Assembly: GCA_017546245.1 (NCBI GenBank)
Contig: JAFYXI010000003.1
Coordinates: forward strand, 1 to 64,000
Direction of reading: 5' to 3'
Source of the DNA: Clostridia bacterium
Lineage (GTDB): Bacteria; Bacillota; Clostridia; UBA1381; UBA9506
Length of the DNA: 64,000 nucleotides
Part shown: piece after piece, positions 1 through 64,000 of the stretch
Position numbering within the stretch: position 1 is the first letter of the stretch
How the letters are laid out: each line of letters opens with the position of its first letter
Notes under the pieces: model-generated
The model's database searches: none
What the model was told of the DNA's origin: nothing
The model's input: only the letters and a program-made list of their open reading frames with translations
Position numbers and translations under genes: made by a program

Positions 1-79
1 ACATTCCGAGAATTTTAGCAAAAAGCGTGGCAAAAATCATTATTCCTGCCGTTTTAAACACATTTTTAACGTTAAGCAT
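1..79 (-). CDS. N-terminus of a MurJ/MviN-like lipid flippase (partial, runs off the window)
   Basis: Only the first 26 codons are present, starting at the ATG at 79 and running off the left edge. The visible peptide begins MLNVKNVFKTAGIMIFATL and continues with an FAKILGM-type stretch, which resembles the first membrane helix of MurJ/MOP-superfamily flippases that move lipid II or related lipid-linked precursors across the membrane. A weak AGGA lies about 10 bases upstream. It is divergent from rpsB. The family call rests on one helix, so another MOP-family exporter is possible. Confidence 0.45.
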   Translation of the reverse strand, partial: MLNVKNVFKTAGIMIFATLFAKILGM

Positions 80-252
80 AATATTATTTCCTTTTTAAAG
101 ACAATATACTAGCAATTTATTATATAGTACATTATTATATATTTTCAGCACTAAAATGTCAATATTTTCGCCTATCTTTTGGCAATAAATAAAGGATTTT
201 TCTTGATTAAATTTAGAAATTAAATATTTTTAAAAAAAATATAAAAAAGTTC

Positions 253-281
253 TTGCATTTATATCCATTTTATGATATATT
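253..281 (+). promoter_or_regulatory. Sigma-A-type promoter for rpsB-tsf
   Basis: A -35 box TTGCAT (253-258) and a -10 box TATATT (276-281) are separated by 17 bases. Transcription would start near 288, leaving a leader of roughly 105 nt before rpsB. Confidence 0.6.
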
Positions 282-287
282 ATTTAG

Positions 288-394
288 GCAAAATACGCAC
301 ACGCAATGATTTTAAAGGACGGTGCCCTTTTAGGGTTCCCTTTAAAGTGTGATTTGTGTGGAGGAATTGCAAATAAAACCGGAGGTGACATTAA
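288..394 (+). promoter_or_regulatory. Structured 5' leader of rpsB
   Basis: The leader holds an inverted repeat TTTAAAGG (311-318) / CCTTTAAA (339-346) around an inner CCCT-TTT-AGGG hairpin (325-335). CACAC (298-302) can pair with GTGTG (356-360), and GCAAT (303-307) can pair with ATTGC (366-370). The last two pairings cannot form as one simple nested stack, which hints at alternative structures or a pseudoknot. S2 and other ribosomal proteins often repress their own operons through such leaders. The match to a named Rfam family was not tested. Confidence 0.45.
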
Positions 395-1144
395 ATGTCA
401 GTTATTTCAATGAAACAGTTACTGGAGGCCGGAGTTCATTTCGGTCACCAAACAAGAAGATGGAACCCAAAAATGGCTGAGTACATCTTCACAGAAAGAA
501 ACGGTATCTACATTATCGATTTGCAGAAAACCGTTAAAAAAATCGAAGAGGCTTATGCTTTCATCCGCGATATCGCTGCTGATGGCAAAGATGTTCTTTT
601 CGTAGGTACTAAAAAACAGGCTCAGGATTCTATTAAAGAAGAAGCTGAGAGAGTTGGTATGTACTGGGTTAACGCAAGATGGCTCGGTGGTATGATGACC
701 AACTTTAAAACAATCAAACAGAGAATCGACCGTTTAGAACAGCTCGTTCGTATGGAAGAAGACGGTACATTCGACCTTCTCCCGAAGAAAGAAGTTTTAA
801 ACTTAAAGGGCGAAAGAGAAAAACTCGAAAAATTCTTAGGCGGAATCAAAGATATGAAACGTCTGCCGGGTGCTCTTTTCGTAGTTGACCCAAGAAAAGA
901 AAAGATTGCTATTGCAGAAGCTAAAAAACTCGGTATCCCCGTTGTTGCTATCGTTGATACCAACTGTGATCCGGAAGAAGTTGATTATGTAATTCCGGGC
1001 AACGATGATGCTATCCGCGCGGTAAAACTTATTGCCGGCACTATTGCAAACGCTATCATCGAAGGTCGTCAGGGTGCAGACGCAGTTACTCCTGTTTCTT
1101 TAGACGGTGTTGCTGAAGATGCTGATGCTTCTGATGCTGAATAA
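395..1144 (+). CDS. rpsB: 30S ribosomal protein S2
   Basis: The 249-aa product is full length for S2, a late-assembling 30S subunit protein needed for binding S1 and the mRNA. The N-terminus [20 protein letters not shown] and the [15 protein letters not shown] and [10 protein letters not shown] segments are family signatures. The internal [21 protein letters not shown] motif region is also conserved. A GGAGGTG ribosome binding site lies nine bases upstream of the ATG. It is followed 25 bases later by tsf, the classic rpsB-tsf pair, and both are probably controlled by the structured leader upstream. The C-terminus ends in an acidic Asp/Ala-rich tail, which is common in this family. Confidence 0.98.
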
Positions 1145-1169
1145 TTCGAGATTATAGGAGGAATAAATC

Positions 1170-2060
1170 ATGGCTTTTACTGCTAGTGATGTTAAAACTT
1201 TAAGAGAACGCACCGGTTGCGGTATGATGGACTGTAAAAAAGCTCTTACCGATGCTAACGGTGATATGGATAAAGCAATTGAAATTTTAAGAGAAAAAGG
1301 TCTTGCTACTGCTGCTAAAAAAGCCGGCAGAATTGCATCTGAAGGTATCGTTAAGGTTTACATGAGCGACGACAAAAAAGTAAGCGTTCTGCTCGAAGTA
1401 AACTCTGAAACAGACTTCGTTGCTAAAAACAACGAGTTCCAGGATTTTGTTACCGAAGTTGCTAAGGTTGTAGCTGATGCTAATCCGGCTGACGTTGATG
1501 CTTTAAAAGCAACCAAGCTCGGTGATGTAACAGTTGACGAAGCTTTAACAGCATTAATTGCTAAAATCGGTGAAAATATGAACATCAGAAGATTTGCTCG
1601 TTTTGAAGGCAACGTTTGCTGCTACTCTCACGGTGCAGGCAGAATCGGTGTTATCGTTAAAGCTGAAGATGCTTTAGGTGATGAAGCTTACGAAGCTGCA
1701 AGAGATGTTGCAATGCAGATTGCTGCAATAAATCCGCTCTACTTGTCAAAGGACGTTGTTCCTGAAGCAGATGTTGAACATGAAAAACGCATTATTCTGG
1801 CTCAGATTAAAGAAGACCCGAAAAATGCTAACAAACCCGAAAACATCCTCGAAAAGATGGTTGGCGGTAAAATTAATAAATTCTTCGAGCAGAATTGCCT
1901 GCTCCAGCAGGAATTTGTTAAAGACGGCGACTTAAAGGTTGAACAGTACCTCACATCTAAGGGTGTTAAGCTTGTTGACTATGTTCGTTTCGAAAAAGGC
2001 GAAGGCTTAGAAAAGAAAGAAGAAAACTTTGCTGACGAAATCGCTAAGATGGTACAGTAA
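1170..2060 (+). CDS. tsf: Translation elongation factor Ts
   Basis: EF-Ts is the guanine-nucleotide exchange factor that regenerates EF-Tu-GTP in the cytosol. The 296-aa product starts with a UBA-like domain (about residues 1-50: LRERTGCGMMDCKKAL) and carries the diagnostic TDFVAKN motif near residue 82, which contacts EF-Tu. A core and a C-terminal helical region follow. A TAGGAGG ribosome binding site precedes the ATG. It is co-transcribed with rpsB and closed by a terminator at 2075-2113. The length is typical and nothing looks damaged. Confidence 0.98.
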   Translation: MAFTASDVKTLRERTGCGMMDCKKALTDANGDMDKAIEILREKGLATAAKKAGRIASEGIVKVYMSDDKKVSVLLEVNSETDFVAKNNEFQDFVTEVAKVVADANPADVDALKATKLGDVTVDEALTALIAKIGENMNIRRFARFEGNVCCYSHGAGRIGVIVKAEDALGDEAYEAARDVAMQIAAINPLYLSKDVVPEADVEHEKRIILAQIKEDPKNANKPENILEKMVGGKINKFFEQNCLLQQEFVKDGDLKVEQYLTSKGVKLVDYVRFEKGEGLEKKEENFADEIAKMVQ

Positions 2061-2074
2061 TTAATTAAACATAT

Positions 2075-2113
2075 AAATTTAGCCGAAGATGAAAATCTTT
2101 CGGCTAAATTTTT
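2075..2113 (+). terminator. Rho-independent terminator after tsf
   Basis: A long stem is formed by 2075-2090 and 2095-2111 (AAATTTAGCCGAA paired with TTCGGCTAAATTT, one bulge), followed by a short T run. It separates rpsB-tsf from the his genes. No strong promoter was seen between it and hisA. Confidence 0.8.
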
Positions 2114-2131
2114 AACAATACGGAGGTCATA

Positions 2132-2866
2132 ATGCGAATTTATCCGGCAATAGATATAAAAGACGGAAAATGTGTCAGACTGACTCAGGGCAGTTTTTCC
2201 GACGTTACAGTTTATGGCGACGAGCCTGTTGAAATAGCTAAACAATGGGAAGAATGCGGCGCTGAATTTTTACACACCGTCGATTTAGACGGAGCACAAA
2301 AAGGCTCGGGAATTAACCGCAAGATTATTATTAAGATAGCTCAAGCTCTTAAAATTCCCGTTCAAACCGGCGGAGGCATCAGAACAATTGAGGATATAAG
2401 AGAGCTTATAGACGGCGGAGTTAGCCGTGTTATTTTAGGTACTGTTGCTGTAAAAAATCCTGAATTAGTTGAAGAAGCGGTAAAAGAATTCGGCGACAAA
2501 ATTGCGGTTGGAATAGACGCAAAGGACGGTTTTGTTGCTATTTCAGGCTGGGAAGAGGTTTCTTCTGTTTCGGCTTTAAATTTAGCAGAACAAATGTGTA
2601 AAAAAGGTGTTAAAACCATTATTTATACAGATATTGCAACAGACGGAATGCTCTCAGGTCCTAATATAACTGCAATGAAGCAAATGGCTGATTCAGTCAG
2701 CGCAGACATTATCGCATCAGGCGGAGTCGGCTCAACAGATGACATTCTTTCACTTATTTCCACAGGCGTTGAAGGTGTAATAGTCGGAAAGGCTCTTTAT
2801 GCAGGCAAGGTAGACTTAAAAGATGCTATAAACCGCCTTGCATCAACAGGAGGAGAAAAATGCTGA
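2132..2866 (+). CDS. hisA: ProFAR isomerase (HisA)
   Basis: HisA is 1-(5-phosphoribosyl)-5-[(5-phosphoribosylamino)methylideneamino]imidazole-4-carboxamide isomerase. It performs the Amadori rearrangement in histidine biosynthesis. The 244-aa (beta/alpha)8 barrel starts [20 protein letters not shown], with the catalytic Asp in PAIDIKDG and the second in YTDIATDGM. The phosphate-binding loops GGGIR and ASGGVG are visible. A CGGAGG ribosome binding site lies just upstream. It overlaps hisF by 7 bases, so the two are translationally coupled. It sits directly behind the tsf terminator, so its expression may depend on read-through or on a weak promoter that I could not identify. Confidence 0.97.
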
Positions 2867-3618
2867 CAAAACGTATTATCCCCTGCCTCGACGTTCACAA
2901 CGGCCGAGTTGTTAAGGGTGTAAATTTTGTTGATTTAAAAGATGCCGGAGACCCGGTAGAAATTGCTAAAGCTTACGATGCCGCCGGTGCTGACGAGCTT
3001 GTATTTTTAGATATAACCGCCTCGTCAGATGCGCGCAATATTATTTTGAATTTAGTTCATAAAACTGCCGAACAGGTATTTATCCCATTTACTGTCGGCG
3101 GTGGAATAAGAACGGTTGAAGATTTCAGAGAAATATTAAAAGCAGGCGCTGATAAAATTTCGGTTAATTCCGCTGCAATAAAGCGACCTGAATTAATTTC
3201 TGAGGCTGCTTATAAATTCGGCTCTCAGTGCGTAGTTGTCGCAATAGATGCAAAAAGAAAAGAAGACGGCAATTTTTCTGTTTTCTTAAACGGCGGCCGT
3301 GTTGATACAAGTCTTGATGCAATCGAATGGGCAAAAAAAGCCGAAGAGCTCGGTGCAGGCGAAATTCTGCTGACAAGCATGGATGCCGACGGTACAAAAG
3401 CCGGCTATGACCTTGAAATAACAAAAAAGGTGTCAGATGCCGTAAACATTCCGGTTATTGCATCAGGTGGCGCAGGCGCACTTCCCCACTTTTACGATGC
3501 TATAACGACCGGCGGTGCAGATGCCGTTTTAGCCGCATCACTTTTCCACTACAAAGAATTAACAATTAATGAATTAAAAGAATATTTAAAGGGTCGGGGC
3601 ATTCCGGTCAGATTATAA
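2860..3618 (+). CDS. hisF: Imidazole glycerol phosphate synthase subunit HisF
   Basis: HisF is the cyclase subunit that joins PRFAR and ammonia to give imidazole glycerol phosphate and AICAR. It works with the glutaminase HisH, which is not in this window. The 252-aa barrel begins [20 protein letters not shown] with the catalytic Asp in CLDV. The second catalytic Asp is in [15 protein letters not shown], and the phosphate loops are GGGIR and ASGGAGA. It overlaps the end of hisA by 7 bases and is followed 21 bases later by hisIE, giving a three-gene partial histidine operon. Confidence 0.97.
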
Positions 3619-3639
3619 TATTCCGAAAGGACGATATAT

Positions 3640-4269
3640 ATGGAGTTAAATATTAAATTTGACGAAAAAGGTTTAGTTCCTGCTGTTGCGCAGGATTATA
3701 TTTCGGGCAAGGTGCTTATGGTTGCTTATATGAACGAGGAATCTCTCCGCCTTACCATCGAAACAGGAAAGGCAACATATTTCAGCCGTTCGCGTCAGGA
3801 GCTGTGGGTTAAAGGCGCACATTCCGGCAATCTGCAGTTAGTTAAAGAAATTTTAGTTGACTGCGACCAGGATACTCTTATTTTGAAGGTTGACCCTCTG
3901 GGACCTGCTTGCCATACAGGACACGAAACCTGCTTCTATCGCAAGCTTGCTGATGATGTTTTAGTCGAAGACGAACGCGATGCATCATCTTTAGCTGTTT
4001 TAAAAGATGTTTATGACGTAATTAAAGGCCGCAAGGAAAATCCCGTAGAAGGTTCATATACAAACTATCTGTTTGAAAAAGGTATTGACAAACAGCTTAA
4101 AAAGGTTGGCGAAGAGGCTGCCGAGGTTATTATCGCATCTAAAAATCCTGATGTGGGTGAATTAAGATACGAAGCATCTGACCTTTTATATCATTTAATG
4201 GTAGTTATGGTTGAACGCGGTCTTACATGGGAAGACCTTTGCCGTGAATTAGACGGAAGAAGAAAATAA
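3640..4269 (+). CDS. hisIE: Bifunctional phosphoribosyl-AMP cyclohydrolase / phosphoribosyl-ATP pyrophosphatase
   Basis: This fused enzyme catalyses steps 2 and 3 of histidine biosynthesis. The N-terminal HisI domain (about residues 1-105) shows [24 protein letters not shown] and [12 protein letters not shown], which carry the Mg- and Zn-binding Asp, His and Cys residues. The C-terminal HisE domain (about 115-209) has the helical [24 protein letters not shown] signature. The length of 209 aa is normal for the fusion. It is the last his gene here. hisG, D, C, B and H are not in the window and must lie elsewhere if the pathway is complete. Confidence 0.97.
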
Positions 4270-4299
4270 AGCATTTATGCTTTGAAAGGTAACAATGCT

Positions 4300-5502
4300 A
4301 TGAAAACAATGGCAATAGTTTGTGAATATAATCCGTTTCACAACGGTCATGCGTATCAGATCAGTCAACACCGTACTGGGTACGGTGTTGACTGCGTTAT
4401 TGCCGTAATGAGCGGAAATTTTGTTCAGCGCGGTGCTCCTGCAATATGCGACAAATGGACACGAGCCGAAATGGCATTGTCAGGCGGCTGTGACCTTGTG
4501 CTTGAATTGCCGACGGTTTTTGCAACGCAATCTGCCGAAAGATTTGCTTTCGGTGCTGTACAGCTTATTGACCGTTTAGGTTTGGTTGACTATCTTTCCT
4601 TCGGCAGCGAATGCGGCGATATAGGCATATTAAAACAAGCTGCTTGTGCCTTGTTAAAACCGGATTTTAACGAGCAGGTTTCAGTTATTTTAAAAAGCGG
4701 AATATCCTACCCTGCCGCACGCGAGCAGGCTATGTCTGATTTTTTAGGCAAAGAATATGGTGATTTATTATCAGAACCAAACAATCTCTTAGGAATCGAA
4801 TATCTAAAAAGCCTTATGCTTTTAAACAGCAAAATTGAGCCTGTTACTTTAACTCGCACAGTTAGTCATCACGCTGCAAGTAATAACGAAAACTATTGCA
4901 GTGCTTCGCATCTTAGAACATTAACAGAACAAGGCAAAGACATATCTTCCTTTATTCCGGCAGATAGTCTGGCTGTATTAAACAATGCCATAAAAACAGG
5001 CAAAGCTCCTGCAGATATTTCAAAGCTTGACAGCATTATAACCTATCTTCTGCGTACAAAAAGCGAAGATGAACTTCGTATGTTACCTGATGTATCTGAG
5101 GGTATTGAAAAACGTTTTATCGAAGCTGCTAAAAGCGAAAATACATTTATAAGTATATCAGAAAGTGTAAAAACAAAACGTTATACAAAAACTCGCATTG
5201 ACCGCACGCTTATTCATATGTTATTAGGCATAAATAAGGACATTGCAAACAGCACTCCTGAATATTTCCGTGTTTTAGCGGCAAATTCTGTCGGTACAGC
5301 ATTTTTAAAAACAATTAAGAAAAATGATTATCCTGTAATTACAAAGACCGCAAATGCAATTTTCACATCAAAAAATGCAGAAGATATGTTTAACATTGAT
5401 TGCCGTGCAACCGATATTTATGCTATGTTATACCCTGACAATAAATATAATTATGCAGGACTTGATTTTATCAATTCGCCCATAATAAAAACGAGCCGTT
5501 AA
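4300..5502 (+). CDS. tmcAL: tRNA(Met) cytidine acetate ligase TmcAL (YlbM family)
   Basis: TmcAL makes N4-acetylcytidine at the wobble base of elongator tRNA-Met, using acetate and ATP. The 400-aa protein begins MKTMAIVCEYNPFHNGHAY, with the HxGH nucleotidyltransferase motif at HNGH, followed by VMSGNFVQRGAPAI and the LGIEYLKSL and SASHLR motifs typical of YlbM. I chose the ATG at 4300 because a GAAAGG site lies about 11 bases before it. An in-frame TTG at 4282 overlaps that site. A perfect inverted repeat (4363-4393) lies inside the coding region. The stop codon sits in the loop of a terminator hairpin. Confidence 0.93.
   Translation: MKTMAIVCEYNPFHNGHAYQISQHRTGYGVDCVIAVMSGNFVQRGAPAICDKWTRAEMALSGGCDLVLELPTVFATQSAERFAFGAVQLIDRLGLVDYLSFGSECGDIGILKQAACALLKPDFNEQVSVILKSGISYPAAREQAMSDFLGKEYGDLLSEPNNLLGIEYLKSLMLLNSKIEPVTLTRTVSHHAASNNENYCSASHLRTLTEQGKDISSFIPADSLAVLNNAIKTGKAPADISKLDSIITYLLRTKSEDELRMLPDVSEGIEKRFIEAAKSENTFISISESVKTKRYTKTRIDRTLIHMLLGINKDIANSTPEYFRVLAANSVGTAFLKTIKKNDYPVITKTANAIFTSKNAEDMFNIDCRATDIYAMLYPDNKYNYAGLDFINSPIIKTSR
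4363..4393. repeat. Perfect 14-bp inverted repeat inside tmcAL
   Basis: AGTCAACACCGTAC (4363-4376), a 3-base spacer TGG, and its exact reverse complement (4380-4393) form a hairpin early in tmcAL, about 65 bases after the start codon. The encoded segment keeps the normal family length between HNGH and VMSG, so it is not an obvious insertion. Confidence 0.9.
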
Positions 5503-5517
5503 TCTACGGCTCGTTTT
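5487..5517. terminator. Bidirectional terminator between tmcAL and the ECF gene
   Basis: AAAACGAGCCGT pairs with ACGGCTCGTTTTT around a 6-base loop. A-tract and T-tract flanks let it act on both strands. The tmcAL stop codon lies in the loop, and the convergent transporter gene ends at 5521. Confidence 0.85.
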
Positions 5518-5520
5518 TAT

Positions 5521-6162
5521 TTATATATCTCTTTTTTGCAGTTTTAAAATTGCTCCGCTAACTGCGGCAGTAATTATCGCAGCCACTATCGCCTCAGGAA
5601 CTCCGTTTGTAGCAATTACACCGACAATAAACGGAATAAATGCATCAAGCACAACTCCCTTTGCCTCGGCATATGCATTGCCGAAAAATATGTAAATAAA
5701 AGACATTACCAAAATCGTATTGGTAAGCGAACCGGCAATTCCTGCTAAAGTCAGAGCTAACGGTTTCTTTACTGCGCCTTTAATCAGTTTGCATATTCCT
5801 CTGTATACATAATAAGGAACTACACCAACTAAGATTCTCGGCAGAAAACAAACTACCAAACTAAGTAAGTTGCCCCCCTGACCGCCAACTGAATAAAGCG
5901 GAGTAAACACAAAAGATATTACTGACGGGCTTATAAAGCTATTATTTATAAAACTTGTAAGACCAAATAAAAATCCAAGAAAAGCACCTTTTTTAGGTCC
6001 TAATATAATTGCTGCAATTATAACCGGAATATGCAGAGTTGTTGCTTTTAAAGGACCCAGCGGTATATATCCTAAAAACGGTGTAAATGCCATAATTATA
6101 ATTATCGCCGAAAATAATGCAAGTTGAACCATTCCACGTACTTTACCTGAATTTTGCTCCAT
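5521..6162 (-). CDS. ECF-type transporter substrate-binding (S) component, PanT-like
   Basis: This 213-aa integral membrane protein has about six hydrophobic segments. The pattern TPFLGYIPLGPLKATTLHIP followed by VIIAAIILGPKKGAFLGFLFGLTS matches S components of energy-coupling-factor vitamin transporters, especially the DUF3816 group often linked to pantothenate uptake. The S component captures the vitamin and docks with the shared EcfA/A'/T module, which is not in this window. A GGAGGG ribosome binding site precedes the ATG. No riboswitch-like leader was seen in the short upstream region, so substrate identity stays uncertain. Confidence 0.75.
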   Translation of the reverse strand: MEQNSGKVRGMVQLALFSAIIIIMAFTPFLGYIPLGPLKATTLHIPVIIAAIILGPKKGAFLGFLFGLTSFINNSFISPSVISFVFTPLYSVGGQGGNLLSLVVCFLPRILVGVVPYYVYRGICKLIKGAVKKPLALTLAGIAGSLTNTILVMSFIYIFFGNAYAEAKGVVLDAFIPFIVGVIATNGVPEAIVAAIITAAVSGAILKLQKRDI

Positions 6163-6249
6163 TTAAATCCCTCCAATAGTCTGTTGAGATTATAATACTA
6201 CAATTTAGAATAAAATTCAATAAAATTACGCAAAAAAATCGATATTTAT

Positions 6250-6864
6250 TTAATTTTTTATTTTGTTTTTAAGATTCTGCCATAACTCCACCAGTTTAAA
6301 TGCCGGCTTTATTGTAATTTTTTCATCATCTGTATTTATGAGTTCAAAGCTTTCTTCAGTCATTGCCTTTTTTAATTGCTCAATTTCTTTTTCACCAAGT
6401 TCACCGTAGGTTTTGTTATTAAAACAAAGCGGCGGATACATAACACACCACCAGTTTTCGCCTTTGCCATCCCCCAAAACAATTCTTACTGCCTCGTACT
6501 CTCCTGCCGGCAAAATTATGTTTTCATATTTTTTTGTAGGAAAATAGAATTTTCCCATTACTGCCTTTGATGTATAATTACATCCGTATTCAGAAATTAC
6601 GTTATCAGCAATCAGCTCTGCCTCATTTAAATTCGATACAAAATATTTATAATTATCGCTTTCGTTTTTATTTCGCACATTCTCAAGCAGATTATCACGT
6701 ACCGCATACTTAATTTTTTGGTCTTCTTCAGAATTACTGTTTGCAATTATATGAAGTCTTACGATATTTTGCGATATATCATTAACCGCACTTTCTGATT
6801 TAAATATCCAAAAGCCTGTACATAAAGTCAGCAAAATTAATAAATATACTGATTTAAATTTCAT
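6250..6864 (-). CDS. spoIIR: Stage II sporulation protein R
   Basis: SpoIIR is made in the forespore under sigma-F, is secreted, and activates the SpoIIGA protease that processes pro-sigma-E in the mother cell. The 204-aa product has an N-terminal membrane/signal segment (residues about 4-20) followed by the family signature NIVRLHIIANSNSEEDQ and the later WWCVMYPPLCF motif. The start at 6864 was chosen because GGAGG lies 6 bases upstream. An upstream in-frame ATG at 6939 would add 25 residues with no ribosome binding site. This gene is good evidence for an endospore-forming lineage. Confidence 0.93.
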   Translation of the reverse strand: MKFKSVYLLILLTLCTGFWIFKSESAVNDISQNIVRLHIIANSNSEEDQKIKYAVRDNLLENVRNKNESDNYKYFVSNLNEAELIADNVISEYGCNYTSKAVMGKFYFPTKKYENIILPAGEYEAVRIVLGDGKGENWWCVMYPPLCFNNKTYGELGEKEIEQLKKAMTEESFELINTDDEKITIKPAFKLVELWQNLKNKIKN

Positions 6865-6946
6865 AAACAGCCTCCAAAATGTTGTAATATTTACATTATA
6901 TACAAAAAAAATATTATTAAACCTTAAATATTTTAACAATTTACTA

Positions 6947-6976
6947 TTGCATTTTTATACATACTTGTTGTATAAT
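6947..6976 (+). promoter_or_regulatory. Promoter for argC-argB
   Basis: TTGCAT (6947-6952) and a perfect TATAAT (6971-6976) are 18 bases apart, about 45 bases before the argC start. No convincing ARG box was recognised. Confidence 0.6.
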
Positions 6977-7019
6977 AATACACGTTGTATATTTAAATAA
7001 GTGAAAGGATTTGTTTATA

Positions 7020-8057
7020 ATGATTCGTGTAGGAATTTTAGGAGCAACCGGTTATGCAGGAGTTGAGCTTGTTCGTCTTTTATCTGCTCACAAAGAAGTA
7101 ACTCTTACTATGCTGGTTTCACAAAGCTATAAAGGAATGAAAATTTCAGAGGTTTATCCGTCTCTTCGCGGAGTTTGCGATATTGTGTGCGAAGAATTAG
7201 ATGCCGAAAAAGCAGCAAAAAACTGTGATGTAGTATTTACCGCACTTCCACACGGTGCATCTAAAGAGGTTATTCCGTCTTTATATGAAAAAGGTCTTAA
7301 AGTAATCGACCTTTCGGGCGACTTCCGTTATAACGATAAAGAGGTTTATGCCGCCTGGTACGGTCAGGAACACAGCAGCCCCGAGCTTTTAGATGTTTCG
7401 GTTTATGGTCTTCCTGAGCTTCATCGTGAAGAAATCAAAAAAACTACTTTAATCGGCAATCCCGGATGCTACACCACTTGTTCTATTATGGGTTTAGCGC
7501 CGCTTTTAGCAAATAAAGCAATCGAAACAAAAAATATTATAATTGACGCAAAATCAGGTGTATCGGGCGCAGGTCGCAGCCTTAGCATTGATAATCATTT
7601 TTGCGAATGCACAGAAAGCTTAAAGGCTTATAAGGTTGCAACACATCGTCACACATCCGAAATCGAGCAGGAGTTGTCATTAGTTGCAGGCGAAGATATT
7701 ACTCTTTCGTTTACCCCACATCTCATTCCGATGAAGCGCGGTATTTTAGCAACAATTTATGCAAATCTTAAAAAGCCATACACCAAAGATGAGCTTATTA
7801 AAATGGTTAAAGATTTTTATAAAGATGAATATTTTGTACGTGTTTACGATTCGGGTCTTCCTGAAACAAATCACGTAGCAGGTTCTAACTTTATCGACAT
7901 CGGCCTTGAGGTTGATACACGTTTAAACCGTGTTATAATTATTTCTGCAATTGATAATCTTATTAAAGGCGCTGCCGGTCAGGCTGTGCAGAATATGAAT
8001 CTTTTATTCGGATTTGACGAAACCGAAGGTCTTAAAAACGCAGGACTTTATCTTTAA
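7020..8057 (+). CDS. argC: N-acetyl-gamma-glutamyl-phosphate reductase
   Basis: ArgC reduces N-acetylglutamyl phosphate to the semialdehyde with NADPH in arginine/ornithine biosynthesis. The 345-aa protein starts MIRVGILGATGYAGVELVRL, a Rossmann GxxGxxG nucleotide-binding motif, and carries the active-site Cys in GNPGCYTT near residue 145. The later HRHTSEIEQEL motif holds the catalytic His. The ATG at 7020 is preceded by AAAGGA at good spacing. A TTG at 7011 is too close to that site. It is followed 12 bases later by argB. argJ and argD, often between or after these, are absent here. Confidence 0.97.
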   Translation: MIRVGILGATGYAGVELVRLLSAHKEVTLTMLVSQSYKGMKISEVYPSLRGVCDIVCEELDAEKAAKNCDVVFTALPHGASKEVIPSLYEKGLKVIDLSGDFRYNDKEVYAAWYGQEHSSPELLDVSVYGLPELHREEIKKTTLIGNPGCYTTCSIMGLAPLLANKAIETKNIIIDAKSGVSGAGRSLSIDNHFCECTESLKAYKVATHRHTSEIEQELSLVAGEDITLSFTPHLIPMKRGILATIYANLKKPYTKDELIKMVKDFYKDEYFVRVYDSGLPETNHVAGSNFIDIGLEVDTRLNRVIIISAIDNLIKGAAGQAVQNMNLLFGFDETEGLKNAGLYL

Positions 8058-8069
8058 GGAGTGAATTTT

Positions 8070-8945
8070 ATGCAACATTCAATAGAACGTGCAAGTATAT
8101 TAATAGAGGCTCTTCCGTACATACAAAAGCTCTATAACAAAACAGTCGTTGTAAAATACGGCGGTAACGCAATGATTAATGAGGATTTAAAAAATTCGGT
8201 TATTGAAGACGTTACTCTGCTTAAATATGTAGGTATGCATCCGGTAATTGTTCACGGTGGCGGCCCTGATATTACTGCAGCTTTAAAAACTTATAATGTA
8301 GAAAGCCATTTTGTTAACGGACTTCGTGTTACAGATGCTGACACTATGAGAATCGCACAGATGGTTTTGGTAGGAAAAACAAACAAAGAAATTGTTTCTT
8401 TAGTTAATAAAAAAGGCGGAAAAGCTATCGGTCTTTGCGGTATTGACGGCGGTATGATTCAATGTGAACCTCTTCGCGAAGATACTGAGGGAAATCCCAT
8501 AGATGTTGGATTTGTGGGAAAAATTACCGGAATTAACACCAAAATGCTAAAAACCTTGGCAAGCGACGAGTACATTCCTGTTATCGCACCAATCGGCACA
8601 GATAAAGACGGTCAGAGCTATAACATAAATGCCGATACGGTTGCGAGCGCTGTTGCAACCGCAATTCAGGCAGAAAAGCTTATTTATCTTACCGATGTTG
8701 AGGGTGTTAAAGATAACGACGGAAACATTATTTACGAAATTACAACCGACGATACATTAAAGCTGATTGAAGACGGAACAATAAGCGGCGGAATGATTCC
8801 TAAGGTTACTGCTTGCTCTGATGCGGTAAAAGAAGGTGTTAACCGTGTACATATAATTGACGGAAGAATACTCCACTCTATACTGCTTGAAATCTTTACT
8901 GATACAGGTATCGGAACTATGTTTAAGTTGCCTGAGAATAATTAA
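8070..8945 (+). CDS. argB: Acetylglutamate kinase
   Basis: ArgB phosphorylates N-acetylglutamate with ATP, the step before ArgC. The 291-aa amino-acid-kinase fold shows VVKYGGNAM (ATP site), [12 protein letters not shown] (acetylglutamate site), the GINADTVA-type stretch [13 protein letters not shown], and LTDVEGV. The start at 8070 follows AAGGA at 9 bases. A GTG at 8061 directly abuts the ribosome binding site and is less likely. The N-terminal helix ([21 protein letters not shown] region) is the extension usually linked to arginine-sensitive hexameric kinases, so feedback inhibition is likely. A terminator follows. Confidence 0.97.
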
Positions 8946-8955
8946 AAAATATTCG

Positions 8956-8987
8956 GCTGCTGTTTAAATTTAAACGGCAGCTTTTTT
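8956..8987 (+). terminator. Terminator after argB
   Basis: GCTGCTGTTTAAA and TTTAAACGGCAGC (one T-G wobble) form a stem followed by six T residues. Confidence 0.85.
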
Positions 8988-9021
8988 ATGTGTTAAAATA
9001 TTCAAAAACTTGTCTATTTAC

Positions 9022-9050
9022 TTGACAAAATGGCAAAAATATACTAACAT
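9022..9050 (+). promoter_or_regulatory. Promoter for the sufC-sufB unit
   Basis: A consensus -35 TTGACA (9022-9027) is followed after 17 bases by TAACAT (9045-9050). No IscR-type operator was recognised. Confidence 0.5.
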
Positions 9051-9101
9051 AAACATATAGTTTGTTGTATTTTATTGAACAAAAAAAGAAAGGAAGCTTA
9101 T

Positions 9102-9827
9102 ATGTTACAGCTTAAAAATATCACTTGGTCTATACCCGATGGTGATGAAATTATAAAAGGCATTGACCTTAATTTAGATGAAGGAAAGCTGATTGTTGTA
9201 ACCGGACCAAACGGCGGTGGAAAAACATCCCTTGCAAAGCTGATTGCAGGAATTGAGACTATTTCTTCAGGAAACATTATTTTTGATGGCGAAGATATTA
9301 CAAATTTAGATATTACAGAGCGCGCCAAATGCGGAATAGCTTTTGCTTTTCAGCAACCTGTGCGTTTTAAAGGTTTAACCGTGCGCGATCTTTTAGAGCT
9401 TGCATCAGATGAGCCTTTGTCGCATACCGAGGCTTGTAATCTGCTCGGCAGAGTGGGTCTTTGTGCAAACAACTATTTAAACCGAGAGCTTAACGCAAGC
9501 TTATCGGGCGGTGAAATAAAGCGTATCGAAATTGCATCTGTTCTTGCAAGAAAAGCAAAGCTTTCAATTTTTGACGAACCTGAGGCAGGAATTGACCTCT
9601 GGAGCTTTTCAAAGCTTGTAGAAACATTTGAAGATTTGCGCAAACAGCAAAGCGGAACCTTGCTTGTAATATCTCATCAGGAACGAATTTTGAGTATTGC
9701 TGACAAAATCGTAGTAATTGCAGACGGAAAGGTTCGTTCAGCCGGCCCGCGCGAAGAAATTTTGCCTTCACTTTTGAAAGATGAAATGTTTAAGTTCTGC
9801 CCTATGGGAAAGGAGGAAAGCAAATGA
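9102..9827 (+). CDS. sufC: Fe-S cluster assembly ATPase SufC
   Basis: SufC is the ABC-type ATPase that drives conformational change in the SufB/SufD scaffold during iron-sulfur cluster assembly in the cytosol. The 241-aa protein has Walker A GPNGGGKTS (near residue 35), the signature LSGGEIKR (near 140) and Walker B LSIFDEPEAGID. The D-E-P-E-A-G-I-D form and the following SFSKLVETF are typical of SufC, not of transporters. The ATG at 9102 has AAAGGAAG upstream. An in-frame TTG at 9075 does not. It overlaps the next gene by 4 bases (ATGA), so the two are coupled. Confidence 0.93.
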   Translation: MLQLKNITWSIPDGDEIIKGIDLNLDEGKLIVVTGPNGGGKTSLAKLIAGIETISSGNIIFDGEDITNLDITERAKCGIAFAFQQPVRFKGLTVRDLLELASDEPLSHTEACNLLGRVGLCANNYLNRELNASLSGGEIKRIEIASVLARKAKLSIFDEPEAGIDLWSFSKLVETFEDLRKQQSGTLLVISHQERILSIADKIVVIADGKVRSAGPREEILPSLLKDEMFKFCPMGKEESK

Positions 9828-10741
9828 ACGATATGACAAAGCAGTTGCTTTCGATGATTTCCGATTTTGACGAAAAATTTGAGGGCGCATTTAATATTCG
9901 TGAAGATTCAGGCTGTGCAGGCCGTCAGTCAAGTGCAAACATAAAAATTACAGACAAAAAAGACCTGCCCGGAATTGAAATACACATAAAACCCGGTACA
10001 AAGGGCGAAAAGGTTTACATCCCTGCCTGTGTAACTCATGGTGATGTAAATGATTTGGTATATAACGACTTTTACGTTGGTGAAGATGCCGATGTTGTTA
10101 TAGTCGCAGGCTGCGGAGTTCATTCTGACTCACACGCAGAAGCTCGCCACAATGGCATACACCGCTTTTTCTTAGAAAAGAATGCAAAAGTTTTATACGA
10201 AGAAAAGCACATAGGTACAGGAAACGGAAAAGGCGAGAAAAACATCGACCCCGTAACTGATATTTTTCTTGCCGATGATGCCGTTATGGAAATGGATACC
10301 GTACAGTTAGGCGGCGTAGACAAAAGCTTGCGCAAGACATCTGCCAAGCTTGGCGCACGCGCCAAGTTAATTGTTCGCGAGCGTATTATGACAGACGGCG
10401 AAGAATATGCAAAAACTGATTTTGACGTTTCTATGGACGGCGAAGATTCATCTGTTGACCTTATTTCGCGTTCTGTCGCCAAAGGTCATTCGTATCAGGA
10501 ATTTCTTTCTACCTTAAACGGCAAAAACCGTTGCAGCGGACATTCTGAATGTGATGCGATTTTGGTTGATAACGGAACAGTTAATGCTGCTCCTGCCTTA
10601 GAAGCATCACACGTCGATGCAGCGCTTATTCACGAAGCGGCAATAGGCAAAATTGCAGGCGAACAAATTTTAAAACTGCGTTCTTTAGGCTTAACGGAAG
10701 AAGAAGCGCAGGACAGAATAATTCAGGGATTTTTAAAATAA
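9824..10741 (+). CDS. SufB/SufD-family Fe-S scaffold protein, short form
   Basis: This 305-aa protein belongs to the SufBD beta-helix scaffold family but is much shorter than SufB (about 470 aa) or SufD (about 420 aa). The C-terminal core RCSGHSECDAILVDNG and the HEAAIGKIAGEQI, LRSLGLTEEEA and IIQGFLK motifs are clear family features, with the conserved Glu-Ala-Ala-Ile-Gly segment. Cysteines occur in DSGCAG, VAGCGVHSD and NRCSG-SECDA. It is coupled to sufC, and no SufD, SufS or SufU follows. The pair fits the minimal two-component SufBC (SMS-type) arrangement described in anaerobes and archaea. Confidence 0.85.
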   Translation: MNDMTKQLLSMISDFDEKFEGAFNIREDSGCAGRQSSANIKITDKKDLPGIEIHIKPGTKGEKVYIPACVTHGDVNDLVYNDFYVGEDADVVIVAGCGVHSDSHAEARHNGIHRFFLEKNAKVLYEEKHIGTGNGKGEKNIDPVTDIFLADDAVMEMDTVQLGGVDKSLRKTSAKLGARAKLIVRERIMTDGEEYAKTDFDVSMDGEDSSVDLISRSVAKGHSYQEFLSTLNGKNRCSGHSECDAILVDNGTVNAAPALEASHVDAALIHEAAIGKIAGEQILKLRSLGLTEEEAQDRIIQGFLK

Positions 10742-10743
10742 CA

Positions 10744-10898
10744 AAAGAGGCTGTCTTGATAATCATTTTTTATAAATATTTATGCACGAAATATTGTAGG
10801 GAACGCATTAATGCGTTCCGCGGAATGGATAAATCCATTCCCTACAACCAAACCTTGCATAATTATTAGTTATATATGATTATTGAGACAGCCCCTTT
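10744..10898. repeat. MITE-like element with terminal inverted repeats (copy 1 of a 98-bp repeat)
   Basis: The unit is bounded by imperfect inverted repeats of about 40 bp, beginning AAAGAGGCTGTCTTGATAAT on the left and, on the opposite strand, AAAGGGGCTGTCTCAATAAT on the right. Its core has two tight hairpins: a perfect 20-bp palindrome at 10800-10819 and GGAATGGAT-AA-ATCCATTCC at 10822-10841, framed by TGTAGGG/CCCTACA. Bases 10749-10846 recur exactly at 26987-27084. It fills the gap between the sufB stop and the stop of the convergent araC gene, and its right end touches that stop codon. It encodes no protein. Confidence 0.8.
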
Positions 10899-11706
10899 AA
10901 TTTATAAATGTTTTTCTGTATTTTAATGGCGGCACGCCGTAATATTTTTTAAACTCTTTAATAAAGTGCGAAACTGTTGAATATCCCAGCATATCTGAAA
11001 TTTCCTGCACAGATACTGCTCCGTATTCTAAATACGCACTTGCTCTTTTAAGTCTTAACTTATTTCTGTACTCAACCGGTGACATTTTTATACATTTGTT
11101 AAACTGTTTTCTGAAATATCCCTCACTTATATTACACATTTTTGCCAGTTCTTTAACAGACGGATTTTCTTCAATATGCGATGCTAAACAACTTAAAGCA
11201 GGTTCAATTAGCGACTTATCTTTTTGCACAATATTTTTTTCAGCAAGGGTTTGAATTATGCGAAAAAGAATAATTCTGTTTTGGATATAATTCTGTTCAA
11301 AATCGGTATTTAAAAATTGTCTGAACAATGCAGAAACATTTGAATTTTCTGTTTGATGAAAAATCAGAATGTTATCAGAAAGTATAACCGCATCACCGTC
11401 TTCATCATAAAGCATAAAGTTTACGTCAATTGTATGCGAGTTTTCACTTTCAAAATCAAAAAGCTCTGCCTGATATTCGCCGCCAAGCGGTGTATAAACT
11501 ACATCACCGCTCTGTGCAATTAAAACATTTCCGAACTTGTCTGTATATTTAATTTTACATCCGTTTAAAAACAAAAACAGGTTTTGCTTTTTAGGCGCAC
11601 CGATACATTGAAAATATTTAGTACTGCGCCAAAAGGACTGCAAAACATTTAAAAATTTCACGTTAAAATTCTGATTTATCAAATCAGAAACCGAATATAT
11701 TTTCAT
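10897..11706 (-). CDS. AraC-family transcriptional regulator
   Basis: The 269-aa protein has an N-terminal sensing region with a cupin-like LFLFLNGCKIKY and VVYTPLGGEYQAELFDF pattern (about residues 45-95). The C-terminal double helix-turn-helix (about 170-269) contains NPSVKELAKMCNISEGYFRKQF and VQEISDMLGYSTVSHFIKEFKKYYGVPP. It likely binds a sugar-type effector and activates nearby catabolic genes. It is divergent from the glycosidase-like gene at 11863, its probable target. I chose the ATG at 11706, with GGAG 10 bases upstream, over the ATG at 11718, which has none. Its stop codon abuts the MITE-like repeat. Confidence 0.9.
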   Translation of the reverse strand: MKIYSVSDLINQNFNVKFLNVLQSFWRSTKYFQCIGAPKKQNLFLFLNGCKIKYTDKFGNVLIAQSGDVVYTPLGGEYQAELFDFESENSHTIDVNFMLYDEDGDAVILSDNILIFHQTENSNVSALFRQFLNTDFEQNYIQNRIILFRIIQTLAEKNIVQKDKSLIEPALSCLASHIEENPSVKELAKMCNISEGYFRKQFNKCIKMSPVEYRNKLRLKRASAYLEYGAVSVQEISDMLGYSTVSHFIKEFKKYYGVPPLKYRKTFIN

Positions 11707-11766
11707 AATCTGCTCCATTCGTTTTTTATTATCATAACATAAAAAAATAAAAACAGCAATAAAAAG

Positions 11767-11830
11767 ATTCGAAAAACGATATTTTTGTTTTGAATAATAT
11801 ATATAATTTATTATATTAAATGACTATAAT
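11767..11830 (+). promoter_or_regulatory. Divergent control region with imperfect inverted repeat and -10 box
   Basis: An imperfect inverted repeat spans 11767-11795 (ATTCGAAAAACG against TTGTTTTGAAT). A perfect TATAAT lies at 11825-11830 with no good -35 box, as expected for an activator-dependent promoter. The repeat is a candidate operator for the divergent AraC regulator. This is inference from position. Confidence 0.4.
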
Positions 11831-11862
11831 ATAACCATAAAATAATTTTTGAGGTGTTCTTT

Positions 11863-13305
11863 ATGAAACAGACCGATTGGAAAATCATTTATTCTAATTA
11901 TGACGGTATCGCTAAAAGAGCAATAAACTTATTGTCAAAAGAAGCAGGTAAATATTTAATCCGAGAAAACGGCATTTATAAAATCCACGTATTACCTTGC
12001 GAAAAAGAAGGATGCGCAGTTTCGAAAAACGCATTTTTTATTAGTCTTTATAACGAAAGCACAACAATTCAAAAATTCGTTAAAGAAGACGAAATTAAAA
12101 AGGATGGTTTTTTAGTTAAGGTAATTAAAAATCCTGATGATGACGAAGGTCGCTTTGTTATTCTTACCGCTAACAATGAGCAGGAACTGTTTTATGCGGT
12201 TGTAAGCTTTTTCGATGACTACATACCCCAAAAAGCCCCTTTCGGCGGTTCTAACCGCATGCCCGATTTGATGTTTGACTCCCCTCTCGCTGAGTACACA
12301 TACAGCGAAGCCGCTGACCACAAAACAAGAAGCATATTCACCTGGGGGCATTCTATAAACGATTACAGAAAATACATAGACAATATGGCTCGTTTAAAAT
12401 TCAACGAATTGGTTTTATGGAATGACTATATTCCGTTAAACATCTCAGAAATTATCGACTATGCACATTCTTATGGCATAAAAGTTGTTTTGGGCTATAG
12501 CTGGGGATGGAAAGAAATCGGAAGTAAAACCGACAACATAACAAATGAAAGTATTGAAAAGGTAAAAGAACTGGTTATTAACGATTATCGCCAAAATTAT
12601 GCTAAAGTTAACTGTGACGGCATTTATTTTCAGGCATTTACCGAACGTAAAGAAAATGTTGTCGGAGGCAAAACTATTGCTCAGGTTGTTACAGATATGG
12701 TAAATGATGTTGCCGAAAAGCTTTGGGAAATTACACCCGATTTAAGACTTATCTTTGGTCTTCATGCTTCTTCTGTACGTGAACATTTAGATGACATCGC
12801 ACACGTAAACCCTAAAATTGAAATTTTGTGGGAAGATTGCGGCGAATTTCCTTACAGCTACTCTTCTTTTGTTACCGGAGAAGAAAAATTTAACGAAACT
12901 TTAGAATTTACCAACAAGCTTTTAAATCTCAGAGGCGGTGTCGGCGTTGGACTGGTATTTAAAGGCTTAATGATGCTTGACTGGTATATCTTTATTTATC
13001 AGAGCGGACCTTATATAATGGGCGAAAACGATGCACATATATCAGAACACGACAAAAAAATCCGCGCAAATGCCTGGCGAATGTTTTCGGCAGATTGGAT
13101 GAAATACGGCGAATATGTTACAAGACTGCTTAAATTTATTAACGAAAACAAAAAAGGCGAAGTTAATATGTGCCTTGCAGGTACATTTGACGGAGGCATT
13201 TATTTGCCGTTTGCATTGTGCGCACAAATGTATCGTAAATTAGATGATAATTATACCGATACCTTGCACAAAGTAGCTCGCAGAGCTTGTATTACTGTCG
13301 ATTAA
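11863..13305 (+). CDS. TIM-barrel glycoside-hydrolase-like protein of unknown specificity
   Basis: I cannot assign a specific family. The 480-aa protein has no signal peptide. Residues about 1-130 look like the small alpha/beta domain that precedes the barrel in hexosaminidase-type (GH20-like) and alpha-glucuronidase-type (GH67/GH115-like) enzymes. From about 145 on there is a barrel with RSIFTWGHSINDY, KVVLGYSWGW, DGIYFQAFTE, LRLIFGLHAS and EILWEDCGEFPY, where acidic residues fall at expected strand ends. Linkage to an AraC regulator and to hexuronate genes 5 kb away suggests a cytosolic glycosidase, possibly for uronic-acid-containing sugars. GAGGTG precedes the ATG at 11863. Confidence 0.55.
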   Translation: MKQTDWKIIYSNYDGIAKRAINLLSKEAGKYLIRENGIYKIHVLPCEKEGCAVSKNAFFISLYNESTTIQKFVKEDEIKKDGFLVKVIKNPDDDEGRFVILTANNEQELFYAVVSFFDDYIPQKAPFGGSNRMPDLMFDSPLAEYTYSEAADHKTRSIFTWGHSINDYRKYIDNMARLKFNELVLWNDYIPLNISEIIDYAHSYGIKVVLGYSWGWKEIGSKTDNITNESIEKVKELVINDYRQNYAKVNCDGIYFQAFTERKENVVGGKTIAQVVTDMVNDVAEKLWEITPDLRLIFGLHASSVREHLDDIAHVNPKIEILWEDCGEFPYSYSSFVTGEEKFNETLEFTNKLLNLRGGVGVGLVFKGLMMLDWYIFIYQSGPYIMGENDAHISEHDKKIRANAWRMFSADWMKYGEYVTRLLKFINENKKGEVNMCLAGTFDGGIYLPFALCAQMYRKLDDNYTDTLHKVARRACITVD

Positions 13306-13321
13306 GTGAGGTTTTATAAAA

Positions 13322-14230
13322 ATGATTGGATATCTATTTCTATCACTAGCTCTGTTTGCAGGGCTAAGCAAGGGATATTGCGGAAAACAGACATCAAATG
13401 TTGCCAAAAACATAAGTGATGCTATGCTCATAAACGCGATAAGAATGTGTTTATGCTTTATAATAGGTATAATTATAATACTGTTTCAAAAAAATCAATC
13501 TATACTACCCAATAATCCAAAAGTTGTATGGATTGCTCTGCTTTCAGGCATAAGCACCGCCTGCTTTACTGTCAGCTGGCTTTTATCCGTCAATAAAAAG
13601 GTTTATATGATGGTCGAAACCTTTGTCATGGCAGGAGTTATTATTCCATTGGTGCTCAGTAATATCCTTTATAGTGAAGCAATTGGTATTATTCAAATAC
13701 TCGGTATAATTCTGCTTATGATTGCTGTTTATTTAATGTGTACATACGACAAGACAGGAAAAGTAAGACCAAGCTTTAAAGAACTTTTATTGCTTCTGTT
13801 CTGCTCGTTATCCAGCGGATTAAGTGATTTTTCACAGAAAATATTTGTAAAAGAGTTACCCGATGCAAGCATTGCTCAGTTAAATCTGTACACATATTTA
13901 TTCGCGGCACTTTTTTTAGGAATAACCTGTGCTATATATTTTTCAAAAATCGAAAAATATAACGAATCTAAAAGCAATCCCGTTAAACTGATAAAACCGA
14001 TTGCTCATTATATATTAATTATGGCTGTGTGTCTGTTTTTAAATTCGTATTTTAAAACGCTGGCCGCCAAATACTTGGATGCCGTATTACTATACCCCTT
14101 AAATCAAGGCTGTGGCGTTGTTTTTTCACTTATAATGTCCGTTGTTCTTTTTAAAGAAAAAATAAATTTAAAGGGGATTTTTGGCATCGTTTTGATGCTT
14201 GTATCTGTGTATATTATTAATTTTCTTTAA
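13322..14230 (+). CDS. EamA/DMT-superfamily transporter
   Basis: This 302-aa integral membrane protein has about ten hydrophobic helices in two similar halves, the layout of the drug/metabolite transporter (EamA) superfamily. The second half ends with LNQGCGVVFSLIMSVVLFKEKINLKGIFGIVLMLVSVYIINF spread over the last two helices, which matches the family's C-terminal pattern. It lies 16 bases after the glycosidase-like gene on the same strand, so the two probably form an operon. The substrate is not evident. A sugar or breakdown-product exchanger would fit the context. A strong terminator follows. Confidence 0.8.
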   Translation: MIGYLFLSLALFAGLSKGYCGKQTSNVAKNISDAMLINAIRMCLCFIIGIIIILFQKNQSILPNNPKVVWIALLSGISTACFTVSWLLSVNKKVYMMVETFVMAGVIIPLVLSNILYSEAIGIIQILGIILLMIAVYLMCTYDKTGKVRPSFKELLLLLFCSLSSGLSDFSQKIFVKELPDASIAQLNLYTYLFAALFLGITCAIYFSKIEKYNESKSNPVKLIKPIAHYILIMAVCLFLNSYFKTLAAKYLDAVLLYPLNQGCGVVFSLIMSVVLFKEKINLKGIFGIVLMLVSVYIINFL

Positions 14231-14236
14231 TGTATA

Positions 14237-14275
14237 AAACAACAAGTCTGCGGCAATGCCGCAGACTTGTTGTTT
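14237..14275. terminator. Bidirectional terminator, 18-bp perfect stem
   Basis: Bases 14237-14254 and 14258-14275 are perfect reverse complements around a 3-base loop, with A-rich and T-rich flanks. It serves the converging transporter gene and the stalk-domain gene, whose stop codon begins within it. Confidence 0.85.
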
Positions 14276-15632
14276 ATTTAATTTCTAATTCCGCAAAGTC
14301 AGTCGGTACATTTATTTTAGACTGCTTCTGATTTGTTTTAGATAACGAAACATCTGCGCTCCATTTAAAATCGAACACACCGTATTCATTTGAAATTTCT
14401 GAATAATCTGACGATGCTTTAAGCTCGCATTTCTTTATATCATTATCTTTAACCGTCAGTTTTGCCGAGCAGGTCGGATATTTGCCGTCAGCTTTTTCTT
14501 TAAGTATATATACTGTTGCTCCATTTTCTTTTTTAATTTCGGTTTGGTCTTTAGTCAGCATATCTTTAAAAAGTAACATTATATCATTTATAGTCTTCGA
14601 TGTCTGAGTAAACATCGTGTTGCTTTCTTCAACCGATTGTTCTATTCCGTCCCAAAGACTTCCGGTACGAAGGATTGTTCCGAGCGGAAGTCCTGATTTT
14701 TCTGTCATTATTTCACCAAGCGGAATCTTTAAATATTCTTTGTTTTTAAGGCTGTCACTAACCCCTAATGCATCCGTTAATTTTTTAATTCCGGCAATTT
14801 CTGCATATGCATTGTAATCCTCATCTAACGTAAATTCTAAATTAAGTTTGGTAATATCTGCAAGCTTTTGCAATTTTTGTTTTTGCTCTTTATCATTTAA
14901 CTGATTTGCATAGCTTTTAAGCCCGCTGCTTTTAACATTAACCGTATATGACATTTTCTTTTTGTTGTCTTTTGAATGTGTTTGACCGTTAAATGCAAGT
15001 CTTAATTTTATATTTGCATCAGATTGCTTTTTTACGTCTTTGTTTTGCGGTTTTAATTTAAAATCAAACTCGAATGTACTTGAATGTTTAATTATATTTT
15101 CCTCAGCATTCGCAAACGGCGCACTAAGAAGATTATCAGCAATTGGCGCATTTTCTTTTATGTCTTTCTTCCAGCTTGCTGTATCAATTATAACAACTTC
15201 TTTTTGATTGGCATTCCAGTTTATCTTACAACCTAAAGCCTCGGCAACAAATCTTACCGGAACTAACGTTTTATCATTTTCTATTATTGGCTCTGCATCT
15301 AAAACGTGTTCTTTTTTTGCTCCGTTTGTTATAGTTTGAGCATTTTTATTCCCAATTGAAAGAGTTACTGTTTCATCACCGCGAACAGCAGTAATATTAC
15401 CTTTATTAAAGCTTACCTTACAGCCTATACGTTCAAAAACAGCGCGAAGCGGAACCATAGTCCTGCCGTTTTTTATTACAGGAGCCTGATCGGCACACTC
15501 TATTTCTTCACCGTTATAGGTTACGGTTATATCCTTATGCTCAATTGTATACTTTGCAAAAACAACATTGGTAAAACAAGACAAGATTATAAAAACTGAT
15601 AAAATTACCGTCAATATTTTTCTTATTCTCAT
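14274..15632 (-). CDS. Secreted protein with copper-amine-oxidase-like N-terminal (stalk) domain
   Basis: The 452-aa product begins with a signal peptide (basic MRIRK, hydrophobic core, cut probably near VVFA-KY). Residues about 35-155 hold two halves of a stalk domain, with APVIKNGRTMVPLRAVFERIG and KTLVPVRFVAEALGCKINWN, typical of surface proteins in Clostridia. The Lys-rich remainder (about 165-452) has no catalytic motif that I recognise and may be a beta-rich extracellular or lipoprotein-like domain. No lipobox Cys is evident. GAGGTGG precedes the ATG. It reads as a monocistron flanked by terminators. Confidence 0.8.
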   Translation of the reverse strand: MRIRKILTVILSVFIILSCFTNVVFAKYTIEHKDITVTYNGEEIECADQAPVIKNGRTMVPLRAVFERIGCKVSFNKGNITAVRGDETVTLSIGNKNAQTITNGAKKEHVLDAEPIIENDKTLVPVRFVAEALGCKINWNANQKEVVIIDTASWKKDIKENAPIADNLLSAPFANAEENIIKHSSTFEFDFKLKPQNKDVKKQSDANIKLRLAFNGQTHSKDNKKKMSYTVNVKSSGLKSYANQLNDKEQKQKLQKLADITKLNLEFTLDEDYNAYAEIAGIKKLTDALGVSDSLKNKEYLKIPLGEIMTEKSGLPLGTILRTGSLWDGIEQSVEESNTMFTQTSKTINDIMLLFKDMLTKDQTEIKKENGATVYILKEKADGKYPTCSAKLTVKDNDIKKCELKASSDYSEISNEYGVFDFKWSADVSLSKTNQKQSKINVPTDFAELEIK

Positions 15633-15647
15633 TAAGCCACCTCACAA

Positions 15648-15683
15648 AAAATAAGTCTGCACCCTAAGGTACAGACTTATTTT
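15648..15683 (-). terminator. Terminator after the phosphofructokinase gene
   Basis: AAAATAAGTCTG (15648-15659) and CAGACTTATTTT (15672-15683) form a 12-bp stem extended by ACC/GGT. On the minus strand it ends in a T run. Confidence 0.8.
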
Positions 15684-15734
15684 AACACAAATATGAAAAT
15701 ATTTCAAGTTTATATATATTTCTTCCAAAATTCA

Positions 15735-16979
15735 TTAAAAATGCTCTCTCGGAAGAACAAGATGTTTAGGCAATCCATTTTCCATTTTAAGTGTAACTTC
15801 ACCTAAAATAAGCGGTCTTGCATAGCTGATAAATTCTTCTGTTACATCATTTTCATCTTTATTTATCCAGCTTTTCGGAATTGTTTTTTCACCGTTTGCA
15901 ATTTTACTTATATCCTTAGGAGCAAAGCCTGCTTTATATGGTTCATCTGACATGCGTTCGTATGCAATCATTGCGCCTGTAACACCATCTAAGGCAAACC
16001 CAACTGCTGCCTTGCCGTTTTCGAACGCCTCGTCAATATCAGTTTTAGATAACAGATGTGCTGCGCATCTTTGCGGAATATTAAGCTCTATTCCTCGGGT
16101 TTTACAGCACAGCTTATTTCCTGCATAATCGGCTAAAACCTGAGCTGTTCCTCCTAAATATTTATGACCGAATGCATCTTCTTTTCCGCTTGCAACGGCT
16201 TCGCAAACATATTTGCCGTCAGATGTTTTAACACCCTCTGAAACAGCAACAACAATATTTTTCTTGCGTTTAAATACATTTTTTAAGTCTTCAATATATT
16301 TATCAAACGAAAACTCGCATTCAGGTAAATAAATAAGGTCAGGGCCATCGTTTTCAGTCAGTCTTGCCAAAGCTGCAGATGCAGTAAGCCAGCCTGCATT
16401 TCTTCCCATAATTTCGATAACGCTGACAGAATTTAAAAAGTATGCTCTTGCATCCTGCGCAACCTCGCGCACGGTTGCCGCAATATATTTTGCCGCACTG
16501 CCGAAGCCCGGTGTGTGGTCTGTTTCTAAAAGGTCGTTGTCAACAGTTTTAGGAACACCGATAAATCTTATCTCGTAGTCAGTTTTCTTAGCATATGAAG
16601 AAAGCTTCATTACGGTATCCATCGAATCGTTGCCGCCTATGTAAAAGAAATAACGTATGTCATATTTTTTAAACAGGTTAAACGCCTCTTGATATAACTC
16701 CTCGTTATCCTCTGCTTTCGGCAGTTTTAATCTGCACGAGCCAAGATATGATGCAGGCGTTTGTCTAAGCAAAGAAATGTCTTCATCTGTTTTAAGATAT
16801 TCACCAAGGTCTACCAGTCTTTCAGCCAAAAAACCCTCAAATCCGTTAATCATTCCGAATACGGTTTTAATACACTCTGCCTCGCTGGCAGCTTTATATA
16901 CACCAGCCAAGCTTGAGTTAATTGCCGCTGTCGGACCTCCCGACTGCCCTATTACTGCATTACCCTGTAATTTTTTCAT
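15735..16979 (-). CDS. 6-phosphofructokinase, pyrophosphate-dependent type
   Basis: The enzyme phosphorylates fructose 6-phosphate, here probably with pyrophosphate, a reversible glycolytic step. The 414-aa protein opens with AVIGQSGGPTAAINSSL and has IGGNDSMDT where ATP-dependent PFKs have GGDGS. An acidic or amide residue in place of that Gly is the usual mark of PPi use. PKTVDNDLLETDHTPGFGSAA and MGRNAGWLTA follow, also of PPi-PFK style. AAAAGGAGG precedes the ATG. It lies downstream of the uronate genes but is separated from them by a hairpin. Cofactor choice is inferred from motifs. Confidence 0.88.
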   Translation of the reverse strand: MKKLQGNAVIGQSGGPTAAINSSLAGVYKAASEAECIKTVFGMINGFEGFLAERLVDLGEYLKTDEDISLLRQTPASYLGSCRLKLPKAEDNEELYQEAFNLFKKYDIRYFFYIGGNDSMDTVMKLSSYAKKTDYEIRFIGVPKTVDNDLLETDHTPGFGSAAKYIAATVREVAQDARAYFLNSVSVIEIMGRNAGWLTASAALARLTENDGPDLIYLPECEFSFDKYIEDLKNVFKRKKNIVVAVSEGVKTSDGKYVCEAVASGKEDAFGHKYLGGTAQVLADYAGNKLCCKTRGIELNIPQRCAAHLLSKTDIDEAFENGKAAVGFALDGVTGAMIAYERMSDEPYKAGFAPKDISKIANGEKTIPKSWINKDENDVTEEFISYARPLILGEVTLKMENGLPKHLVLPREHF

Positions 16980-17001
16980 TAAAATCGCCTCCTTTTACTT
17001 A

Positions 17002-17034
17002 AAAAGCAGCAAAGGATTAACCCTTGCTGCTTTT
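17002..17034 (-). terminator. Terminator after the SDR gene
   Basis: AAAAGCAGCAA (17002-17012) and TTGCTGCTTTT (17024-17034) flank an 11-base loop. The minus-strand product ends in U residues. It separates the uronate genes from phosphofructokinase, perhaps incompletely. Confidence 0.7.
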
Positions 17035-17084
17035 ATTTTACTCCATTTTAAGCCAAATGGCAAGCAATTTAATAAATATTTATA

Positions 17085-17936
17085 TTATACACCGCTGTAT
17101 GCTGAGAATCCACCGTCAACGGGAATTACAATACCATTAACGAATGATGCAGCTTCGCTTGATAATAAGAATAAAAGTGCACCGATAAGTTCTTCTTTTT
17201 CGCCAAAACGTCCCATAGGAGTCTGAGAAAGAATTTTCTTAGAACGGTCAGTAAATTCGCCCTTATCATCAAACAAAAGTGCTTTGTTCTGAGCGGTTGC
17301 AAAAAATCCGGGAGCTATTGCATTAACACGGATGCCAACCTTTGAAAAATGTACGGCAAGCCATTGTGTAAAGTTTGAAATAGCTGCCTTAGCGCCGCTG
17401 TATGCAGGGATTTTTGTAAGCGGTGTAAATGCGTTCATAGATGAAACATTTAAAATTGTTGCATCTTTTTTATTAAGCATATCCTGCGCAAACACCTGTG
17501 TAGGCATTAAAGTACCTAAAAAGTTTAAATTAAACACAAATTCAACACCTGCAGGATCTAAGTCAAAAAATGTTGTAATTCCTTCTAAGTCAATATCGCC
17601 TTTTTCATAATATTCCTTAGTTGTTGTGCCCTTAGGATTATTACCGCCTGCACCGTTAATTAAAATATCGCAAGTGCCGAGCTTTTCATTTACTTCTGCT
17701 CTTGCAGCCTCTAAGCTGGCTTTTTCCAACACATTCGCAGAAACACCTATTGCCTGTCCGCCGTCAGCTTTAATTTCATCAGCAACTGCTTCTGCCGCCT
17801 CTTTTCTAAGGTCTAAAATTGCAACCTTAGCACCACAAGCTGCGATAGCTTTAGCAAAAGTACTGCAAAGTACTCCGCCGCCGCCTGTTACAACTGCAAC
17901 CTTACCTTTTAAGTCTATATCAAATGGTAATTTCAT
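17085..17936 (-). CDS. SDR-family oxidoreductase, probable D-mannonate oxidoreductase (fructuronate reductase)
   Basis: This 283-aa short-chain dehydrogenase has an N-terminal Rossmann fold with VTGGGGVLCSTFAKAI (about residues 16-31), the ILINGAGGNNPKGTT segment, and the catalytic Tyr-x-x-x-Lys in PAYSGAKAAISN. The C-terminal PVDGGFSAYSGV is typical of sugar-acid SDRs. Placement 19 bases after mannonate dehydratase on the same strand suggests the reaction fructuronate to mannonate with NADH, which is the non-homologous SDR version of UxuB used by many Firmicutes. AAAGGGG precedes the ATG. A related role such as a gluconate or keto-sugar-acid reductase is possible. Confidence 0.82.
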   Translation of the reverse strand: MKLPFDIDLKGKVAVVTGGGGVLCSTFAKAIAACGAKVAILDLRKEAAEAVADEIKADGGQAIGVSANVLEKASLEAARAEVNEKLGTCDILINGAGGNNPKGTTTKEYYEKGDIDLEGITTFFDLDPAGVEFVFNLNFLGTLMPTQVFAQDMLNKKDATILNVSSMNAFTPLTKIPAYSGAKAAISNFTQWLAVHFSKVGIRVNAIAPGFFATAQNKALLFDDKGEFTDRSKKILSQTPMGRFGEKEELIGALLFLLSSEAASFVNGIVIPVDGGFSAYSGV

Positions 17937-17955
17937 TTTTTTACCCCTTTATATT

Positions 17956-18996
17956 TTATTTTGAAGATTTTGAGATTGCTTCCCAAATACCGTTCATATA
18001 TGTAGCACCTAACGCTCTGTCATATAAGCCGTAACCCGGTTTTCCGGTTTCGCCCCAGATCATTCTTCCGTGATCGGGACGAAGATAGCCTTTAAATCCA
18101 GTATCGTAGTATGCCTTTAAAATTTCGTATACATCTAATGAACCGCAAGATGAAAGATGTCCGCTTTCTTCAAAAGAACCATCTTCTAAAATCTTAATGT
18201 TTCTAACATGAGCAAAGTGGATTCTGCCCATTGCACCATATTTTCTTACCATAGCAGTATAATCGTTGAACTTAGCACAGCCCAAGCTTCCGCTGCAAAG
18301 TGTAAGACCGTGATGCGGATCATCGTAAAGTGCTAAGAAACGGTCAATATTCTCTTCTGTGGTGATGATACGCGGAATACCAAATATTGGCCACGGCGGA
18401 TCATCCGGATGTATAGCCATGTTTACATCGCACTCTGCGGCAACAGGAATAATTTCTTCAATAAAGTGCTGAAGATTTTTCCAAAGTCCCTCTTCTCCTA
18501 TTTCTTTATAGCTTTCTACAAGTCCGCCTATTTCATCAGGAGTGTATGATGCATCCCAGCCCGGAAGTGACATCTTTGTCGGGTCCATTTTATCAACGTC
18601 TTCTTTATAATAAACCAAAGCGTTAGAGCCGTCGGCTAAAGGCTGGTCAAGTCTTGAACGAGTCCAGTCAAACACAGGCATAAAGTTATAGCAAATACAT
18701 TTAACACCTGCTTTTGCGAGTCTGCGGATATTCTCTTTATAGTTTTCGATATACTGCTCGCAATTACCTCTTCCTAATTTTATGTCTTCGTGAACAGGAA
18801 CACTTTCGATAACTTCCATTTCAAGTCCCATAGCGTTCACTTCTTTTTTCATTTCATCAATTGCTTCCTGTGGCCATACTTCGCCTGCAGGAACAGAATA
18901 TACAGCAGTAACAACACCGGTCATTCCGGGTATCTGTCTTATTTTATCCAGGGTTACCGGGTCATCTTTGCCGTACCAACGAAATGTCATTTTCAT
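17956..18996 (-). CDS. uxuA: Mannonate dehydratase
   Basis: UxuA dehydrates D-mannonate to 2-keto-3-deoxygluconate in hexuronate breakdown. The 346-aa TIM-barrel protein begins MKMTFRWYGKDDPVTLDKIR and carries ECDVNMAIHPDDPPWPIFG, SGSLGCAKFNDY, GRIHFAHVRN and YLRPDHGRMIWGE, which supply the metal-binding His, Cys, Asp and catalytic residues of the family. I placed the start at 18996 because AGGAGG lies 8 bases upstream. The reading frame stays open for another 84 codons, but that part has no ribosome binding site or homology. It leads an apparent uxuA-SDR operon and diverges from an AraC-type regulator. Confidence 0.96.
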   Translation of the reverse strand: MKMTFRWYGKDDPVTLDKIRQIPGMTGVVTAVYSVPAGEVWPQEAIDEMKKEVNAMGLEMEVIESVPVHEDIKLGRGNCEQYIENYKENIRRLAKAGVKCICYNFMPVFDWTRSRLDQPLADGSNALVYYKEDVDKMDPTKMSLPGWDASYTPDEIGGLVESYKEIGEEGLWKNLQHFIEEIIPVAAECDVNMAIHPDDPPWPIFGIPRIITTEENIDRFLALYDDPHHGLTLCSGSLGCAKFNDYTAMVRKYGAMGRIHFAHVRNIKILEDGSFEESGHLSSCGSLDVYEILKAYYDTGFKGYLRPDHGRMIWGETGKPGYGLYDRALGATYMNGIWEAISKSSK

Positions 18997-19156
18997 TAGA
19001 TTTTCCTCCTTTATAAGTATAAAATATAACTCTCCAAACATATTATAATATAAATATTTTACTATTGCCATACTAATATTGACATAAACATTGCAAATCT
19101 TGCTCTGATGTGATAGAATGATATTATAATAAGATTTTACTTTGGAGTTGAGAGCT
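18997..19156. promoter_or_regulatory. Divergent promoter region between uxuA and its AraC-type regulator
   Basis: On the minus strand a perfect TATAAT (19042-19047 on the plus strand as ATTATA) precedes uxuA, but no good -35 box is present, which fits activator control. On the plus strand TATAAT at 19125-19130 lies about 27 bases before the regulator start, and TTGACA occurs at 19079-19084. The operator itself could not be defined by eye. Confidence 0.4.
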
Positions 19157-19990
19157 GTGGTTAATGTTATATGCGCAAAAAATTCGTCTGACAGAAGCTT
19201 TTCATACACACATAAAAAGGATAACAATCCTGAAAATATTAAATTCAAGCTGCATAATCATATAGGTTATGAAATTCTGGTTTTTTTAAAGGGCGATGCC
19301 GATTTTATAGTTGAAGGAAGTTCTTACGCGCTAAAGCCTATGGATATTATTCTGACACGAAAAGACGAAATGCACAGAATATTAAACACGTCGCCCCGCA
19401 CTTATGAGCGAATAGTTATTCATCTGCAGGATTCTTTTTTTTCAGATCCGATGTCAAGTCGGTATACAGAAATATTCCTAAGCCGAAAAGCGGGCGAAAG
19501 CAATCTTATAGAGCGTGATGCCGTTAAAAAATCCGGAATTTTTGATATTCTTTTAAGAATTGAAAAATATGCAAAAGAAAAAAATCAGCAAAATGAGCTT
19601 GTTATTCGTTGTGCACTTACCGAGCTTTTGCATCAGCTAAATGAGCTTAAAACCTCCGGCGGTATAGTTCAGAACGAAACAGTTAAAAATATTATTGAAT
19701 ATATTAACTCGCATCTGCACGATGATTTAACTCTTGATGCGTTAGCTGAAAAGTTTTATATATCCAAGTATTATTTATGCCGGTGTTTTAAACAGTTTAC
19801 CGGTTTTACCGTAAACAGATATATTACTCACCGCCGAATAATGCTTGTACGCGAGTTGCACAGAGAGGGAAAAAATTTATCCGCAGCATCAAGCGAAGCC
19901 GGTTTTTCAAGCTATTCAAATTTTTATAAAGCATATGTAAACGAAACCGGATATCCCCCAAGCGAAGGACTTTCAGGAAACAGCCGATAA
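19157..19990 (+). CDS. AraC-family regulator with N-terminal cupin, probable hexuronate regulator
   Basis: The 277-aa protein has an N-terminal cupin (about residues 20-100) with KLHNHIGYEILVFLKGDADFIVEG and DEMHRILNTS, the His-rich sugar-sensing pattern. A C-terminal pair of helix-turn-helix motifs follows (about 180-277: LTLDALAEKFYISKYYLCRCFK and LSAASSEAGFSSYSNFYKAY). I chose GTG at 19157, 9 bases after GGAG at 19144-19147. TTG codons at 19142 and 19148 overlap or crowd that site. It is divergent from uxuA and most likely activates the uxuA-SDR genes in response to a uronate-derived inducer. This is inferred from position. Confidence 0.85.
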   Translation: MVNVICAKNSSDRSFSYTHKKDNNPENIKFKLHNHIGYEILVFLKGDADFIVEGSSYALKPMDIILTRKDEMHRILNTSPRTYERIVIHLQDSFFSDPMSSRYTEIFLSRKAGESNLIERDAVKKSGIFDILLRIEKYAKEKNQQNELVIRCALTELLHQLNELKTSGGIVQNETVKNIIEYINSHLHDDLTLDALAEKFYISKYYLCRCFKQFTGFTVNRYITHRRIMLVRELHREGKNLSAASSEAGFSSYSNFYKAYVNETGYPPSEGLSGNSR

Positions 19991-20010
19991 ATAAAGCAAA
20001 GGATGGTTTT

Positions 20011-20310
20011 ATGAGTTTTTATCAGGAAATATATGATTTGGTACGGCAAATACCCAAAGGAAAGGTAACAACCTATGGCAACATTGCAAAAATGCTTGGC
20101 AGACCTCGTTCGTCAAGAGTTGTAGGATATGCTCTGCACGTAAATCCCGAACCGCAGACTATACCCTGTCATCGTGTTGTAAACAGAGAGGGACGTTTAG
20201 CTCCCGGATTTGCTTTTGGAGGACCGGATGTACAAAAGCAGTTGTTAGAAAATGAGGGAGTTATTGTAAATTCTGACAATTGTGTTGATTTAGAAAAGTA
20301 TTTGTGGTAA
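20011..20310 (+). CDS. MGMT-family single-domain alkyltransferase-like protein
   Basis: This 99-aa protein matches only the C-terminal DNA-binding domain of O6-methylguanine-DNA methyltransferases. It has the helix-turn-helix IPKGKVTTYGNIAKMLGRP, the arginine-finger region SRVVGYAL and IPCHRVVNREG. The Pro-Cys-His-Arg motif is intact, unlike alkyltransferase-like (ATL) proteins, in which Trp or another residue replaces the Cys. It may therefore transfer alkyl groups, or mainly flag lesions for nucleotide excision repair. AAAGGATG precedes the ATG. It lies 20 bases after the AraC-type regulator and is probably read through from it. Confidence 0.88.
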   Translation: MSFYQEIYDLVRQIPKGKVTTYGNIAKMLGRPRSSRVVGYALHVNPEPQTIPCHRVVNREGRLAPGFAFGGPDVQKQLLENEGVIVNSDNCVDLEKYLW

Positions 20311-20317
20311 AAATGAA

Positions 20318-20357
20318 ACAAACTGCGATAAAATAAGCTTATTTTATCGCAGTTTGT
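20318..20357. terminator. 40-bp perfect palindrome, bidirectional terminator
   Basis: Bases 20318-20337 are the exact reverse complement of 20338-20357, centred on AAGCTT. A T-rich tail is seen on the minus strand. It separates the MGMT-like gene from the convergent aspartate aminotransferase gene. Confidence 0.75.
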
Positions 20358-20372
20358 CTATATTAGATTTTA

Positions 20373-21563
20373 TTAATGGGTTAATTTAATAAAGTTTTCT
20401 ACTCTGTCTATTCCCTCTTTAATGTTTTCCATACTTGTTGCATATGACCAACGTACAAAATTATCGTTACCAAAACCGCTGCACGGAACAAGTGCAACCT
20501 TTGCTTTTTCTAAAAGTGCATTTGCAAAATCGTCAGAAGAATTGATTAAGGTATCACCAATATATCTGCCCTTAAGCGCACTTATATTCATAAGAACATA
20601 GAACGCACCCTGAGGTTTTAAGCAAGAAACTCCTTCAATTGCGTTAATTCTTTCAACCATGTAATCGCGACGCTCGCGGAATGCTTTTTTCATTACAGCA
20701 ATTTCGTCCTGTCCGCCGCTTAATGCTGCAACTGTTGCAGCCTGCGCAATAGAGTTAGGATTAGATGTTGCGTGTGACTGGATGTTTGACATAACCTTTG
20801 CAATCGGTGCAGGAGCTGCGCTGTAGCCTATTCTCCATCCTGTCATTGCATAGGTCTTAGATACACCGTTAATTATAATTGTAAGATCTTTCATTTCGGG
20901 GCAGATTGCTGCAATGCTTGTAGCTTCGCCCTCGTAAACCAAATGCTCGTAAATTTCATCAGAAATAACATAAATATTATTTTCTACTGCAACTTTAGCA
21001 ATTGCACTAAGCTCTTCTTTTGTATAAACCATACCGGTCGGGTTTGACGGACTGTTTAAAACAAGAGCACGTGTTTTATCGTTAATTGCAGCTTTAAAAG
21101 CCTCTGCAGTAAACTTAAACTCGTCTTCTTCTGTTGTCTGAAGAACAACCGGAACACCGTCAGCCAGCTTAACCATTTCGGGATAGCTCACCCAGAACGG
21201 TGCAGGAATAATAACCTCGTCACCGGGATTTAATATAGCCTGAAAAGCATTAACCAACGAATGTTTTGCTCCGTTTGAAACGACAATCTGGTCAAATGTA
21301 TAGTCAAGACCGTTTTCGTCCTTTAACTTTTTACAAATAGCTTTTCTTAATTCAACTGTACCTGCCGCAGGTGTATATTTTGTTTTTCCTTCATTTATTG
21401 CTTTGATTGCGGCATCTTTAATATACTGCGGAGTATCGAAATCAGGCTCGCCTGCTCCGAAGCCAACAACATCAATACCGTCAGCTTTCATTTGCTTAAA
21501 TTTTGCATCAATTGCCAATGTAGTAGATGGACTTATACTTTTTGCTTTTTCTGAAATGTACAT
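20373..21563 (-). CDS. Aspartate aminotransferase (class I pyridoxal-phosphate enzyme)
   Basis: The enzyme interconverts aspartate and 2-oxoglutarate with oxaloacetate and glutamate, although related members also use aromatic or other amino acids. The 396-aa protein has the N-terminal VVGFGAGEPDFDTP, the NSPSNPTGMVY motif, the SDEIYEHLVYEG stretch and the PLP lysine in GVSKTYAMTGWRIGY. The C-terminal Arg for the substrate carboxylate lies in NDNFVRWSYATS, where family members usually show FIRxSYA. GGAGG lies upstream of the ATG and a clear promoter precedes it. A second class I aminotransferase is at 50715-51890. Confidence 0.9.
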   Translation of the reverse strand: MYISEKAKSISPSTTLAIDAKFKQMKADGIDVVGFGAGEPDFDTPQYIKDAAIKAINEGKTKYTPAAGTVELRKAICKKLKDENGLDYTFDQIVVSNGAKHSLVNAFQAILNPGDEVIIPAPFWVSYPEMVKLADGVPVVLQTTEEDEFKFTAEAFKAAINDKTRALVLNSPSNPTGMVYTKEELSAIAKVAVENNIYVISDEIYEHLVYEGEATSIAAICPEMKDLTIIINGVSKTYAMTGWRIGYSAAPAPIAKVMSNIQSHATSNPNSIAQAATVAALSGGQDEIAVMKKAFRERRDYMVERINAIEGVSCLKPQGAFYVLMNISALKGRYIGDTLINSSDDFANALLEKAKVALVPCSGFGNDNFVRWSYATSMENIKEGIDRVENFIKLTH

Positions 21564-21626
21564 AAAATTACATCCTCCAAATAATATTTAAACTGAATTT
21601 ATTTACATTGATAAATACCGAAAACT

Positions 21627-21655
21627 ATTGTAATACATTTTTATCAAAAATGCAA
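21627..21655 (-). promoter_or_regulatory. Promoter for the aspartate aminotransferase gene
   Basis: On the minus strand TTGCAT (21650-21655) and TACAAT (21627-21632) are 17 bases apart, about 60 bases before the start codon. Confidence 0.6.
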
Positions 21656-21663
21656 GAGAAATT

Positions 21664-22617
21664 TTAATTTTTTTCATTTTTTAACATTTTTTCTAAGAAA
21701 TTTACGAAATTTCCGTGGGTTATGGCAGTAATTAACGAATCTTGATAACCCATTTTTTTCATTTTGTCAAATAACTTATATAATTCGCCTACATTATTAA
21801 TGTCCGTCGGAGTTGATGATATGCCATCAAAATCCGTGCCCATTCCCAACACTTTTTCTCCGCCTAACGATAAAATGTGGTCAATATGTCTTATTATATC
21901 ATCAATGTTTGCGGTTTCAGAATCAGAAAGAAATACAGGGTATATATTTATTCCTATCATTCCTCTGCTTTTAATTATTGCACGTATTTGTTCATCATCA
22001 AGGTTTCTCGGGTGAGCACAAATTGCTTCTGTATTTGAATGAGATGCCATAACAGGCTTTTCAGAGGTTTCCAATACATCCCAGAACGCTTTTTTAGATG
22101 TATGTGAAACATCTACAATCATCCCCAGTCGGTTCATTTCGCGAACCACATCACGACCGAAGTCGGTAAGACCTGCTCCGCTGTTTGAAAGTGCTCCCTC
22201 TGCTACCCCGTTGTCGTGATTCCATGTAAGACCGACCGCACGAACTCCGAGTTTATAAAACATACGAAGATTTGCAAGCTCTCCGCAAAGTGCTCGGGCA
22301 TCTTCTACCGTTAACATTGCACCGATTTTATTTTCATTTATTGCTTTATGCAACGTATCACTATCGGTAATTTGCTGCAGCGTGTCTTTATTTTTTTCCA
22401 ATTCTCTGTAAAATGCATCAAACATGCCTAAAGCTTGCGAAAGACAGTTTTCAGCATTTCTGTCTATCCACGATGCAAAAAACTGAATATATCCTTTATA
22501 TTGATTCATACAGTCAATATTTAAATGTCTGTCGTTTGTTTTTAACTCTTTTCCTTGATTAAAAAGGTATCCGATTGTATCACAATGCGCATCGACAATA
22601 AAATAAGGATGTTTCAT
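21664..22617 (-). CDS. Membrane dipeptidase (peptidase M19, renal dipeptidase family)
   Basis: M19 enzymes are Zn-dependent dipeptidases of TIM-barrel fold. The 317-aa protein shows IVDAHCDTIGYL near the N-terminus (metal His and Asp), LTVEDARAL, GLTWNHDN, IVDVSHTSKKAFWD and MASHSNTEAICAHPRNL, covering the bridging Glu and the His ligands. LGMGTDFDGI follows. No signal peptide is seen, so it is probably cytosolic and recycles dipeptides, including those with D-residues. I chose the ATG at 22617, nine bases after GGAG. It overlaps none of yraN but follows it closely in the rnhB-yraN operon. Confidence 0.92.
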   Translation of the reverse strand: MKHPYFIVDAHCDTIGYLFNQGKELKTNDRHLNIDCMNQYKGYIQFFASWIDRNAENCLSQALGMFDAFYRELEKNKDTLQQITDSDTLHKAINENKIGAMLTVEDARALCGELANLRMFYKLGVRAVGLTWNHDNGVAEGALSNSGAGLTDFGRDVVREMNRLGMIVDVSHTSKKAFWDVLETSEKPVMASHSNTEAICAHPRNLDDEQIRAIIKSRGMIGINIYPVFLSDSETANIDDIIRHIDHILSLGGEKVLGMGTDFDGISSTPTDINNVGELYKLFDKMKKMGYQDSLITAITHGNFVNFLEKMLKNEKN

Positions 22618-22622
22618 TATTA

Positions 22623-22982
22623 TCACTCCGGTTCAAATGCATTTTTTATATGATTAATTTTATTTACCTTACCATTTTCGTGATATACTTCAAGTATATC
22701 AAAGCTGTAATTGTCATCCAGCTGTTTTTCTGCTATGTATGTGTATGCTGTTCGTATAAGTCTTTGTTTTTTTGCCGCAGTTACATATTCACACGGCAGA
22801 CCGAATTTATCGTTTTTACGGGTTTTCACCTCTATAAAAGAAACTGTTTCGCCAAATTTAGCTATAATATCAATTTCACCATAGGTCTTTTTATAATTGC
22901 AGTCTAATATTTTATATTTATTCTTTTTTAAATATTTACATGCCGCCTGTTCGCCCAAATCACCTATTGTTTTGGTGTTCAT
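22623..22982 (-). CDS. YraN-family (UPF0102) endonuclease-like protein
   Basis: The 119-aa protein has the restriction-endonuclease-like fold pattern: IGDLGEQAACKYLKKNKYKIL, then YGEIDIIAKF and VSFIEVKTRK, giving the Glu, Asp and Glu-x-Lys metal-binding triad. The function of YraN is not firmly established, and a Holliday-junction-resolvase-like nuclease role is often proposed. It overlaps the end of rnhB by 4 bases, which is a very common gene order in bacteria and suggests coupled translation. It is followed closely by the dipeptidase gene. Confidence 0.92.
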   Translation of the reverse strand: MNTKTIGDLGEQAACKYLKKNKYKILDCNYKKTYGEIDIIAKFGETVSFIEVKTRKNDKFGLPCEYVTAAKKQRLIRTAYTYIAEKQLDDNYSFDILEVYHENGKVNKINHIKNAFEPE

Positions 22983-23605
22983 TGGTTTTCCTCCAAACTT
23001 TTCTTAGCTAAAATTTTAGTAAGAAATGTTAAGCGATGTTCAGGACATGGTCCTAATTCCAAAATTTTTTCTGTGTGCAGCTTTGTTCCGTAACCTTTGT
23101 GCTTTTCAAACAAATATTCAGGATATTTTACCGACAGTTCATCCTTACAAAATCTGTCACGGGTAACCTTTGCAAGAATTGATGCCGCCGCAATGCTCTG
23201 GCTTTTTGCATCGCCTCCGACAACACATTCAAACGGCACGTTTAATCCTTTTGAGCGATTTCCGTCGACCAAGACGTAATCGGGAGTTATTTTAAGACCT
23301 TCTACCGCCTGTTTCATAGCTAAAAAGGTGGCATTTAAAATATTTATTTCATCAATTTTTTCTGCACTTACTGCACTTATACAATATGCTAACGCATTTT
23401 CACAAATTACATCAAAAAGCTTTTCACGTTTTTTTTCTGTAAGTTTTTTTGAATCGTTTATTTCTTCAGAGTAAAATCCGTCAGGTAAAATTACCGCTGC
23501 CGCATAAACCGGACCTGCAAGAGGTCCTCTGCCTGCTTCATCAACTCCGGCTAAAAATTTAACTTTTTCGTTTTTATATTGTTCATCGAATTCGTTTCTA
23601 AGCAT
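22979..23605 (-). CDS. rnhB: Ribonuclease HII
   Basis: RNase HII cuts RNA in RNA-DNA hybrids and removes single ribonucleotides from DNA. The 208-aa protein has GVDEAGRGPLAGPVYAAAVI with the catalytic Asp-Glu pair, VLVDGNRS with the third Asp, and AAASILAKVTRD with the fourth. I placed the start at the ATG at 23605, which has GGAGG at 9 bases. An ATG at 23623 lies inside the same upstream site. It overlaps the rbgA stop by 8 bases and yraN by 4, forming a tight lepB-rbgA-rnhB-yraN string. Confidence 0.96.
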   Translation of the reverse strand: MLRNEFDEQYKNEKVKFLAGVDEAGRGPLAGPVYAAAVILPDGFYSEEINDSKKLTEKKREKLFDVICENALAYCISAVSAEKIDEINILNATFLAMKQAVEGLKITPDYVLVDGNRSKGLNVPFECVVGGDAKSQSIAAASILAKVTRDRFCKDELSVKYPEYLFEKHKGYGTKLHTEKILELGPCPEHRLTFLTKILAKKSLEENQ

Positions 23606-24467
23606 TGATTTCTTCCTCCACATCAGGTGTTTCTAAGCTTATTCTGCCTATTCTGCACATACGGAATTCGTCAAGCACGATATTTGCAGCACGAAGCAAA
23701 TCAATTTCGCCGCCCGATATAACAAATCCGCGCTTTTTGCCAATCAGTTCTAAAAGTTCGTATCCTGCTAAGCCATCGGTATCATCAAGCTTATATCTTG
23801 CACAAAGCTCTGCTTTATATGTGCCGTTTAAAAATTCCAGCAGCTTGCAGGCTAAGGTTTCTACATCGATTATTTCGTCTTTAATAGAGCCGACATAAGC
23901 AAGGTTAAGGCCTGTTTGCTCGTCTTCAAATTTTGGCCATAAAATTCCGGGAGTATCTAAAAGCTCAATTCCGTTTTTAAGACGAATCCATTGCTTTCCT
24001 CTTGTAACACCCGGGCGGTCACCGGTAACCGCACTTGCTCTGCCTGCAAATTTGTTTATAAATGAAGATTTGCCGACATTCGGTATTCCAACAACCATTA
24101 CCTTTACAGAACGGCCAACCATACCTTTTTCTGCCTGTTTTTCCAATTTGTCCTTAAGGACATTTCTTATTTTATCTGCTATAAAATTAAGATTTTTGGC
24201 ATGAACGCTGTCTAAGAGCACCGCCTCTATTCCTTTTTTCTTAAAATACTCTACCCACTTGCGATTTATTTCTTCATCAGCCAGGTCTGCCTTATTTAAA
24301 ATGATAAGTCTGGGTTTTGAGCCAACTATTGTATTTATTTCAGGATTTTGCGAAGATACGGGTAATCTTGCATCTAAAAGCTCGACCACAATATCAATTA
24401 AGCCAAGCTGTTCTGTCATCATTCGGCGTGTTTTTGCCATATGCCCCGGAAACCATTGCAGATTCAT
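23598..24467 (-). CDS. rbgA: Ribosome biogenesis GTPase RbgA (YlqF)
   Basis: RbgA is a circularly permuted GTPase needed for late assembly of the 50S subunit. The 289-aa protein starts MNLQWFPGHMAKTRRMM. The G4 motif LNKADL (near residue 60) comes before the G1 loop GIPNVGKSSF (near 125) and G3 DTPGILWP, which is the permuted order of the YlqF group. The C-terminal ANTAR-like helical region is present. The ATG at 24467 was chosen on homology. The frame is open for 34 more codons upstream with no fitting start. rbgA next to rnhB and lepB/rplS is standard in Bacillota. Confidence 0.96.
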   Translation of the reverse strand: MNLQWFPGHMAKTRRMMTEQLGLIDIVVELLDARLPVSSQNPEINTIVGSKPRLIILNKADLADEEINRKWVEYFKKKGIEAVLLDSVHAKNLNFIADKIRNVLKDKLEKQAEKGMVGRSVKVMVVGIPNVGKSSFINKFAGRASAVTGDRPGVTRGKQWIRLKNGIELLDTPGILWPKFEDEQTGLNLAYVGSIKDEIIDVETLACKLLEFLNGTYKAELCARYKLDDTDGLAGYELLELIGKKRGFVISGGEIDLLRAANIVLDEFRMCRIGRISLETPDVEEEINA

Positions 24468-24486
24468 TAACCTCGTCCTTTCATAA

Positions 24487-24512
24487 TAAAAATAGGGCGG
24501 CATAACCACCCT
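24487..24512 (-). terminator. Terminator after lepB
   Basis: On the minus strand AGGGTGG and CCGCCCT (one G-T wobble) form a 7-bp stem followed by ATTTTTATT. It may be leaky, because rbgA starts only about 20 bases further on. Confidence 0.7.
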
Positions 24513-24519
24513 GTATTTT

Positions 24520-25206
24520 TTATTTTTCAGTTTTTGGCACATCTTTATAAAGTCCGCCGAACTTATCAAGCGGAAGGATTCTTAAAGATGCCTTTCCTAC
24601 TATTTCATCAAACTTTACAACACCGATAGAACGGCTGTCTTGTGAGTTGTTTCGGTTATCACCCATTACAAATACTGTGTCTTCAGGAACAACAATCGGA
24701 TAATTGTATCTTGAACCGACACGCAAAGGATGAATTTTATCCTTAATATACGGTTCATCGAGCATTACACCGTCAACATACACATCTCCGGTTTTGGAGT
24801 CAATATCAATTTCCTGCCCCGGAACTGCAATTACTCTTTTAACAATGTGCTTGCCCAGAGCTTCTGATTTTACGATTACAATATCGTGCTGCTCGGGCTT
24901 ATATAAAAATTTGGTAACAACCAAACGTTGTTTGTTTACGAGTGTAGGCAGCATAGAATCGCCCTCTACCTGAACAATCGCAAAGAAAAACTGATTTATT
25001 ATAAGTGCAACAACAAGTGCAATTGCAATTGCCTGAGTCCATTCGTAAAACTCTTTTAACCACGCACTTTTTTTAGCTTTCGGCTTTTCTTCATCATATT
25101 CGGTCATATCAAATGTCATATATTCTTCTTCAATTTCTTCCGTATCGTTTTCAAATTCTTCAGCATCAAATACTTTAGCGGTAAATTCTTTTTTTTCTGA
25201 ATCCAT
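24520..25206 (-). CDS. lepB: Signal peptidase I
   Basis: LepB removes signal peptides from secreted proteins on the outer face of the membrane. The 228-aa protein has an acidic cytosolic N-terminus (about residues 1-45), one membrane helix (about 55-75: AIAIALVVALIINQFFFAIV), the catalytic Ser in VEGDSMLPT, the catalytic Lys in KRVIAVPGQ and the MGDNRNNSQDSR box. The acidic tail rich in Asp and Glu before the helix is unusually long for a Gram-positive SipS-type enzyme. It lies between rplS and rbgA on the same strand. AGGAGG is 11 bases upstream of the ATG. Confidence 0.96.
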   Translation of the reverse strand: MDSEKKEFTAKVFDAEEFENDTEEIEEEYMTFDMTEYDEEKPKAKKSAWLKEFYEWTQAIAIALVVALIINQFFFAIVQVEGDSMLPTLVNKQRLVVTKFLYKPEQHDIVIVKSEALGKHIVKRVIAVPGQEIDIDSKTGDVYVDGVMLDEPYIKDKIHPLRVGSRYNYPIVVPEDTVFVMGDNRNNSQDSRSIGVVKFDEIVGKASLRILPLDKFGGLYKDVPKTEK

Positions 25207-25302
25207 TGCTGTTTTATCCTCCTTTAATTAATCAATGGGATAAGAAAACACAGGATATATCCTATGCTTTATTATCCCCTTAATAAAATGTGCGGATTGT
25301 AT

Positions 25303-25332
25303 AAATCGGGACGGCAAAAACCGCCCCGATTT
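25303..25332 (-). terminator. Hairpin after rplS, possible terminator
   Basis: AAATCGGGACGG (25303-25314) and CCGCCCCGATTT (25321-25332) form a 12-bp stem with one mismatch. No strong U tract follows on the minus strand, so it may be a weak terminator or a processing/stability hairpin between rplS and lepB. Confidence 0.45.
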
Positions 25333-25372
25333 CACATTTTCGTATTGTTGGCAATCAATATGCCAAAAGAGC

Positions 25373-25714
25373 TTACAGACGCTCTTTAACTTTTGCTGCC
25401 TTACCAACTCTGTCACGCAGATAGAACAGGCGAGCACGTCTGATTTTACCTTTTCTCACAATCTCGATTTTATCGATTTTAGGAGAATTTACAGGGAATG
25501 TACGTTCAACACCTGTGCCGTAAGAAATACGTCTTACAGTAAAGGTCTGCTGAATGCCGCCATGCTGAATTTTGATGATTGTTCCTTCAAACACCTGAAT
25601 TCTTTCGCGGTTACCCTCTTTAACCTTAACATGCACTTTAACGGTGCTACCAACCTCTAACTTAGGAAGGTCAGTTCTGATTTGGTCTTTTGTTAATTCT
25701 TTGATAATGTCCAT
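25373..25714 (-). CDS. rplS: 50S ribosomal protein L19
   Basis: L19 lies at the 30S-50S interface of the ribosome. The 113-aa product is full length and has [24 protein letters not shown], the KIQHGG and [17 protein letters not shown] box, and ends in [12 protein letters not shown], all typical. The ATG at 25714 has AGGAGG 6 bases upstream. The reading frame stays open through the leader but that part has no ribosome binding site. It is transcribed from the promoter at 25814-25842 through a structured leader and followed by a hairpin and then lepB. Confidence 0.98.
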
Positions 25715-25807
25715 TTTTATCCTCCTCTCCGTCCAAACGTTCATACCCAAAATTAAATTGGCAGAGGACCGTTCGTATTGCCCAAGCAGGCAAACATACC
25801 TGCACGA
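25715..25807 (-). promoter_or_regulatory. Structured 5' leader of rplS (L19-leader-like)
   Basis: About 93 nt separate the inferred transcription start from the L19 start codon. The minus strand contains short complementary blocks such as TTGCC/GGCAA, and the GGACGGAGAGGAGG stretch near the start codon can pair with the upstream CGGTCCTCTGCC. Pairing would hide the AGGAGG site, as expected for L19 autoregulation. Named L19 leader families exist in Firmicutes. A match was not tested. Confidence 0.45.
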
Positions 25808-25813
25808 TCTAGT

Positions 25814-25842
25814 ATTATACAATAAAAATTACCAAATATCAA
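25814..25842 (-). promoter_or_regulatory. Promoter for rplS
   Basis: On the minus strand TTGATA (25837-25842) and a perfect TATAAT (25814-25819) are 17 bases apart. Confidence 0.75.
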
Positions 25843-25930
25843 GTGTTTTTTTAATATTTTGCAAAATTTTTTATTCATTATAGATTTTGCACTTTCATAT
25901 AAATATAAAGAGCCGAAAAGGAGTGATTTT

Positions 25931-26974
25931 ATGTTTATATATATAAAGCGAAAAACTGCGTTCAGCATTTGTATTATTCTCTCTGCTTCGTTGCTTTTAT
26001 GCGCTTTAATCCCCTATGCAACGGTTGTTAATGCTCCGGATGGTGCGGAAAACAAAAACGAATATATTAAATGGGTTGATTTTTCTGTTCCTTACGAGGC
26101 GCTTTCTGACAGCTTAGATGCAGATATAAAATCACACAACGAAAAAGTGCATTATAACTGGATAGAGCTTTTGGCATATTTGGCCTCCAAATACGGCGGC
26201 AACTGGAGCAGATATAAAAAAAGTGACCTTTTAAAGCTTGCAGAAGAGCTAAAATCGGGCAAAGATATGAGCGAGCTTTCAAAAAACATGGCAAATTACG
26301 ATTATTTTTTTGAGGCATACAGCGCTGTTTTGGGTGGATTTGTAGGCGAATATGAAATTGAAGCACCGGATAAGGAAATTCCTGAAAAAACAGCTATGGT
26401 TAAAAAATACGGTTTAAAGGCATTTTCGCCTGTTGCGCGCGGATATTCTTACAATCATTATGATGATTTTGGCTCTTCACGCTCTTACGGCTATCGTCGC
26501 AAGCATTTGGGTCACGATTTGATGGGAGGTGTAGGAACGCCGATTATAGCCATCGAATCAGGCATTGTCGAATGTGTCGGCTGGAATCAGTACGGCGGTT
26601 GGCGGATAGGCATTCGCAGCTTTGATTCTAAACGGTATTACTATTATGCACATTTGCGCAAAGACCACCCATATAATGATATATACGAGGGCAAAGTTGT
26701 AGCCGCAGGCGATGTTATAGGATATTTGGGTATGACAGGATATAGCACAAAAGAAAACGTAAATAACATTAACACCCCTCACCTGCACTATGGAGTTCAG
26801 CTTATTTTTGACGAACGACAAAAAGACAGCACAAACGAAATATGGATTGACCTTTATGCAATAACTAAATTACTTGAAAAAAATAAATCCGCAGTCGTAA
26901 AAGACGCGGATAAAAATGAATATTTCAGAAAATATAAGTTTGACGAGCCGATTTTACATAATTTTAAAAGTTAG
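25931..26974 (+). CDS. Secreted or membrane-anchored M23-family peptidase
   Basis: The 347-aa protein has an N-terminal hydrophobic segment (about residues 10-35) acting as signal or anchor. It has a helical middle region with LLAYLASKYGGNWSRY, and a C-terminal LytM/M23 domain (about 195-310). The zinc ligands are seen in RKHLGHDLMG (His and Asp) and in TPHLHYGVQL (His-x-His), with HLRKDHPY between them. M23 enzymes usually cleave peptidoglycan peptide bonds. I chose the ATG at 25931, with AAAAGGAG upstream. It is divergent from rplS and convergent with lgt. Its precise role, whether cell division, sporulation or remodelling, is unknown. Confidence 0.9.
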   Translation: MFIYIKRKTAFSICIILSASLLLCALIPYATVVNAPDGAENKNEYIKWVDFSVPYEALSDSLDADIKSHNEKVHYNWIELLAYLASKYGGNWSRYKKSDLLKLAEELKSGKDMSELSKNMANYDYFFEAYSAVLGGFVGEYEIEAPDKEIPEKTAMVKKYGLKAFSPVARGYSYNHYDDFGSSRSYGYRRKHLGHDLMGGVGTPIIAIESGIVECVGWNQYGGWRIGIRSFDSKRYYYYAHLRKDHPYNDIYEGKVVAAGDVIGYLGMTGYSTKENVNNINTPHLHYGVQLIFDERQKDSTNEIWIDLYAITKLLEKNKSAVVKDADKNEYFRKYKFDEPILHNFKS

Positions 26975-26984
26975 GTTTGTAAAT

Positions 26985-27084
26985 GGGGCTGTCTTGATAA
27001 TCATTTTTTATAAATATTTATGCACGAAATATTGTAGGGAACGCATTAATGCGTTCCGCGGAATGGATAAATCCATTCCCTACA
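26985..27084. repeat. Copy 2 of the 98-bp repeat, lacking the matching right end
   Basis: Bases 26987-27084 are identical to 10749-10846, including the GGCTGTCTTGATAATCA left end and both core hairpins. After CCCTACA the sequence departs from copy 1, so the right terminal inverted repeat is missing here. It lies between the convergent M23 peptidase and lgt genes. Confidence 0.9.
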
Positions 27085-27102
27085 TTTAAACCTGTTTTGC
27101 AG

Positions 27103-27154
27103 GGACAGATGACCGCATCTGTCCGTTTTTTCGGGTCGATGTAGGCGTCGACCC
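27103..27154. repeat. Two further small hairpins abutting repeat copy 2
   Basis: GGACAGATG (27103-27111) pairs with CATCTGTCC (27116-27124), and GGGTCGA (27133-27139) pairs with TCGACCC (27148-27154). They look like related modules of short intergenic palindromic repeats and continue the repeat cluster up to the lgt stop at 27168. Confidence 0.7.
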
Positions 27155-27167
27155 CTATATTAAAATA

Positions 27168-27962
27168 TTAATTAATTACTTTGCCCTTATTCCTCTTCCT
27201 CAAATAAACAACCATACCTACCCCGACAAGCACACAAACACCTGCCAAGAGCTGTGATATACGAACAGGGCCGAGCATTAAGCTATCGAGTCTTAGACCC
27301 TCTATCCACAGTCTGCCAAGACCGTAGCCTGCTAAATACGCAAAAAAGATTTCGCCGTCTGTTTTCTGTTTTTTTCTGTACCATAAAAGCACTAAAAACA
27401 CCGCTATGTTCCAAAGCGACTCATATAAAAAGGTAGGATGCACAAAAACACCTAAATCTACAAGCTCCATTCTCCACGGAAGAGTTGTTTCTGCCCCATA
27501 AGCTTCGGCATTTACAAAGTTCCCCCATCTGCCGACTGCCTGACCTATTAAAAGACCGAATCCGCCTAAATCTGCAATTTTTAAAAAGCTTATTTTTTTA
27601 ACCTTGCAATAAATTGCGGTAGATGTCACAGCACCGATAACTGCACCGTATATTGCAATACCACCCTCCCATATTTTAAATATGTCGGACAGATTGTTTT
27701 TATAGCTGTCCCAGCTGAAAATAACGTAATAAAGTCTGGCGCAGATAATTGCTGACGGCAAGCCGTAAATTATAACATCTAAAACAGTATCTTGCGAAAT
27801 GTCACGCTTTTTGCCCTCGTGCGATGCAAATAAATATGCCAGAACAATACCTAAAGCGATTATTATGCCGTACCAATGGATATCAAAACCAAAAATAGTT
27901 ATTGTTGTTTTAATATTCATTATACCTATTCCAAGACCGGGAAACGCTATTTTATTTATCAT
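27168..27962 (-). CDS. lgt: Prolipoprotein diacylglyceryl transferase
   Basis: Lgt moves a diacylglyceryl group from phosphatidylglycerol to the lipobox Cys of prolipoproteins in the membrane. The 264-aa protein has about seven membrane helices. The family motifs IHWYGIIIALGI, EGGIAIYGAVIGA and GQAVGRWGNFVNAEAYG carry the conserved Tyr, His-equivalent, Arg and Asn residues. HPTFLYESLWN and GRLWIEGLRLDSL follow. The start at 27962 keeps a short N-terminal segment (FPGLGIGI) seen in clostridial Lgt. An ATG at 27920 is an alternative. It is separated from the M16 genes by a terminator. Confidence 0.96.
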   Translation of the reverse strand: MINKIAFPGLGIGIMNIKTTITIFGFDIHWYGIIIALGIVLAYLFASHEGKKRDISQDTVLDVIIYGLPSAIICARLYYVIFSWDSYKNNLSDIFKIWEGGIAIYGAVIGAVTSTAIYCKVKKISFLKIADLGGFGLLIGQAVGRWGNFVNAEAYGAETTLPWRMELVDLGVFVHPTFLYESLWNIAVFLVLLWYRKKQKTDGEIFFAYLAGYGLGRLWIEGLRLDSLMLGPVRISQLLAGVCVLVGVGMVVYLRKRNKGKVIN

Positions 27963-27989
27963 TTATGTAACACCGCCTTTTTAAAATTA

Positions 27990-28017
27990 CCGTTTCGGCA
28001 CAAACGCACCGAAACGG
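27990..28017 (-). terminator. Terminator after the M16 peptidase pair
   Basis: CCGTTTCGG (27990-27998) and CCGAAACGG (28009-28017) pair around a 10-base loop. On the minus strand an AT-rich TAATTTT tail follows. Confidence 0.75.
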
Positions 28018-28025
28018 CAGAATGC

Positions 28026-29315
28026 TTATACCGGCTCTACAACCGAGAGCACCGAAAGCTCGGGTTTAAACTGTTCTTTAAATCTTTTGTTTACGTCATC
28101 CGGGCTTATGGTATCAATAACATCTACAAAGTCAAAAACACCGATATTATTAAAAATATTAGACATAAATCCGTGCGCCACAGCATTTATGTTGTTAAAC
28201 TGCTTGATGTATTGACCCCAGATTGAACGTTTTATTCTTTCGAAGTCTTCTTTTGATATACCTTTATTTACAGCGTCTTTTAAATAATCCAAAACGACTT
28301 TCTTTACCTCGGCAAGATTATTGCTTTCACCACTCAACATTGTAAAGCCATAGTCCTTTTCACTTTCGACCTCCACACCTAATTCGCCCAAGATATATCC
28401 GCCGTCATAAAGCTTGCTATAAAGCTCACCCGACTTACCAAATATTGCTCTTGCAATAATCGAAAGCTCTATGCTTTTCTTTAAAAGAGCCTTTCCGTCG
28501 TATCCGCAGTCGGTATCTTTAAAGCCGAACATAAACATCGGAACAGACACACTAAGCTTTTGAGTTATATCTGAGCGCAAAACCTCCGGCTTTTCGTTTC
28601 CGTAATCTCTTACAATTTCTTCTGTAAACGGCTCTGTTTCGGTAATATGTTCTTCTACACAATCAGCTACTGCCTTGGGCGATACATCACCAATAACAAA
28701 CAAAACCATATTCGAAAGATTATAAAATGTGTTATAGCACTGATAAAGTGTGTCTTTGGTGATTTTTGAAATCGACTCGACCGTTCCTGCAATATCACGG
28801 TTTACGGGATGCTCGGCATACATTGACGAAAGAAAATTCATCATCAAGCGCCAGTCAGGGTCGTCGTCATACATTCCGATTTCCTGACCGATTATACCCT
28901 GCTCTTTTTCAACGTTTTCATCTGTAAAATAAGGCTGACGCACAAAATCGAGCAATATGCCGAGGTTTTCTATAATATCCTGCGTACTTTCAAATAAATA
29001 CGCAGTAAGATTAAAGCTCGTGTAGGCATTTGCATTTGCGCCGTGACGGGCATAGCTTTCGAACACATTTCCGCCGTCAGGCTGTTCAAACAATTTATGC
29101 TCTAAAAAATGTGCAATGCCGTCAGGAATTTCGGTATATTCTTTCTGACCCGGTGTTATAAATTTTCTGTCAATCGAGCCAAAGTGTGTGCCGAAAACTG
29201 CATAGCTTTTGCTGTATCCCTCTTTTGGCATAATATAGACAGACAAGCCGCTTTTATGTTTAGAAAAGTACAAGGTTTCTTTAACTGTATCATTATAAAT
29301 CTTTTCAAGCTTCAT
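28026..29315 (-). CDS. M16-family zinc peptidase, catalytic subunit (YmfH-like)
   Basis: The 429-aa protein has the inverted zinc motif His-x-x-Glu-His in GIAHFLEHKLFEQ near residue 67 and a downstream Glu in the ENVEKEQGIIGQEIGMYDD region, so it should be catalytic. M16 proteins act as two-half clamshells. The adjacent gene supplies the second half. YmfF/YmfH pairs are widely conserved in Firmicutes, and in some species their neighbours make or process small peptides, but no such gene is seen here. Its start overlaps the stop of the partner by one base, so the pair is translated together. Confidence 0.9.
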   Translation of the reverse strand: MKLEKIYNDTVKETLYFSKHKSGLSVYIMPKEGYSKSYAVFGTHFGSIDRKFITPGQKEYTEIPDGIAHFLEHKLFEQPDGGNVFESYARHGANANAYTSFNLTAYLFESTQDIIENLGILLDFVRQPYFTDENVEKEQGIIGQEIGMYDDDPDWRLMMNFLSSMYAEHPVNRDIAGTVESISKITKDTLYQCYNTFYNLSNMVLFVIGDVSPKAVADCVEEHITETEPFTEEIVRDYGNEKPEVLRSDITQKLSVSVPMFMFGFKDTDCGYDGKALLKKSIELSIIARAIFGKSGELYSKLYDGGYILGELGVEVESEKDYGFTMLSGESNNLAEVKKVVLDYLKDAVNKGISKEDFERIKRSIWGQYIKQFNNINAVAHGFMSNIFNNIGVFDFVDVIDTISPDDVNKRFKEQFKPELSVLSVVEPV

Positions 29316-30592
29316 TATTTACCCTCCTTGCCTGTTAAGAAATATACCATTTCAGGCTTTATGTGTTTTGCAACACGGACAACATCATCAACTGTTACCT
29401 TTTCAATCAGCTTAATATGGTCTTCTAAGCTTAATGATGTTCCGCTTAATGCCTGACCAAGATAGTAATCCTCTAAATATCCTATATCGTCGCCCAATGC
29501 TCTTAACGCATTTATAATACTTTTCATTGTTGCATCAAACTCATAGTCTGAAATCTTGCCGTTTTTAATATCTTCAAGCTGAACATTAATTTCGTCTAAC
29601 GCCTTTTGCTTGTTTGCAATTTCAATACCTGATGATACAACCATCATACCCTTATATCTGTCGAGTCTTGATGCGGCATAATATGCTAAGCTAAGCTTTT
29701 CGCGAACGTTATTAAACAGCTTTGAGTGTGCTCCGCTGCCTAAAATGCCGTTATATACCATAAGTGCAGGATAGTCGGCATCGGTCGGCATTATACCTGT
29801 TGAATAGCCAACGCAAAGCTTTGCCTGAGTAACATCAAAGGCTTCAACAATCTCTGTTTCTGTTTCAGCAGGCTTGTGTATTTCAGCCTTCGGAAGCTCT
29901 GTTTTGGTAAGGGTAATGTTTGAAAACTTATCTTTTACCACGTTTATTATGTTTTCTATATCCACATCACCTGTGACAAATACATCAACAGGACCTTCTG
30001 ACATAACTTTTTCATAATGTGAATATAAAGATTCGGCAGTTATTTTATCTATGCTTTCTTTGTCGCCAAGCTCGTGCACTCCGTACGGCTCGTCTTTACA
30101 CATAAGCTCGATTAAACGCCATGTTGCATATGCGCGTTTGTCGTTAATTACTGCATCAATATCATTTTTAAGATTAACCTTTTCCTGCTCTACATATTCT
30201 GCTTTAAATGCTCCATCAGCTACGAGCGGATTTAATATCATTTCAAACAAAAGGTCTAATGCACCTGTAAATGCGGTTTCGCCTTCGGGTAAAAATCTTT
30301 CGTTAACTGCGCTGATTGAAAAGGATAAAATCTGGTCTTCGCCCTTTCTGCGCACATCTACATCGAAATATGCTCCGTAAAGCTCCTGACGCAGTTTCAT
30401 AACAGATGCCTGGTCAGGATATTTCGCACAACCTCTGCGCATAACATCTGCTAAAAGTGCGTTAAAAGATGCCTCTTCTTTTTTTAATGCGCGATGAAAA
30501 TTAACACTCATCGCCGCAGTTTTAAACTTTTTTGCAGGAATATAGAAAAGCCTTATTCCGTGCTTTATATCATAGCTTTTTAAGTTTTCCAT
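29315..30592 (-). CDS. M16-family peptidase-like protein, non-catalytic partner (YmfF-like)
   Basis: The 425-aa protein has the M16 fold, but where the zinc motif should be it reads ASFNALLADVMRRGC, so it lacks His-x-x-Glu-His and is not catalytic by itself. A second domain begins near residue 190, and the family motif GSGAHSKLFNNVREKLSLAYYAASR lies in it, carrying the Arg-Tyr pair that completes the partner's active site. I chose the ATG at 30592, which has GGAGGGAC upstream. An ATG at 30628 has none. It is translated just before the catalytic half. Confidence 0.9.
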   Translation of the reverse strand: MENLKSYDIKHGIRLFYIPAKKFKTAAMSVNFHRALKKEEASFNALLADVMRRGCAKYPDQASVMKLRQELYGAYFDVDVRRKGEDQILSFSISAVNERFLPEGETAFTGALDLLFEMILNPLVADGAFKAEYVEQEKVNLKNDIDAVINDKRAYATWRLIELMCKDEPYGVHELGDKESIDKITAESLYSHYEKVMSEGPVDVFVTGDVDIENIINVVKDKFSNITLTKTELPKAEIHKPAETETEIVEAFDVTQAKLCVGYSTGIMPTDADYPALMVYNGILGSGAHSKLFNNVREKLSLAYYAASRLDRYKGMMVVSSGIEIANKQKALDEINVQLEDIKNGKISDYEFDATMKSIINALRALGDDIGYLEDYYLGQALSGTSLSLEDHIKLIEKVTVDDVVRVAKHIKPEMVYFLTGKEGK

Positions 30593-30642
30593 TTTGTCCC
30601 TCCAGGTTTTTATGTTTATTCTATCCAAAATAATACATTTTA

Positions 30643-31497
30643 TTACTCTTTGATTGTCTGGGCATATATCTCTCTTCGGCTTACCCCTCTGTCCTGCGCC
30701 ACACGTTTCATTGCCTCTTTTTTATCCATTCCGCTTTTTATGTAAAACTCTAAATGCTCTAATACATCTAAAGAATTAAGCGCATTTTCATCTTGTACTG
30801 TTTCAGGCAATGCGCCCTCTATAACAAGCACATACTCACCCTTCGGCTCTGTTTCGTCATAGTATTTAACTGCCTCTTCTAAGGTCATAGGCAAAATTTG
30901 TTCATACTTTTTAGTAAGCTCTCTTGCTATGGTTATTTTGCGGTTACCAAAGCTTTCTAACATATCGCCAAGCGTTCTTTTAAGCTTGTGCGGTGCTTCG
31001 TAAAATATAAGTGTATAGGGACTTTGCTTTACACTATTCAAATGTTCCTGACGGCTTTTTTTGTTTACGCTTAAAAACCCCTCAAAAGAAAACCTTGATG
31101 TTGAAAGCCCTGAACAGATAAGTGCATTTATGCCTGCAACCGCACCGGGAACCGGTATAACTCTTACACCCTTTTCGTGACAGATACGCACCAAATCTTC
31201 GCCCGGGTCAGATATTGCAGGTGTTCCGGCATCCGAAATCAGCGCCGCAGTTTCGCCTTTTAAAATACGATCGATTATGTATTCGCCTTTTTGGCGGATA
31301 TTATGCTCAAAATAGCTTGTCATCGGCTTTGTTATGCCTAAATGATTTAACAGCTTTAACGAATGTCTTGTATCTTCAGCCGCTATAAAATCGACTTCTT
31401 CTAACACCTTTACAGCTCTGTATGTAATATCATCCAAGTTACCAATTGGTGTTGCAACTAAATATAACACACCCGGCTGTTTGTTTTCTGTTGTCAT
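30643..31497 (-). CDS. rsmI: 16S rRNA (cytidine-1402-2'-O)-methyltransferase
   Basis: RsmI methylates C1402 of 16S rRNA at the ribosomal P site, using S-adenosylmethionine. The 284-aa tetrapyrrole-methylase-fold protein begins GVLYLVATPIGNLDDIT and has AAEDTRHSLKLLNHL, ALISDAGTPAISDPG and VIPVPGAVAGINALICSGL, all signatures. The C-terminal helix region (about 240-284) is complete. An AAAGGAG site precedes the ATG. Its start is 4 bases after the stop of the upstream tRNA-type methyltransferase, so it belongs to the recR-to-rsmI gene string. Confidence 0.96.
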   Translation of the reverse strand: MTTENKQPGVLYLVATPIGNLDDITYRAVKVLEEVDFIAAEDTRHSLKLLNHLGITKPMTSYFEHNIRQKGEYIIDRILKGETAALISDAGTPAISDPGEDLVRICHEKGVRVIPVPGAVAGINALICSGLSTSRFSFEGFLSVNKKSRQEHLNSVKQSPYTLIFYEAPHKLKRTLGDMLESFGNRKITIARELTKKYEQILPMTLEEAVKYYDETEPKGEYVLVIEGALPETVQDENALNSLDVLEHLEFYIKSGMDKKEAMKRVAQDRGVSRREIYAQTIKE

Positions 31498-31501
31498 AAA
31501 T

Positions 31502-32212
31502 TTACTCCTTTGTTGGCTCTTTAACGTTTTTAACCGTTATGGGTTCTAAAATTTTTATTCCGCTGTTTCTTCCCTTTTGCCCCTCAATTAAAATCAACGA
31601 TGGCGGCGCACTTACATCAGAATGTACAAACTGCAATCTTTTTGGCTCTAAGCGATATTGCTTCATGAAAAACATTATGTCTGCTAAACGTTCGGGACGA
31701 TGCACCATATAAAATCTGCCGCCTGTTTTTAATAAATATGCCGCATTTTTTATTACATCTTCTAAAGTACAGCATACCTCGTGTCTTGATACTGTTTTTG
31801 CATCGTTTATGTTCTGTTTGCCCGTATTACACTTCATATATGGCGGATTACAGGTAATAACATCTATGCTTTCTGCCCCAAAAAGCTCCTTACTTTTTCT
31901 TAAATCTGCGCAAATCACTTTTATTTTTGACTCTAAGTCATTTAAAAGCATACTGCGCTGTGCCATATCTGCAACTTCGGGCTGAATCTCGAGAGCAGTC
32001 ATATCTGCACATTTTGTACTGATTGACAAAAGCAAGGGAACAATGCCAGTTCCGGTACAAAAATCTACAAGCTTGTCCGTTGGCTTTACAGTTGTAAAAT
32101 TTGCAAGCATTACAGCATCTGTCCCGTAACAAAAACCGTTCGGATTCTGAATAACCCTTATGCCGCTGCCTAAATCCTCAATGCGTTCTTCGTTTTTTAT
32201 CCCGATTTTCAT
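31502..32212 (-). CDS. tRNA1(Val) A37 N6-methyltransferase-like SAM enzyme (YabB/TrmN6 family)
   Basis: This 236-aa class I methyltransferase has the NPNGFCYGTDAVMLANF N-terminal motif, the SAM-binding LVDFCTGTGIVPLLLS, the ALEIQPEVADMA acidic loop and the catalytic ITCNPPYMK (Asn-Pro-Pro-Tyr), which marks N6-adenine or related amino methylation. The family modifies A37 of tRNA-Val in enteric bacteria. In Firmicutes the substrate is less certain. The gene commonly sits beside rsmI, as here. The start lies 35 bases inside the end of the upstream P-loop/Asp23 gene, with GAGGTG as its ribosome binding site. Confidence 0.9.
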   Translation of the reverse strand: MKIGIKNEERIEDLGSGIRVIQNPNGFCYGTDAVMLANFTTVKPTDKLVDFCTGTGIVPLLLSISTKCADMTALEIQPEVADMAQRSMLLNDLESKIKVICADLRKSKELFGAESIDVITCNPPYMKCNTGKQNINDAKTVSRHEVCCTLEDVIKNAAYLLKTGGRFYMVHRPERLADIMFFMKQYRLEPKRLQFVHSDVSAPPSLILIEGQKGRNSGIKILEPITVKNVKEPTKE

Positions 32213-33029
32213 CGCACACCTCGATTGATTTTATAATAGCATCAACTTTAAGCACATTTATTGATGTAAAGTGCTCAATAGATTTTTTAACCGCTTTTTG
32301 CACATCCCGTGCAACATTCTCCATACGTCTTCCCAGGCTTACCGAAAACTCAATAGTTAAAGAAACACCCTCGGATCTTGATTGAGCTGTAGTTTTAAAA
32401 TACTGCGCTACACCCGGTATTTTTTCGGTTTCAATTTTAGCTAAGGATAAAATAACGTGATTTGAAATATGATATTCACCCAAGTAGCTGTATGTCGGTC
32501 TTACAACAGTTTTTTCGGTATGAAAAGTATCCTGCTGGTTTTTTCCGTACTTTAAGAATATCTTTATTTTATCAATAAAATATCCTGAAAAATCTTTTTT
32601 AATTTCAAATGTTGGAACAGGTATAACATGCTTTCCCTGCTCTCGTCTTACCCTTTGCGCCGTTGCAATTTCTTCAGGTGTTGCAACATCTTCAATGTGT
32701 ATATATCGGGATATTTCAGGAAGCTCTAAAGCATTTGCAATATGAGAAATCATTTTTATTGACGTTCCTAAAATAAGAATTTTATCTATTTCGTTTTTCC
32801 TTATTGCTTCTTTAACCTCTTTTATATGCTCTTCTTCTGTAAAGAGCGCACGTTTTACACTTGCAATCTTTGTTTTTTCACGTTTTGCTGATTTACCGGC
32901 TATAACACTTTTGGCATCGAGCAAAAGTCCGTCATCAATTATATATTTAATTTCATTTTGCTGTGCAACATATAACGAGCGATAGCTTTTACCTGTACCG
33001 GTTGTGCCTACAAATCCTATTGTCTGCAT
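32178..33029 (-). CDS. P-loop NTPase fused to an Asp23/Gls24-like domain
   Basis: I know of no assigned function. The 283-aa protein begins MQTIGFVGTTGTGKSYRSL, a Walker A motif (GTTGTGKS). An alpha/beta NTPase region continues to about residue 165, with KILILGTSIKM and IHIEDVATPEE. The rest (about 185-283) resembles Asp23/Gls24 envelope-stress proteins, with GEYHISNHVILSLAKIETEKIPGV followed by VSLTIEFSVSLGRRMENVARDVQKAV. Asp23 domains usually occur alone. A fused nucleotide-binding domain suggests NTP-controlled assembly. The ATG at 33029 follows AAGGGTG. It lies between recR and the methyltransferase. Confidence 0.75.
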   Translation of the reverse strand: MQTIGFVGTTGTGKSYRSLYVAQQNEIKYIIDDGLLLDAKSVIAGKSAKREKTKIASVKRALFTEEEHIKEVKEAIRKNEIDKILILGTSIKMISHIANALELPEISRYIHIEDVATPEEIATAQRVRREQGKHVIPVPTFEIKKDFSGYFIDKIKIFLKYGKNQQDTFHTEKTVVRPTYSYLGEYHISNHVILSLAKIETEKIPGVAQYFKTTAQSRSEGVSLTIEFSVSLGRRMENVARDVQKAVKKSIEHFTSINVLKVDAIIKSIEVCDENRDKKRRTH

Positions 33030-33044
33030 AATAATCACCCTTTT

Positions 33045-33638
33045 TTAAATTTCATGACGACCCTCTAATGCGCGAGTTAAGGTTACTTCATCGGCATACT
33101 CTAAATCTCCGCCAACAGGTATGCCGTGAGCTATTCGTGTAACTTTTACACCTAACGGATGTAAAAGTTTAGATACATACATCGCAGTTGCCTCACCCTC
33201 GATATTGGGATTGGTTGCCATTATGACTTCTTTTACATTTCCTTTAGAAATTCTGTCTAAAAGCTCTTTCATTTTTAAATCTTCAGGACCGATTCCATCC
33301 ATCGGAGAAATTGCACCATGAAGCACATGATAAACACCCTTATATTCACGCGTTTTTTCCATCGCCAGAATATCCTTAGGATTTTCAACAACGCAAATTA
33401 TACTGTGGTCACGTTTTTCACACGAGCATATCTCGCACGGAACACAGTCGGTAAGCGACTGACATTCGGGACAAAAGGTTATCTGGTCTTTTGCCGCTAA
33501 AAGCGCCTGCGAAAATCCCTGCACTTCTTCTCTGCTTATACGAAGAATATGATATGCCAACCGTTCTGCTGAGCGCTTGCCTATTCCGGGCATTTTTGCA
33601 AATTCTTCAATTAATCTTGCTATCGGCAATGCATACAT
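33045..33638 (-). CDS. recR: Recombination protein RecR
   Basis: RecR works with RecO and RecF to load RecA on gapped DNA. The 197-aa protein has the N-terminal helix-hairpin-helix [21 protein letters not shown], the four-cysteine zinc finger (about residues 57-72: [16 protein letters not shown]) and the Toprim domain with [16 protein letters not shown] and [17 protein letters not shown]. The C-terminal [21 protein letters not shown] is typical. The usual dnaX-ybaB neighbours are absent. It starts right after the MetH-like gene and uses the GAGGGGG at that gene's end as ribosome binding site. Confidence 0.97.
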
Positions 33639-33641
33639 TTC

Positions 33642-34703
33642 TTATTCCCCCTCGGGCAAAACCAATGCCCCATATTCTTTTGCGGCAATTTCGCCATATT
33701 CGTCTGACCTTACTGCCGGACGTCCCGGATAAAGCTTAACCGCAAGCTCTAATGCATCTAAATCTTTGCTTTTAAAGCAAACCGGCGGTGCTTTTGTTTC
33801 TATCAGCTTAGATATAAGACTTTCTGCTTCTTTTTCGTTTTCGATTGATATTTCAAGCATCTGCTTATTTTCACTTATCGCCTGATTTTTAAAATCGTAG
33901 AATAAGATTCCGCTAATACCGGTAATGGCTGATACGCTGTGAAAATCAGGCTTAAACGGCTCAATTTGCCACAAAGCTTTGCTTATCGCAGCAGTATATA
34001 CCGGACTGCCGTTTGCTGTTCCTGTAATAGTACATTTATTACCAACAAATTCGGGAATATAATCAGCAAAATCTTCAGGAGTCATAAATTCAGAAACTGT
34101 CGGAAGTGCAAAAAGCGGAACCGATGCAAACTCTTTCATTTGCGATAACACCTCTAATGTGTCATCGGCATTTGTGCCGCCAACAACACCTACAGCATTT
34201 ACCTCTAAAGCCTGAAGAGTTATAATGGCTTTGGCAGGGTCTATTTCATTTTCAAGCTTAATTTCATCATCAAATGCAAGACCTATGCAAATAGGTAACG
34301 GACACGCCTCTTTGGCTGCTAAAACAGCGCATTTTGCCTCGGTAAGATTTGTAAATCCGCCTAAAATTAAAAATGAAACGCCTGCATCATAGCATATTTT
34401 TGCGGCATTTAATATTTTGTTATAATACTCATTATAAGTATTCTTTCCGCCATAAAGCGTAAGTCCGCCCTCTACCGGCGAAATACAGCAGGTTGTAAAT
34501 GCAACCTCACCGGCTGCTTCTACTACCTGTTTTAGTGTGTCTTCGAAACTTTCGCAAACATTAAAATCAGGCGCAAACAATACGTTTGCGCCGCGCTCGG
34601 TTTCATCTGAGTAAAATTCGGATAAATTTTCATTATTTGTCGCTCTTGAAGAAAGCAGAAGAATGTTTGAGTCTAAAATTCTTTTTAACTGTTCTTTTGT
34701 CAT
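33642..34703 (-). CDS. Degenerate MetH-like protein (homocysteine S-methyltransferase fold without zinc ligands)
   Basis: The 353-aa protein resembles the N-terminal half of cobalamin-dependent methionine synthase: a barrel with FAPDFNVCESFEDTLKQVV, YNKILNAAKICYDAGVSFLILGGFTNLTEA and LQALEVNAVGVVGGTNADD. A short tail with AVKLYPGRPAVRSDEYGEIAAKEYGALVL recalls the start of the pterin-binding domain. In active enzymes, zinc is held by a Cys in the GxNC motif and a Cys-Cys pair in GGCCGT. Here those positions read VGGTN and TITGTANG. It is therefore unlikely to be a normal homocysteine methyltransferase. GGAGG precedes the ATG. The function is unknown. Confidence 0.65.
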   Translation of the reverse strand: MTKEQLKRILDSNILLLSSRATNNENLSEFYSDETERGANVLFAPDFNVCESFEDTLKQVVEAAGEVAFTTCCISPVEGGLTLYGGKNTYNEYYNKILNAAKICYDAGVSFLILGGFTNLTEAKCAVLAAKEACPLPICIGLAFDDEIKLENEIDPAKAIITLQALEVNAVGVVGGTNADDTLEVLSQMKEFASVPLFALPTVSEFMTPEDFADYIPEFVGNKCTITGTANGSPVYTAAISKALWQIEPFKPDFHSVSAITGISGILFYDFKNQAISENKQMLEISIENEKEAESLISKLIETKAPPVCFKSKDLDALELAVKLYPGRPAVRSDEYGEIAAKEYGALVLPEGE

Positions 34704-34715
34704 ATTTTCCTCCGA

Positions 34716-36080
34716 CTATTCGCTTACTGTCTGATTTAATTTATCAAGCATACTTGTTATTTGTTTTTTACGGCAGATTAAACTGCCCTCTCCGTTTATG
34801 CGAACAAGATAGTTTCGCTCATCCCAGTTATTATAGGTAACAACTGTTTTTTCGCCGCTCTTTTTGTGATACGTAACAGTACAATCCGTTTCACCTGCGG
34901 CTGCAGTCGATGCGGTAAAGTCATCAAACATTATACCTATAACTGCCTGATATACATTTTTAAACGAATCTTCAGAAACGGGGACAGAATTTATTTTATA
35001 TGACGCATTATCTTTTTCGCCTTCTATTGTCATTTCATAGTTTTTACCGTTTCCGTTTACGGTAACTTTAGAAACATCTTCAATATTTTCAAGATGTATA
35101 AGCTTGTCTACCAACTGCATATAATTATACTCTAAAAACTTAAGCTTTGAATTTTCTATAACATATACAGCCGCACCGTCAGCAGATTTTACATATCTTC
35201 CGTTTTCTGTTTCTTTTCCAACAGATATTGTGTATGAGTTTTCTGAATCTGATACTGTATAGACAGCATACGGATTATCCAGACCGTACGGAGCTAAATT
35301 CTGCGGATCGTCTTCTGCAACGCTGTCAAATGACAATGATAAAATTGTCGGTACTACATAGTCAAAAAGATTATATTCATTTGCATTTTTAATTACAGGT
35401 GATTTCATTTTCCACTCATAAACTTTTTCTTCACCCTCGTTTGTCGGCAACTCATTACGCTCTAAAACTATTTTGTTGCTGCCGCTTTTTTCAATTGTAA
35501 TTGCCGCAATATCTTCTTCAGCTATGGAATAAAGACTTGCATCGCGAAGCTTATCGAGCGAAAGTGCCAGACTTTCAACACCTGACTGACTTTTAGCATA
35601 TACCTTGTTATCGCCTGAAAGCATTAAATAGCTAAGACTTCCGTCTGCTGTTTTGTTGCCGATTAATATGCCCTGTGTTGTATTATCTTTAAACAGTATA
35701 TCGACAACGGCAGTCGGATTATCAAGTCCGTACGGCGAAAAATCAGTCACATTTTCTGCGATAAGCTCTTTTGCAGTTACACTGCTGCACTCATATGCTA
35801 AAGTGTTTGCTTTCGACTGGCTGATTTTTATTGTCGGATCGTTATTTACAATCCATTTTTCGCCCTCTGTTGCAACAGTATAGCTTTTGCCGTCTTTGGT
35901 AATTGTTATACTTTTAATATTTTCTTTTTCCGTCTTAAACATATCTACTGTTGTTATCGGCTCAAAGCTGGGAGTTGCTTCAAGCTCTTCTTTCGGTTCA
36001 GTTTTTAAAAGCACAACAAATGCTGTTGCAAGTACTGCGATAATTGCTAAAATTATTATAATATTTTTAATTGGTTTCAT
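34716..36080 (-). CDS. DUF4340 domain-containing membrane-anchored protein
   Basis: The 454-aa protein has a single N-terminal membrane helix (about residues 5-25) followed by a long extracellular region. The repeated pattern of about 180 residues, with ITKDGKSYTVATEGEKWIVN, FSPYGLDNPTAVVDILF and later APYGLDNPYAVYTV, is typical of DUF4340 proteins. Such proteins usually accompany GldG/ABC-2-type transporters, but none is encoded nearby. GGAGGTC precedes the ATG. It lies 12 bases upstream of the MetH-like gene and is probably in the same operon. The role is unknown, with a part in envelope transport or assembly the best guess. Confidence 0.8.
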   Translation of the reverse strand: MKPIKNIIIILAIIAVLATAFVVLLKTEPKEELEATPSFEPITTVDMFKTEKENIKSITITKDGKSYTVATEGEKWIVNNDPTIKISQSKANTLAYECSSVTAKELIAENVTDFSPYGLDNPTAVVDILFKDNTTQGILIGNKTADGSLSYLMLSGDNKVYAKSQSGVESLALSLDKLRDASLYSIAEEDIAAITIEKSGSNKIVLERNELPTNEGEEKVYEWKMKSPVIKNANEYNLFDYVVPTILSLSFDSVAEDDPQNLAPYGLDNPYAVYTVSDSENSYTISVGKETENGRYVKSADGAAVYVIENSKLKFLEYNYMQLVDKLIHLENIEDVSKVTVNGNGKNYEMTIEGEKDNASYKINSVPVSEDSFKNVYQAVIGIMFDDFTASTAAAGETDCTVTYHKKSGEKTVVTYNNWDERNYLVRINGEGSLICRKKQITSMLDKLNQTVSE

Positions 36081-36170
36081 ATTTGACCTCCAAAAACATT
36101 TATTATAATAATTTTACTACAAATTGCATCTAATTTCAATCTTTATACACATAAAGTCATAAAAAGTTTT

Positions 36171-37703
36171 TTATTTTTTTAATACCGAGCGCAAAAGTTC
36201 TATATCTTCACCTGTTATACACGACATTATAAACAAAACCAGAAGATATATTAAAACCGCACCTGATATCTGACACACAAGAGAAAGTGTTGTAATTTCT
36301 GTATAAGGAACAAAGAACATAATTAGTTTAACTGTTGCTACGGATGTTATAATCGCAAAAACAGGCTTTACAATCCGGTTATAGTATTCAATTTTAAAAT
36401 CAGTAACCTTTATTAATCTGTTAAGGCTTAAAAATCCGTTTAAAAGCTCACAGATAAAAATAACTGCAACAAATCCGCCTATTCCATACTTTGGAATTAA
36501 TAAACACACCATAATCACGCTCACAAGCGAATCTATGACATTATATTGCATCGAGCTAAGCTGTTGATTAAGTCCTTTTAGCATGCCGTCTACAACAGAA
36601 TCTAAGTACATAACAATAATGAGCGGCGAAAAGATTTTTAAATACATCCCTGTCTCCTGACTTTTATATATTGCCATTCCCAATTCATTTGAAAAAGCAA
36701 AAAATATACCGCTTACACCAATAGCAAAAATTAAGGTGACGTGTAATACCCTTGATATAATATAATGTATTCTGCGCATATTTTTATGTGCATTGCACTC
36801 TGCAAGTTCGGGCACTAACAAAAGAGAAAATGATGTTAAAAAAGCTGACGGAAATAATAGCACAGGAAGAACCATACCGTGCACTACCCCATACTTTGCC
36901 AATGCGGTTTCTTTTGAATATCCGTACTCGCGCAGTTTAGGCGGTACTAAAATATGCTCTGTTGTTGTATGTGCAGAACGTGCATAACTGCTTATTGCAA
37001 CAGGCATTGCAATAGATATAAGTCTTTTTAACATTCCTTTTGCAGCAGGCATTTTGCCTTTACACTTTTTTATATCTGCTTTATACAGAATAAACTCATA
37101 AAAAAACGACAAAATTTCTGCTATACTTCCGCCTGCAACTATTGCAAGACACGCATATTCGATGCCTTTTGGAGCTAATATACTCAGTCCCATAACAGCA
37201 ACACTTATACGGATAAACTGTTCAAAAATCTGCGCCGATGCACTTTTTATAACACGTCTTACAGCAGTAAAATAGCCGGTCAAAGTCGCTGATAATGCTA
37301 TTGGAATAAGACTTACAGATAATGCATACAGCGATTTTACGGTTCGTGCATCAGAAAGAATTATCTCACCTATCGGTTTAGCGAATAAAAACAAGCCTCC
37401 TGCGGCAATACTGCCAAAAAACAAACTATAACTCAGGCAGCGTCTTACTGCAAGACGTGCACCACTTGCCGAACCCTTTGCAAGTTCTTCTGTTACCAGT
37501 CGGGTTGTTGCAAGATTTATTCCCGAGCTTGCCAGGGTAACTGCAAAGGTGTATACCGACATAACAAGCTGAAAAAGCCCGACGCCGGATGCGCCGAGCT
37601 TATTTGAAATATACACATTGAATGAAACGCCCACTGTCCGCATAAAAAGCGAGGTCATAGACAATATGATTGTGTTTAATATAAACTTTTTACCTTTTCG
37701 CAT
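36171..37703 (-). CDS. SpoVB-like polysaccharide/lipid flippase (MOP superfamily)
   Basis: This 510-aa membrane protein has about 14 hydrophobic helices and the MATE-like PST/SpoVB pattern, with GLFQLVMSVYTFAVTLASSGINLATTRLVTEE near residue 45 and LKYG-type loops later. SpoVB-family members move lipid-linked precursors and SpoVB is needed for spore cortex synthesis. I chose the ATG at 37703, preceded by GGAGG at 9 bases. The frame is open for 20 more codons. A CATATATT element about 25 bases upstream of the ribosome binding site resembles a sigma-E -10 box, which would fit mother-cell expression. Other oligosaccharide flippases are possible. Confidence 0.82.
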   Translation of the reverse strand: MRKGKKFILNTIILSMTSLFMRTVGVSFNVYISNKLGASGVGLFQLVMSVYTFAVTLASSGINLATTRLVTEELAKGSASGARLAVRRCLSYSLFFGSIAAGGLFLFAKPIGEIILSDARTVKSLYALSVSLIPIALSATLTGYFTAVRRVIKSASAQIFEQFIRISVAVMGLSILAPKGIEYACLAIVAGGSIAEILSFFYEFILYKADIKKCKGKMPAAKGMLKRLISIAMPVAISSYARSAHTTTEHILVPPKLREYGYSKETALAKYGVVHGMVLPVLLFPSAFLTSFSLLLVPELAECNAHKNMRRIHYIISRVLHVTLIFAIGVSGIFFAFSNELGMAIYKSQETGMYLKIFSPLIIVMYLDSVVDGMLKGLNQQLSSMQYNVIDSLVSVIMVCLLIPKYGIGGFVAVIFICELLNGFLSLNRLIKVTDFKIEYYNRIVKPVFAIITSVATVKLIMFFVPYTEITTLSLVCQISGAVLIYLLVLFIMSCITGEDIELLRSVLKK

Positions 37704-37769
37704 GCTTATCCGCCTCCGATACAATATATGAATTAAGGCAGAAAAACATACCCATTTAAGCATATAAAA

Positions 37770-37796
37770 AGCAGACAGGATTAAGTCCTGTCTGCT
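37770..37796 (-). terminator. Terminator upstream of the SpoVB-like gene
   Basis: AGCAGACAGGA (37770-37780) and TCCTGTCTGCT (37786-37796) form an 11-bp perfect stem. On the minus strand it is followed by TTTTTAT. It ends transcripts coming from ppdK and the small element. Confidence 0.85.
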
Positions 37797-37815
37797 CTAA
37801 ATTTTAATTTGTTAA

Positions 37816-38070
37816 GGGGCAAAGTGTTTTATAATTTTAGGGGCAAAGTGATTTATAATTTCCCTTTTTCTAAAGGGGTAATAAAATGCTCGTTTTATCA
37901 CACCTATTTATTTGCCCTAAAATATATCCAAATGCCCTTTCTATGCCTGTTTTAGCAAGATTGTTGCTATAAAAAATCGGATAAAAAAAGACCTCATAGA
38001 GCGTTAACTCTACAAGGTCAATTTTATAATTCAGTTTTTCTTTTTTGTTATATTTGGGTTTGCCCCTAAA
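37816..38070. mobile_element. Small MITE-like or decayed element with 12-bp inverted ends
   Basis: TTTAGGGGCAAA (37836-37847) and its exact reverse complement TTTGCCCCTAAA (38059-38070) bound about 235 bp. Just inside and outside the left end, a roughly 22-base unit starting GGGGCAAAGTG is present twice in tandem (37816 and 37840). A hairpin with GACCT/AGGTC and TAGAG/CTCTA lies at 37990-38019. Together with its odd little reading frame, this occupies the 378-base gap between the SpoVB-like gene and ppdK. No transposase was seen. Confidence 0.5.
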
Positions 38071-38073
38071 CAA
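37870..38073 (-). CDS. Hypothetical 67-aa reading frame inside the small element
   Basis: I do not recognise this protein. The frame begins with a TTG that lies at the edge of the inverted repeat, and it reads KIDLVELTLYEVFFYPIFY then AKTGIERAFGYILGQINRC. No ribosome binding site of normal strength precedes it. It may be a fragment of a lost transposon or recombinase gene, or not coding at all. It is listed because it nearly fills the element and is open end to end. Confidence 0.25.
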   Translation of the reverse strand: MFRGKPKYNKKEKLNYKIDLVELTLYEVFFYPIFYSNNLAKTGIERAFGYILGQINRCDKTSILLPL

Positions 38074-38081
38074 TAATTAAA

Positions 38082-40715
38082 TTATTTGTTCATTTCGCTG
38101 ATTTTTGCCTGTGCAGCTGCCAAACGGGCAATCGGCACACGGAACGGTGAACATGACACATAGTCAAGACCGATTTTGTGGCAGAATTCAACAGAAGACG
38201 GGTCGCCGCCGTGCTCACCACAGATACCGATGTGGAGGTTCGGGTTAACCGGCTTACCAAGCTTAATGGACATATCCATCAGCTTACCAACACCTGTCTG
38301 GTCGAGTTTTGCAAACGGGTCGTTTTCGAAGATTTTTGTATCATAGTAAGCGTTTAAGAACTTACCTGCATCGTCACGAGAGAAACCGTAAGCCATCTGA
38401 GTTAAGTCGTTTGTACCGAAGCAGAAGAAGTCAGCTTCTTTTGCGATTTCGTCAGCTGTTAATGCAGCTCTCGGAATTTCGATCATTGTACCAACCTCGT
38501 AAGCAAGCTCTACGCCGGCTGCTGCGATTTCAGCATCTGCAGTTTCAACAACAACCTTCTTAACAAACTTAAGCTCTTTAACGTCGCCAACCAACGGAAT
38601 CATAATTTCAGGAGCAACCTTCCAGTCAGGATGTGCTTTCTGAACGTTGATAGCAGCACGGATAACAGCTTTTGTCTGCATTTTTGCAATTTCAGGATAG
38701 GTAACTGCAAGACGGCAGCCACGATGTCCCATCATCGGGTTGAACTCGTGGAGAGATTCGATAATAGCCTTAATTCTTTCAACAGTTTTGCCCTGAGCAT
38801 CTGCAAGCTTTTTAATATCTTCTTCAGTTGTAGGAACAAACTCATGAAGCGGCGGGTCTAAGAAACGGATTGTTACAGGGTTGCCCTCTAATGCTTCGTA
38901 AATTTTTTCAAAGTCGCCCTGCTGAACAGGAAGAATCTTTTCTAATGCAACCTCTCTTTCTTCAACTGTGTCAGAACAAATCATTTCGCGGAATGCATCA
39001 ATTCTGTCGCCTTCAAAGAACATATGCTCTGTACGGCAAAGACCGATACCTTCAGCACCTAACTCACGAGCTTTTTTAGCGTCAGCCGGAGTATCTGCGT
39101 TTGTTCTAACTTTAAGAGTTCTGTATTTGTCAGCCCATGCCATAATTCTGCCAAACTCACCCGAGATAGATGCGTCAACAGTCGGAATTAAGCCGTCATA
39201 AATAGCACCGGTAGAACCGTCAAGAGAAATAAGGTCTCCTTCATGGTATTCTTTACCTGCTAATACAAACTTTTTGTTTTCTTCGTCCATAACGATTTCT
39301 GAGCAGCCTGATACACAGCAAGTACCCATACCACGAGCAACAACGGCTGCGTGAGATGTCATACCGCCACGAACTGTTAAGATACCCTGAGCAGCTTTCA
39401 TACCCTCGATATCTTCAGGAGATGTTTCTAAACGAACGAGAACAACTTTTTCGCCTCTTTCGTTCCACTCTTTTGCATCCTCGGCAGTAAATACGATTTT
39501 ACCGCAAGCAGCACCCGGAGATGCAGCTAATGCACGACCGATAGGAGCTGCAGTTTTAAGAGCTGCAGCATCGAACTGCGGATGAAGAAGTGTATCTAAG
39601 TTTCTCGGGTCAATCATTGCAACTGCTTTTTCTTCACTAATCATACCTTCGTCAACTAAGTCACAAGCGATTTTTAAAGCAGCCTTAGCTGTTCTTTTAC
39701 CGTTACGGGTCTGAAGCATATAAAGTTTCTTATCTTCGATAGTAAACTCCATATCCTGCATATCTCTGTAATGGTTTTCGAGTTTAGAACAGATACCGAT
39801 GAACTCTTCGTATACTTCAGGCATAACCTCTTTAAGCTGGTCAATTTTCTGAGGTGTACGAACGCCGGCAACAACGTCTTCACCCTGAGCGTTCATTAAG
39901 AACTCACCCATAAGGTGTTTTTCACCTGTTGCAGGGTCACGGGTAAATGCAACACCTGTACCCGATGTTTCGCCCATGTTACCGAATGCCATCATCTGAA
40001 CGTTAACAGCGGTACCCCAAGAATAAGGAATATCGTTGTCACGGCGGTATACGTTAGCACGTGGGTTGTCCCATGAACGGAATACTGCTTTAACAGCTTC
40101 CATAAGCTGTTCTTTCGGGTCTGTCGGGAAGTCAGAACCGATTTTGCCTTTATATTCAGCTTTAAACTGATTTGCAAGCTCTTTAAGGTCGTCAGCAGTA
40201 AGCTCAACGTCCTGAGTAACACCTTTTTCTTCTTTCATCTTGTCGATGAGCTCTTCGAAGTATTTTTTACCTACTTCCATAACAACGTCAGAGAACATCT
40301 GAATAAATCTTCTGTAGCAGTCCCAAGCCCAACGCGGATTGCCTGATTTTTCAGCCAATACGTTTACAACTTCTTCGTTAAGACCGAGGTTTAAGATTGT
40401 ATCCATCATACCCGGCATTGATGCTCTTGCACCTGAACGAACAGAAACCAAAAGCGGATTTTCTTTATCACCAAATTTTTTGCCGGTGATTTTTTCCATG
40501 TCTGTGATAGCAACCATAATCTGATCCATGATTTCGTCATTGATCTTTCTGCCATCTTCATAGTACTGTGTACATGCTTCAGTTGAAATTGTGAAGCCCT
40601 GCGGTACAGGCAGACCAAGCTTTGTCATTTCAGCAAGGTTAGCACCTTTACCACCTAACAGATTTCTCATATCTGCATTGCCTTCGCTAAACAGATATAC
40701 ATACTTTTTACCCAT
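38082..40715 (-). CDS. ppdK: Pyruvate, phosphate dikinase
   Basis: PPDK interconverts pyruvate, ATP and phosphate with PEP, AMP and pyrophosphate. In anaerobes it often runs toward pyruvate and yields ATP from PPi. The 877-aa protein has the N-terminal nucleotide-binding domain (VYLFSEGNADMRNLLGGKGANLAEM start), the swivelling phosphohistidine domain with GGMTSHAAVVARGMGTCCV near residue 450, and the C-terminal PEP barrel with GLCRTEHMFFE, MMGHRGCRLA and the catalytic Cys in IGICGEHGGDP. AGGAGG lies 8 bases before the ATG at 40715. It is monocistronic with its own promoter and complements the PPi-type phosphofructokinase. Confidence 0.98.
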   Translation of the reverse strand: MGKKYVYLFSEGNADMRNLLGGKGANLAEMTKLGLPVPQGFTISTEACTQYYEDGRKINDEIMDQIMVAITDMEKITGKKFGDKENPLLVSVRSGARASMPGMMDTILNLGLNEEVVNVLAEKSGNPRWAWDCYRRFIQMFSDVVMEVGKKYFEELIDKMKEEKGVTQDVELTADDLKELANQFKAEYKGKIGSDFPTDPKEQLMEAVKAVFRSWDNPRANVYRRDNDIPYSWGTAVNVQMMAFGNMGETSGTGVAFTRDPATGEKHLMGEFLMNAQGEDVVAGVRTPQKIDQLKEVMPEVYEEFIGICSKLENHYRDMQDMEFTIEDKKLYMLQTRNGKRTAKAALKIACDLVDEGMISEEKAVAMIDPRNLDTLLHPQFDAAALKTAAPIGRALAASPGAACGKIVFTAEDAKEWNERGEKVVLVRLETSPEDIEGMKAAQGILTVRGGMTSHAAVVARGMGTCCVSGCSEIVMDEENKKFVLAGKEYHEGDLISLDGSTGAIYDGLIPTVDASISGEFGRIMAWADKYRTLKVRTNADTPADAKKARELGAEGIGLCRTEHMFFEGDRIDAFREMICSDTVEEREVALEKILPVQQGDFEKIYEALEGNPVTIRFLDPPLHEFVPTTEEDIKKLADAQGKTVERIKAIIESLHEFNPMMGHRGCRLAVTYPEIAKMQTKAVIRAAINVQKAHPDWKVAPEIMIPLVGDVKELKFVKKVVVETADAEIAAAGVELAYEVGTMIEIPRAALTADEIAKEADFFCFGTNDLTQMAYGFSRDDAGKFLNAYYDTKIFENDPFAKLDQTGVGKLMDMSIKLGKPVNPNLHIGICGEHGGDPSSVEFCHKIGLDYVSCSPFRVPIARLAAAQAKISEMNK

Positions 40716-40807
40716 CAATGAAACCTCCTATATCTTTTGTTCGGATTTAAATTTTAAACCCTTACATTTTTAACAAAATTTTGATGTTCACGAGGACACC
40801 ACAGTAT

Positions 40808-40835
40808 ATTATACCATATAATTACAAAAAAGCAA
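40808..40835 (-). promoter_or_regulatory. Promoter for ppdK
   Basis: On the minus strand TTGCTT (40830-40835) and a perfect TATAAT (40808-40813) are 16 bases apart, giving a 5' leader of about 85 nt. Confidence 0.65.
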
Positions 40836-40897
40836 TTATTTTTTTTATTTTTTAGCTTTTTTCGTATAATTTATTATTTTTGCAAATTTATGGAATT

Positions 40898-43090
40898 TTA
40901 TACCTTTGTTAATTTTGCAAATGCGCCCATAAGATTTTTAGTGCCTGCATCATCAAAAGCAATTTCTATTCTAACATCGTTACCCTCTGGAGTTACCGAT
41001 AAAATCATACCCTTTCCGAACTTGCGGTGAGTTACCACATCGCCCGGTGCAAAATCAACATTAACCGGTTTTGAACGAACGTCAAAGGCTTTTTTGTTAA
41101 ATATATCATTAAACAATGCCTGCTTGCTTGGTTTTGATGAACTGTCAATTTCGTGAGCAGTTTCATTCTTCTGTGCAATTACATTAGTAAATTCTTCAGG
41201 AATTTCACCTAAAAACCTTGACGGATTAGAATATTGCGAACCGCCGTAAAGATTTCTTCTTAGTGCATAAGATATTGTAAGATGCTTTTTAGCTCGCGTT
41301 ATGCCCACATAGCACAATCTGCGTTCTTCTTCAATTTCTTCTGACGAGAACATTGAACGGCTGCTGGGAAATAACCCCTCCTCCATTCCGCACAAAAATA
41401 CATTGCCAAATTCCAGACCTTTCGCACTGTGCAAGGTCATTAATACAACAGTATCTGCGTTTTCGTCATAGTTATCAATATCAGACACAAGCGAGGTTCG
41501 CTCTAAAAATTCGGCAAGAGTTGGTTCGTCAGCATCTTTTTCGTACTCGAATGCCGAAGAAATAAACTCACCGATATTTTCTAATCTTGTCTGATTTTCT
41601 ACGCTGGCGTCTAACATAAGCATCGCACGGTATCCGCTTAATTCTAAAATGTTTTCAAGAATCGCCGACGGAAGTGCCTCTTTTGACATTGCCTGAATAT
41701 TTCTGATTAAAGTTGTAAAGCCTTTTAACTTGTCAGAAATTTTCACCAAATCAGGAATTTCTTCTGCCATTTCCATAGCAGCAAACATACTTATTTCTCT
41801 TTCTGACGCCACCTGAGCAATTTTTTCTATCGAGGTTGTTCCTATTTTTCGGCTCGGCTCGTTTACAACACGAATTAAACTGATGTTGTCATTTGGATTA
41901 TAAACCAAACGCAGATATGCCAAAACATCTTTAACTTCTTTTCGGTCATAGAATCTTAAGCCTGCCAAAACTCTGTAAGGAATATTGTATCCGCTGAGCG
42001 TTGTTTCGATTATACGCGATTGTGCGTTTGTTCGGTATAAAATTGCACAGTCAGAATATTTGCCGCCATTTGCAGTCGCAAGATTTATTTGCTTTGCTAT
42101 GTATTCAGCCTCTTCATACTCGTTGGGAGCGCCGAATACGTCTATTTTTTCTCCGTCACCGTTATCAGTCCAGAGATTTTTGCCCTTTCTTCCCATATTA
42201 TTTGCAATAACGTGGTTTGCCGCATTTAAAATATTCTGCGTTGAACGATAATTCTGTTCGAGCTTTATTAGCTTTGCTCCTGAAAACTCTTTTTCAAAAT
42301 CTAAAATATTATTGATGTTTGCTCCGCGAAATTTATATATACTCTGGTCGTCATCACCAACGACACAAATATTTTCTCTGCCGGCTGCCAACATACTCGT
42401 AAGCATATACTGTGAATTGTTTGTATCCTGATACTCGTCAACAAAAATATATTTAAATTTGTTCTGATAGTATTTAAGCGCCTCTTCTTCCATAGAAAGC
42501 ACCTTTACGCTCAGCATAATAATATCGTCAAAATCTAATGCATTTGCCTCTTTTAAACGTTTTTGATACAGCTTATACACTTCTCCGACTTTAGACTTTC
42601 TGAAATCGCCCTCAAATACCTCACAAAATGAATCAGGCTCCATTAAATCGTCTTTTGCTGAAGATATTTCTGCCATAACACCTTTAACAGGGAAATATTT
42701 TTCATCCATATCCAGTTCTTTCAGGCATCTTTTAACCAGAGTTTTCTGGTCTGCGGTATCATATATTACAAAATCGCTGCTATATCCTAAAAGGTGGATA
42801 TTTTTACGCAGAATTTTCATACAGCAGGCATGGAAGGTATGTATCCACATTCCGTCTGCCGCCTCGCCGATTAACCCCTCTATTCTCTCTTTCATTTCGT
42901 TTGCCGCTTTGTTTGTAAACGTAATGGCAAGTATTTCATAAGGACGAGCTAAAGCTTGTTCTAATATGTACGCAATTTTATTTACAACAACTGTTGTTTT
43001 GCCCGAGCCTGCACCTGCTAAAATTAAAATCGGTCCGTCGGTTGTTAAAATCGCCTCTTTTTGTTTATCGTTAAACCTGTCTAAGTTCAT
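40898..43090 (-). CDS. pcrA: ATP-dependent DNA helicase PcrA/UvrD
   Basis: PcrA is a 3'-5' SF1A helicase active in repair and plasmid replication. The 730-aa protein has the Q motif LNDKQKEAI-like [15 protein letters not shown], Walker [13 protein letters not shown], the DEYQDTN Walker [15 protein letters not shown], the LEQNYRST motif, and the C-terminal [12 protein letters not shown] and [12 protein letters not shown]. The C-terminal Tudor-like tail ([17 protein letters not shown]) binds RNA polymerase in the family. GGAGG precedes the ATG. It overlaps the end of trmFO by 4 bases and is probably expressed with it. Confidence 0.97.
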
Positions 43091-44391
43091 AGCTCCTCCT
43101 CAATTATTTTCTTCATTGTATCCAATGCTCGCTCAGAAATTTTTGTGTATCTTTCTTTTTTATTTTTAACACGATAATCGAGCGAATCTATAATGCCGAA
43201 ATTAATATTCATTGGCTGAAAATCTTTACCTTCAAAAGCCGAAACGTGCTTAGCAAGTGCCCCCGTTGCAGTTAGTGAAGGAAATATTAAAGGCTCTTTT
43301 CCCAAGACCTTGCGTGCCGCACTTATACCTGCAACAATGCCTGACGATGCAGACTCAACATAGCCCTCAACACCGGTAATCTGACCTGCAAAATAAAGTC
43401 CGGGTCTTTTTATAACCTCGTATGATGCATTTAAAAAACCGGGTGAATGCAAAAATGTATTTCTGTGCATAACACCGTATCTTACAATATCCATATTTTC
43501 AAGTCCGGGAATCATTGAAAAAACTCTTTTTTGTTCACCAAATTTTAAATGTGTCTGAAAACCCACCATATTAAAAAGCGTGCCGTCTTTATCATCCTGA
43601 CGAAGCTGAACAACTGCATAATACTGCTTACCTGTTTCGGGATGCTCTAAGCCTACGGGTTTTAACGGACCAAATGTAAGGGTATCTTCTCCTCTTTTTG
43701 CCATAACCTCTACCGGCATACAGCCCTCGAAAACCTTTTGATTTTCGAACTCGTGCAGTTCTGCCGTTTCGGCATTTATAAGCTCGTTATAAAAACGCAA
43801 ATATTCTTCTTTTGTCATAGGACAGTTGATATAATCTGCTGTTCCTCTGTCGTATCTTGCTTTTCTGTATGTCTTTTCGCGGTCTATTGATTCATAAGTA
43901 ACAATCGGTGCTGCAGCATCAAAAAAGTAAAGCTGATTGCCGCCGCAAAGCTCTTTTATGCTTTCTGATAAAGCATCTGATGTAAGCGGTCCTGATGCTA
44001 CAATAACAATTCCGTCTTCAGGAATTTTTGTTATTTCTTCGTGTATAACATTAATTTTAGGATTATTTTCGATTTTTTCAGTCATCATCTTGGCAAACCC
44101 TACACGGTCAACAGCTAAAGCTCCGCCCGCAGGTACACGGGTGGCATCTGCACACTCTGTAACCAAAGAGCCTAAAAGGCGCATTTCGGCTTTTAAAAGA
44201 CCTGCACCGTTTTCTAAGGTATCGGCTCTTAACGAATTTGAGCATACCAATTCACCCAACGCATCTAAAGAGTGCGCAGGAGTTTTTTTATCCGGCTTCA
44301 TTTCATATAAATCTACATCTATTCCATATTTTGCAAGCTGCCACGCCGCTTCGCATCCGGCAAGCCCTCCGCCAATTACAGTTACTTTCAT
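43087..44391 (-). CDS. trmFO: Methylenetetrahydrofolate-tRNA (uracil-54) methyltransferase TrmFO
   Basis: TrmFO makes ribothymidine at position 54 of tRNA, using methylene-THF and FAD. The 434-aa flavoprotein starts [20 protein letters not shown], a Rossmann dinucleotide motif, and has [11 protein letters not shown], the catalytic Cys-containing segment [39 protein letters not shown] and [20 protein letters not shown] placed the start at 44391 because AAAAGG is at proper spacing only for this ATG. An ATG at 44400 directly abuts that site. Its stop overlaps the pcrA start (ATGA). Confidence 0.97.
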
Positions 44392-44416
44392 TTGTTCCAT
44401 CCTTTTGTATGTTATT

Positions 44417-45304
44417 TTAAATATCTTTAATTAATGCCGCCGCATATTTATCAATAAGATATACAGGCCTATAGGCAAGTTTTGATTGTCTCAGTCCGGC
44501 AAGCCCCATATCTTCTTCACGGTTAATATATTTATACTCGCTCCATTCGTGTTCACAAAACTGTTGATTTATTGCGTTAAACACGCCGCGAATTGAACTG
44601 TTTCCAAACTCTAAATGTGCTAAAACAGTATCACTTGTTACAGGCTCTGCAAAGGATACCGCCTCTAATTGCCCATCAATTTTAATACCGCCGCCACTAA
44701 CTCCCAAGTCAGAAAAATTATCAATTACCTTATAGGTTGCGCCGCGTGCATTATCGCCGCTGTCAGCATCCTGCTTTTCTTCTGTCCAGCGCTCAAACAG
44801 TTTTTTGCACTCAGGCATATCATTTTCTGTAAGCTTTACATATTCAAAATTATAATTATTTTTAAAGTAATTTAAGTGATTTCGCTTTTGATGAAGCTTT
44901 TTACCGCTTAGCGTTATAAGCTTTTCTGTTTCGTAGACATAATCAGAATTATCTCTGTCGTAAATAAACTCAAACTTACCCGGGCAAAGCTCTTCTAATT
45001 CTTCTTTCATCCACTCGGATAAGTTACGAAATAGCGGCCTTGCGCCCTCACCTTTTAAATATTCGCAAATTTGCTTTATTGCTTCTTTTTTATCCCCTGA
45101 ACCGATAGGATATGAAACCATCGGCGGATTCTTTCTGAATTGGAAAAACAGCACCATACAGCCGCAGACCTCGGCATAGGTAATGGCACCGTTTCCTTCC
45201 CACATAAACATATTTGTAAAATTGTATGTTGAATTATCGATATTCGAAAAATATCGCGAAAAAACGTCTTTATCATTTAACGTTATTCTCTTACGTTCTA
45301 TCAT
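44417..45304 (-). CDS. DUF2156 / phosphatidylglycerol lysyltransferase C-terminal-like protein
   Basis: The 295-aa soluble protein matches the GNAT-like double domain found at the C-terminus of MprF-type aminoacyl-phosphatidylglycerol synthases. It has [34 protein letters not shown] and the closing [24 protein letters not shown] and [21 protein letters not shown]. There is no membrane domain, so it probably moves an aminoacyl or acyl group to a lipid or peptide in the cytosol. The substrate is not known. It follows aroE by 14 bases and precedes trmFO by 25. Confidence 0.85.
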
Positions 45305-45318
45305 ACCTGCTCCTTTAG

Positions 45319-46170
45319 CTAAACACTATAATCTGATAAAAGCTCCATTGCACCCTTTATTATATCGTCATCAAGTTTTACATCACAAAAATGCTCATAA
45401 GCGTATACTGCCTGTAATACAAACATACCAAGCCCATTAAGAATTTTTGCACCACGTTTTTGTGATTCTTCTAAAAATACCGTTTTTTTAGGATTATAAA
45501 TCAAATCACAGCAAACGGTTTCTTCATTAATCATACCCATATGCTCGCTAAAAGGATTTTCACTCTCATACGGATGCATACCAAGCGGTGTTGTGTTTAT
45601 TATAATATCATATTCATCTTGCTTATCAAGCTCATAAAAAATACTACAATCAGAATGTTTTGTAACTATTTCGCCAATAGTTTCGGCTCTTTTTTTAGTT
45701 TTTGCAAAAAAGGTTATTGACTCTATTTCCTTTTTAGCCAGTTTATATGCAACCCCACGAGCTGCACCGCCGGCACCAAGCATCAGAACCTTTTTACCTT
45801 TTAAATCGCCAACAACATCTTCAAGAGATTTAACAAACGCATCTCCATCGGTATTATAGCCGTACCATTTTCCGTCACGGTTTACTATTGTGTTAACCGC
45901 CTCCATTATTTCTGCCTCGGGGTCTATAAAATCTATACATTTCATTATATCTATTTTATATGGTGCAGTTATATTAAAACCACGGGCATCCATTTTAGTC
46001 AGTGCCTCAACTATTGGTTTTAAAGCTTCTGCCGATTCTATCTCAAAAGCAAGATACGACATATCTTTGCCTGTTTTTTCAATAAAATAACTGTGTATTT
46101 TTGGAGATAATGTATGAGCCAAAGGCTTGCCAAAAACGCCTAAAAGCTTTGTATCTTTAGTTGTGTTCAT
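45319..46170 (-). CDS. aroE: Shikimate dehydrogenase (NADP+)
   Basis: AroE reduces 3-dehydroshikimate to shikimate in aromatic amino acid synthesis. The 283-aa protein has the substrate loop LGVFGKPLAHTLSPKIHSYF, the catalytic Lys in GFNITAPYKIDIM, the NADP-binding MLGAGGAARGVAYKLA and the INTTPLGMHP and LNGLGMFVLQAVYAYEHF motifs. AAGGACG precedes the ATG. The gene starts 2 bases after the oapA-like stop, so aroE may be cotranscribed with the OLE-RNA partner gene. That link is positional only. Confidence 0.97.
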   Translation of the reverse strand: MNTTKDTKLLGVFGKPLAHTLSPKIHSYFIEKTGKDMSYLAFEIESAEALKPIVEALTKMDARGFNITAPYKIDIMKCIDFIDPEAEIMEAVNTIVNRDGKWYGYNTDGDAFVKSLEDVVGDLKGKKVLMLGAGGAARGVAYKLAKKEIESITFFAKTKKRAETIGEIVTKHSDCSIFYELDKQDEYDIIINTTPLGMHPYESENPFSEHMGMINEETVCCDLIYNPKKTVFLEESQKRGAKILNGLGMFVLQAVYAYEHFCDVKLDDDIIKGAMELLSDYSV

Positions 46171-46172
46171 AT

Positions 46173-46826
46173 TTACACGTCCTTAGATTTTCTTTTTTTG
46201 TCTTTAGTCTTTTTATCTTTAACAGGAGCTATAAAGCTGACTATTTTTCCTACCGTAAACATAATCGAGTTGCAGTTCATAAGAGCTATTCCCTTACCGA
46301 ATGCTTTTCCGCCTACGGTTAGTGCCGCAACAACACCTGCTAAAATAACAGACAAAATAAATTCGTCACTTTCAGGCATCATAACGTGCAGCATAGCAAC
46401 AATTGCGCCCGATGCACTACCTGAAACAATGCCCGAAATATCACCGATAACGTCATTACAAAAGTTACCCACCTTATCGGCATTTCTGATTAAACGTATA
46501 GTTTCTTTTGCTCCGCGCACCTTGCGTGAACTGAGCGAATGAAACGGAACCTCTGATGCCGCTGTTACAGCTGTTCCGACAATATCAAAAATAATTCCGA
46601 TTAAAACAAAGCCGATTAAAATCATAAATGCCCATATAATATTTACCTTACTCATAAGACCTGCCTGAAGCATTTGCATTATACAGGATATGAAAAATGT
46701 CCAGATAATAATTTTTACTATCCAGCTGTAGCTGACTTTGCGCCATGAGGTATTATTTGACCTTACTTTAATTTTTGTATTCTGTTTCCCCGCGTCTGCG
46801 TCCAAAACATTCACCAAGCCTTTCAT
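46173..46826 (-). CDS. oapA: OLE-associated membrane protein A (OapA-like, DUF21/CNNM-like)
   Basis: The 217-aa membrane protein has a basic N-terminus, helices at about 36-57 and 63-88, a pattern SEVPFHSLSSRKVRGAKETI and LIRNADKVGNFCNDVIGD that mirrors the DUF21/CNNM core (small-residue motif, short basic helix, then IGNxLxN-like GD), helices near 140-175 and 190-205, and a Lys-rich tail. OapA is the known protein partner that holds OLE RNA at the membrane and is encoded right next to it. Here it starts 85 bases after the inferred RNA end. It has no evident ribosome binding site before the ATG, and in-frame TTG or GTG codons inside are alternatives. Confidence 0.85.
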   Translation of the reverse strand: MKGLVNVLDADAGKQNTKIKVRSNNTSWRKVSYSWIVKIIIWTFFISCIMQMLQAGLMSKVNIIWAFMILIGFVLIGIIFDIVGTAVTAASEVPFHSLSSRKVRGAKETIRLIRNADKVGNFCNDVIGDISGIVSGSASGAIVAMLHVMMPESDEFILSVILAGVVAALTVGGKAFGKGIALMNCNSIMFTVGKIVSFIAPVKDKKTKDKKRKSKDV

Positions 46827-46850
46827 AAACTTTACATAAGTATAAAATAC

Positions 46851-46870
46851 GGTTCGCTAAAAAGCGAACC
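46851..46870 (-). terminator. Terminator-like hairpin between OLE RNA and oapA
   Basis: GGTTCGCT (46851-46858) and AGCGAACC (46863-46870) form an 8-bp stem with a 4-base loop. On the minus strand it is followed by GTATTTTAT, a modest U tract. It may end most OLE transcripts while letting some read through into oapA. Confidence 0.6.
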
Positions 46871-46910
46871 TTAAAACTTAAAAATAACATATTATTATGT
46901 ACCCTATGTA

Positions 46911-47590
46911 AGGGGGTGGTAATGCAAAAGGTTAATTTTACGGTTTAGGTTCGGTAGGATTTCCCGATGCGCAACCGATTCGTCGCCAAACCGGCGGTTT
47001 CCCTTTAAACGCAGCCTGCCGGATTTCTCCTGACAGAACCGAATCGCCACTTAAGTCCGTACTGCAATCCCTAAAGCACCTCAAAAGAACAGCCTAGAGG
47101 TTTTCCCAAACAGTCAAACTCGTTCTTAGCCTCTTTTGCAACTATGGTTTCAAGCAGCGATAACGCAAAACCTTTGGCCGAAGATTTTGTGCCTGATCCG
47201 CTATCCACCATACCCACTCAAGGCAGGCTACACTGCACACAGCGCGCCTTAATCGCAAGCCACAGGCTATGTCTTAAATTAAGACCGTTTGCTATTAGCA
47301 AACTGCGAAGAATTTGCACCGCAACGCAGGTTTAATCCTGTTTCGTACCTCGTTACGTCTTGTTCGGCAAAAAGCCTTATCAAGAGCATGCAAAAGCACA
47401 AGAACAGGTCTCCACGGAAAAGGGGTCGCATCCGCATGCCATTGCAGACTGCCCCTAAACCTTAACTCCCAGCACCAACCCCCGACTGGGCGTCGAAAGC
47501 AAGCACCAGGAACTTCATCGATATGCCCTTCAACGGATTTTTAGGCCCGTCCTGGGAACGAGAAGCACTGACTAGGATACTGCACCACCA
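46911..47590 (-). ncRNA. OLE (ornate, large, extremophilic) RNA, about 680 nt
   Basis: This 897-base gap without a gene has its own promoter (47597-47625). The 5' end GGTGGTGCA (47581-47589) can pair with TGC-ATT-ACCACC at the 3' end (46915-46926), closing the RNA. Internal helices include CCAGGA/TCCTGG (47506-47511 with 47550-47555), CCCAG/CTGGG (47468-47472 with 47486-47490), AGGGG/CCCCT (47421-47456) and GTTTGCT/AGCAAAC (47287-47303). G+C content is visibly higher than in flanking spacers. OLE RNAs are about 600 nt, lie next to ispA and oapA and associate with the membrane. Size, synteny and the partner gene all fit. Confidence 0.85.
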
Positions 47591-47596
47591 TATGTT

Positions 47597-47625
47597 ATTT
47601 TAACATAAATTTTTAAAATAGTAAA
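47597..47625 (-). promoter_or_regulatory. Promoter of the OLE RNA
   Basis: On the minus strand TTTACT (47620-47625) and TAAAAT (47597-47602) are exactly 17 bases apart. Transcription would begin near 47590, at the first base of the closing helix. Confidence 0.65.
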
Positions 47626-47640
47626 TTGCGAGTAAATCAC

Positions 47641-47662
47641 ATTGTAAACCAAGATTTACAAT
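47641..47662. promoter_or_regulatory. Palindrome upstream of the OLE promoter, candidate operator
   Basis: ATTGTAAA (47641-47648) and TTTACAAT (47655-47662) are perfect inverted repeats with a 6-base spacer, ending 16 bases upstream of the -35 box. A dimeric regulator could bind here. A weak terminator is the alternative. Confidence 0.45.
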
Positions 47663-47723
47663 TTTTAGCCATTTTATTCGATTTTTTAAGTTTATCTCTT
47701 TCATTCTCGGTTTTTCTTCATTT

Positions 47724-48194
47724 TTAAAGGGTATATATAATAACCGAAACTAAAATACCCACCAATGCTCCTGCAAATACCTGAAGCGGTGTGTGACCTA
47801 ATAATTCTTTAAGTCTTTTGCCGGTAACCTCTAAGTTTTCGTTACCGAAGTTTTCAATAATTTTATTTAATATTTCTGCTTGCTGACCTGCTGCACGTCT
47901 TACGCCCGATGCGTCGTACATAACAACAAACGATACCACGATACATATAGCAAATGCAGCTGATGCCAGTCCCTCTTCATATCCGACAGAGGTAGTAAGT
48001 GCAATAACAAACGCAGAATGTGAGCTTGGCATTCCACCCGAGCCTACAAAACGGCGAACATCAAATTTTTTGTCTTTCATTAAAACAAATATAACCTTTA
48101 AAAATTGTGCCGCAAACCAACCTATGAGTGCCGCAATAATCATTTTGTTAGAAAACAGTTCTTCAAAAAAATTCAAATCATTTTCCCCCAACAT
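47724..48194 (-). CDS. Divergent PAP2-family (DUF212) membrane protein
   Basis: The 156-aa membrane protein has the DUF212 signature RRFVGSGGMPSSHSAFVIALTTSVGYEEG near residue 47, with KTLRRFxxxGGMPSSHSA-like phosphatase residues, and MYDASGVRRAAGQQAE near 92. Members resemble acid phosphatases of the PAP2 type and may act on lipid pyrophosphates. DUF212 next to ispA suggests a role in isoprenoid pyrophosphate handling, an inference. It lies 14 bases after ispA. The ATG at 48194 has no ribosome binding site. An in-frame TTG at 48176 after GGGGG is an alternative start. Confidence 0.88.
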   Translation of the reverse strand: MLGENDLNFFEELFSNKMIIAALIGWFAAQFLKVIFVLMKDKKFDVRRFVGSGGMPSSHSAFVIALTTSVGYEEGLASAAFAICIVVSFVVMYDASGVRRAAGQQAEILNKIIENFGNENLEVTGKRLKELLGHTPLQVFAGALVGILVSVIIYTL

Positions 48195-48208
48195 TAATTT
48201 GGTTTTTA

Positions 48209-49084
48209 TCAGTTGTCCCTTTTTAAAAGATAATCTGCAAGTTCTTCTAAAAACTTAGCTTTATTACCATAAGCCTTTAAGCATTCTTTTGCTTTTTTGG
48301 TGTAATCATCAAGCATTTGCTTTGATTTTTCTAATCCGTAAAGGCTTACGAATGTAGTTTTTTCGTTTATTTCATCTCCGCCCGTCATTTTGCCGAGAAT
48401 GTCGCTGTCGCCTTCTACGTCTAATATATCGTCTTTAATCTGAAATGCCAGACCTAAATTTTTAGCATATTCACCAAGATTGTTTATATCCTCATCTGCC
48501 GCCCCACCTGCAATTGCACCTAGCTTAGCTGCCGCTATTATAAGTGCACCTGTTTTGTTAAGGTGAAGCGCATCTAAAGTCTTTTCGTCAACCTTTTTGC
48601 CCTCTGATTCTATATCTATTACCTGTCCGCCTATCATACCTTCTGTACCGCCGGCTGTGGCAAGAACATCAATTTCTCGCAGAGTTTGCTCAGGCGAAAG
48701 CTCTGAAAACTTTACAGATATTTCAAACGCTTTGGTTAAAAGTGCATCACCTGCCAGCACAGCCATTGCCTCGCCGTAAAACTTATGATTTGTAGGCTTG
48801 CCGCGACGCAAATCGTCATTATCCATACACGGCAAATCGTCGTGTATAAGCGAATAGGTATGTATCATCTCTAAGGCGCACGCAAACGGCAATACCTTTT
48901 TGCCGCTGCCAAAAAGCTCGGCACAAGCTAAAGCCAGTACAGGTCTTATTCTTTTTCCGCCTGCAAACAAGCTGTATGCCATTGCATCGTATATAGTTTT
49001 TTGATAATTATCTGCCTTTTCAAAATATTTTTCTAAAGCAAGGCTTACCGTTTCTATTTTTCGGCCAAACTCTTCTTTAAACAA
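48209..49084 (-). CDS. ispA: Farnesyl/geranyl diphosphate synthase (short-chain polyprenyl synthetase)
   Basis: IspA condenses IPP with DMAPP to give GPP and FPP. The 291-aa protein has SLFAGGKRIRPVLALACAEL, the first Asp-rich motif LIHDDLPCMDNDDLRRGKPTNH with the two-residue insertion typical of bacterial FPP synthases, and the second motif FQIKDDILDVEGD. No ATG precedes the conserved region at proper spacing. I chose TTG at 49084, nine bases after GGGGG. A TTG at 49093 abuts that site. It belongs to an xseB-ispA-DUF212-OLE-oapA locus, the conserved setting of OLE RNA. Confidence 0.95.
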   Translation of the reverse strand: MFKEEFGRKIETVSLALEKYFEKADNYQKTIYDAMAYSLFAGGKRIRPVLALACAELFGSGKKVLPFACALEMIHTYSLIHDDLPCMDNDDLRRGKPTNHKFYGEAMAVLAGDALLTKAFEISVKFSELSPEQTLREIDVLATAGGTEGMIGGQVIDIESEGKKVDEKTLDALHLNKTGALIIAAAKLGAIAGGAADEDINNLGEYAKNLGLAFQIKDDILDVEGDSDILGKMTGGDEINEKTTFVSLYGLEKSKQMLDDYTKKAKECLKAYGNKAKFLEELADYLLKRDN

Positions 49085-49107
49085 AAATATCAACCCCCAA
49101 AATCTAT

Positions 49108-49341
49108 TTAATCATTTAAACCATCAAATTCTTCTTCGTTTATTTCACCATCTTCATTCTGCAAAAGAACAGTAACCTTTTGCTGCGCTTTATTGAGCAT
49201 CGACTGACAGCTTTTCGAAAGCTTAATGCCCTGCTCAAACAATTTAAGCGATTCATCAAGGGTTGTTTCGCCGTTTTCGAGTGCCGATACTATGCCCTCT
49301 AACTCGTTAATACTTTGCTCAAAGCTTTTTGCTTTTGCCAT
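49108..49341 (-). CDS. xseB: Exodeoxyribonuclease VII small subunit
   Basis: XseB pairs with XseA to degrade single-stranded DNA. The 77-aa helical protein has the family signature KSFEQSINELEGIVSALENGETTLDESLKLFEQGIKLSKSCQ split over residues 5-45. Length is normal. AGGAGGGG precedes the ATG. The xseA gene, usually directly upstream, is absent from this window. Instead ogg lies upstream by 2 bases. It is followed by ispA after 23 bases, a common clostridial and bacillar arrangement. Confidence 0.96.
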   Translation of the reverse strand: MAKAKSFEQSINELEGIVSALENGETTLDESLKLFEQGIKLSKSCQSMLNKAQQKVTVLLQNEDGEINEEEFDGLND

Positions 49342-49343
49342 AA

Positions 49344-50207
49344 TTACCCCTCCTGCAAACCTAAAATTGATGCATTTTCACGCATATAATAAAACAAATA
49401 CTGCTGTGCAATTCCTGCGTATTTTCCAAAGCTTTTTTGGGCAAATTCTGCCGCTTCTTTGGCTGTGTATTCTTTATTATATAATGTATGCAAAACCCGT
49501 CTTACCCATACATCGACAGGAAATGCCTCTTCTTTGGCAAATCCGAAAAGTGCGATGCAATCGGCAACCTTTGGTCCTACACATTTTATTTTCATAAGCT
49601 CGGCTTTTAAAGATATATAGTCTAAACCATAAATTTCGTCAAGGTTTATTTCGCCCGAATTAACTTTTTTAATTGCATCTATTAAATATTCATCTCTGTA
49701 TCCTGCACAAAGCGGTGCTAAATCGCCTTTTTCTATTCCATAAAGCTCAGACGGATTCGGAAATGCATAGTATGTATCCGAAAATGCCGAAACACTCTTG
49801 CCAAACAAACGGCAAAAGGTTTCGATTATTTTTTTAATTCTGGGAATGTTGTTGTTTGACGATATTATAAAGGATAAAAGAGTTTCCCACGGGTCTTGCT
49901 TTAATATTCTTATACCGCCGCCAAAGCTGATTGCTTTATCCATAACTCCGCCGTCTGACAGTATGCTTTTTGCCGCTTTATAATCTTTTTTTAAATCAAA
50001 ATAATCATTCCACAAGCTGTCAAATTCATTTTGGTCGGTGTTTTCAAAAACAATTTCTTCGCCTTTTTGACTAACTTTAAGCACACGTCCGTTTGCAACG
50101 CCTATGTAAGAATTTTCGCCAATTGCATTCCATCTGAAGCATTGACCGCATTCAAAAATCTGTTTGGCATCAAAATCTTCAAACGAAAATTTTATCAATC
50201 TTTCCAT
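49344..50207 (-). CDS. 8-oxoguanine DNA glycosylase/AP lyase (OGG1-like)
   Basis: The enzyme removes 8-oxoguanine from DNA and cuts the abasic strand. The 287-aa protein has an N-terminal OGG-type domain with IFECGQCFRWN and VLKVSQKGEEI, then the helix-hairpin-helix ELMKIKCVGPKVADCIALFGFAKEEAFPVDVWVRRVL, where the Lys in GPKVAD is the catalytic nucleophile and the Asp in PVDVWV assists. The loop DPWETLLSFIISSNNNI is typical of OGG1/AlkA. Its start overlaps the trmL stop by 13 bases, so the two are cotranscribed with xseB. Confidence 0.94.
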   Translation of the reverse strand: MERLIKFSFEDFDAKQIFECGQCFRWNAIGENSYIGVANGRVLKVSQKGEEIVFENTDQNEFDSLWNDYFDLKKDYKAAKSILSDGGVMDKAISFGGGIRILKQDPWETLLSFIISSNNNIPRIKKIIETFCRLFGKSVSAFSDTYYAFPNPSELYGIEKGDLAPLCAGYRDEYLIDAIKKVNSGEINLDEIYGLDYISLKAELMKIKCVGPKVADCIALFGFAKEEAFPVDVWVRRVLHTLYNKEYTAKEAAEFAQKSFGKYAGIAQQYLFYYMRENASILGLQEG

Positions 50208-50701
50208 TCGGCTTCCTCTCTTCCGGTAAGCTCACCGTCTTCTTTAAGATTCATAAAATTATTGTGTCTTAACGATTCATATAAAACAATCGCAACAGAA
50301 TTTGATAAATTAAGCGAGCGGTTGCCCTCTGCCATAGGGATTCTTATTGCGCTGTCATAGTTTTCTGCAATAAGATTTTCAGGAAGTCCTCTTGTTTCCT
50401 TGCCAAAAACAAGATAGTCACCATCTTTATAATCAGGCTCATCGTATCTTAATTTTGCTTTTGTTGTGGCAAAATAAAAATTACCGCTGTTTTTTTCAAA
50501 GAAATCCTTAAGATTTTCATAATAACGAATATCTAAATCGTACCAGTAATCAAGCCCTGCACGCTTTAATTTTTTGTCATCAATTGTAAAGCCCATAGGC
50601 TTTACAATATGCAAAACACTACCAGTAGCCTTGCAGGTTCGTGCAATGTTGCCTGTATTTTGCGGTATTTCAGGCTCGACTAATACAATATTCATTGCCA
50701 T
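50195..50701 (-). CDS. trmL: tRNA (cytidine(34)/uridine-2'-O)-methyltransferase TrmL
   Basis: TrmL 2'-O-methylates the wobble base of tRNA-Leu. The 168-aa SPOUT protein has NIVLVEPEIPQNTGNIARTCKATG at the N-terminus, DYLVFGKETRGLPENLI in the trefoil knot and IRIPMAEGNRSLNLSNSVAIVLYE at the C-terminus, all diagnostic. GAGGAG precedes the first ATG at 8 bases. It overlaps the start of ogg by 13 bases and is preceded by the aminotransferase-lrp pair, giving a long same-strand gene cluster that leads into the OLE locus. Confidence 0.96.
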   Translation of the reverse strand: MAMNIVLVEPEIPQNTGNIARTCKATGSVLHIVKPMGFTIDDKKLKRAGLDYWYDLDIRYYENLKDFFEKNSGNFYFATTKAKLRYDEPDYKDGDYLVFGKETRGLPENLIAENYDSAIRIPMAEGNRSLNLSNSVAIVLYESLRHNNFMNLKEDGELTGREEAEWKD

Positions 50702-50714
50702 TTGTAACTCTCCT

Positions 50715-51890
50715 CTATTTTTCCGATGCTATGTTATTAACAAAGCGTTCTATTCGCTCTAATGCTTGATTTATGCTTTTTATGCTATATGCATATGAAC
50801 AACGTATAAAACCTTCACCACTTTTTCCAAAAGCACAACCTGGAACTACTGCCACTTTTTCACTATACAAAAGCTTTTCGCTGAATTCCTCTGAGCTAAG
50901 TCCGGTTGAGGTAATTTGAGGAAATACATAAAAAGCACCCTCTGGCTCAAAACAATTAAGACCCATTTGATTAAAGCCATCAACTATTAATCTTCTGCGA
51001 ATGTTATACTCTCCACGCATATTCTCAATGTCAGTATCGCCATTTTTAAGTGCCTCAATTGCTGCATATTGGCTAGTTGTAGGCGAACTCATTATTGCGT
51101 ACTGATGAATTTTAAGCATTGTTTTCATAATTTCGCGTGGTCCTACTGCAAATCCTAAACGCCATCCTGTCATTGCGTAAGATTTTGAAAATCCATTTAC
51201 AACTATAGTTCGCTCTTTCATACCGTCAATATTTGCAATAGAAATATGTTCACGTCCATAAGTAAGCTCTGAATATATTTCATCAGATAGTATCATTATA
51301 TTTGTTCCGCGCAAAACCTTGGCTATTTCTTCTAGGTCATCGCGAGTCATAATTCCACCGGTAGGATTGTTTGGATAAGGTAAAACAAGAAGCTTAGTTT
51401 TTGGTGTTATTGCGGCTTTAAGCTGCTGGGCAGTAAGCTTAAACTTATTTTCTACCGTCGTTACAATCGGCACAGGCACCCCACCCGCTAAGAGCGTACA
51501 AGGCTTGTAGCACACAAAGCTTGGCTCAGGAATTAAAACCTCGTCACCGGGATTAATTAACGAACGAACGCACAAATCTATCGCTTCACTGCCGCCGACT
51601 GTAACTATAACCTCATCTTCGGGTATGTATGATAAATTAAGTCTTCTTTCTAAATAATTTACAATTTCACGGCGTAGTTCAATTAAACCTGCGTTAGATG
51701 TGTAATGCGTATATCCACGTTCTAATGCCTTAATGCCGTTATTTCTTATATGCCACGGTGTGACAAAGTCAGGCTCGCCCACACCTAAAGATATTGCATC
51801 TTTCATTTCACTTACTATATCAAAAAATTTTCTTATGCCAGAAGGCTCTATGCTTTTTGCTTTTTCTGAAAGCAGGGTATTATAATTCAC
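50715..51890 (-). CDS. Class I/II aminotransferase (PatA-like)
   Basis: The 391-aa PLP enzyme has AISLGVGEPDFVTPWHI near the N-terminus, LLVLPYPNNPTGGIM, ILSDEIYSELTYG and the catalytic Lys in NGFSKSYAMTGWRLGFAVGP, ending with GFIRCSYAYS that binds the substrate carboxylate. Such proteins act on aromatic or aspartate-type amino acids. The start is GTG at 51890 and overlaps the stop of the regulator (GTGA). Pairing with an Lrp/AsnC regulator suggests amino-acid-responsive control. It is distinct from the aspartate aminotransferase at 20373. Confidence 0.9.
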   Translation of the reverse strand: MNYNTLLSEKAKSIEPSGIRKFFDIVSEMKDAISLGVGEPDFVTPWHIRNNGIKALERGYTHYTSNAGLIELRREIVNYLERRLNLSYIPEDEVIVTVGGSEAIDLCVRSLINPGDEVLIPEPSFVCYKPCTLLAGGVPVPIVTTVENKFKLTAQQLKAAITPKTKLLVLPYPNNPTGGIMTRDDLEEIAKVLRGTNIMILSDEIYSELTYGREHISIANIDGMKERTIVVNGFSKSYAMTGWRLGFAVGPREIMKTMLKIHQYAIMSSPTTSQYAAIEALKNGDTDIENMRGEYNIRRRLIVDGFNQMGLNCFEPEGAFYVFPQITSTGLSSEEFSEKLLYSEKVAVVPGCAFGKSGEGFIRCSYAYSIKSINQALERIERFVNNIASEK

Positions 51891-52366
51891 AGGGATATCA
51901 CCTCACGAGGGTCTTTAATATTTTCACCGGCTATTATTCCATCGACCTTATATTTTTTTAACACAAAATGTGTAGCCGTGCTTAAAACCTCCTCCATTGG
52001 AGCAAGCTTTTCTCCGACAAAAAGGGCGACTTCTTTTAATGTTTTTCCCTCTACCAATACCCAAATATCAAATCCGCCTGACATTAAAAATACAGACGAA
52101 ACCTCTTCATATTGTTCAATTTCTTTTGCTACTTTATCAAAGCCTTCGTTGAGTTTTGGCGTAACCTTAAGCTCAATCATAGCCGAAACAAGCTCATTTT
52201 CGCATTTATCCCAGTCAACAATAGCTTTATATCCTAAAATGGTTTTGTTTTCTTCGTATTGTTTAATACTGGCGGCGGCCTCTGCCTCACTAATTCCTAA
52301 CATAACCGCTATCTGTTTAGCAGTAAGTGTTGCATCTTTTTCGAGTAATGATAAAATTGATTTCAT
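51887..52366 (-). CDS. Lrp/AsnC-family transcriptional regulator
   Basis: The 159-aa protein has an N-terminal winged helix-turn-helix (about residues 1-55: TLTAKQIAVMLGISEAEAAASIKQYE) and a C-terminal RAM-type domain with YEEVSSVFLMSGGFDIWVLVEGKTL that binds amino acids and drives oligomer assembly. It probably senses an amino acid and controls its partner aminotransferase, whose start it overlaps by 4 bases. GGAAGG precedes the ATG. It is a common regulator-aminotransferase pair in Clostridia. Confidence 0.92.
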   Translation of the reverse strand: MKSILSLLEKDATLTAKQIAVMLGISEAEAAASIKQYEENKTILGYKAIVDWDKCENELVSAMIELKVTPKLNEGFDKVAKEIEQYEEVSSVFLMSGGFDIWVLVEGKTLKEVALFVGEKLAPMEEVLSTATHFVLKKYKVDGIIAGENIKDPREVISL

Positions 52367-52451
52367 TTTTTCCTTCCTTTCATAATCTTTATCAATATTT
52401 TCTTAACCTATCGCAACAAAATTAGTTGAAATAAAGTCAGATTGTCATTAA

Positions 52452-53060
52452 TTACTTTTCTTCGTCGTCATCTAAAATACAGCCGTGTACATACTCCCAG
52501 AAATCATCAACGCATTCGCTGTTTTTTGTTGAAAACGGAATTAAAATATCTCCGTCCTGCAAGTCAAGAGTTTCGATAATTAATTCTAAATTTTCTTCAA
52601 GCTTAGTTTTCGAAATTTTATCGCATTTAGTAGCAAAAACAACTGCATATTCACAGTGTTGTCTTATCCATTTCATCATATTTACGTCATCAATACTTGG
52701 CTTATGTCTTGAATCGACAAGCAGAATAACCTGATTAAGCTGATGACGGCTGTTGATGTATTCACCAATGCGGTCTCCCCACTTTTTAATTTCATCGTGA
52801 GATTTTGCCGCATAGCCGTATCCGGGCAAGTCAACCAATGTTAATTTATCATCAATATTAAAGAAATTAATTGTGGCAGTTTTACCCGGTGTTGCACTTA
52901 CCCTTGCAAAGTTGCGTCGGTTTAACACCTTGTTAATAAGCGAGGATTTACCAACATTTGAACGTCCCACCAGAGCAATCTCCGGAACGGTGGTATTAGG
53001 ATATTGCACCTTTTTAACCGCCGAAATTATAAGTTCAACCTTATTTGTATTCAGTTTCAT
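52452..53060 (-). CDS. engB: Ribosome biogenesis GTPase EngB (YsxC/YihA)
   Basis: EngB is an essential GTPase that assists 50S assembly. The 202-aa protein has the G1 loop GRSNVGKSSLINK near residue 33, G2 ATPGKTATINFF, G3 LVDLPGYGYA, G4 ATKCDK and the final G5 region STKNSECVDDFW. GGAGGG precedes the ATG. It lies 16 bases downstream of lon on the same strand, the usual lon-engB order in Firmicutes. The C-terminus carries a short acidic extension. Confidence 0.97.
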   Translation of the reverse strand: MKLNTNKVELIISAVKKVQYPNTTVPEIALVGRSNVGKSSLINKVLNRRNFARVSATPGKTATINFFNIDDKLTLVDLPGYGYAAKSHDEIKKWGDRIGEYINSRHQLNQVILLVDSRHKPSIDDVNMMKWIRQHCEYAVVFATKCDKISKTKLEENLELIIETLDLQDGDILIPFSTKNSECVDDFWEYVHGCILDDDEEK

Positions 53061-53076
53061 ACAAATCCCTCCGCTT

Positions 53077-55410
53077 TTATAAAAGTGTTTCTTTTAAAAC
53101 CTCGTCCATCGTCGATACCAAAACTATATCAACATTATCCTTTACAACCTGTTCTAAATCGTCAATATCTTTTTTGTTATCAATTGGAATTAAAACTTTT
53201 TTAATGCCTGCCTTATAGGCTGCCAGAGTTTTTTCTCTTAATCCGCCAATCGGCAAAACTCTGCCTCGCAAGGTGATTTCACCGGTCATTGCAACCTCGT
53301 GATTAACCTTCTTTTTACTTAGTGCAGATGCTAAAGCCGTTGCAATGGTTATGCCTGCAGAAGGTCCGTCTTTCGGGGTTGCACCCTCGGGAACGTGAAT
53401 GTGAATGTCGGTATTTTTATAAAATTCATCGTCAATTGAAAGCTTTTTGGTATTAGCTCTTATATAGCTTATTGCTGCTTTTGCAGACTCCTGCATAACA
53501 TCGCCAAGTTGACCTGTAAGCTCTAACTTGCCGCTGCCCTGCATAACATTAACCTCTACAGAGAGTGTATCTCCGCCCACCTGAGTCCAGGCAAGGCCGG
53601 TTACTACACCGATTTCGTTTTTCTTAGAAGAATTATCGGCAGTAAATATACGCTTACCCAAAAAGTCTTCAAGATTTTTTGCCGTAACCTTGATTTGTTC
53701 TTCGTTTTCTGCCTCTGATATTTTAAGTGCAGCCTTTCGGCACAGCTTGCCCATTTTTCTTTCTAAAGAACGCACACCTGCTTCTTTTGTGTATCCCTCA
53801 ATAACTGCACGGATTGCACTATCGCTAACCTTTAGCTGTTTTGCCAATAAACCGTGATTTTTAAGCTGTTTTGGCAACAAATGTTTTTTGCAGATATTAA
53901 ATTTTTCTTCTGATGTATAGCCGGAAATTTCTACAATTTCCATTCTGTCTAATAACGGTCTCGGAACTGTATCTAAGGTGTTTGCCGTTGCTATAAACAG
54001 AACTTTTGAAAGGTCAAAATCCACCTCTAAATAATGGTCACGGAATTTGCTGTTTTGCTCACCGTCTAAAACCTCGAGCATAGCAGATGCCGGGTCACCG
54101 CGAAAATCGTTGCTCATTTTGTCAATTTCATCAAAGAGCATAAGAGGATTATTTGATTTTGCCTGTTTTAAAGCATTTATAATACGACCGGGCATTGCAC
54201 CGATATAGGTTTTTCTGTGTCCTCTTATTTCTGCCTCGTCACGCACGCCGCCTAATGATATGCGCACATAGTTTTTGCCCATGCTTTCGGCTATTGAATG
54301 TGCTATTGAGGTTTTACCCACCCCCGGAGGTCCGACCAAGCAAAGAATCGGTCCTGACAGAGTTCCTGTAAGCTTTTTAACTGCAAGATATTCTAATATG
54401 CGTTCTTTAATTTTTTCAAGACCGTAGTGGTCACGCTCTAAAACCTTTCTTGCCTCTGATAAATCGAGCTTATCTTCTGTAGAAATCGCCCAGGGCAAGT
54501 CGCAAATCCAGCTTACATAATTGCGGATAACGTTAGCCTCGGGATTTCCGTATGGCATTTTTTGCATACGGTCAAGCTCAAGCTCGCATTTTTCGACTAC
54601 ATCTTTGGGAGCACCCGATTTTTCGAGCTTTTCTTTATACTCTTTTATTTCAAGACCTATGCCGTCTTTATCGCCAAGCTCTTCCTGAATGATTTTCATT
54701 TGCTCACGCAAAAAGTATTCCTTTTGATTTTGCTCAATATTTTCTTTAACCTTGCGGTTAATTTCGTTATCAAGCTCTAAAATTTCTGTTTCGCGCACTA
54801 AAATTGTAATCAGCTTTTCCATACGCTCAACAACCGAGAATGTATTTAAAATATCCTGTTTGTCTTTTAATTTAATCTGCAAATTTGATGCAACCGAATC
54901 ACTAAAAGCACTTGGCTCGTCAATTGCCTCTAAAGCCAGTACTGCCTCAGGTCCTATTTTAGTATTGTTTGCGCAATATGCCTGAAATTCTGAAATAACA
55001 CGCCGCTCTAACGCTTCGCGCTTAGCGTCGCTTATAAGATGGTCGTCTAAGCATTCATATTCGCTTACCGCCGCTTTAAAATACGGCTCGCTTTTAATTA
55101 AAAGGTCTAATTTAGCGCGTTCTAAGCCTTCAACCAGCACCCTGACCATTCCGCTAGGCAGTTTAACGACCTGTTTTATAAGGCAGATTGTACCCACCTT
55201 TTCTACATCATCAAACGCAGGATTTTCAACAGTTATATCCTTTTGCATAGTTAAAAATGCACGACGGTCACCTGCCATTGCCTCATCGAGTGCTGCAATG
55301 GATTTTTCTCTGACCATATCAAAATGCACCAAAGCACCCGGAAAAACAATTAACCCTCTTATTGCAATCATAGGCAAATCGCAGGTGCGCTTCATAATTA
55401 ATTCACTCAT
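53077..55410 (-). CDS. lon: ATP-dependent protease Lon (LonA)
   Basis: Lon unfolds and degrades damaged and regulatory proteins in the cytosol. The 777-aa LonA protein has the N-terminal substrate domain (PMIAIRGLIVFPGALVHFD), a coiled-coil linker, Walker A LVGPPGVGKTSIAHSIA, Walker B PLMLFDEIDKM, and the protease domain with the catalytic Ser in PKDGPSAGITIA near residue 675 and the Lys in REKTLAAYKAGIKKVLIP. AAAGGAG precedes the ATG. It lies just 27 bases after the SLH protein gene and 16 bases before engB. Confidence 0.98.
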   Translation of the reverse strand: MSELIMKRTCDLPMIAIRGLIVFPGALVHFDMVREKSIAALDEAMAGDRRAFLTMQKDITVENPAFDDVEKVGTICLIKQVVKLPSGMVRVLVEGLERAKLDLLIKSEPYFKAAVSEYECLDDHLISDAKREALERRVISEFQAYCANNTKIGPEAVLALEAIDEPSAFSDSVASNLQIKLKDKQDILNTFSVVERMEKLITILVRETEILELDNEINRKVKENIEQNQKEYFLREQMKIIQEELGDKDGIGLEIKEYKEKLEKSGAPKDVVEKCELELDRMQKMPYGNPEANVIRNYVSWICDLPWAISTEDKLDLSEARKVLERDHYGLEKIKERILEYLAVKKLTGTLSGPILCLVGPPGVGKTSIAHSIAESMGKNYVRISLGGVRDEAEIRGHRKTYIGAMPGRIINALKQAKSNNPLMLFDEIDKMSNDFRGDPASAMLEVLDGEQNSKFRDHYLEVDFDLSKVLFIATANTLDTVPRPLLDRMEIVEISGYTSEEKFNICKKHLLPKQLKNHGLLAKQLKVSDSAIRAVIEGYTKEAGVRSLERKMGKLCRKAALKISEAENEEQIKVTAKNLEDFLGKRIFTADNSSKKNEIGVVTGLAWTQVGGDTLSVEVNVMQGSGKLELTGQLGDVMQESAKAAISYIRANTKKLSIDDEFYKNTDIHIHVPEGATPKDGPSAGITIATALASALSKKKVNHEVAMTGEITLRGRVLPIGGLREKTLAAYKAGIKKVLIPIDNKKDIDDLEQVVKDNVDIVLVSTMDEVLKETLL

Positions 55411-55437
55411 ATATTTTCTCCTTTGGGTGAAATGCTT

Positions 55438-58068
55438 TTATTTTTCTTTATTATACATCTCATTAAAATTATACAATACCTGAGCTATTTCTCCACGTGT
55501 AATGTATCTGTCCATATTATCGGTATTGATATTGTTAAGTAACATAATTTTTTCATTTTCTCCGCATAAATTACCTAATGCGTTTACAAGCTCATTTACG
55601 GTAATCTTTTCATACGGTCGGAATTTATTCTCTTCAAGCTCAAATATTCCTTCAGTAATGCAAATGCCGATAAACGAGCTTCCCCAATGATTATTAGTTA
55701 CATCTGAACAGCTAAAACGAAACGTGTTGCACTCGTAGTCAAACAATCTGCAAATCATTGCCGCAGCTTCGCTTCTGTTAGCATTGTTATCAGGTTTAAA
55801 CGTTTTATCCTCATCCCCTTCTACTGTGCCATTATAATACATCGACACAATTGCATCAAAATATGGATTATCTTTATAAATATCTGTTATATAATTATTA
55901 ACCATAATTGTTGTATCGTTATACCACTTTGTTTCTTCGTCAAAGATTTTAGCAACATCTTCGATTGATATATACATTACACCATTTTTAATAAACGGAC
56001 AATTTATGTCATACCTTTCATACAATTCATCATTGCTACTGTATTCAAGTTCGCTCTTACCATATTTAAAACCCACCTGCAGCATATCTTTTTGAAGATA
56101 TATCGTCTCATTTACTGTGTCTGATTTAATTTCAAACCCAAGATAATTTAGAACTTCTTCTGTAACATACATTGTATTATTTTCAATAACAGGTGCATTT
56201 AAAAGTTCAATTTTTTCATCGCAAAATACTGCATTGTTATCGTCCGCTGTTAATATTAACATATTTCTTTCAGGCTTGCTGACACGATTTACAAATTCAG
56301 CATATTTGTCAGATTTAGGATTAAAATTTTCATCCCATACGAAAAATTTAACCCTATCAGCCTTGTAAAAATCAACAGGATAATCAAAATGATAATATTG
56401 TTCATATACATACGGCTCAATTTTATCAGCCTTTTGGCTTAAAATATGAAGAAGTTTATTATCCTCGTTATATAATGCGCAATATAAATTCATTCCGTTT
56501 ATTGTAAAATCGCTTAAATTCCCCAAATAAACATCACCATAATTTTCCCGCGCATTAAGGCTTATGGGATATTCGGGATAAAAAGGCTCGTAGTTAAGCT
56601 TTAAATCTGAATAATTTTGATTATTTTCAAATTTAAGATACGAGCTTTTATATGTGCTTTCGCTGTCACTTACATAGTAGCAATAATTTCCCAAATTACC
56701 GCACACCCCTAAAATATACTTATCCATCAAGCACGGAACTTTAATTTCAAATTTCATATCATCATCAATTAATTGACGCAGATAAATTTTTCTGCCACGA
56801 ATACTGTAACCCGATACTCTTACAGTATATCTGCCATTATCAAGGGGACTTATTACCGTTCCGCTTATTTTATTGCATTTTAGAAAACAAATATCTATTT
56901 CTTCGTCCGATGCATAGACTAAGGTATAAACATTAGCTACAGACAAGCCATCGACATTGTAATATCCGTATGGGAAAACTCTGTCATCACCCGTTATGTT
57001 TATTACAGAAACACAACCATAGAAAATTGCATCTATATTTGTCGTTATTTTTCCTTGACTTTCGCCTTTTTTTATTAATGGTTCATCACTTAAATACATA
57101 CCATAATCTTCAAAAATGATTATGCCGTATATATCATTATTTGCCGTTAATCCATCAGGCATATAAAAATTAACCGAAAAAGGTACTTTTTCTGCACTAT
57201 CTGTAGTTATATCAAGCTTGTTTCTATCAGTTATACGATAACTGTTTGAATAGGCTTGGTAATCAGCATCAAAATCGAACAAAATATCAACATATTTATC
57301 CGAATCGGCATCTATAACTTCTGTTTCTATAAAATAGTATACCCGGCTTTCGTTTTCAGGTATATTTACAGTTTTTGATGCACAAGTAGGCATTGCGTTT
57401 TTGCCGTTACGCAACAATATGTTTACATCCACACCGCCTTTGGAAGCAACTTCACCCTCGGGCAATGATATATTTCCGTTCATCACTACATGTTCGCTGT
57501 CGGTTATCCATAAATATACAGCGTTATTTTCAATATAATATTCATACGAAATTGCCTGAGCTATTGCCTTTAGCGAAACATAATATTTTTCATTTCTAAC
57601 AATTGCAGTCTTAACATAACCAAGTGAAATATCTGCCGCTTGGATTCCGTCAAAATTAAGCTGCAAGGTTTTCTTAGAACACATACTTGAAGAATATCTG
57701 TAAAAAGCTTGCTCTTCATATCCTCCCAAACCATTATTCAATTCCTGATTCCAAGTATCTAACACTTCTATTGTCGCATTTATAGTCAATTCGTTTTCTC
57801 TTCCATAGGCATCTTCAGAAAAAACAACAAGCATAAAATCTCCGTCATCTTTTACCTTGAGAATATATTTAAGATTCAGCTTACTTAAATCGTCAACAGA
57901 AATAAAATATTCGTCATTTTCGCATATTAATTCATCAGATAAATTAACAAGCTCACCTCTGTTATAAATGCTCATACCGGCAATTTGTTGTTCAGCCGAT
58001 ACATTAAGGCAACCAAAAAGTAACATAAGAAAAAAAACTACAACACTGCTTTTAAAAAACATTTTCAT
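55438..58068 (-). CDS. Large secreted S-layer-homology (SLH) and stalk-domain protein
   Basis: The 876-aa protein has a signal peptide (about residues 1-25, hydrophobic, cleavage likely near VSA-EQ). An N-terminal stalk-like domain (about 30-200: LVNLSDELICENDEYFISVDDLSK and KAIAQAISYEYYIENNAVYLW) is followed by a long beta-rich middle with many Tyr and Asp, a second stalk-like domain (about 620-725: ELLNAPVIENNTMYVTEEVLNYLG), and SLH repeats (about 728-876: NPYFDAIVSMYYNGTVEGDEDKTF, NRSEAAAMICRLF, ITRGEIAQVLYNF). It is probably anchored to secondary wall polymers. The function of the middle is unknown. Confidence 0.85.
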   Translation of the reverse strand: MKMFFKSSVVVFFLMLLFGCLNVSAEQQIAGMSIYNRGELVNLSDELICENDEYFISVDDLSKLNLKYILKVKDDGDFMLVVFSEDAYGRENELTINATIEVLDTWNQELNNGLGGYEEQAFYRYSSSMCSKKTLQLNFDGIQAADISLGYVKTAIVRNEKYYVSLKAIAQAISYEYYIENNAVYLWITDSEHVVMNGNISLPEGEVASKGGVDVNILLRNGKNAMPTCASKTVNIPENESRVYYFIETEVIDADSDKYVDILFDFDADYQAYSNSYRITDRNKLDITTDSAEKVPFSVNFYMPDGLTANNDIYGIIIFEDYGMYLSDEPLIKKGESQGKITTNIDAIFYGCVSVINITGDDRVFPYGYYNVDGLSVANVYTLVYASDEEIDICFLKCNKISGTVISPLDNGRYTVRVSGYSIRGRKIYLRQLIDDDMKFEIKVPCLMDKYILGVCGNLGNYCYYVSDSESTYKSSYLKFENNQNYSDLKLNYEPFYPEYPISLNARENYGDVYLGNLSDFTINGMNLYCALYNEDNKLLHILSQKADKIEPYVYEQYYHFDYPVDFYKADRVKFFVWDENFNPKSDKYAEFVNRVSKPERNMLILTADDNNAVFCDEKIELLNAPVIENNTMYVTEEVLNYLGFEIKSDTVNETIYLQKDMLQVGFKYGKSELEYSSNDELYERYDINCPFIKNGVMYISIEDVAKIFDEETKWYNDTTIMVNNYITDIYKDNPYFDAIVSMYYNGTVEGDEDKTFKPDNNANRSEAAAMICRLFDYECNTFRFSCSDVTNNHWGSSFIGICITEGIFELEENKFRPYEKITVNELVNALGNLCGENEKIMLLNNINTDNMDRYITRGEIAQVLYNFNEMYNKEK

Positions 58069-58139
58069 ACCTTTTCCTCCTTTTCGGCAAACCTGTTAAA
58101 TAAATTTATCCGATAAATTATTTAACAATTTTATAAAAT

Positions 58140-58162
58140 GCCCTGCCGGTTACAGACAGGAC
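58140..58162 (-). terminator. Hairpin after nif3-like gene, probable terminator
   Basis: On the minus strand GTCCTGTC and GGCAGGGC (with two wobble pairs) form an 8-bp stem followed by ATTTTAT. It separates the trmK-nif3 genes from the SLH gene. Confidence 0.5.
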
Positions 58163-58171
58163 AGATTATAT

Positions 58172-58954
58172 TTATTTTATTTTCCACGGATTTTCGTTTT
58201 TGTAAACTAAAAATTCGCATATTCCTTCGAATTTATTATTGAGTAAATCTGATAAATATTCGCAGAATATTATCTCTGCCTCGTAATGCGGAACCTCGAT
58301 AAGACAGCGACTGTTTTCATATGCATATCGCGCGTGATGATATTTTAAGTCGCCTGATATATATACATCTGCGCCCATAGAATATGCGCTAAATATAAGG
58401 TCTGCTCCACCGCCGTTGCAAGCCGCAACAGTTTTTACGGGCATATTTTCATCGCCAACATATCTTACAGAGTTAATTTTAAGACTTTTTTTTATTCTGT
58501 CAATCAAGTCGCCAAAGGTAATTTCTTCATCAAGCTTAGCTATTCTGCCGATACCGTCAGGGAACTCGCCCTCAAGGCTGTCGTATGCCGATACCTTGCA
58601 GGCAGCTTTTAAAAAGTAGTCACCAAGTCCGCCCGATACCGAATCAAAGTTTGTATGCATGGCATAAAGGCTTATATCATTTTTAATAAGATTATAAACC
58701 GTTCTGCCAAGCGGGTTTTCTTTGGTTATTGATTTGGCAGGCTTAAACAAAAGCGGATGGTGCGAAATAACAAGCTCTGCACCGTTTTCAGCTGCAAAAG
58801 CCGCAACCTTTTCGTCGGTATCAAGTGATATAACGACCTTAGAAACACTTGCCTCTTTATCGCCCACCATTAAGCCTACGTTATCATAATCTTCTGCTAA
58901 GTGCTTAGGGGCAAGCTCTTCTAAATATTTTATAATCTCATTAACAGCTATCAT
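58172..58954 (-). CDS. Nif3-like dinuclear metal-centre protein (YqfO)
   Basis: The 260-aa protein has the Nif3 metal-binding motifs VISHHPLLFKPAKS near residue 63, YAMHTNFDSVSGGLGDY near 98, and GADVYISGDLKYHHARYA near 205, giving His and Asp ligands for two metals. Members form hexameric rings. The biochemical role is unresolved, and GTP cyclohydrolase names in databases are unreliable. Its start overlaps the trmK stop by 4 bases, a linkage conserved across Firmicutes, which suggests a link to tRNA modification or its cofactors. AGGAG precedes the ATG. Confidence 0.94.
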   Translation of the reverse strand: MIAVNEIIKYLEELAPKHLAEDYDNVGLMVGDKEASVSKVVISLDTDEKVAAFAAENGAELVISHHPLLFKPAKSITKENPLGRTVYNLIKNDISLYAMHTNFDSVSGGLGDYFLKAACKVSAYDSLEGEFPDGIGRIAKLDEEITFGDLIDRIKKSLKINSVRYVGDENMPVKTVAACNGGGADLIFSAYSMGADVYISGDLKYHHARYAYENSRCLIEVPHYEAEIIFCEYLSDLLNNKFEGICEFLVYKNENPWKIK

Positions 58955-59658
58955 TTACCGCACTCCTTTTGCACATTATAAAGCTCATTTAAAAGCATTT
59001 CGACATATTTAAGCTTTTCTTTTGTTTCTTCACGGTTTGATGCTTTAAGTCCTGCAAGCATTTTTTCAAATTCGCCGATACGAAGTTTTATAAGCTCGTC
59101 TGTTAGGCTAATCTTATTTTTTACAAGATACGGACTTATGTAGTAATCAACCTCACGCAGAGCCTGCATTTTACCTTGCTCTGCGCATATTATCTGATAG
59201 ATTTTGTTATCCTCTTTTGCAAGAGCTTCACATGTGATTACGAATCCGTTTTTTACAAGATATTTTCTAAGCTCTTCTGTAGCGGTCATAGGTTGCAGAA
59301 CAAATCTTGTATTTTTCCACAAATCGTGCCTTGCGTCTAATATTTCGCTTATCAGTATGCCGCCCATTCCTGCAATAACAACTTCGTCTGCCTCGCCCTG
59401 CTCAAGCTTTTTAAGACCGTCTGAAAGACGTGTAGTTATTTTATCATCCATACCGAATTTTAAAATATTGTCTTTAGCGCGGCTGATTGGTCCTTCATTA
59501 ATATCCATTGCATAGGCTTTTTTTATAATTCCCTTTTGCATAAGGTATATAGGAATATATGCGTGGTCTGTTCCGATATCAGCAATCGCGCTGCCCACAC
59601 TTACGCAATCAGCAATTGCCAAAAGCCTGGGAGTCATATTTTTTTCTGCATTCATCAT
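58951..59658 (-). CDS. trmK: tRNA (adenine(22)-N1)-methyltransferase TrmK
   Basis: TrmK methylates N1 of A22 in the D-loop of tRNAs that carry Ser, Tyr and others. The 235-aa protein has TPRLLAIADCVSVGSAIADIGTDHAYIPIYL, the SAM-binding motif, DEVVIAGMGGILISEIL and RFVLQPMTATEELRKYL, ending with a C-terminal helical coiled-coil domain (about 160-235). Its ATG overlaps the stop of the acyl-CoA ligase (AAATGATG), and its stop overlaps nif3, so the three are translated in a chain. No separate ribosome binding site of normal strength is seen. Confidence 0.95.
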   Translation of the reverse strand: MMNAEKNMTPRLLAIADCVSVGSAIADIGTDHAYIPIYLMQKGIIKKAYAMDINEGPISRAKDNILKFGMDDKITTRLSDGLKKLEQGEADEVVIAGMGGILISEILDARHDLWKNTRFVLQPMTATEELRKYLVKNGFVITCEALAKEDNKIYQIICAEQGKMQALREVDYYISPYLVKNKISLTDELIKLRIGEFEKMLAGLKASNREETKEKLKYVEMLLNELYNVQKECGK

Positions 59659-61322
59659 TTGGTCTCGTGATTCTTTTTTCTTATTTCTGCACGCTTGATT
59701 TTACCGCCCAGGGTTTTCGGAAGTTCGTCAACGAACTCGATAATTCTCGGATATTTATAAGGTGCAGTAACACGTTTTACATGATCCTGAAGCTCTTTTT
59801 TAAGCTCTTCACTCGGCTGATAGCCTCTTGCCAAAACAATAGTAGCTTTAACAACCTGACCACGAATCGGGTCCGGTGCTGCGGTTATTGCACATTCTAC
59901 AACAGACGGATGCTCAATAAGTGCACTTTCAACCTCGAAAGGTCCTACACGGTAACCTGAGCACTTAATAACATCGTCGCTTCGGCCTACAAACCAGTAG
60001 TATCCGTCGCTGTCGCGCCAAGCAACGTCACCTGTATCGTAGTATTTGCCGCCCAAATTATCTTTAGTCATCTCTTCATCAAGATAATATCCGGTAAACA
60101 AGCCGGTCGGCAGACCTTTATCAATATCCATAACAACTATACGGCCTTCTTCACCATCTTCGCAGCAATTACCGTCATCATCAACAATCTGAATGTTATA
60201 AAGCGGTGAAGGTTTGCCCATCGAACCGGGTTTTGGCTCGTACCACCCAAAGTTTGCAAGCATTACTGTCGATTCTGTCTGACCGAAGCCCTCACGGATG
60301 TTATGACCTGTAAGGCGTTTCCATTGATTGTATACTTCCGGGTTTAAAGGCTCGCCAGCCAAGCACCATTCCTGAACGCACGAAAGGTCATATTTTGATA
60401 CATCTTCCTGCAGCATAAAACGATACATAGTCGTTGGTGCGCAGAAAGTTGTTACTTTATACTTAGTGATTTTATCAAGCAGATTTATCGGAACAAACTT
60501 GTCCATATCGTATGCAAAAATAGTTGCACCGCAAATCCATTGACCGTAAATTTTACCCCAGCCGAATTTTGCCCATCCTGAATCGGATACGCTCATATGG
60601 AGCTTGTTGTTCTGAACTCTTTGCCAGTATTTAGCTGTTACAACGTGACCTAAAGGATAAGAGAAATTATGACGTACCATTTTAGGCATACCGGTTGTTC
60701 CTGATGTGAAATAAACCAGCATAATATCGTCAACCTTTGTTGCCTTTTCGCCCTGCGGTCTTTCGTATGTATCAGGAAACTTCATTATTTCTTCTTCAAA
60801 ATAAAGCCAGCCCTCTCGTTTTTCGGCAACCATAATTTTGTGCTCAATTGACGGTGCGTCAGCAAGCGACTGCTCAACCTGAGATATTACGAAATCGTCA
60901 TTTACGCATACAACAGCATTAATTTTAGCTGCATTTGCACGGTATACAATATCCTTTTTGGTAAGCTGAAGTGTACCCGGAATTAAAATCGCACCGATTT
61001 TATGAAGCGCTGCTGCACAAATCCAGTATTCCCATCTTCTGCGCAAAATAAGCATAACTACCGAGCCTTTATGTATACCCAGGCTTTCAAAAAAGTTTGC
61101 CGTTCTGGCTGACAGCTTGCTTATATCGGTAAAAGTAAATCTTTTTTCTTCGTCGTGGTCGTTGCACCATACTAAAGCCGGTTTATTTGGCTCTTCTTTC
61201 GCCCAACCGTCAACAATGTCGAATCCAAAGTTAAAATCGCGAGGTACGTTTACCTTATAATTTTCTTTAAAATCCTTGTATGAGTCAAAATCTGTTCGGG
61301 GTAAGTATTTATCTAACAACAT
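59655..61322 (-). CDS. AMP-dependent acyl-CoA synthetase (medium-chain type)
   Basis: The 555-aa adenylate-forming enzyme activates an acid to acyl-AMP and then acyl-CoA. It has LVYFTSGTTGMPKMVRH (P-loop), REGFGQTESTVMLANFGW (A5), YYDTGDVAWRDSDGYYWFVGRSDDVIK (A7-A8) and the catalytic Lys in PKTLGGKIKRAEIR. The LHMSVSDSGWAKFGWGKIYG stretch is like medium-chain or butyryl/benzoate-type ligases rather than acetyl-CoA synthetase. I chose the ATG at 61322 with AGGA at 9 bases. An ATG at 61331 crowds that site. It follows an XRE-cupin regulator by 30 bases. Confidence 0.9.
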   Translation of the reverse strand: MLLDKYLPRTDFDSYKDFKENYKVNVPRDFNFGFDIVDGWAKEEPNKPALVWCNDHDEEKRFTFTDISKLSARTANFFESLGIHKGSVVMLILRRRWEYWICAAALHKIGAILIPGTLQLTKKDIVYRANAAKINAVVCVNDDFVISQVEQSLADAPSIEHKIMVAEKREGWLYFEEEIMKFPDTYERPQGEKATKVDDIMLVYFTSGTTGMPKMVRHNFSYPLGHVVTAKYWQRVQNNKLHMSVSDSGWAKFGWGKIYGQWICGATIFAYDMDKFVPINLLDKITKYKVTTFCAPTTMYRFMLQEDVSKYDLSCVQEWCLAGEPLNPEVYNQWKRLTGHNIREGFGQTESTVMLANFGWYEPKPGSMGKPSPLYNIQIVDDDGNCCEDGEEGRIVVMDIDKGLPTGLFTGYYLDEEMTKDNLGGKYYDTGDVAWRDSDGYYWFVGRSDDVIKCSGYRVGPFEVESALIEHPSVVECAITAAPDPIRGQVVKATIVLARGYQPSEELKKELQDHVKRVTAPYKYPRIIEFVDELPKTLGGKIKRAEIRKKNHETK

Positions 61323-61352
61323 AATGTTCATTCCTGCCTTAATTTTAAAAAT

Positions 61353-61904
61353 TTATTCAGCAATTACTGTAAGAAATTTTGCTTTTTTATCGCCTACGCA
61401 TTTTTGTCCATGAGGATGTGTAGGATTAAAGTATATTGAGTCGCCCTCGTTTAGAATATGTTCGCCGTCATCAAAAAGAACGCACACAGTACCTTCTAAA
61501 ACATAGTTAAACTCTTGTCCGGGATGTGTTACCAAATCAGGATTACTCTCTGACGGGTCAAGAGTAACCAAAAGAGGCTGCATAATTTTTCGGTTAAATC
61601 TGAATGCCAGATCTTCGAATCTGTATCCGGGATAGCGGTCAATGCTTTTTCCGGCATCTTTTTTAACAATGTGATAAGTGTCAAGCTTGGCTCTGACACC
61701 GGTAATTATTTCTGTAAAATCGACGCCGAATTTATTTGCAATTTCATAAATTATACTTATAGGCACATTTTCGCCGCTTTCTTCATAATCGACGTAGGTT
61801 TTAATATCAATTCCCAGTTCTTCTGCCAGTTGCTCCTGCGTATATCCGCAAGCTTCGCGCAGACCTTTTATTCTTTCTGCAATTTCATTTATTTCCTTTG
61901 TCAT
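61353..61904 (-). CDS. XRE-family regulator with C-terminal cupin
   Basis: The 183-aa protein has an N-terminal helix-turn-helix (about residues 8-62: IKGLREACGYTQEQLAEELGIDIKTYVDYE) and a C-terminal cupin (about 105-183: HPGQEFNYVLEGTVCVLFDDGEHILNEGDSIYFNPTHPHGQKC), with the metal or ligand-binding His-x-His-Gly. Proteins of this shape commonly sit beside an acyl-CoA ligase in Clostridia and probably regulate it in response to a small acid or thioester. The ATG at 61904 has AAAGGA at 9 bases. An ATG at 61913 abuts the site. Confidence 0.92.
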   Translation of the reverse strand: MTKEINEIAERIKGLREACGYTQEQLAEELGIDIKTYVDYEESGENVPISIIYEIANKFGVDFTEIITGVRAKLDTYHIVKKDAGKSIDRYPGYRFEDLAFRFNRKIMQPLLVTLDPSESNPDLVTHPGQEFNYVLEGTVCVLFDDGEHILNEGDSIYFNPTHPHGQKCVGDKKAKFLTVIAE

Positions 61905-62040
61905 AGCAGTCATTCCTTTCTTAAAACGACTTTAAGCCGATGCTACAATAGTATATTAATTATATCATAATTCGCCAAATATATATTCTATCACAAAACT
62001 GCAAATTTGTCTATTAATTTCATAAAATTTATCAGAAAAT

Positions 62041-62075
62041 AAAAAAACAAAAACGAGATGCCTTGCGGCATCTCG
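62041..62075 (-). terminator. Strong terminator after HPr
   Basis: CGAGATGCC (62054-62062) and GGCATCTCG (62067-62075) form a 9-bp GC-rich stem with a 4-base loop. On the minus strand it is followed by TTTTTGTTTTTTT. Confidence 0.92.
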
Positions 62076-62091
62076 CATAATTGCACAAAAC

Positions 62092-62355
62092 TTATTCGCT
62101 GAAATTGGACTCAACCAAATTTTCGAGCGCATCAATTGCATCCTTCTCATCTAAGCCGTCTGCGATAATCGTAATTTCAGTTCCTTTGGTAATACCCAAA
62201 GAAAGTACGCCAAGCAGGCTTTTTGCATTTACTCTGCGTTCGTCTTTTTCAACCCAAATGCTAGCTTTAAACTCGTTTGATTTTTGTATAAAAAACGTAG
62301 CGGGTCTGGCGTGAAGCCCCACCTGATTCTGAACTACAATAGCTTTTGATACCAT
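62092..62355 (-). CDS. ptsH: Phosphocarrier protein HPr
   Basis: HPr carries phosphate from Enzyme I to sugar-specific IIA proteins, and in Firmicutes it is also phosphorylated on Ser46 to act with CcpA. The 87-aa protein has the phospho-His motif QVGLHARPATFFIQ near residue 15 and the Ser46 region VNAKSLLGVLSLGITKG, so both regulatory sites are present and it is HPr, not Crh, which lacks the His. I placed the start at the ATG at 62355 with AAGGAG upstream. A TTG at 62358 crowds it. It is monocistronic, and ptsI is not next to it. Confidence 0.97.
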   Translation of the reverse strand: MVSKAIVVQNQVGLHARPATFFIQKSNEFKASIWVEKDERRVNAKSLLGVLSLGITKGTEITIIADGLDEKDAIDALENLVESNFSE

Positions 62356-62412
62356 CAATACCGCTCCTTCTTAATTATCCAAATAACTATAAAGCAATTA
62401 TCCATATACTAT

Positions 62413-62441
62413 AGAATACTAAATTTTTGTCATTATGTCAA
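62413..62441 (-). promoter_or_regulatory. Promoter for ptsH
   Basis: On the minus strand TTGACA (62436-62441) and TATTCT (62413-62418) are 17 bases apart, about 60 bases before the HPr start. Confidence 0.6.
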
Positions 62442-62496
62442 TATAAAAATTAAATATTTGTAAATTTTTCACGAAAAAATTCTTAACTTTGGATAA

Positions 62497-63888
62497 TTAA
62501 AATTCAAATTTTCCATCAAAATAATCGAAAATTTCGTCGATTTTTATTGTAACCTGTTCCATCGTGTCGCGGTCACGAACTGTAACTGTACCTTTTTCTA
62601 CACTGTCAAAATCGTAGGTTAAGCAGTACGGAGTTCCGATTTCGTCCTGACGGCGATAACGTTTTCCTATGCTTCCTGCGTCGTCAAATTCGCAGTTGTA
62701 TTTTTTAGAAAGCTTTTCAAACACTTCTAAAGCACCTTCACTCAACTTTTTAGAAAGCGGCAATACAGCAATTTTAACAGGTGCTAAAGCCGGATGGAAT
62801 CTTAACACAACTCGGCTGTCAGCATCTCCCACCTGCTCTTCGTCGTATGCATCAACCAAGAACGCAAGTGTTACACGGTCAGCACCAAGTGACGGTTCGA
62901 TACAATACGGAATGTATTTTTCGTTTGTAACAGGATCCATATATTCAAAGTTTTCGCCCGAATGAGCAGCGTGCTGTTTTAAGTCAAAGTCAGTACGGTC
63001 TGCAATACCCCAAAGTTCGCCCCAACCGAACGGGAATAAAAATTCAACGTCTGTTGTTGCATTAGAATAGTGAGACAGTTCCTCCTGTGAATGGTCACGG
63101 AATTTAAGATTTTCTTCTTTAAGACCCAAAGCTAAAAGCCATTCTTTACAGAATGCCTTCCAGTATTCAAACCATTTAAGGTCTTCGCCCGGTGCGCAGA
63201 AAAATTCAAGCTCCATCTGCTCAAACTCACGGGTACGGAAAGTAAAGTTACCCGGTGTTATTTCGTTACGGAAAGATTTACCAATCTGACCAATACCGAA
63301 CGGAACTTTTTTACGGGTTGTGCGCTGAACATTTTTAAAGTTAACAAAAATACCCTGCGCGGTTTCAGGACGCATAAAAAGCTCAGAAGAGCTGTCTTCT
63401 GTTACACCCTGGAAGGTTTTAAACATAAGATTAAACTTTCTTATATCGGTAAAGTTAGATTTGCCGCATTTTGGACAAGCTACTCCGTTTTCTTTAATAA
63501 ACTCTACCATTTTTTCGTCGCTCCAGCCGTCAACTACGACTGTTTCGCCTTTATCGTGCATAAAATCTTCGATAAGCTTATCTGCGCGATGACGGGCTTT
63601 ACACTCTTTACAATCCATAAGCGGATCAGAAAAACCGCCAACGTGACCTGATGCAACCCATGTCTGCGGATTCATTAAAATTGCAGCATCCAGACCAACG
63701 TTATAAGGACTTTCCTGCACGAACTTTTTCCACCAAGCACGTTTAACGTTATTTTTAAGCTCTACGCCCAAAGGACCATAGTCCCAGGTATTTGCAAGAC
63801 CGCCGTATATTTCAGAGCCTGAATATACAAAGCCGCGACCTTTACACAAGGATACTATTTTTTCCATTGTTTTATCTGTATTGTTCAT
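62497..63888 (-). CDS. glyS: Glycyl-tRNA synthetase, homodimeric (alpha2) type
   Basis: GlyRS charges tRNA-Gly with glycine and ATP. The 463-aa class II enzyme has the N-terminal [25 protein letters not shown], the zinc-type Cys residues in [13 protein letters not shown] and CPKCG, motif 2 [29 protein letters not shown], the [12 protein letters not shown] signature and motif 3 [14 protein letters not shown], followed by a C-terminal anticodon-binding domain. It is the archaeal/eukaryotic-like single-chain form used by many Firmicutes, not the alpha2beta2 form. The gene has its own promoter and no T-box leader between that promoter and the start. Confidence 0.97.
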
Positions 63889-63918
63889 ATGTACACCCCT
63901 AATTTATAGTCTTATTAT

Positions 63919-63947
63919 AATATATAGTTATTCTTACGATTTGTCAA
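63919..63947 (-). promoter_or_regulatory. Promoter for glyS
   Basis: On the minus strand a perfect TTGACA (63942-63947) and TATATT (63919-63924) are separated by 17 bases. The leader is only about 25 nt, too short for a T-box. Confidence 0.8.
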
Positions 63948-64000
63948 GTGTTTAAGCTAAAATTAATTTAGCTGCACTGGCTTTAAATACAAAAACAGAC

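Follow-up and report, generated by a model that had tools for sequence, protein, structure and literature searches.

The window, by which we mean the whole stretch of 64,000 nucleotides analysed here from an uncultured clostridial genome, carries an OLE RNA directly followed by oapA within an operon of isoprenoid and DNA-repair genes, and we put the probability at about 0.95 that this ole-oapA cassette is functional, has a ribonucleoprotein role like that in Halalkalibacterium halodurans and appears, within the window's family, to be interchangeable with an MpfA-type protein. OLE is a large, still mysterious bacterial RNA that is thought to be located at the membrane, and to our knowledge it ranks among the largest conserved RNAs of bacteria for which no biochemical function is known. 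What the sequences themselves offer as evidence is the RNA with its closing stem, OapA with its DxxxD motif, the linkage and co-occurrence of the two, and their mutual exclusion with MpfA.

An OLE RNA locus had been proposed in a preliminary description of this DNA, together with a search of the minus strand at 46900-47600 with the Rfam OLE covariance model, RF01071. In cmscan this search gave a match at 46900-47604 of 473.1 bits (E = 1e-135; gathering cut-off 50 bits) that ran across the entire model (positions 1-616 of 616), and a covariance-model scan of the neighbourhood found no Rfam family other than OLE. Judged by this match, the segment is a genuine full-length OLE RNA with an enlarged side arm. 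The same description called it a divergent member of the class, which holds for the enlarged side arm and not for the core, which is ordinary and full-length; its suggestion that the locus extends the range of the class is not supported, because OLE has been reported in 2,822 Bacillota genomes, uncultured gut lineages among them (PMC11332333). We found OLE in 37 of 61 genomes of relatives and in none of 14 unrelated control genomes. Neither OLE nor OapA was found on phages or viral contigs, and the one match of OLE on plasmids was NZ_AP023421.1, a 504-kb record of Pusillibacter faecalis called plasmid pMM59_01, in which OLE and a gene for a CNNM-domain (OapA-like) protein (L239:7986-9222) lie in a chromosome-like dxs-tlyA-argR-recN context. 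Since that context is normal for a chromosome, the record is probably a chromid or second replicon, and the reading as a mobile OLE was set aside.

Table 1. Features of the ole-oapA locus and its neighbours (window coordinates)
Feature	Positions	Strand	Basis and remarks
ispA-type polyprenyl (farnesyl) diphosphate synthase	48209..49093	-	PF00348 E 6e-60; NF045485 E 1e-110
DUF212 (divergent PAP2) gene, next upstream of ole	47724..48194	-	PF02681 E 2.3e-52
Probable ole promoter, TTTACT-17-TAAAAT, TG before -10	47597..47625	-	pattern scan; similar extended -10 in relatives
OLE RNA (RF01071), full-length type	46900..47604	-	705 nt in match; probable transcript start near 47590
Closing stem, 5' strand GGUGGU	47584..47589	-	covariation with 46915-46920 in 30 OLE RNAs
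Side arm P7	47336..47408	-	73 nt; putative name, by helix order
Side arm P8	47233..47330	-	98 nt, three terminal hairpins; putative name, by helix order
Closing stem, 3' strand ACCACC	46915..46920	-	covariation with 47584-47589 in 30 OLE RNAs
Terminator-like hairpin between ole and oapA	46851..46870	-	present by scan; G003 has a similar GGTTCGC...GCGAACC hairpin
oapA, 217-aa membrane protein	46173..46826	-	directly downstream of OLE; DVIGD (DxxxD) at residues 125-129
aroE (shikimate dehydrogenase), downstream of oapA	45319..46170	-	TIGR00507; abuts DUF212 gene in most OLE-lacking family relatives

The RNA lies, as described earlier, in a gap of 897 bases (46827-47723) with no plausible gene inside. 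The minus-strand promoter with 17-bp spacing is also present (Table 1), and, although the number of such motifs is within chance (8 found against 5.3 +/- 2.4 in shuffles), it is probably real, because most of 30 relatives have an extended -10 of the form TATGnTAnnAT at this position or slightly upstream of it. As for the terminator-like hairpin before oapA, the hairpin is there, but its U-run is weak and interrupted (GTATTTTATA). A perfect 12-base AU-rich complement (47590-47601 with 46881-46892) flanks the closing stem in this genome and overlaps the -10 region; it was not seen in the sister genome G003.

The ends of the RNA had been described as complementary (47581-47589 with 46915-46926), and the pairing is real with a core of 6 bp in the window, where only the first six of eight pairs form. 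In 30 OLE RNAs, standard pairs made up 94% of the cells in the first eight pairs, as compared to a mean of 74% and a maximum of 83% in shuffles and 30-47% with slid partners, and the exchanges seen were T-A/C-G, T-A/G-C, G-C/A-T and A-T/C-G. The consensus line of RF01071 has no pairs at these ends. On the aligned sequences, then, the 5' and 3' ends of OLE pair in a closing stem that covaries and is not drawn in the Rfam consensus; its inclusion could improve the Rfam model. In one family of the order (f4; L018 and L020-L030), this stem has a conserved bulge of one base behind its third pair, at the 5' end of OLE.

Two long arms, P7 and P8, follow the P5/P6 region, and P8 consists of three hairpins on a common stem. 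Among 75 RNAs measured, this three-hairpin branch was common to the OLE of the window and only two near relatives, G003 and G004, and the arm at the P8 position was 14-61 nt in the 72 other parsed RNAs. The enlarged P8 is variation at a known variable place, because the part of OLE from J6/7 to P8 commonly varies (PMC12265935). We lean towards regarding it as a neutral insertion without function, in line with the reported variability of the region and a fold energy that is only mildly unusual (z-score -1.7); against this reading, G003 and G004 keep a similar multibranched layout even though the hairpin sequences have diverged among the three genomes. The P13 loop GGCGAC with its flanking stem and the other conserved motifs are intact, and the P13 region is the OapB-binding region in published work. 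The intact loop therefore places the OLE of the window, by sequence, with the full-length type and not with variant 1 or 2 of PMC11332333. The OLE fragment of another relative (G002, contig C94, L237) and the OLE of G012, which belongs to another genus, have identical P7 arms, and the G002 assembly has 5% contamination, so that the OLE status of G002 is doubtful and the fragment may be contamination.

The gene directly 3' of the RNA had been taken for an OapA-like membrane protein gene, and this assignment was upheld by its motif, its linkage, its restriction to OLE-bearing genomes and its predicted fold. The DxxxD motif, DVIGD in this protein, was invariant in 22 aligned sequences; it sets OapA apart from CNNM domains, which lack it (PMC11332333). 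An OapA homologue was found directly 3' of OLE in 28 of 30 loci of relatives, and of the two exceptions L013 is accounted for by the end of a contig, while G005 is a real unlinking. In G005, ole (L036/L236, contig C6) has remained in the ispA operon, where it has its own promoter and is followed by a strong hairpin, and oapA (L235, contig C21) lies on another contig, upstream of the LPG_synthase_C gene. The OapA profile matched in 35 of the 61 genomes, all of them OLE-bearing; in the two other genomes among the 37 with OLE, the RNA is found at contig ends only, and the profile search found no OapA in the 24 OLE-lacking genomes. The window's own genome gave a match to the profile. Outside this set, OLE was just upstream of oapA in all 12 loci chosen from a genome collection of mostly named Bacillota species (Clostridium, Alkaliphilus, Lederbergia, Lentibacillus, Halalkalibacter and others). 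For the 217-aa protein itself, neither Pfam nor NCBIfam gave a match, and thus no CBS or CorC domain was seen in it. Its AlphaFold model had a mean pLDDT of 76, and the top five PDB matches were CNNM proteins at moderate strength (best E 3.4e-3, TM 0.42); the CNNM Pfam model also gives weak matches to some relatives of OapA. The sequence evidence identifies this gene as a true oapA, and with moderate confidence the predicted fold of its product is CNNM-like.

On the minus strand, OLE is preceded by genes for a trmL-like SpoU methylase, an OGG-type glycosylase, xseB, ispA and the DUF212/divergent PAP2 protein, and is followed by oapA, aroE, a gene for an LPG_synthase_C-domain protein, trmFO and a helicase gene which, from its sequence, we presume to be pcrA-like. 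The earlier placement of the RNA between ispA and an OapA-like gene is thus correct for the downstream side only; the order DUF212-OLE-oapA puts ispA one gene further upstream and not directly beside OLE. The two other known protein partners were also looked for. OapB was not found in the window's genome, because the ribosomal-protein operon seems to be missing from the assembly: infA was not found either, the map-infA region is apparently unassembled, and the KOW Pfam model gave one match only, in a NusG-sized frame. In the sister genome G003, a 91-aa protein between map and infA matched the solved OapB structure 7k9b at E 4.6e-10. A YbxF-type OapC was likewise not found in the window's genome, with the same operon apparently unassembled; its only L7Ae protein is in the nusA operon and is closer to YlxQ than to YbxF, and G003 has two L7Ae proteins.

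Judged from domain and covariance matches, OLE and full-length MpfA-type (CNNM) proteins are almost mutually exclusive in the 61 relatives. A full-length CNNM protein (75 bits or more) was present in 24/24 OLE-lacking as compared to 4/37 OLE-bearing genomes, with a Fisher p of 3e-13 that ignores kinship and is inflated by shared ancestry. Within the window's family, the counts were 6/6 and 1/14, respectively, and the one OLE-bearing genome with such a protein, G003, encodes a distant paralogue that shares about 30% identity with the others; the co-occurrence in the other three OLE-bearing genomes is not explained away. Among the proteins examined, L073, L077 and L079 of OLE-lacking genomes and L078 of G003 combined CNNM with two CBS domains and CorC_HlyC, which is the architecture of MpfA in published work (PMC11332333). 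The anticorrelation and the idea of replacement were already published (PMC11332333); what is added here is the fine scale of the exclusion and the empty site in the operon. In G001, G007, G013 and G019, all OLE-lacking, the DUF212 gene lies about 65-130 bases from aroE, and the two being joined, the ole-oapA cassette is simply absent; in G016, more than the cassette was lost. The CNNM-CBS-CorC_HlyC proteins of OLE-lacking relatives are encoded elsewhere, outside this operon. The OLE-lacking genomes fall at about three points in a tree of shared operon proteins, some deep branches of which are weakly supported, and G006, outside the tree, is a possible fourth, so that about 3 to 4 lineages of the family lack OLE independently. 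At the deletion junction of G013, 11 nt match an OLE loop, but the idea of an OLE remnant was dropped because no Rfam signal was present there.

From these sequence patterns, the OLE complex and an MpfA-type CNNM-CBS-CorC protein appear to be interchangeable in the window's family, and we infer that MpfA serves as a replacement of the OLE complex, in agreement with the published idea that it can do so. The exclusion could instead reflect differential loss from an ancestor with both, or unrelated lineage history, an explanation that we consider possible but would not favour. In its favour, the losses of OLE are few, and the MpfA-type proteins of the family members without OLE fall into a single clade, as expected from a shared ancestral gene; on the other hand, the MpfA-type genes stand in different contexts in G001, G006, G007 and the clade of G013, G016 and G019 (g3), which favours separate acquisitions, and a CNNM protein is present in every one of the 24 OLE-lacking genomes. 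Repeated gain of mpfA and differential loss are both possible, and even differential loss, whichever partner was lost, would imply that their functions overlap. In a further genome (G040, contig C140), the MpfA-type protein L220 groups with the window's family and not with its own genus, owing to either horizontal transfer or a contaminant contig. A bolder form of the replacement reading, which we offer tentatively and at somewhat less than even odds, is that OLE-OapA was lost cleanly from the same operon several times in the family with an independently placed MpfA-type protein taking over each time, and that the OLE of the genus acquired a structured arm of three hairpins, to which a partner specific to the lineage could bind; if true, these genomes would show several recent cases in which a protein has naturally replaced an RNA machine. 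It is highly improbable that the OLE of this locus is a decayed or non-functional pseudogene kept by chance, as the cut of its closing stem to 6 bp might suggest, given 473 bits over all 616 model positions, intact motifs including the P13 loop, an intact oapA, a conserved promoter form and covariation that keeps the stem in relatives.

In H. halodurans, OLE RNA, OapA, OapB and OapC form a membrane particle that is needed under Mg2+, cold, alcohol and poor-carbon stress (PMC12265935, PMC9723947). An OLE locus is expected to give an abundant, stable RNA at the membrane and an OapA that binds this RNA as a dimer. By homology, we infer transcription, membrane localisation, RNA-protein binding and a stress function for the locus in the window. 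The promoter near 47600 would give an OLE RNA of roughly 690 nt, the ends of which would pair and close the fold, and the co-oriented oapA just downstream would supply the CNNM-like membrane protein that the RNA, folded and probably dimerised, would bind. The resulting membrane ribonucleoprotein may help the cell to withstand Mg2+, cold, alcohol and nutrient stress, a stress role as in H. halodurans being our best guess. The locus itself is one more example of OLE, and its value lies in closely related species, some of which have ole-oapA at this operon while others lack it; as these relatives also differ in having an MpfA-type protein or not, they lend themselves to a comparison of whether a protein can do the work of the RNA and make the locus somewhat more interesting than a plain further example.

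As compared to the OLE of H. halodurans and other Bacillota, the RNA described here matches the whole model, has the conserved motifs and the P13 loop, and is likewise followed directly by oapA with ispA in the operon; it differs in its length (~705 nt instead of ~600 nt), mainly because the P7 and P8 arms are longer, and in the DUF212 gene between ispA and ole. OLE variants 1 (TANB77) and 2 (RF39) also come from uncultured gut-type Bacillota, but P7-P9 are short or missing in them, whereas the OLE of the window has long P7 and P8 arms and an intact P13 loop. The protein resembles known OapA in its DxxxD motif, its length of about 200 aa, its helical membrane character and its linkage to ole, and differs in sequence, being 36-44% identical to its homologues from the order's other families and 80% identical to that of the nearest member of the genus. 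The likeness to MpfA/CorB, which are CNNM-CBS-CorC Mg2+ exporters, lies in the CNNM proteins that come first in the fold search with this OapA, in the weak CNNM matches of its relatives and in the MpfA-type genes that relatives have in place of ole-oapA; the difference is that MpfA has CBS and CorC_HlyC domains and no RNA, whereas OapA has the DxxxD motif without such domains.
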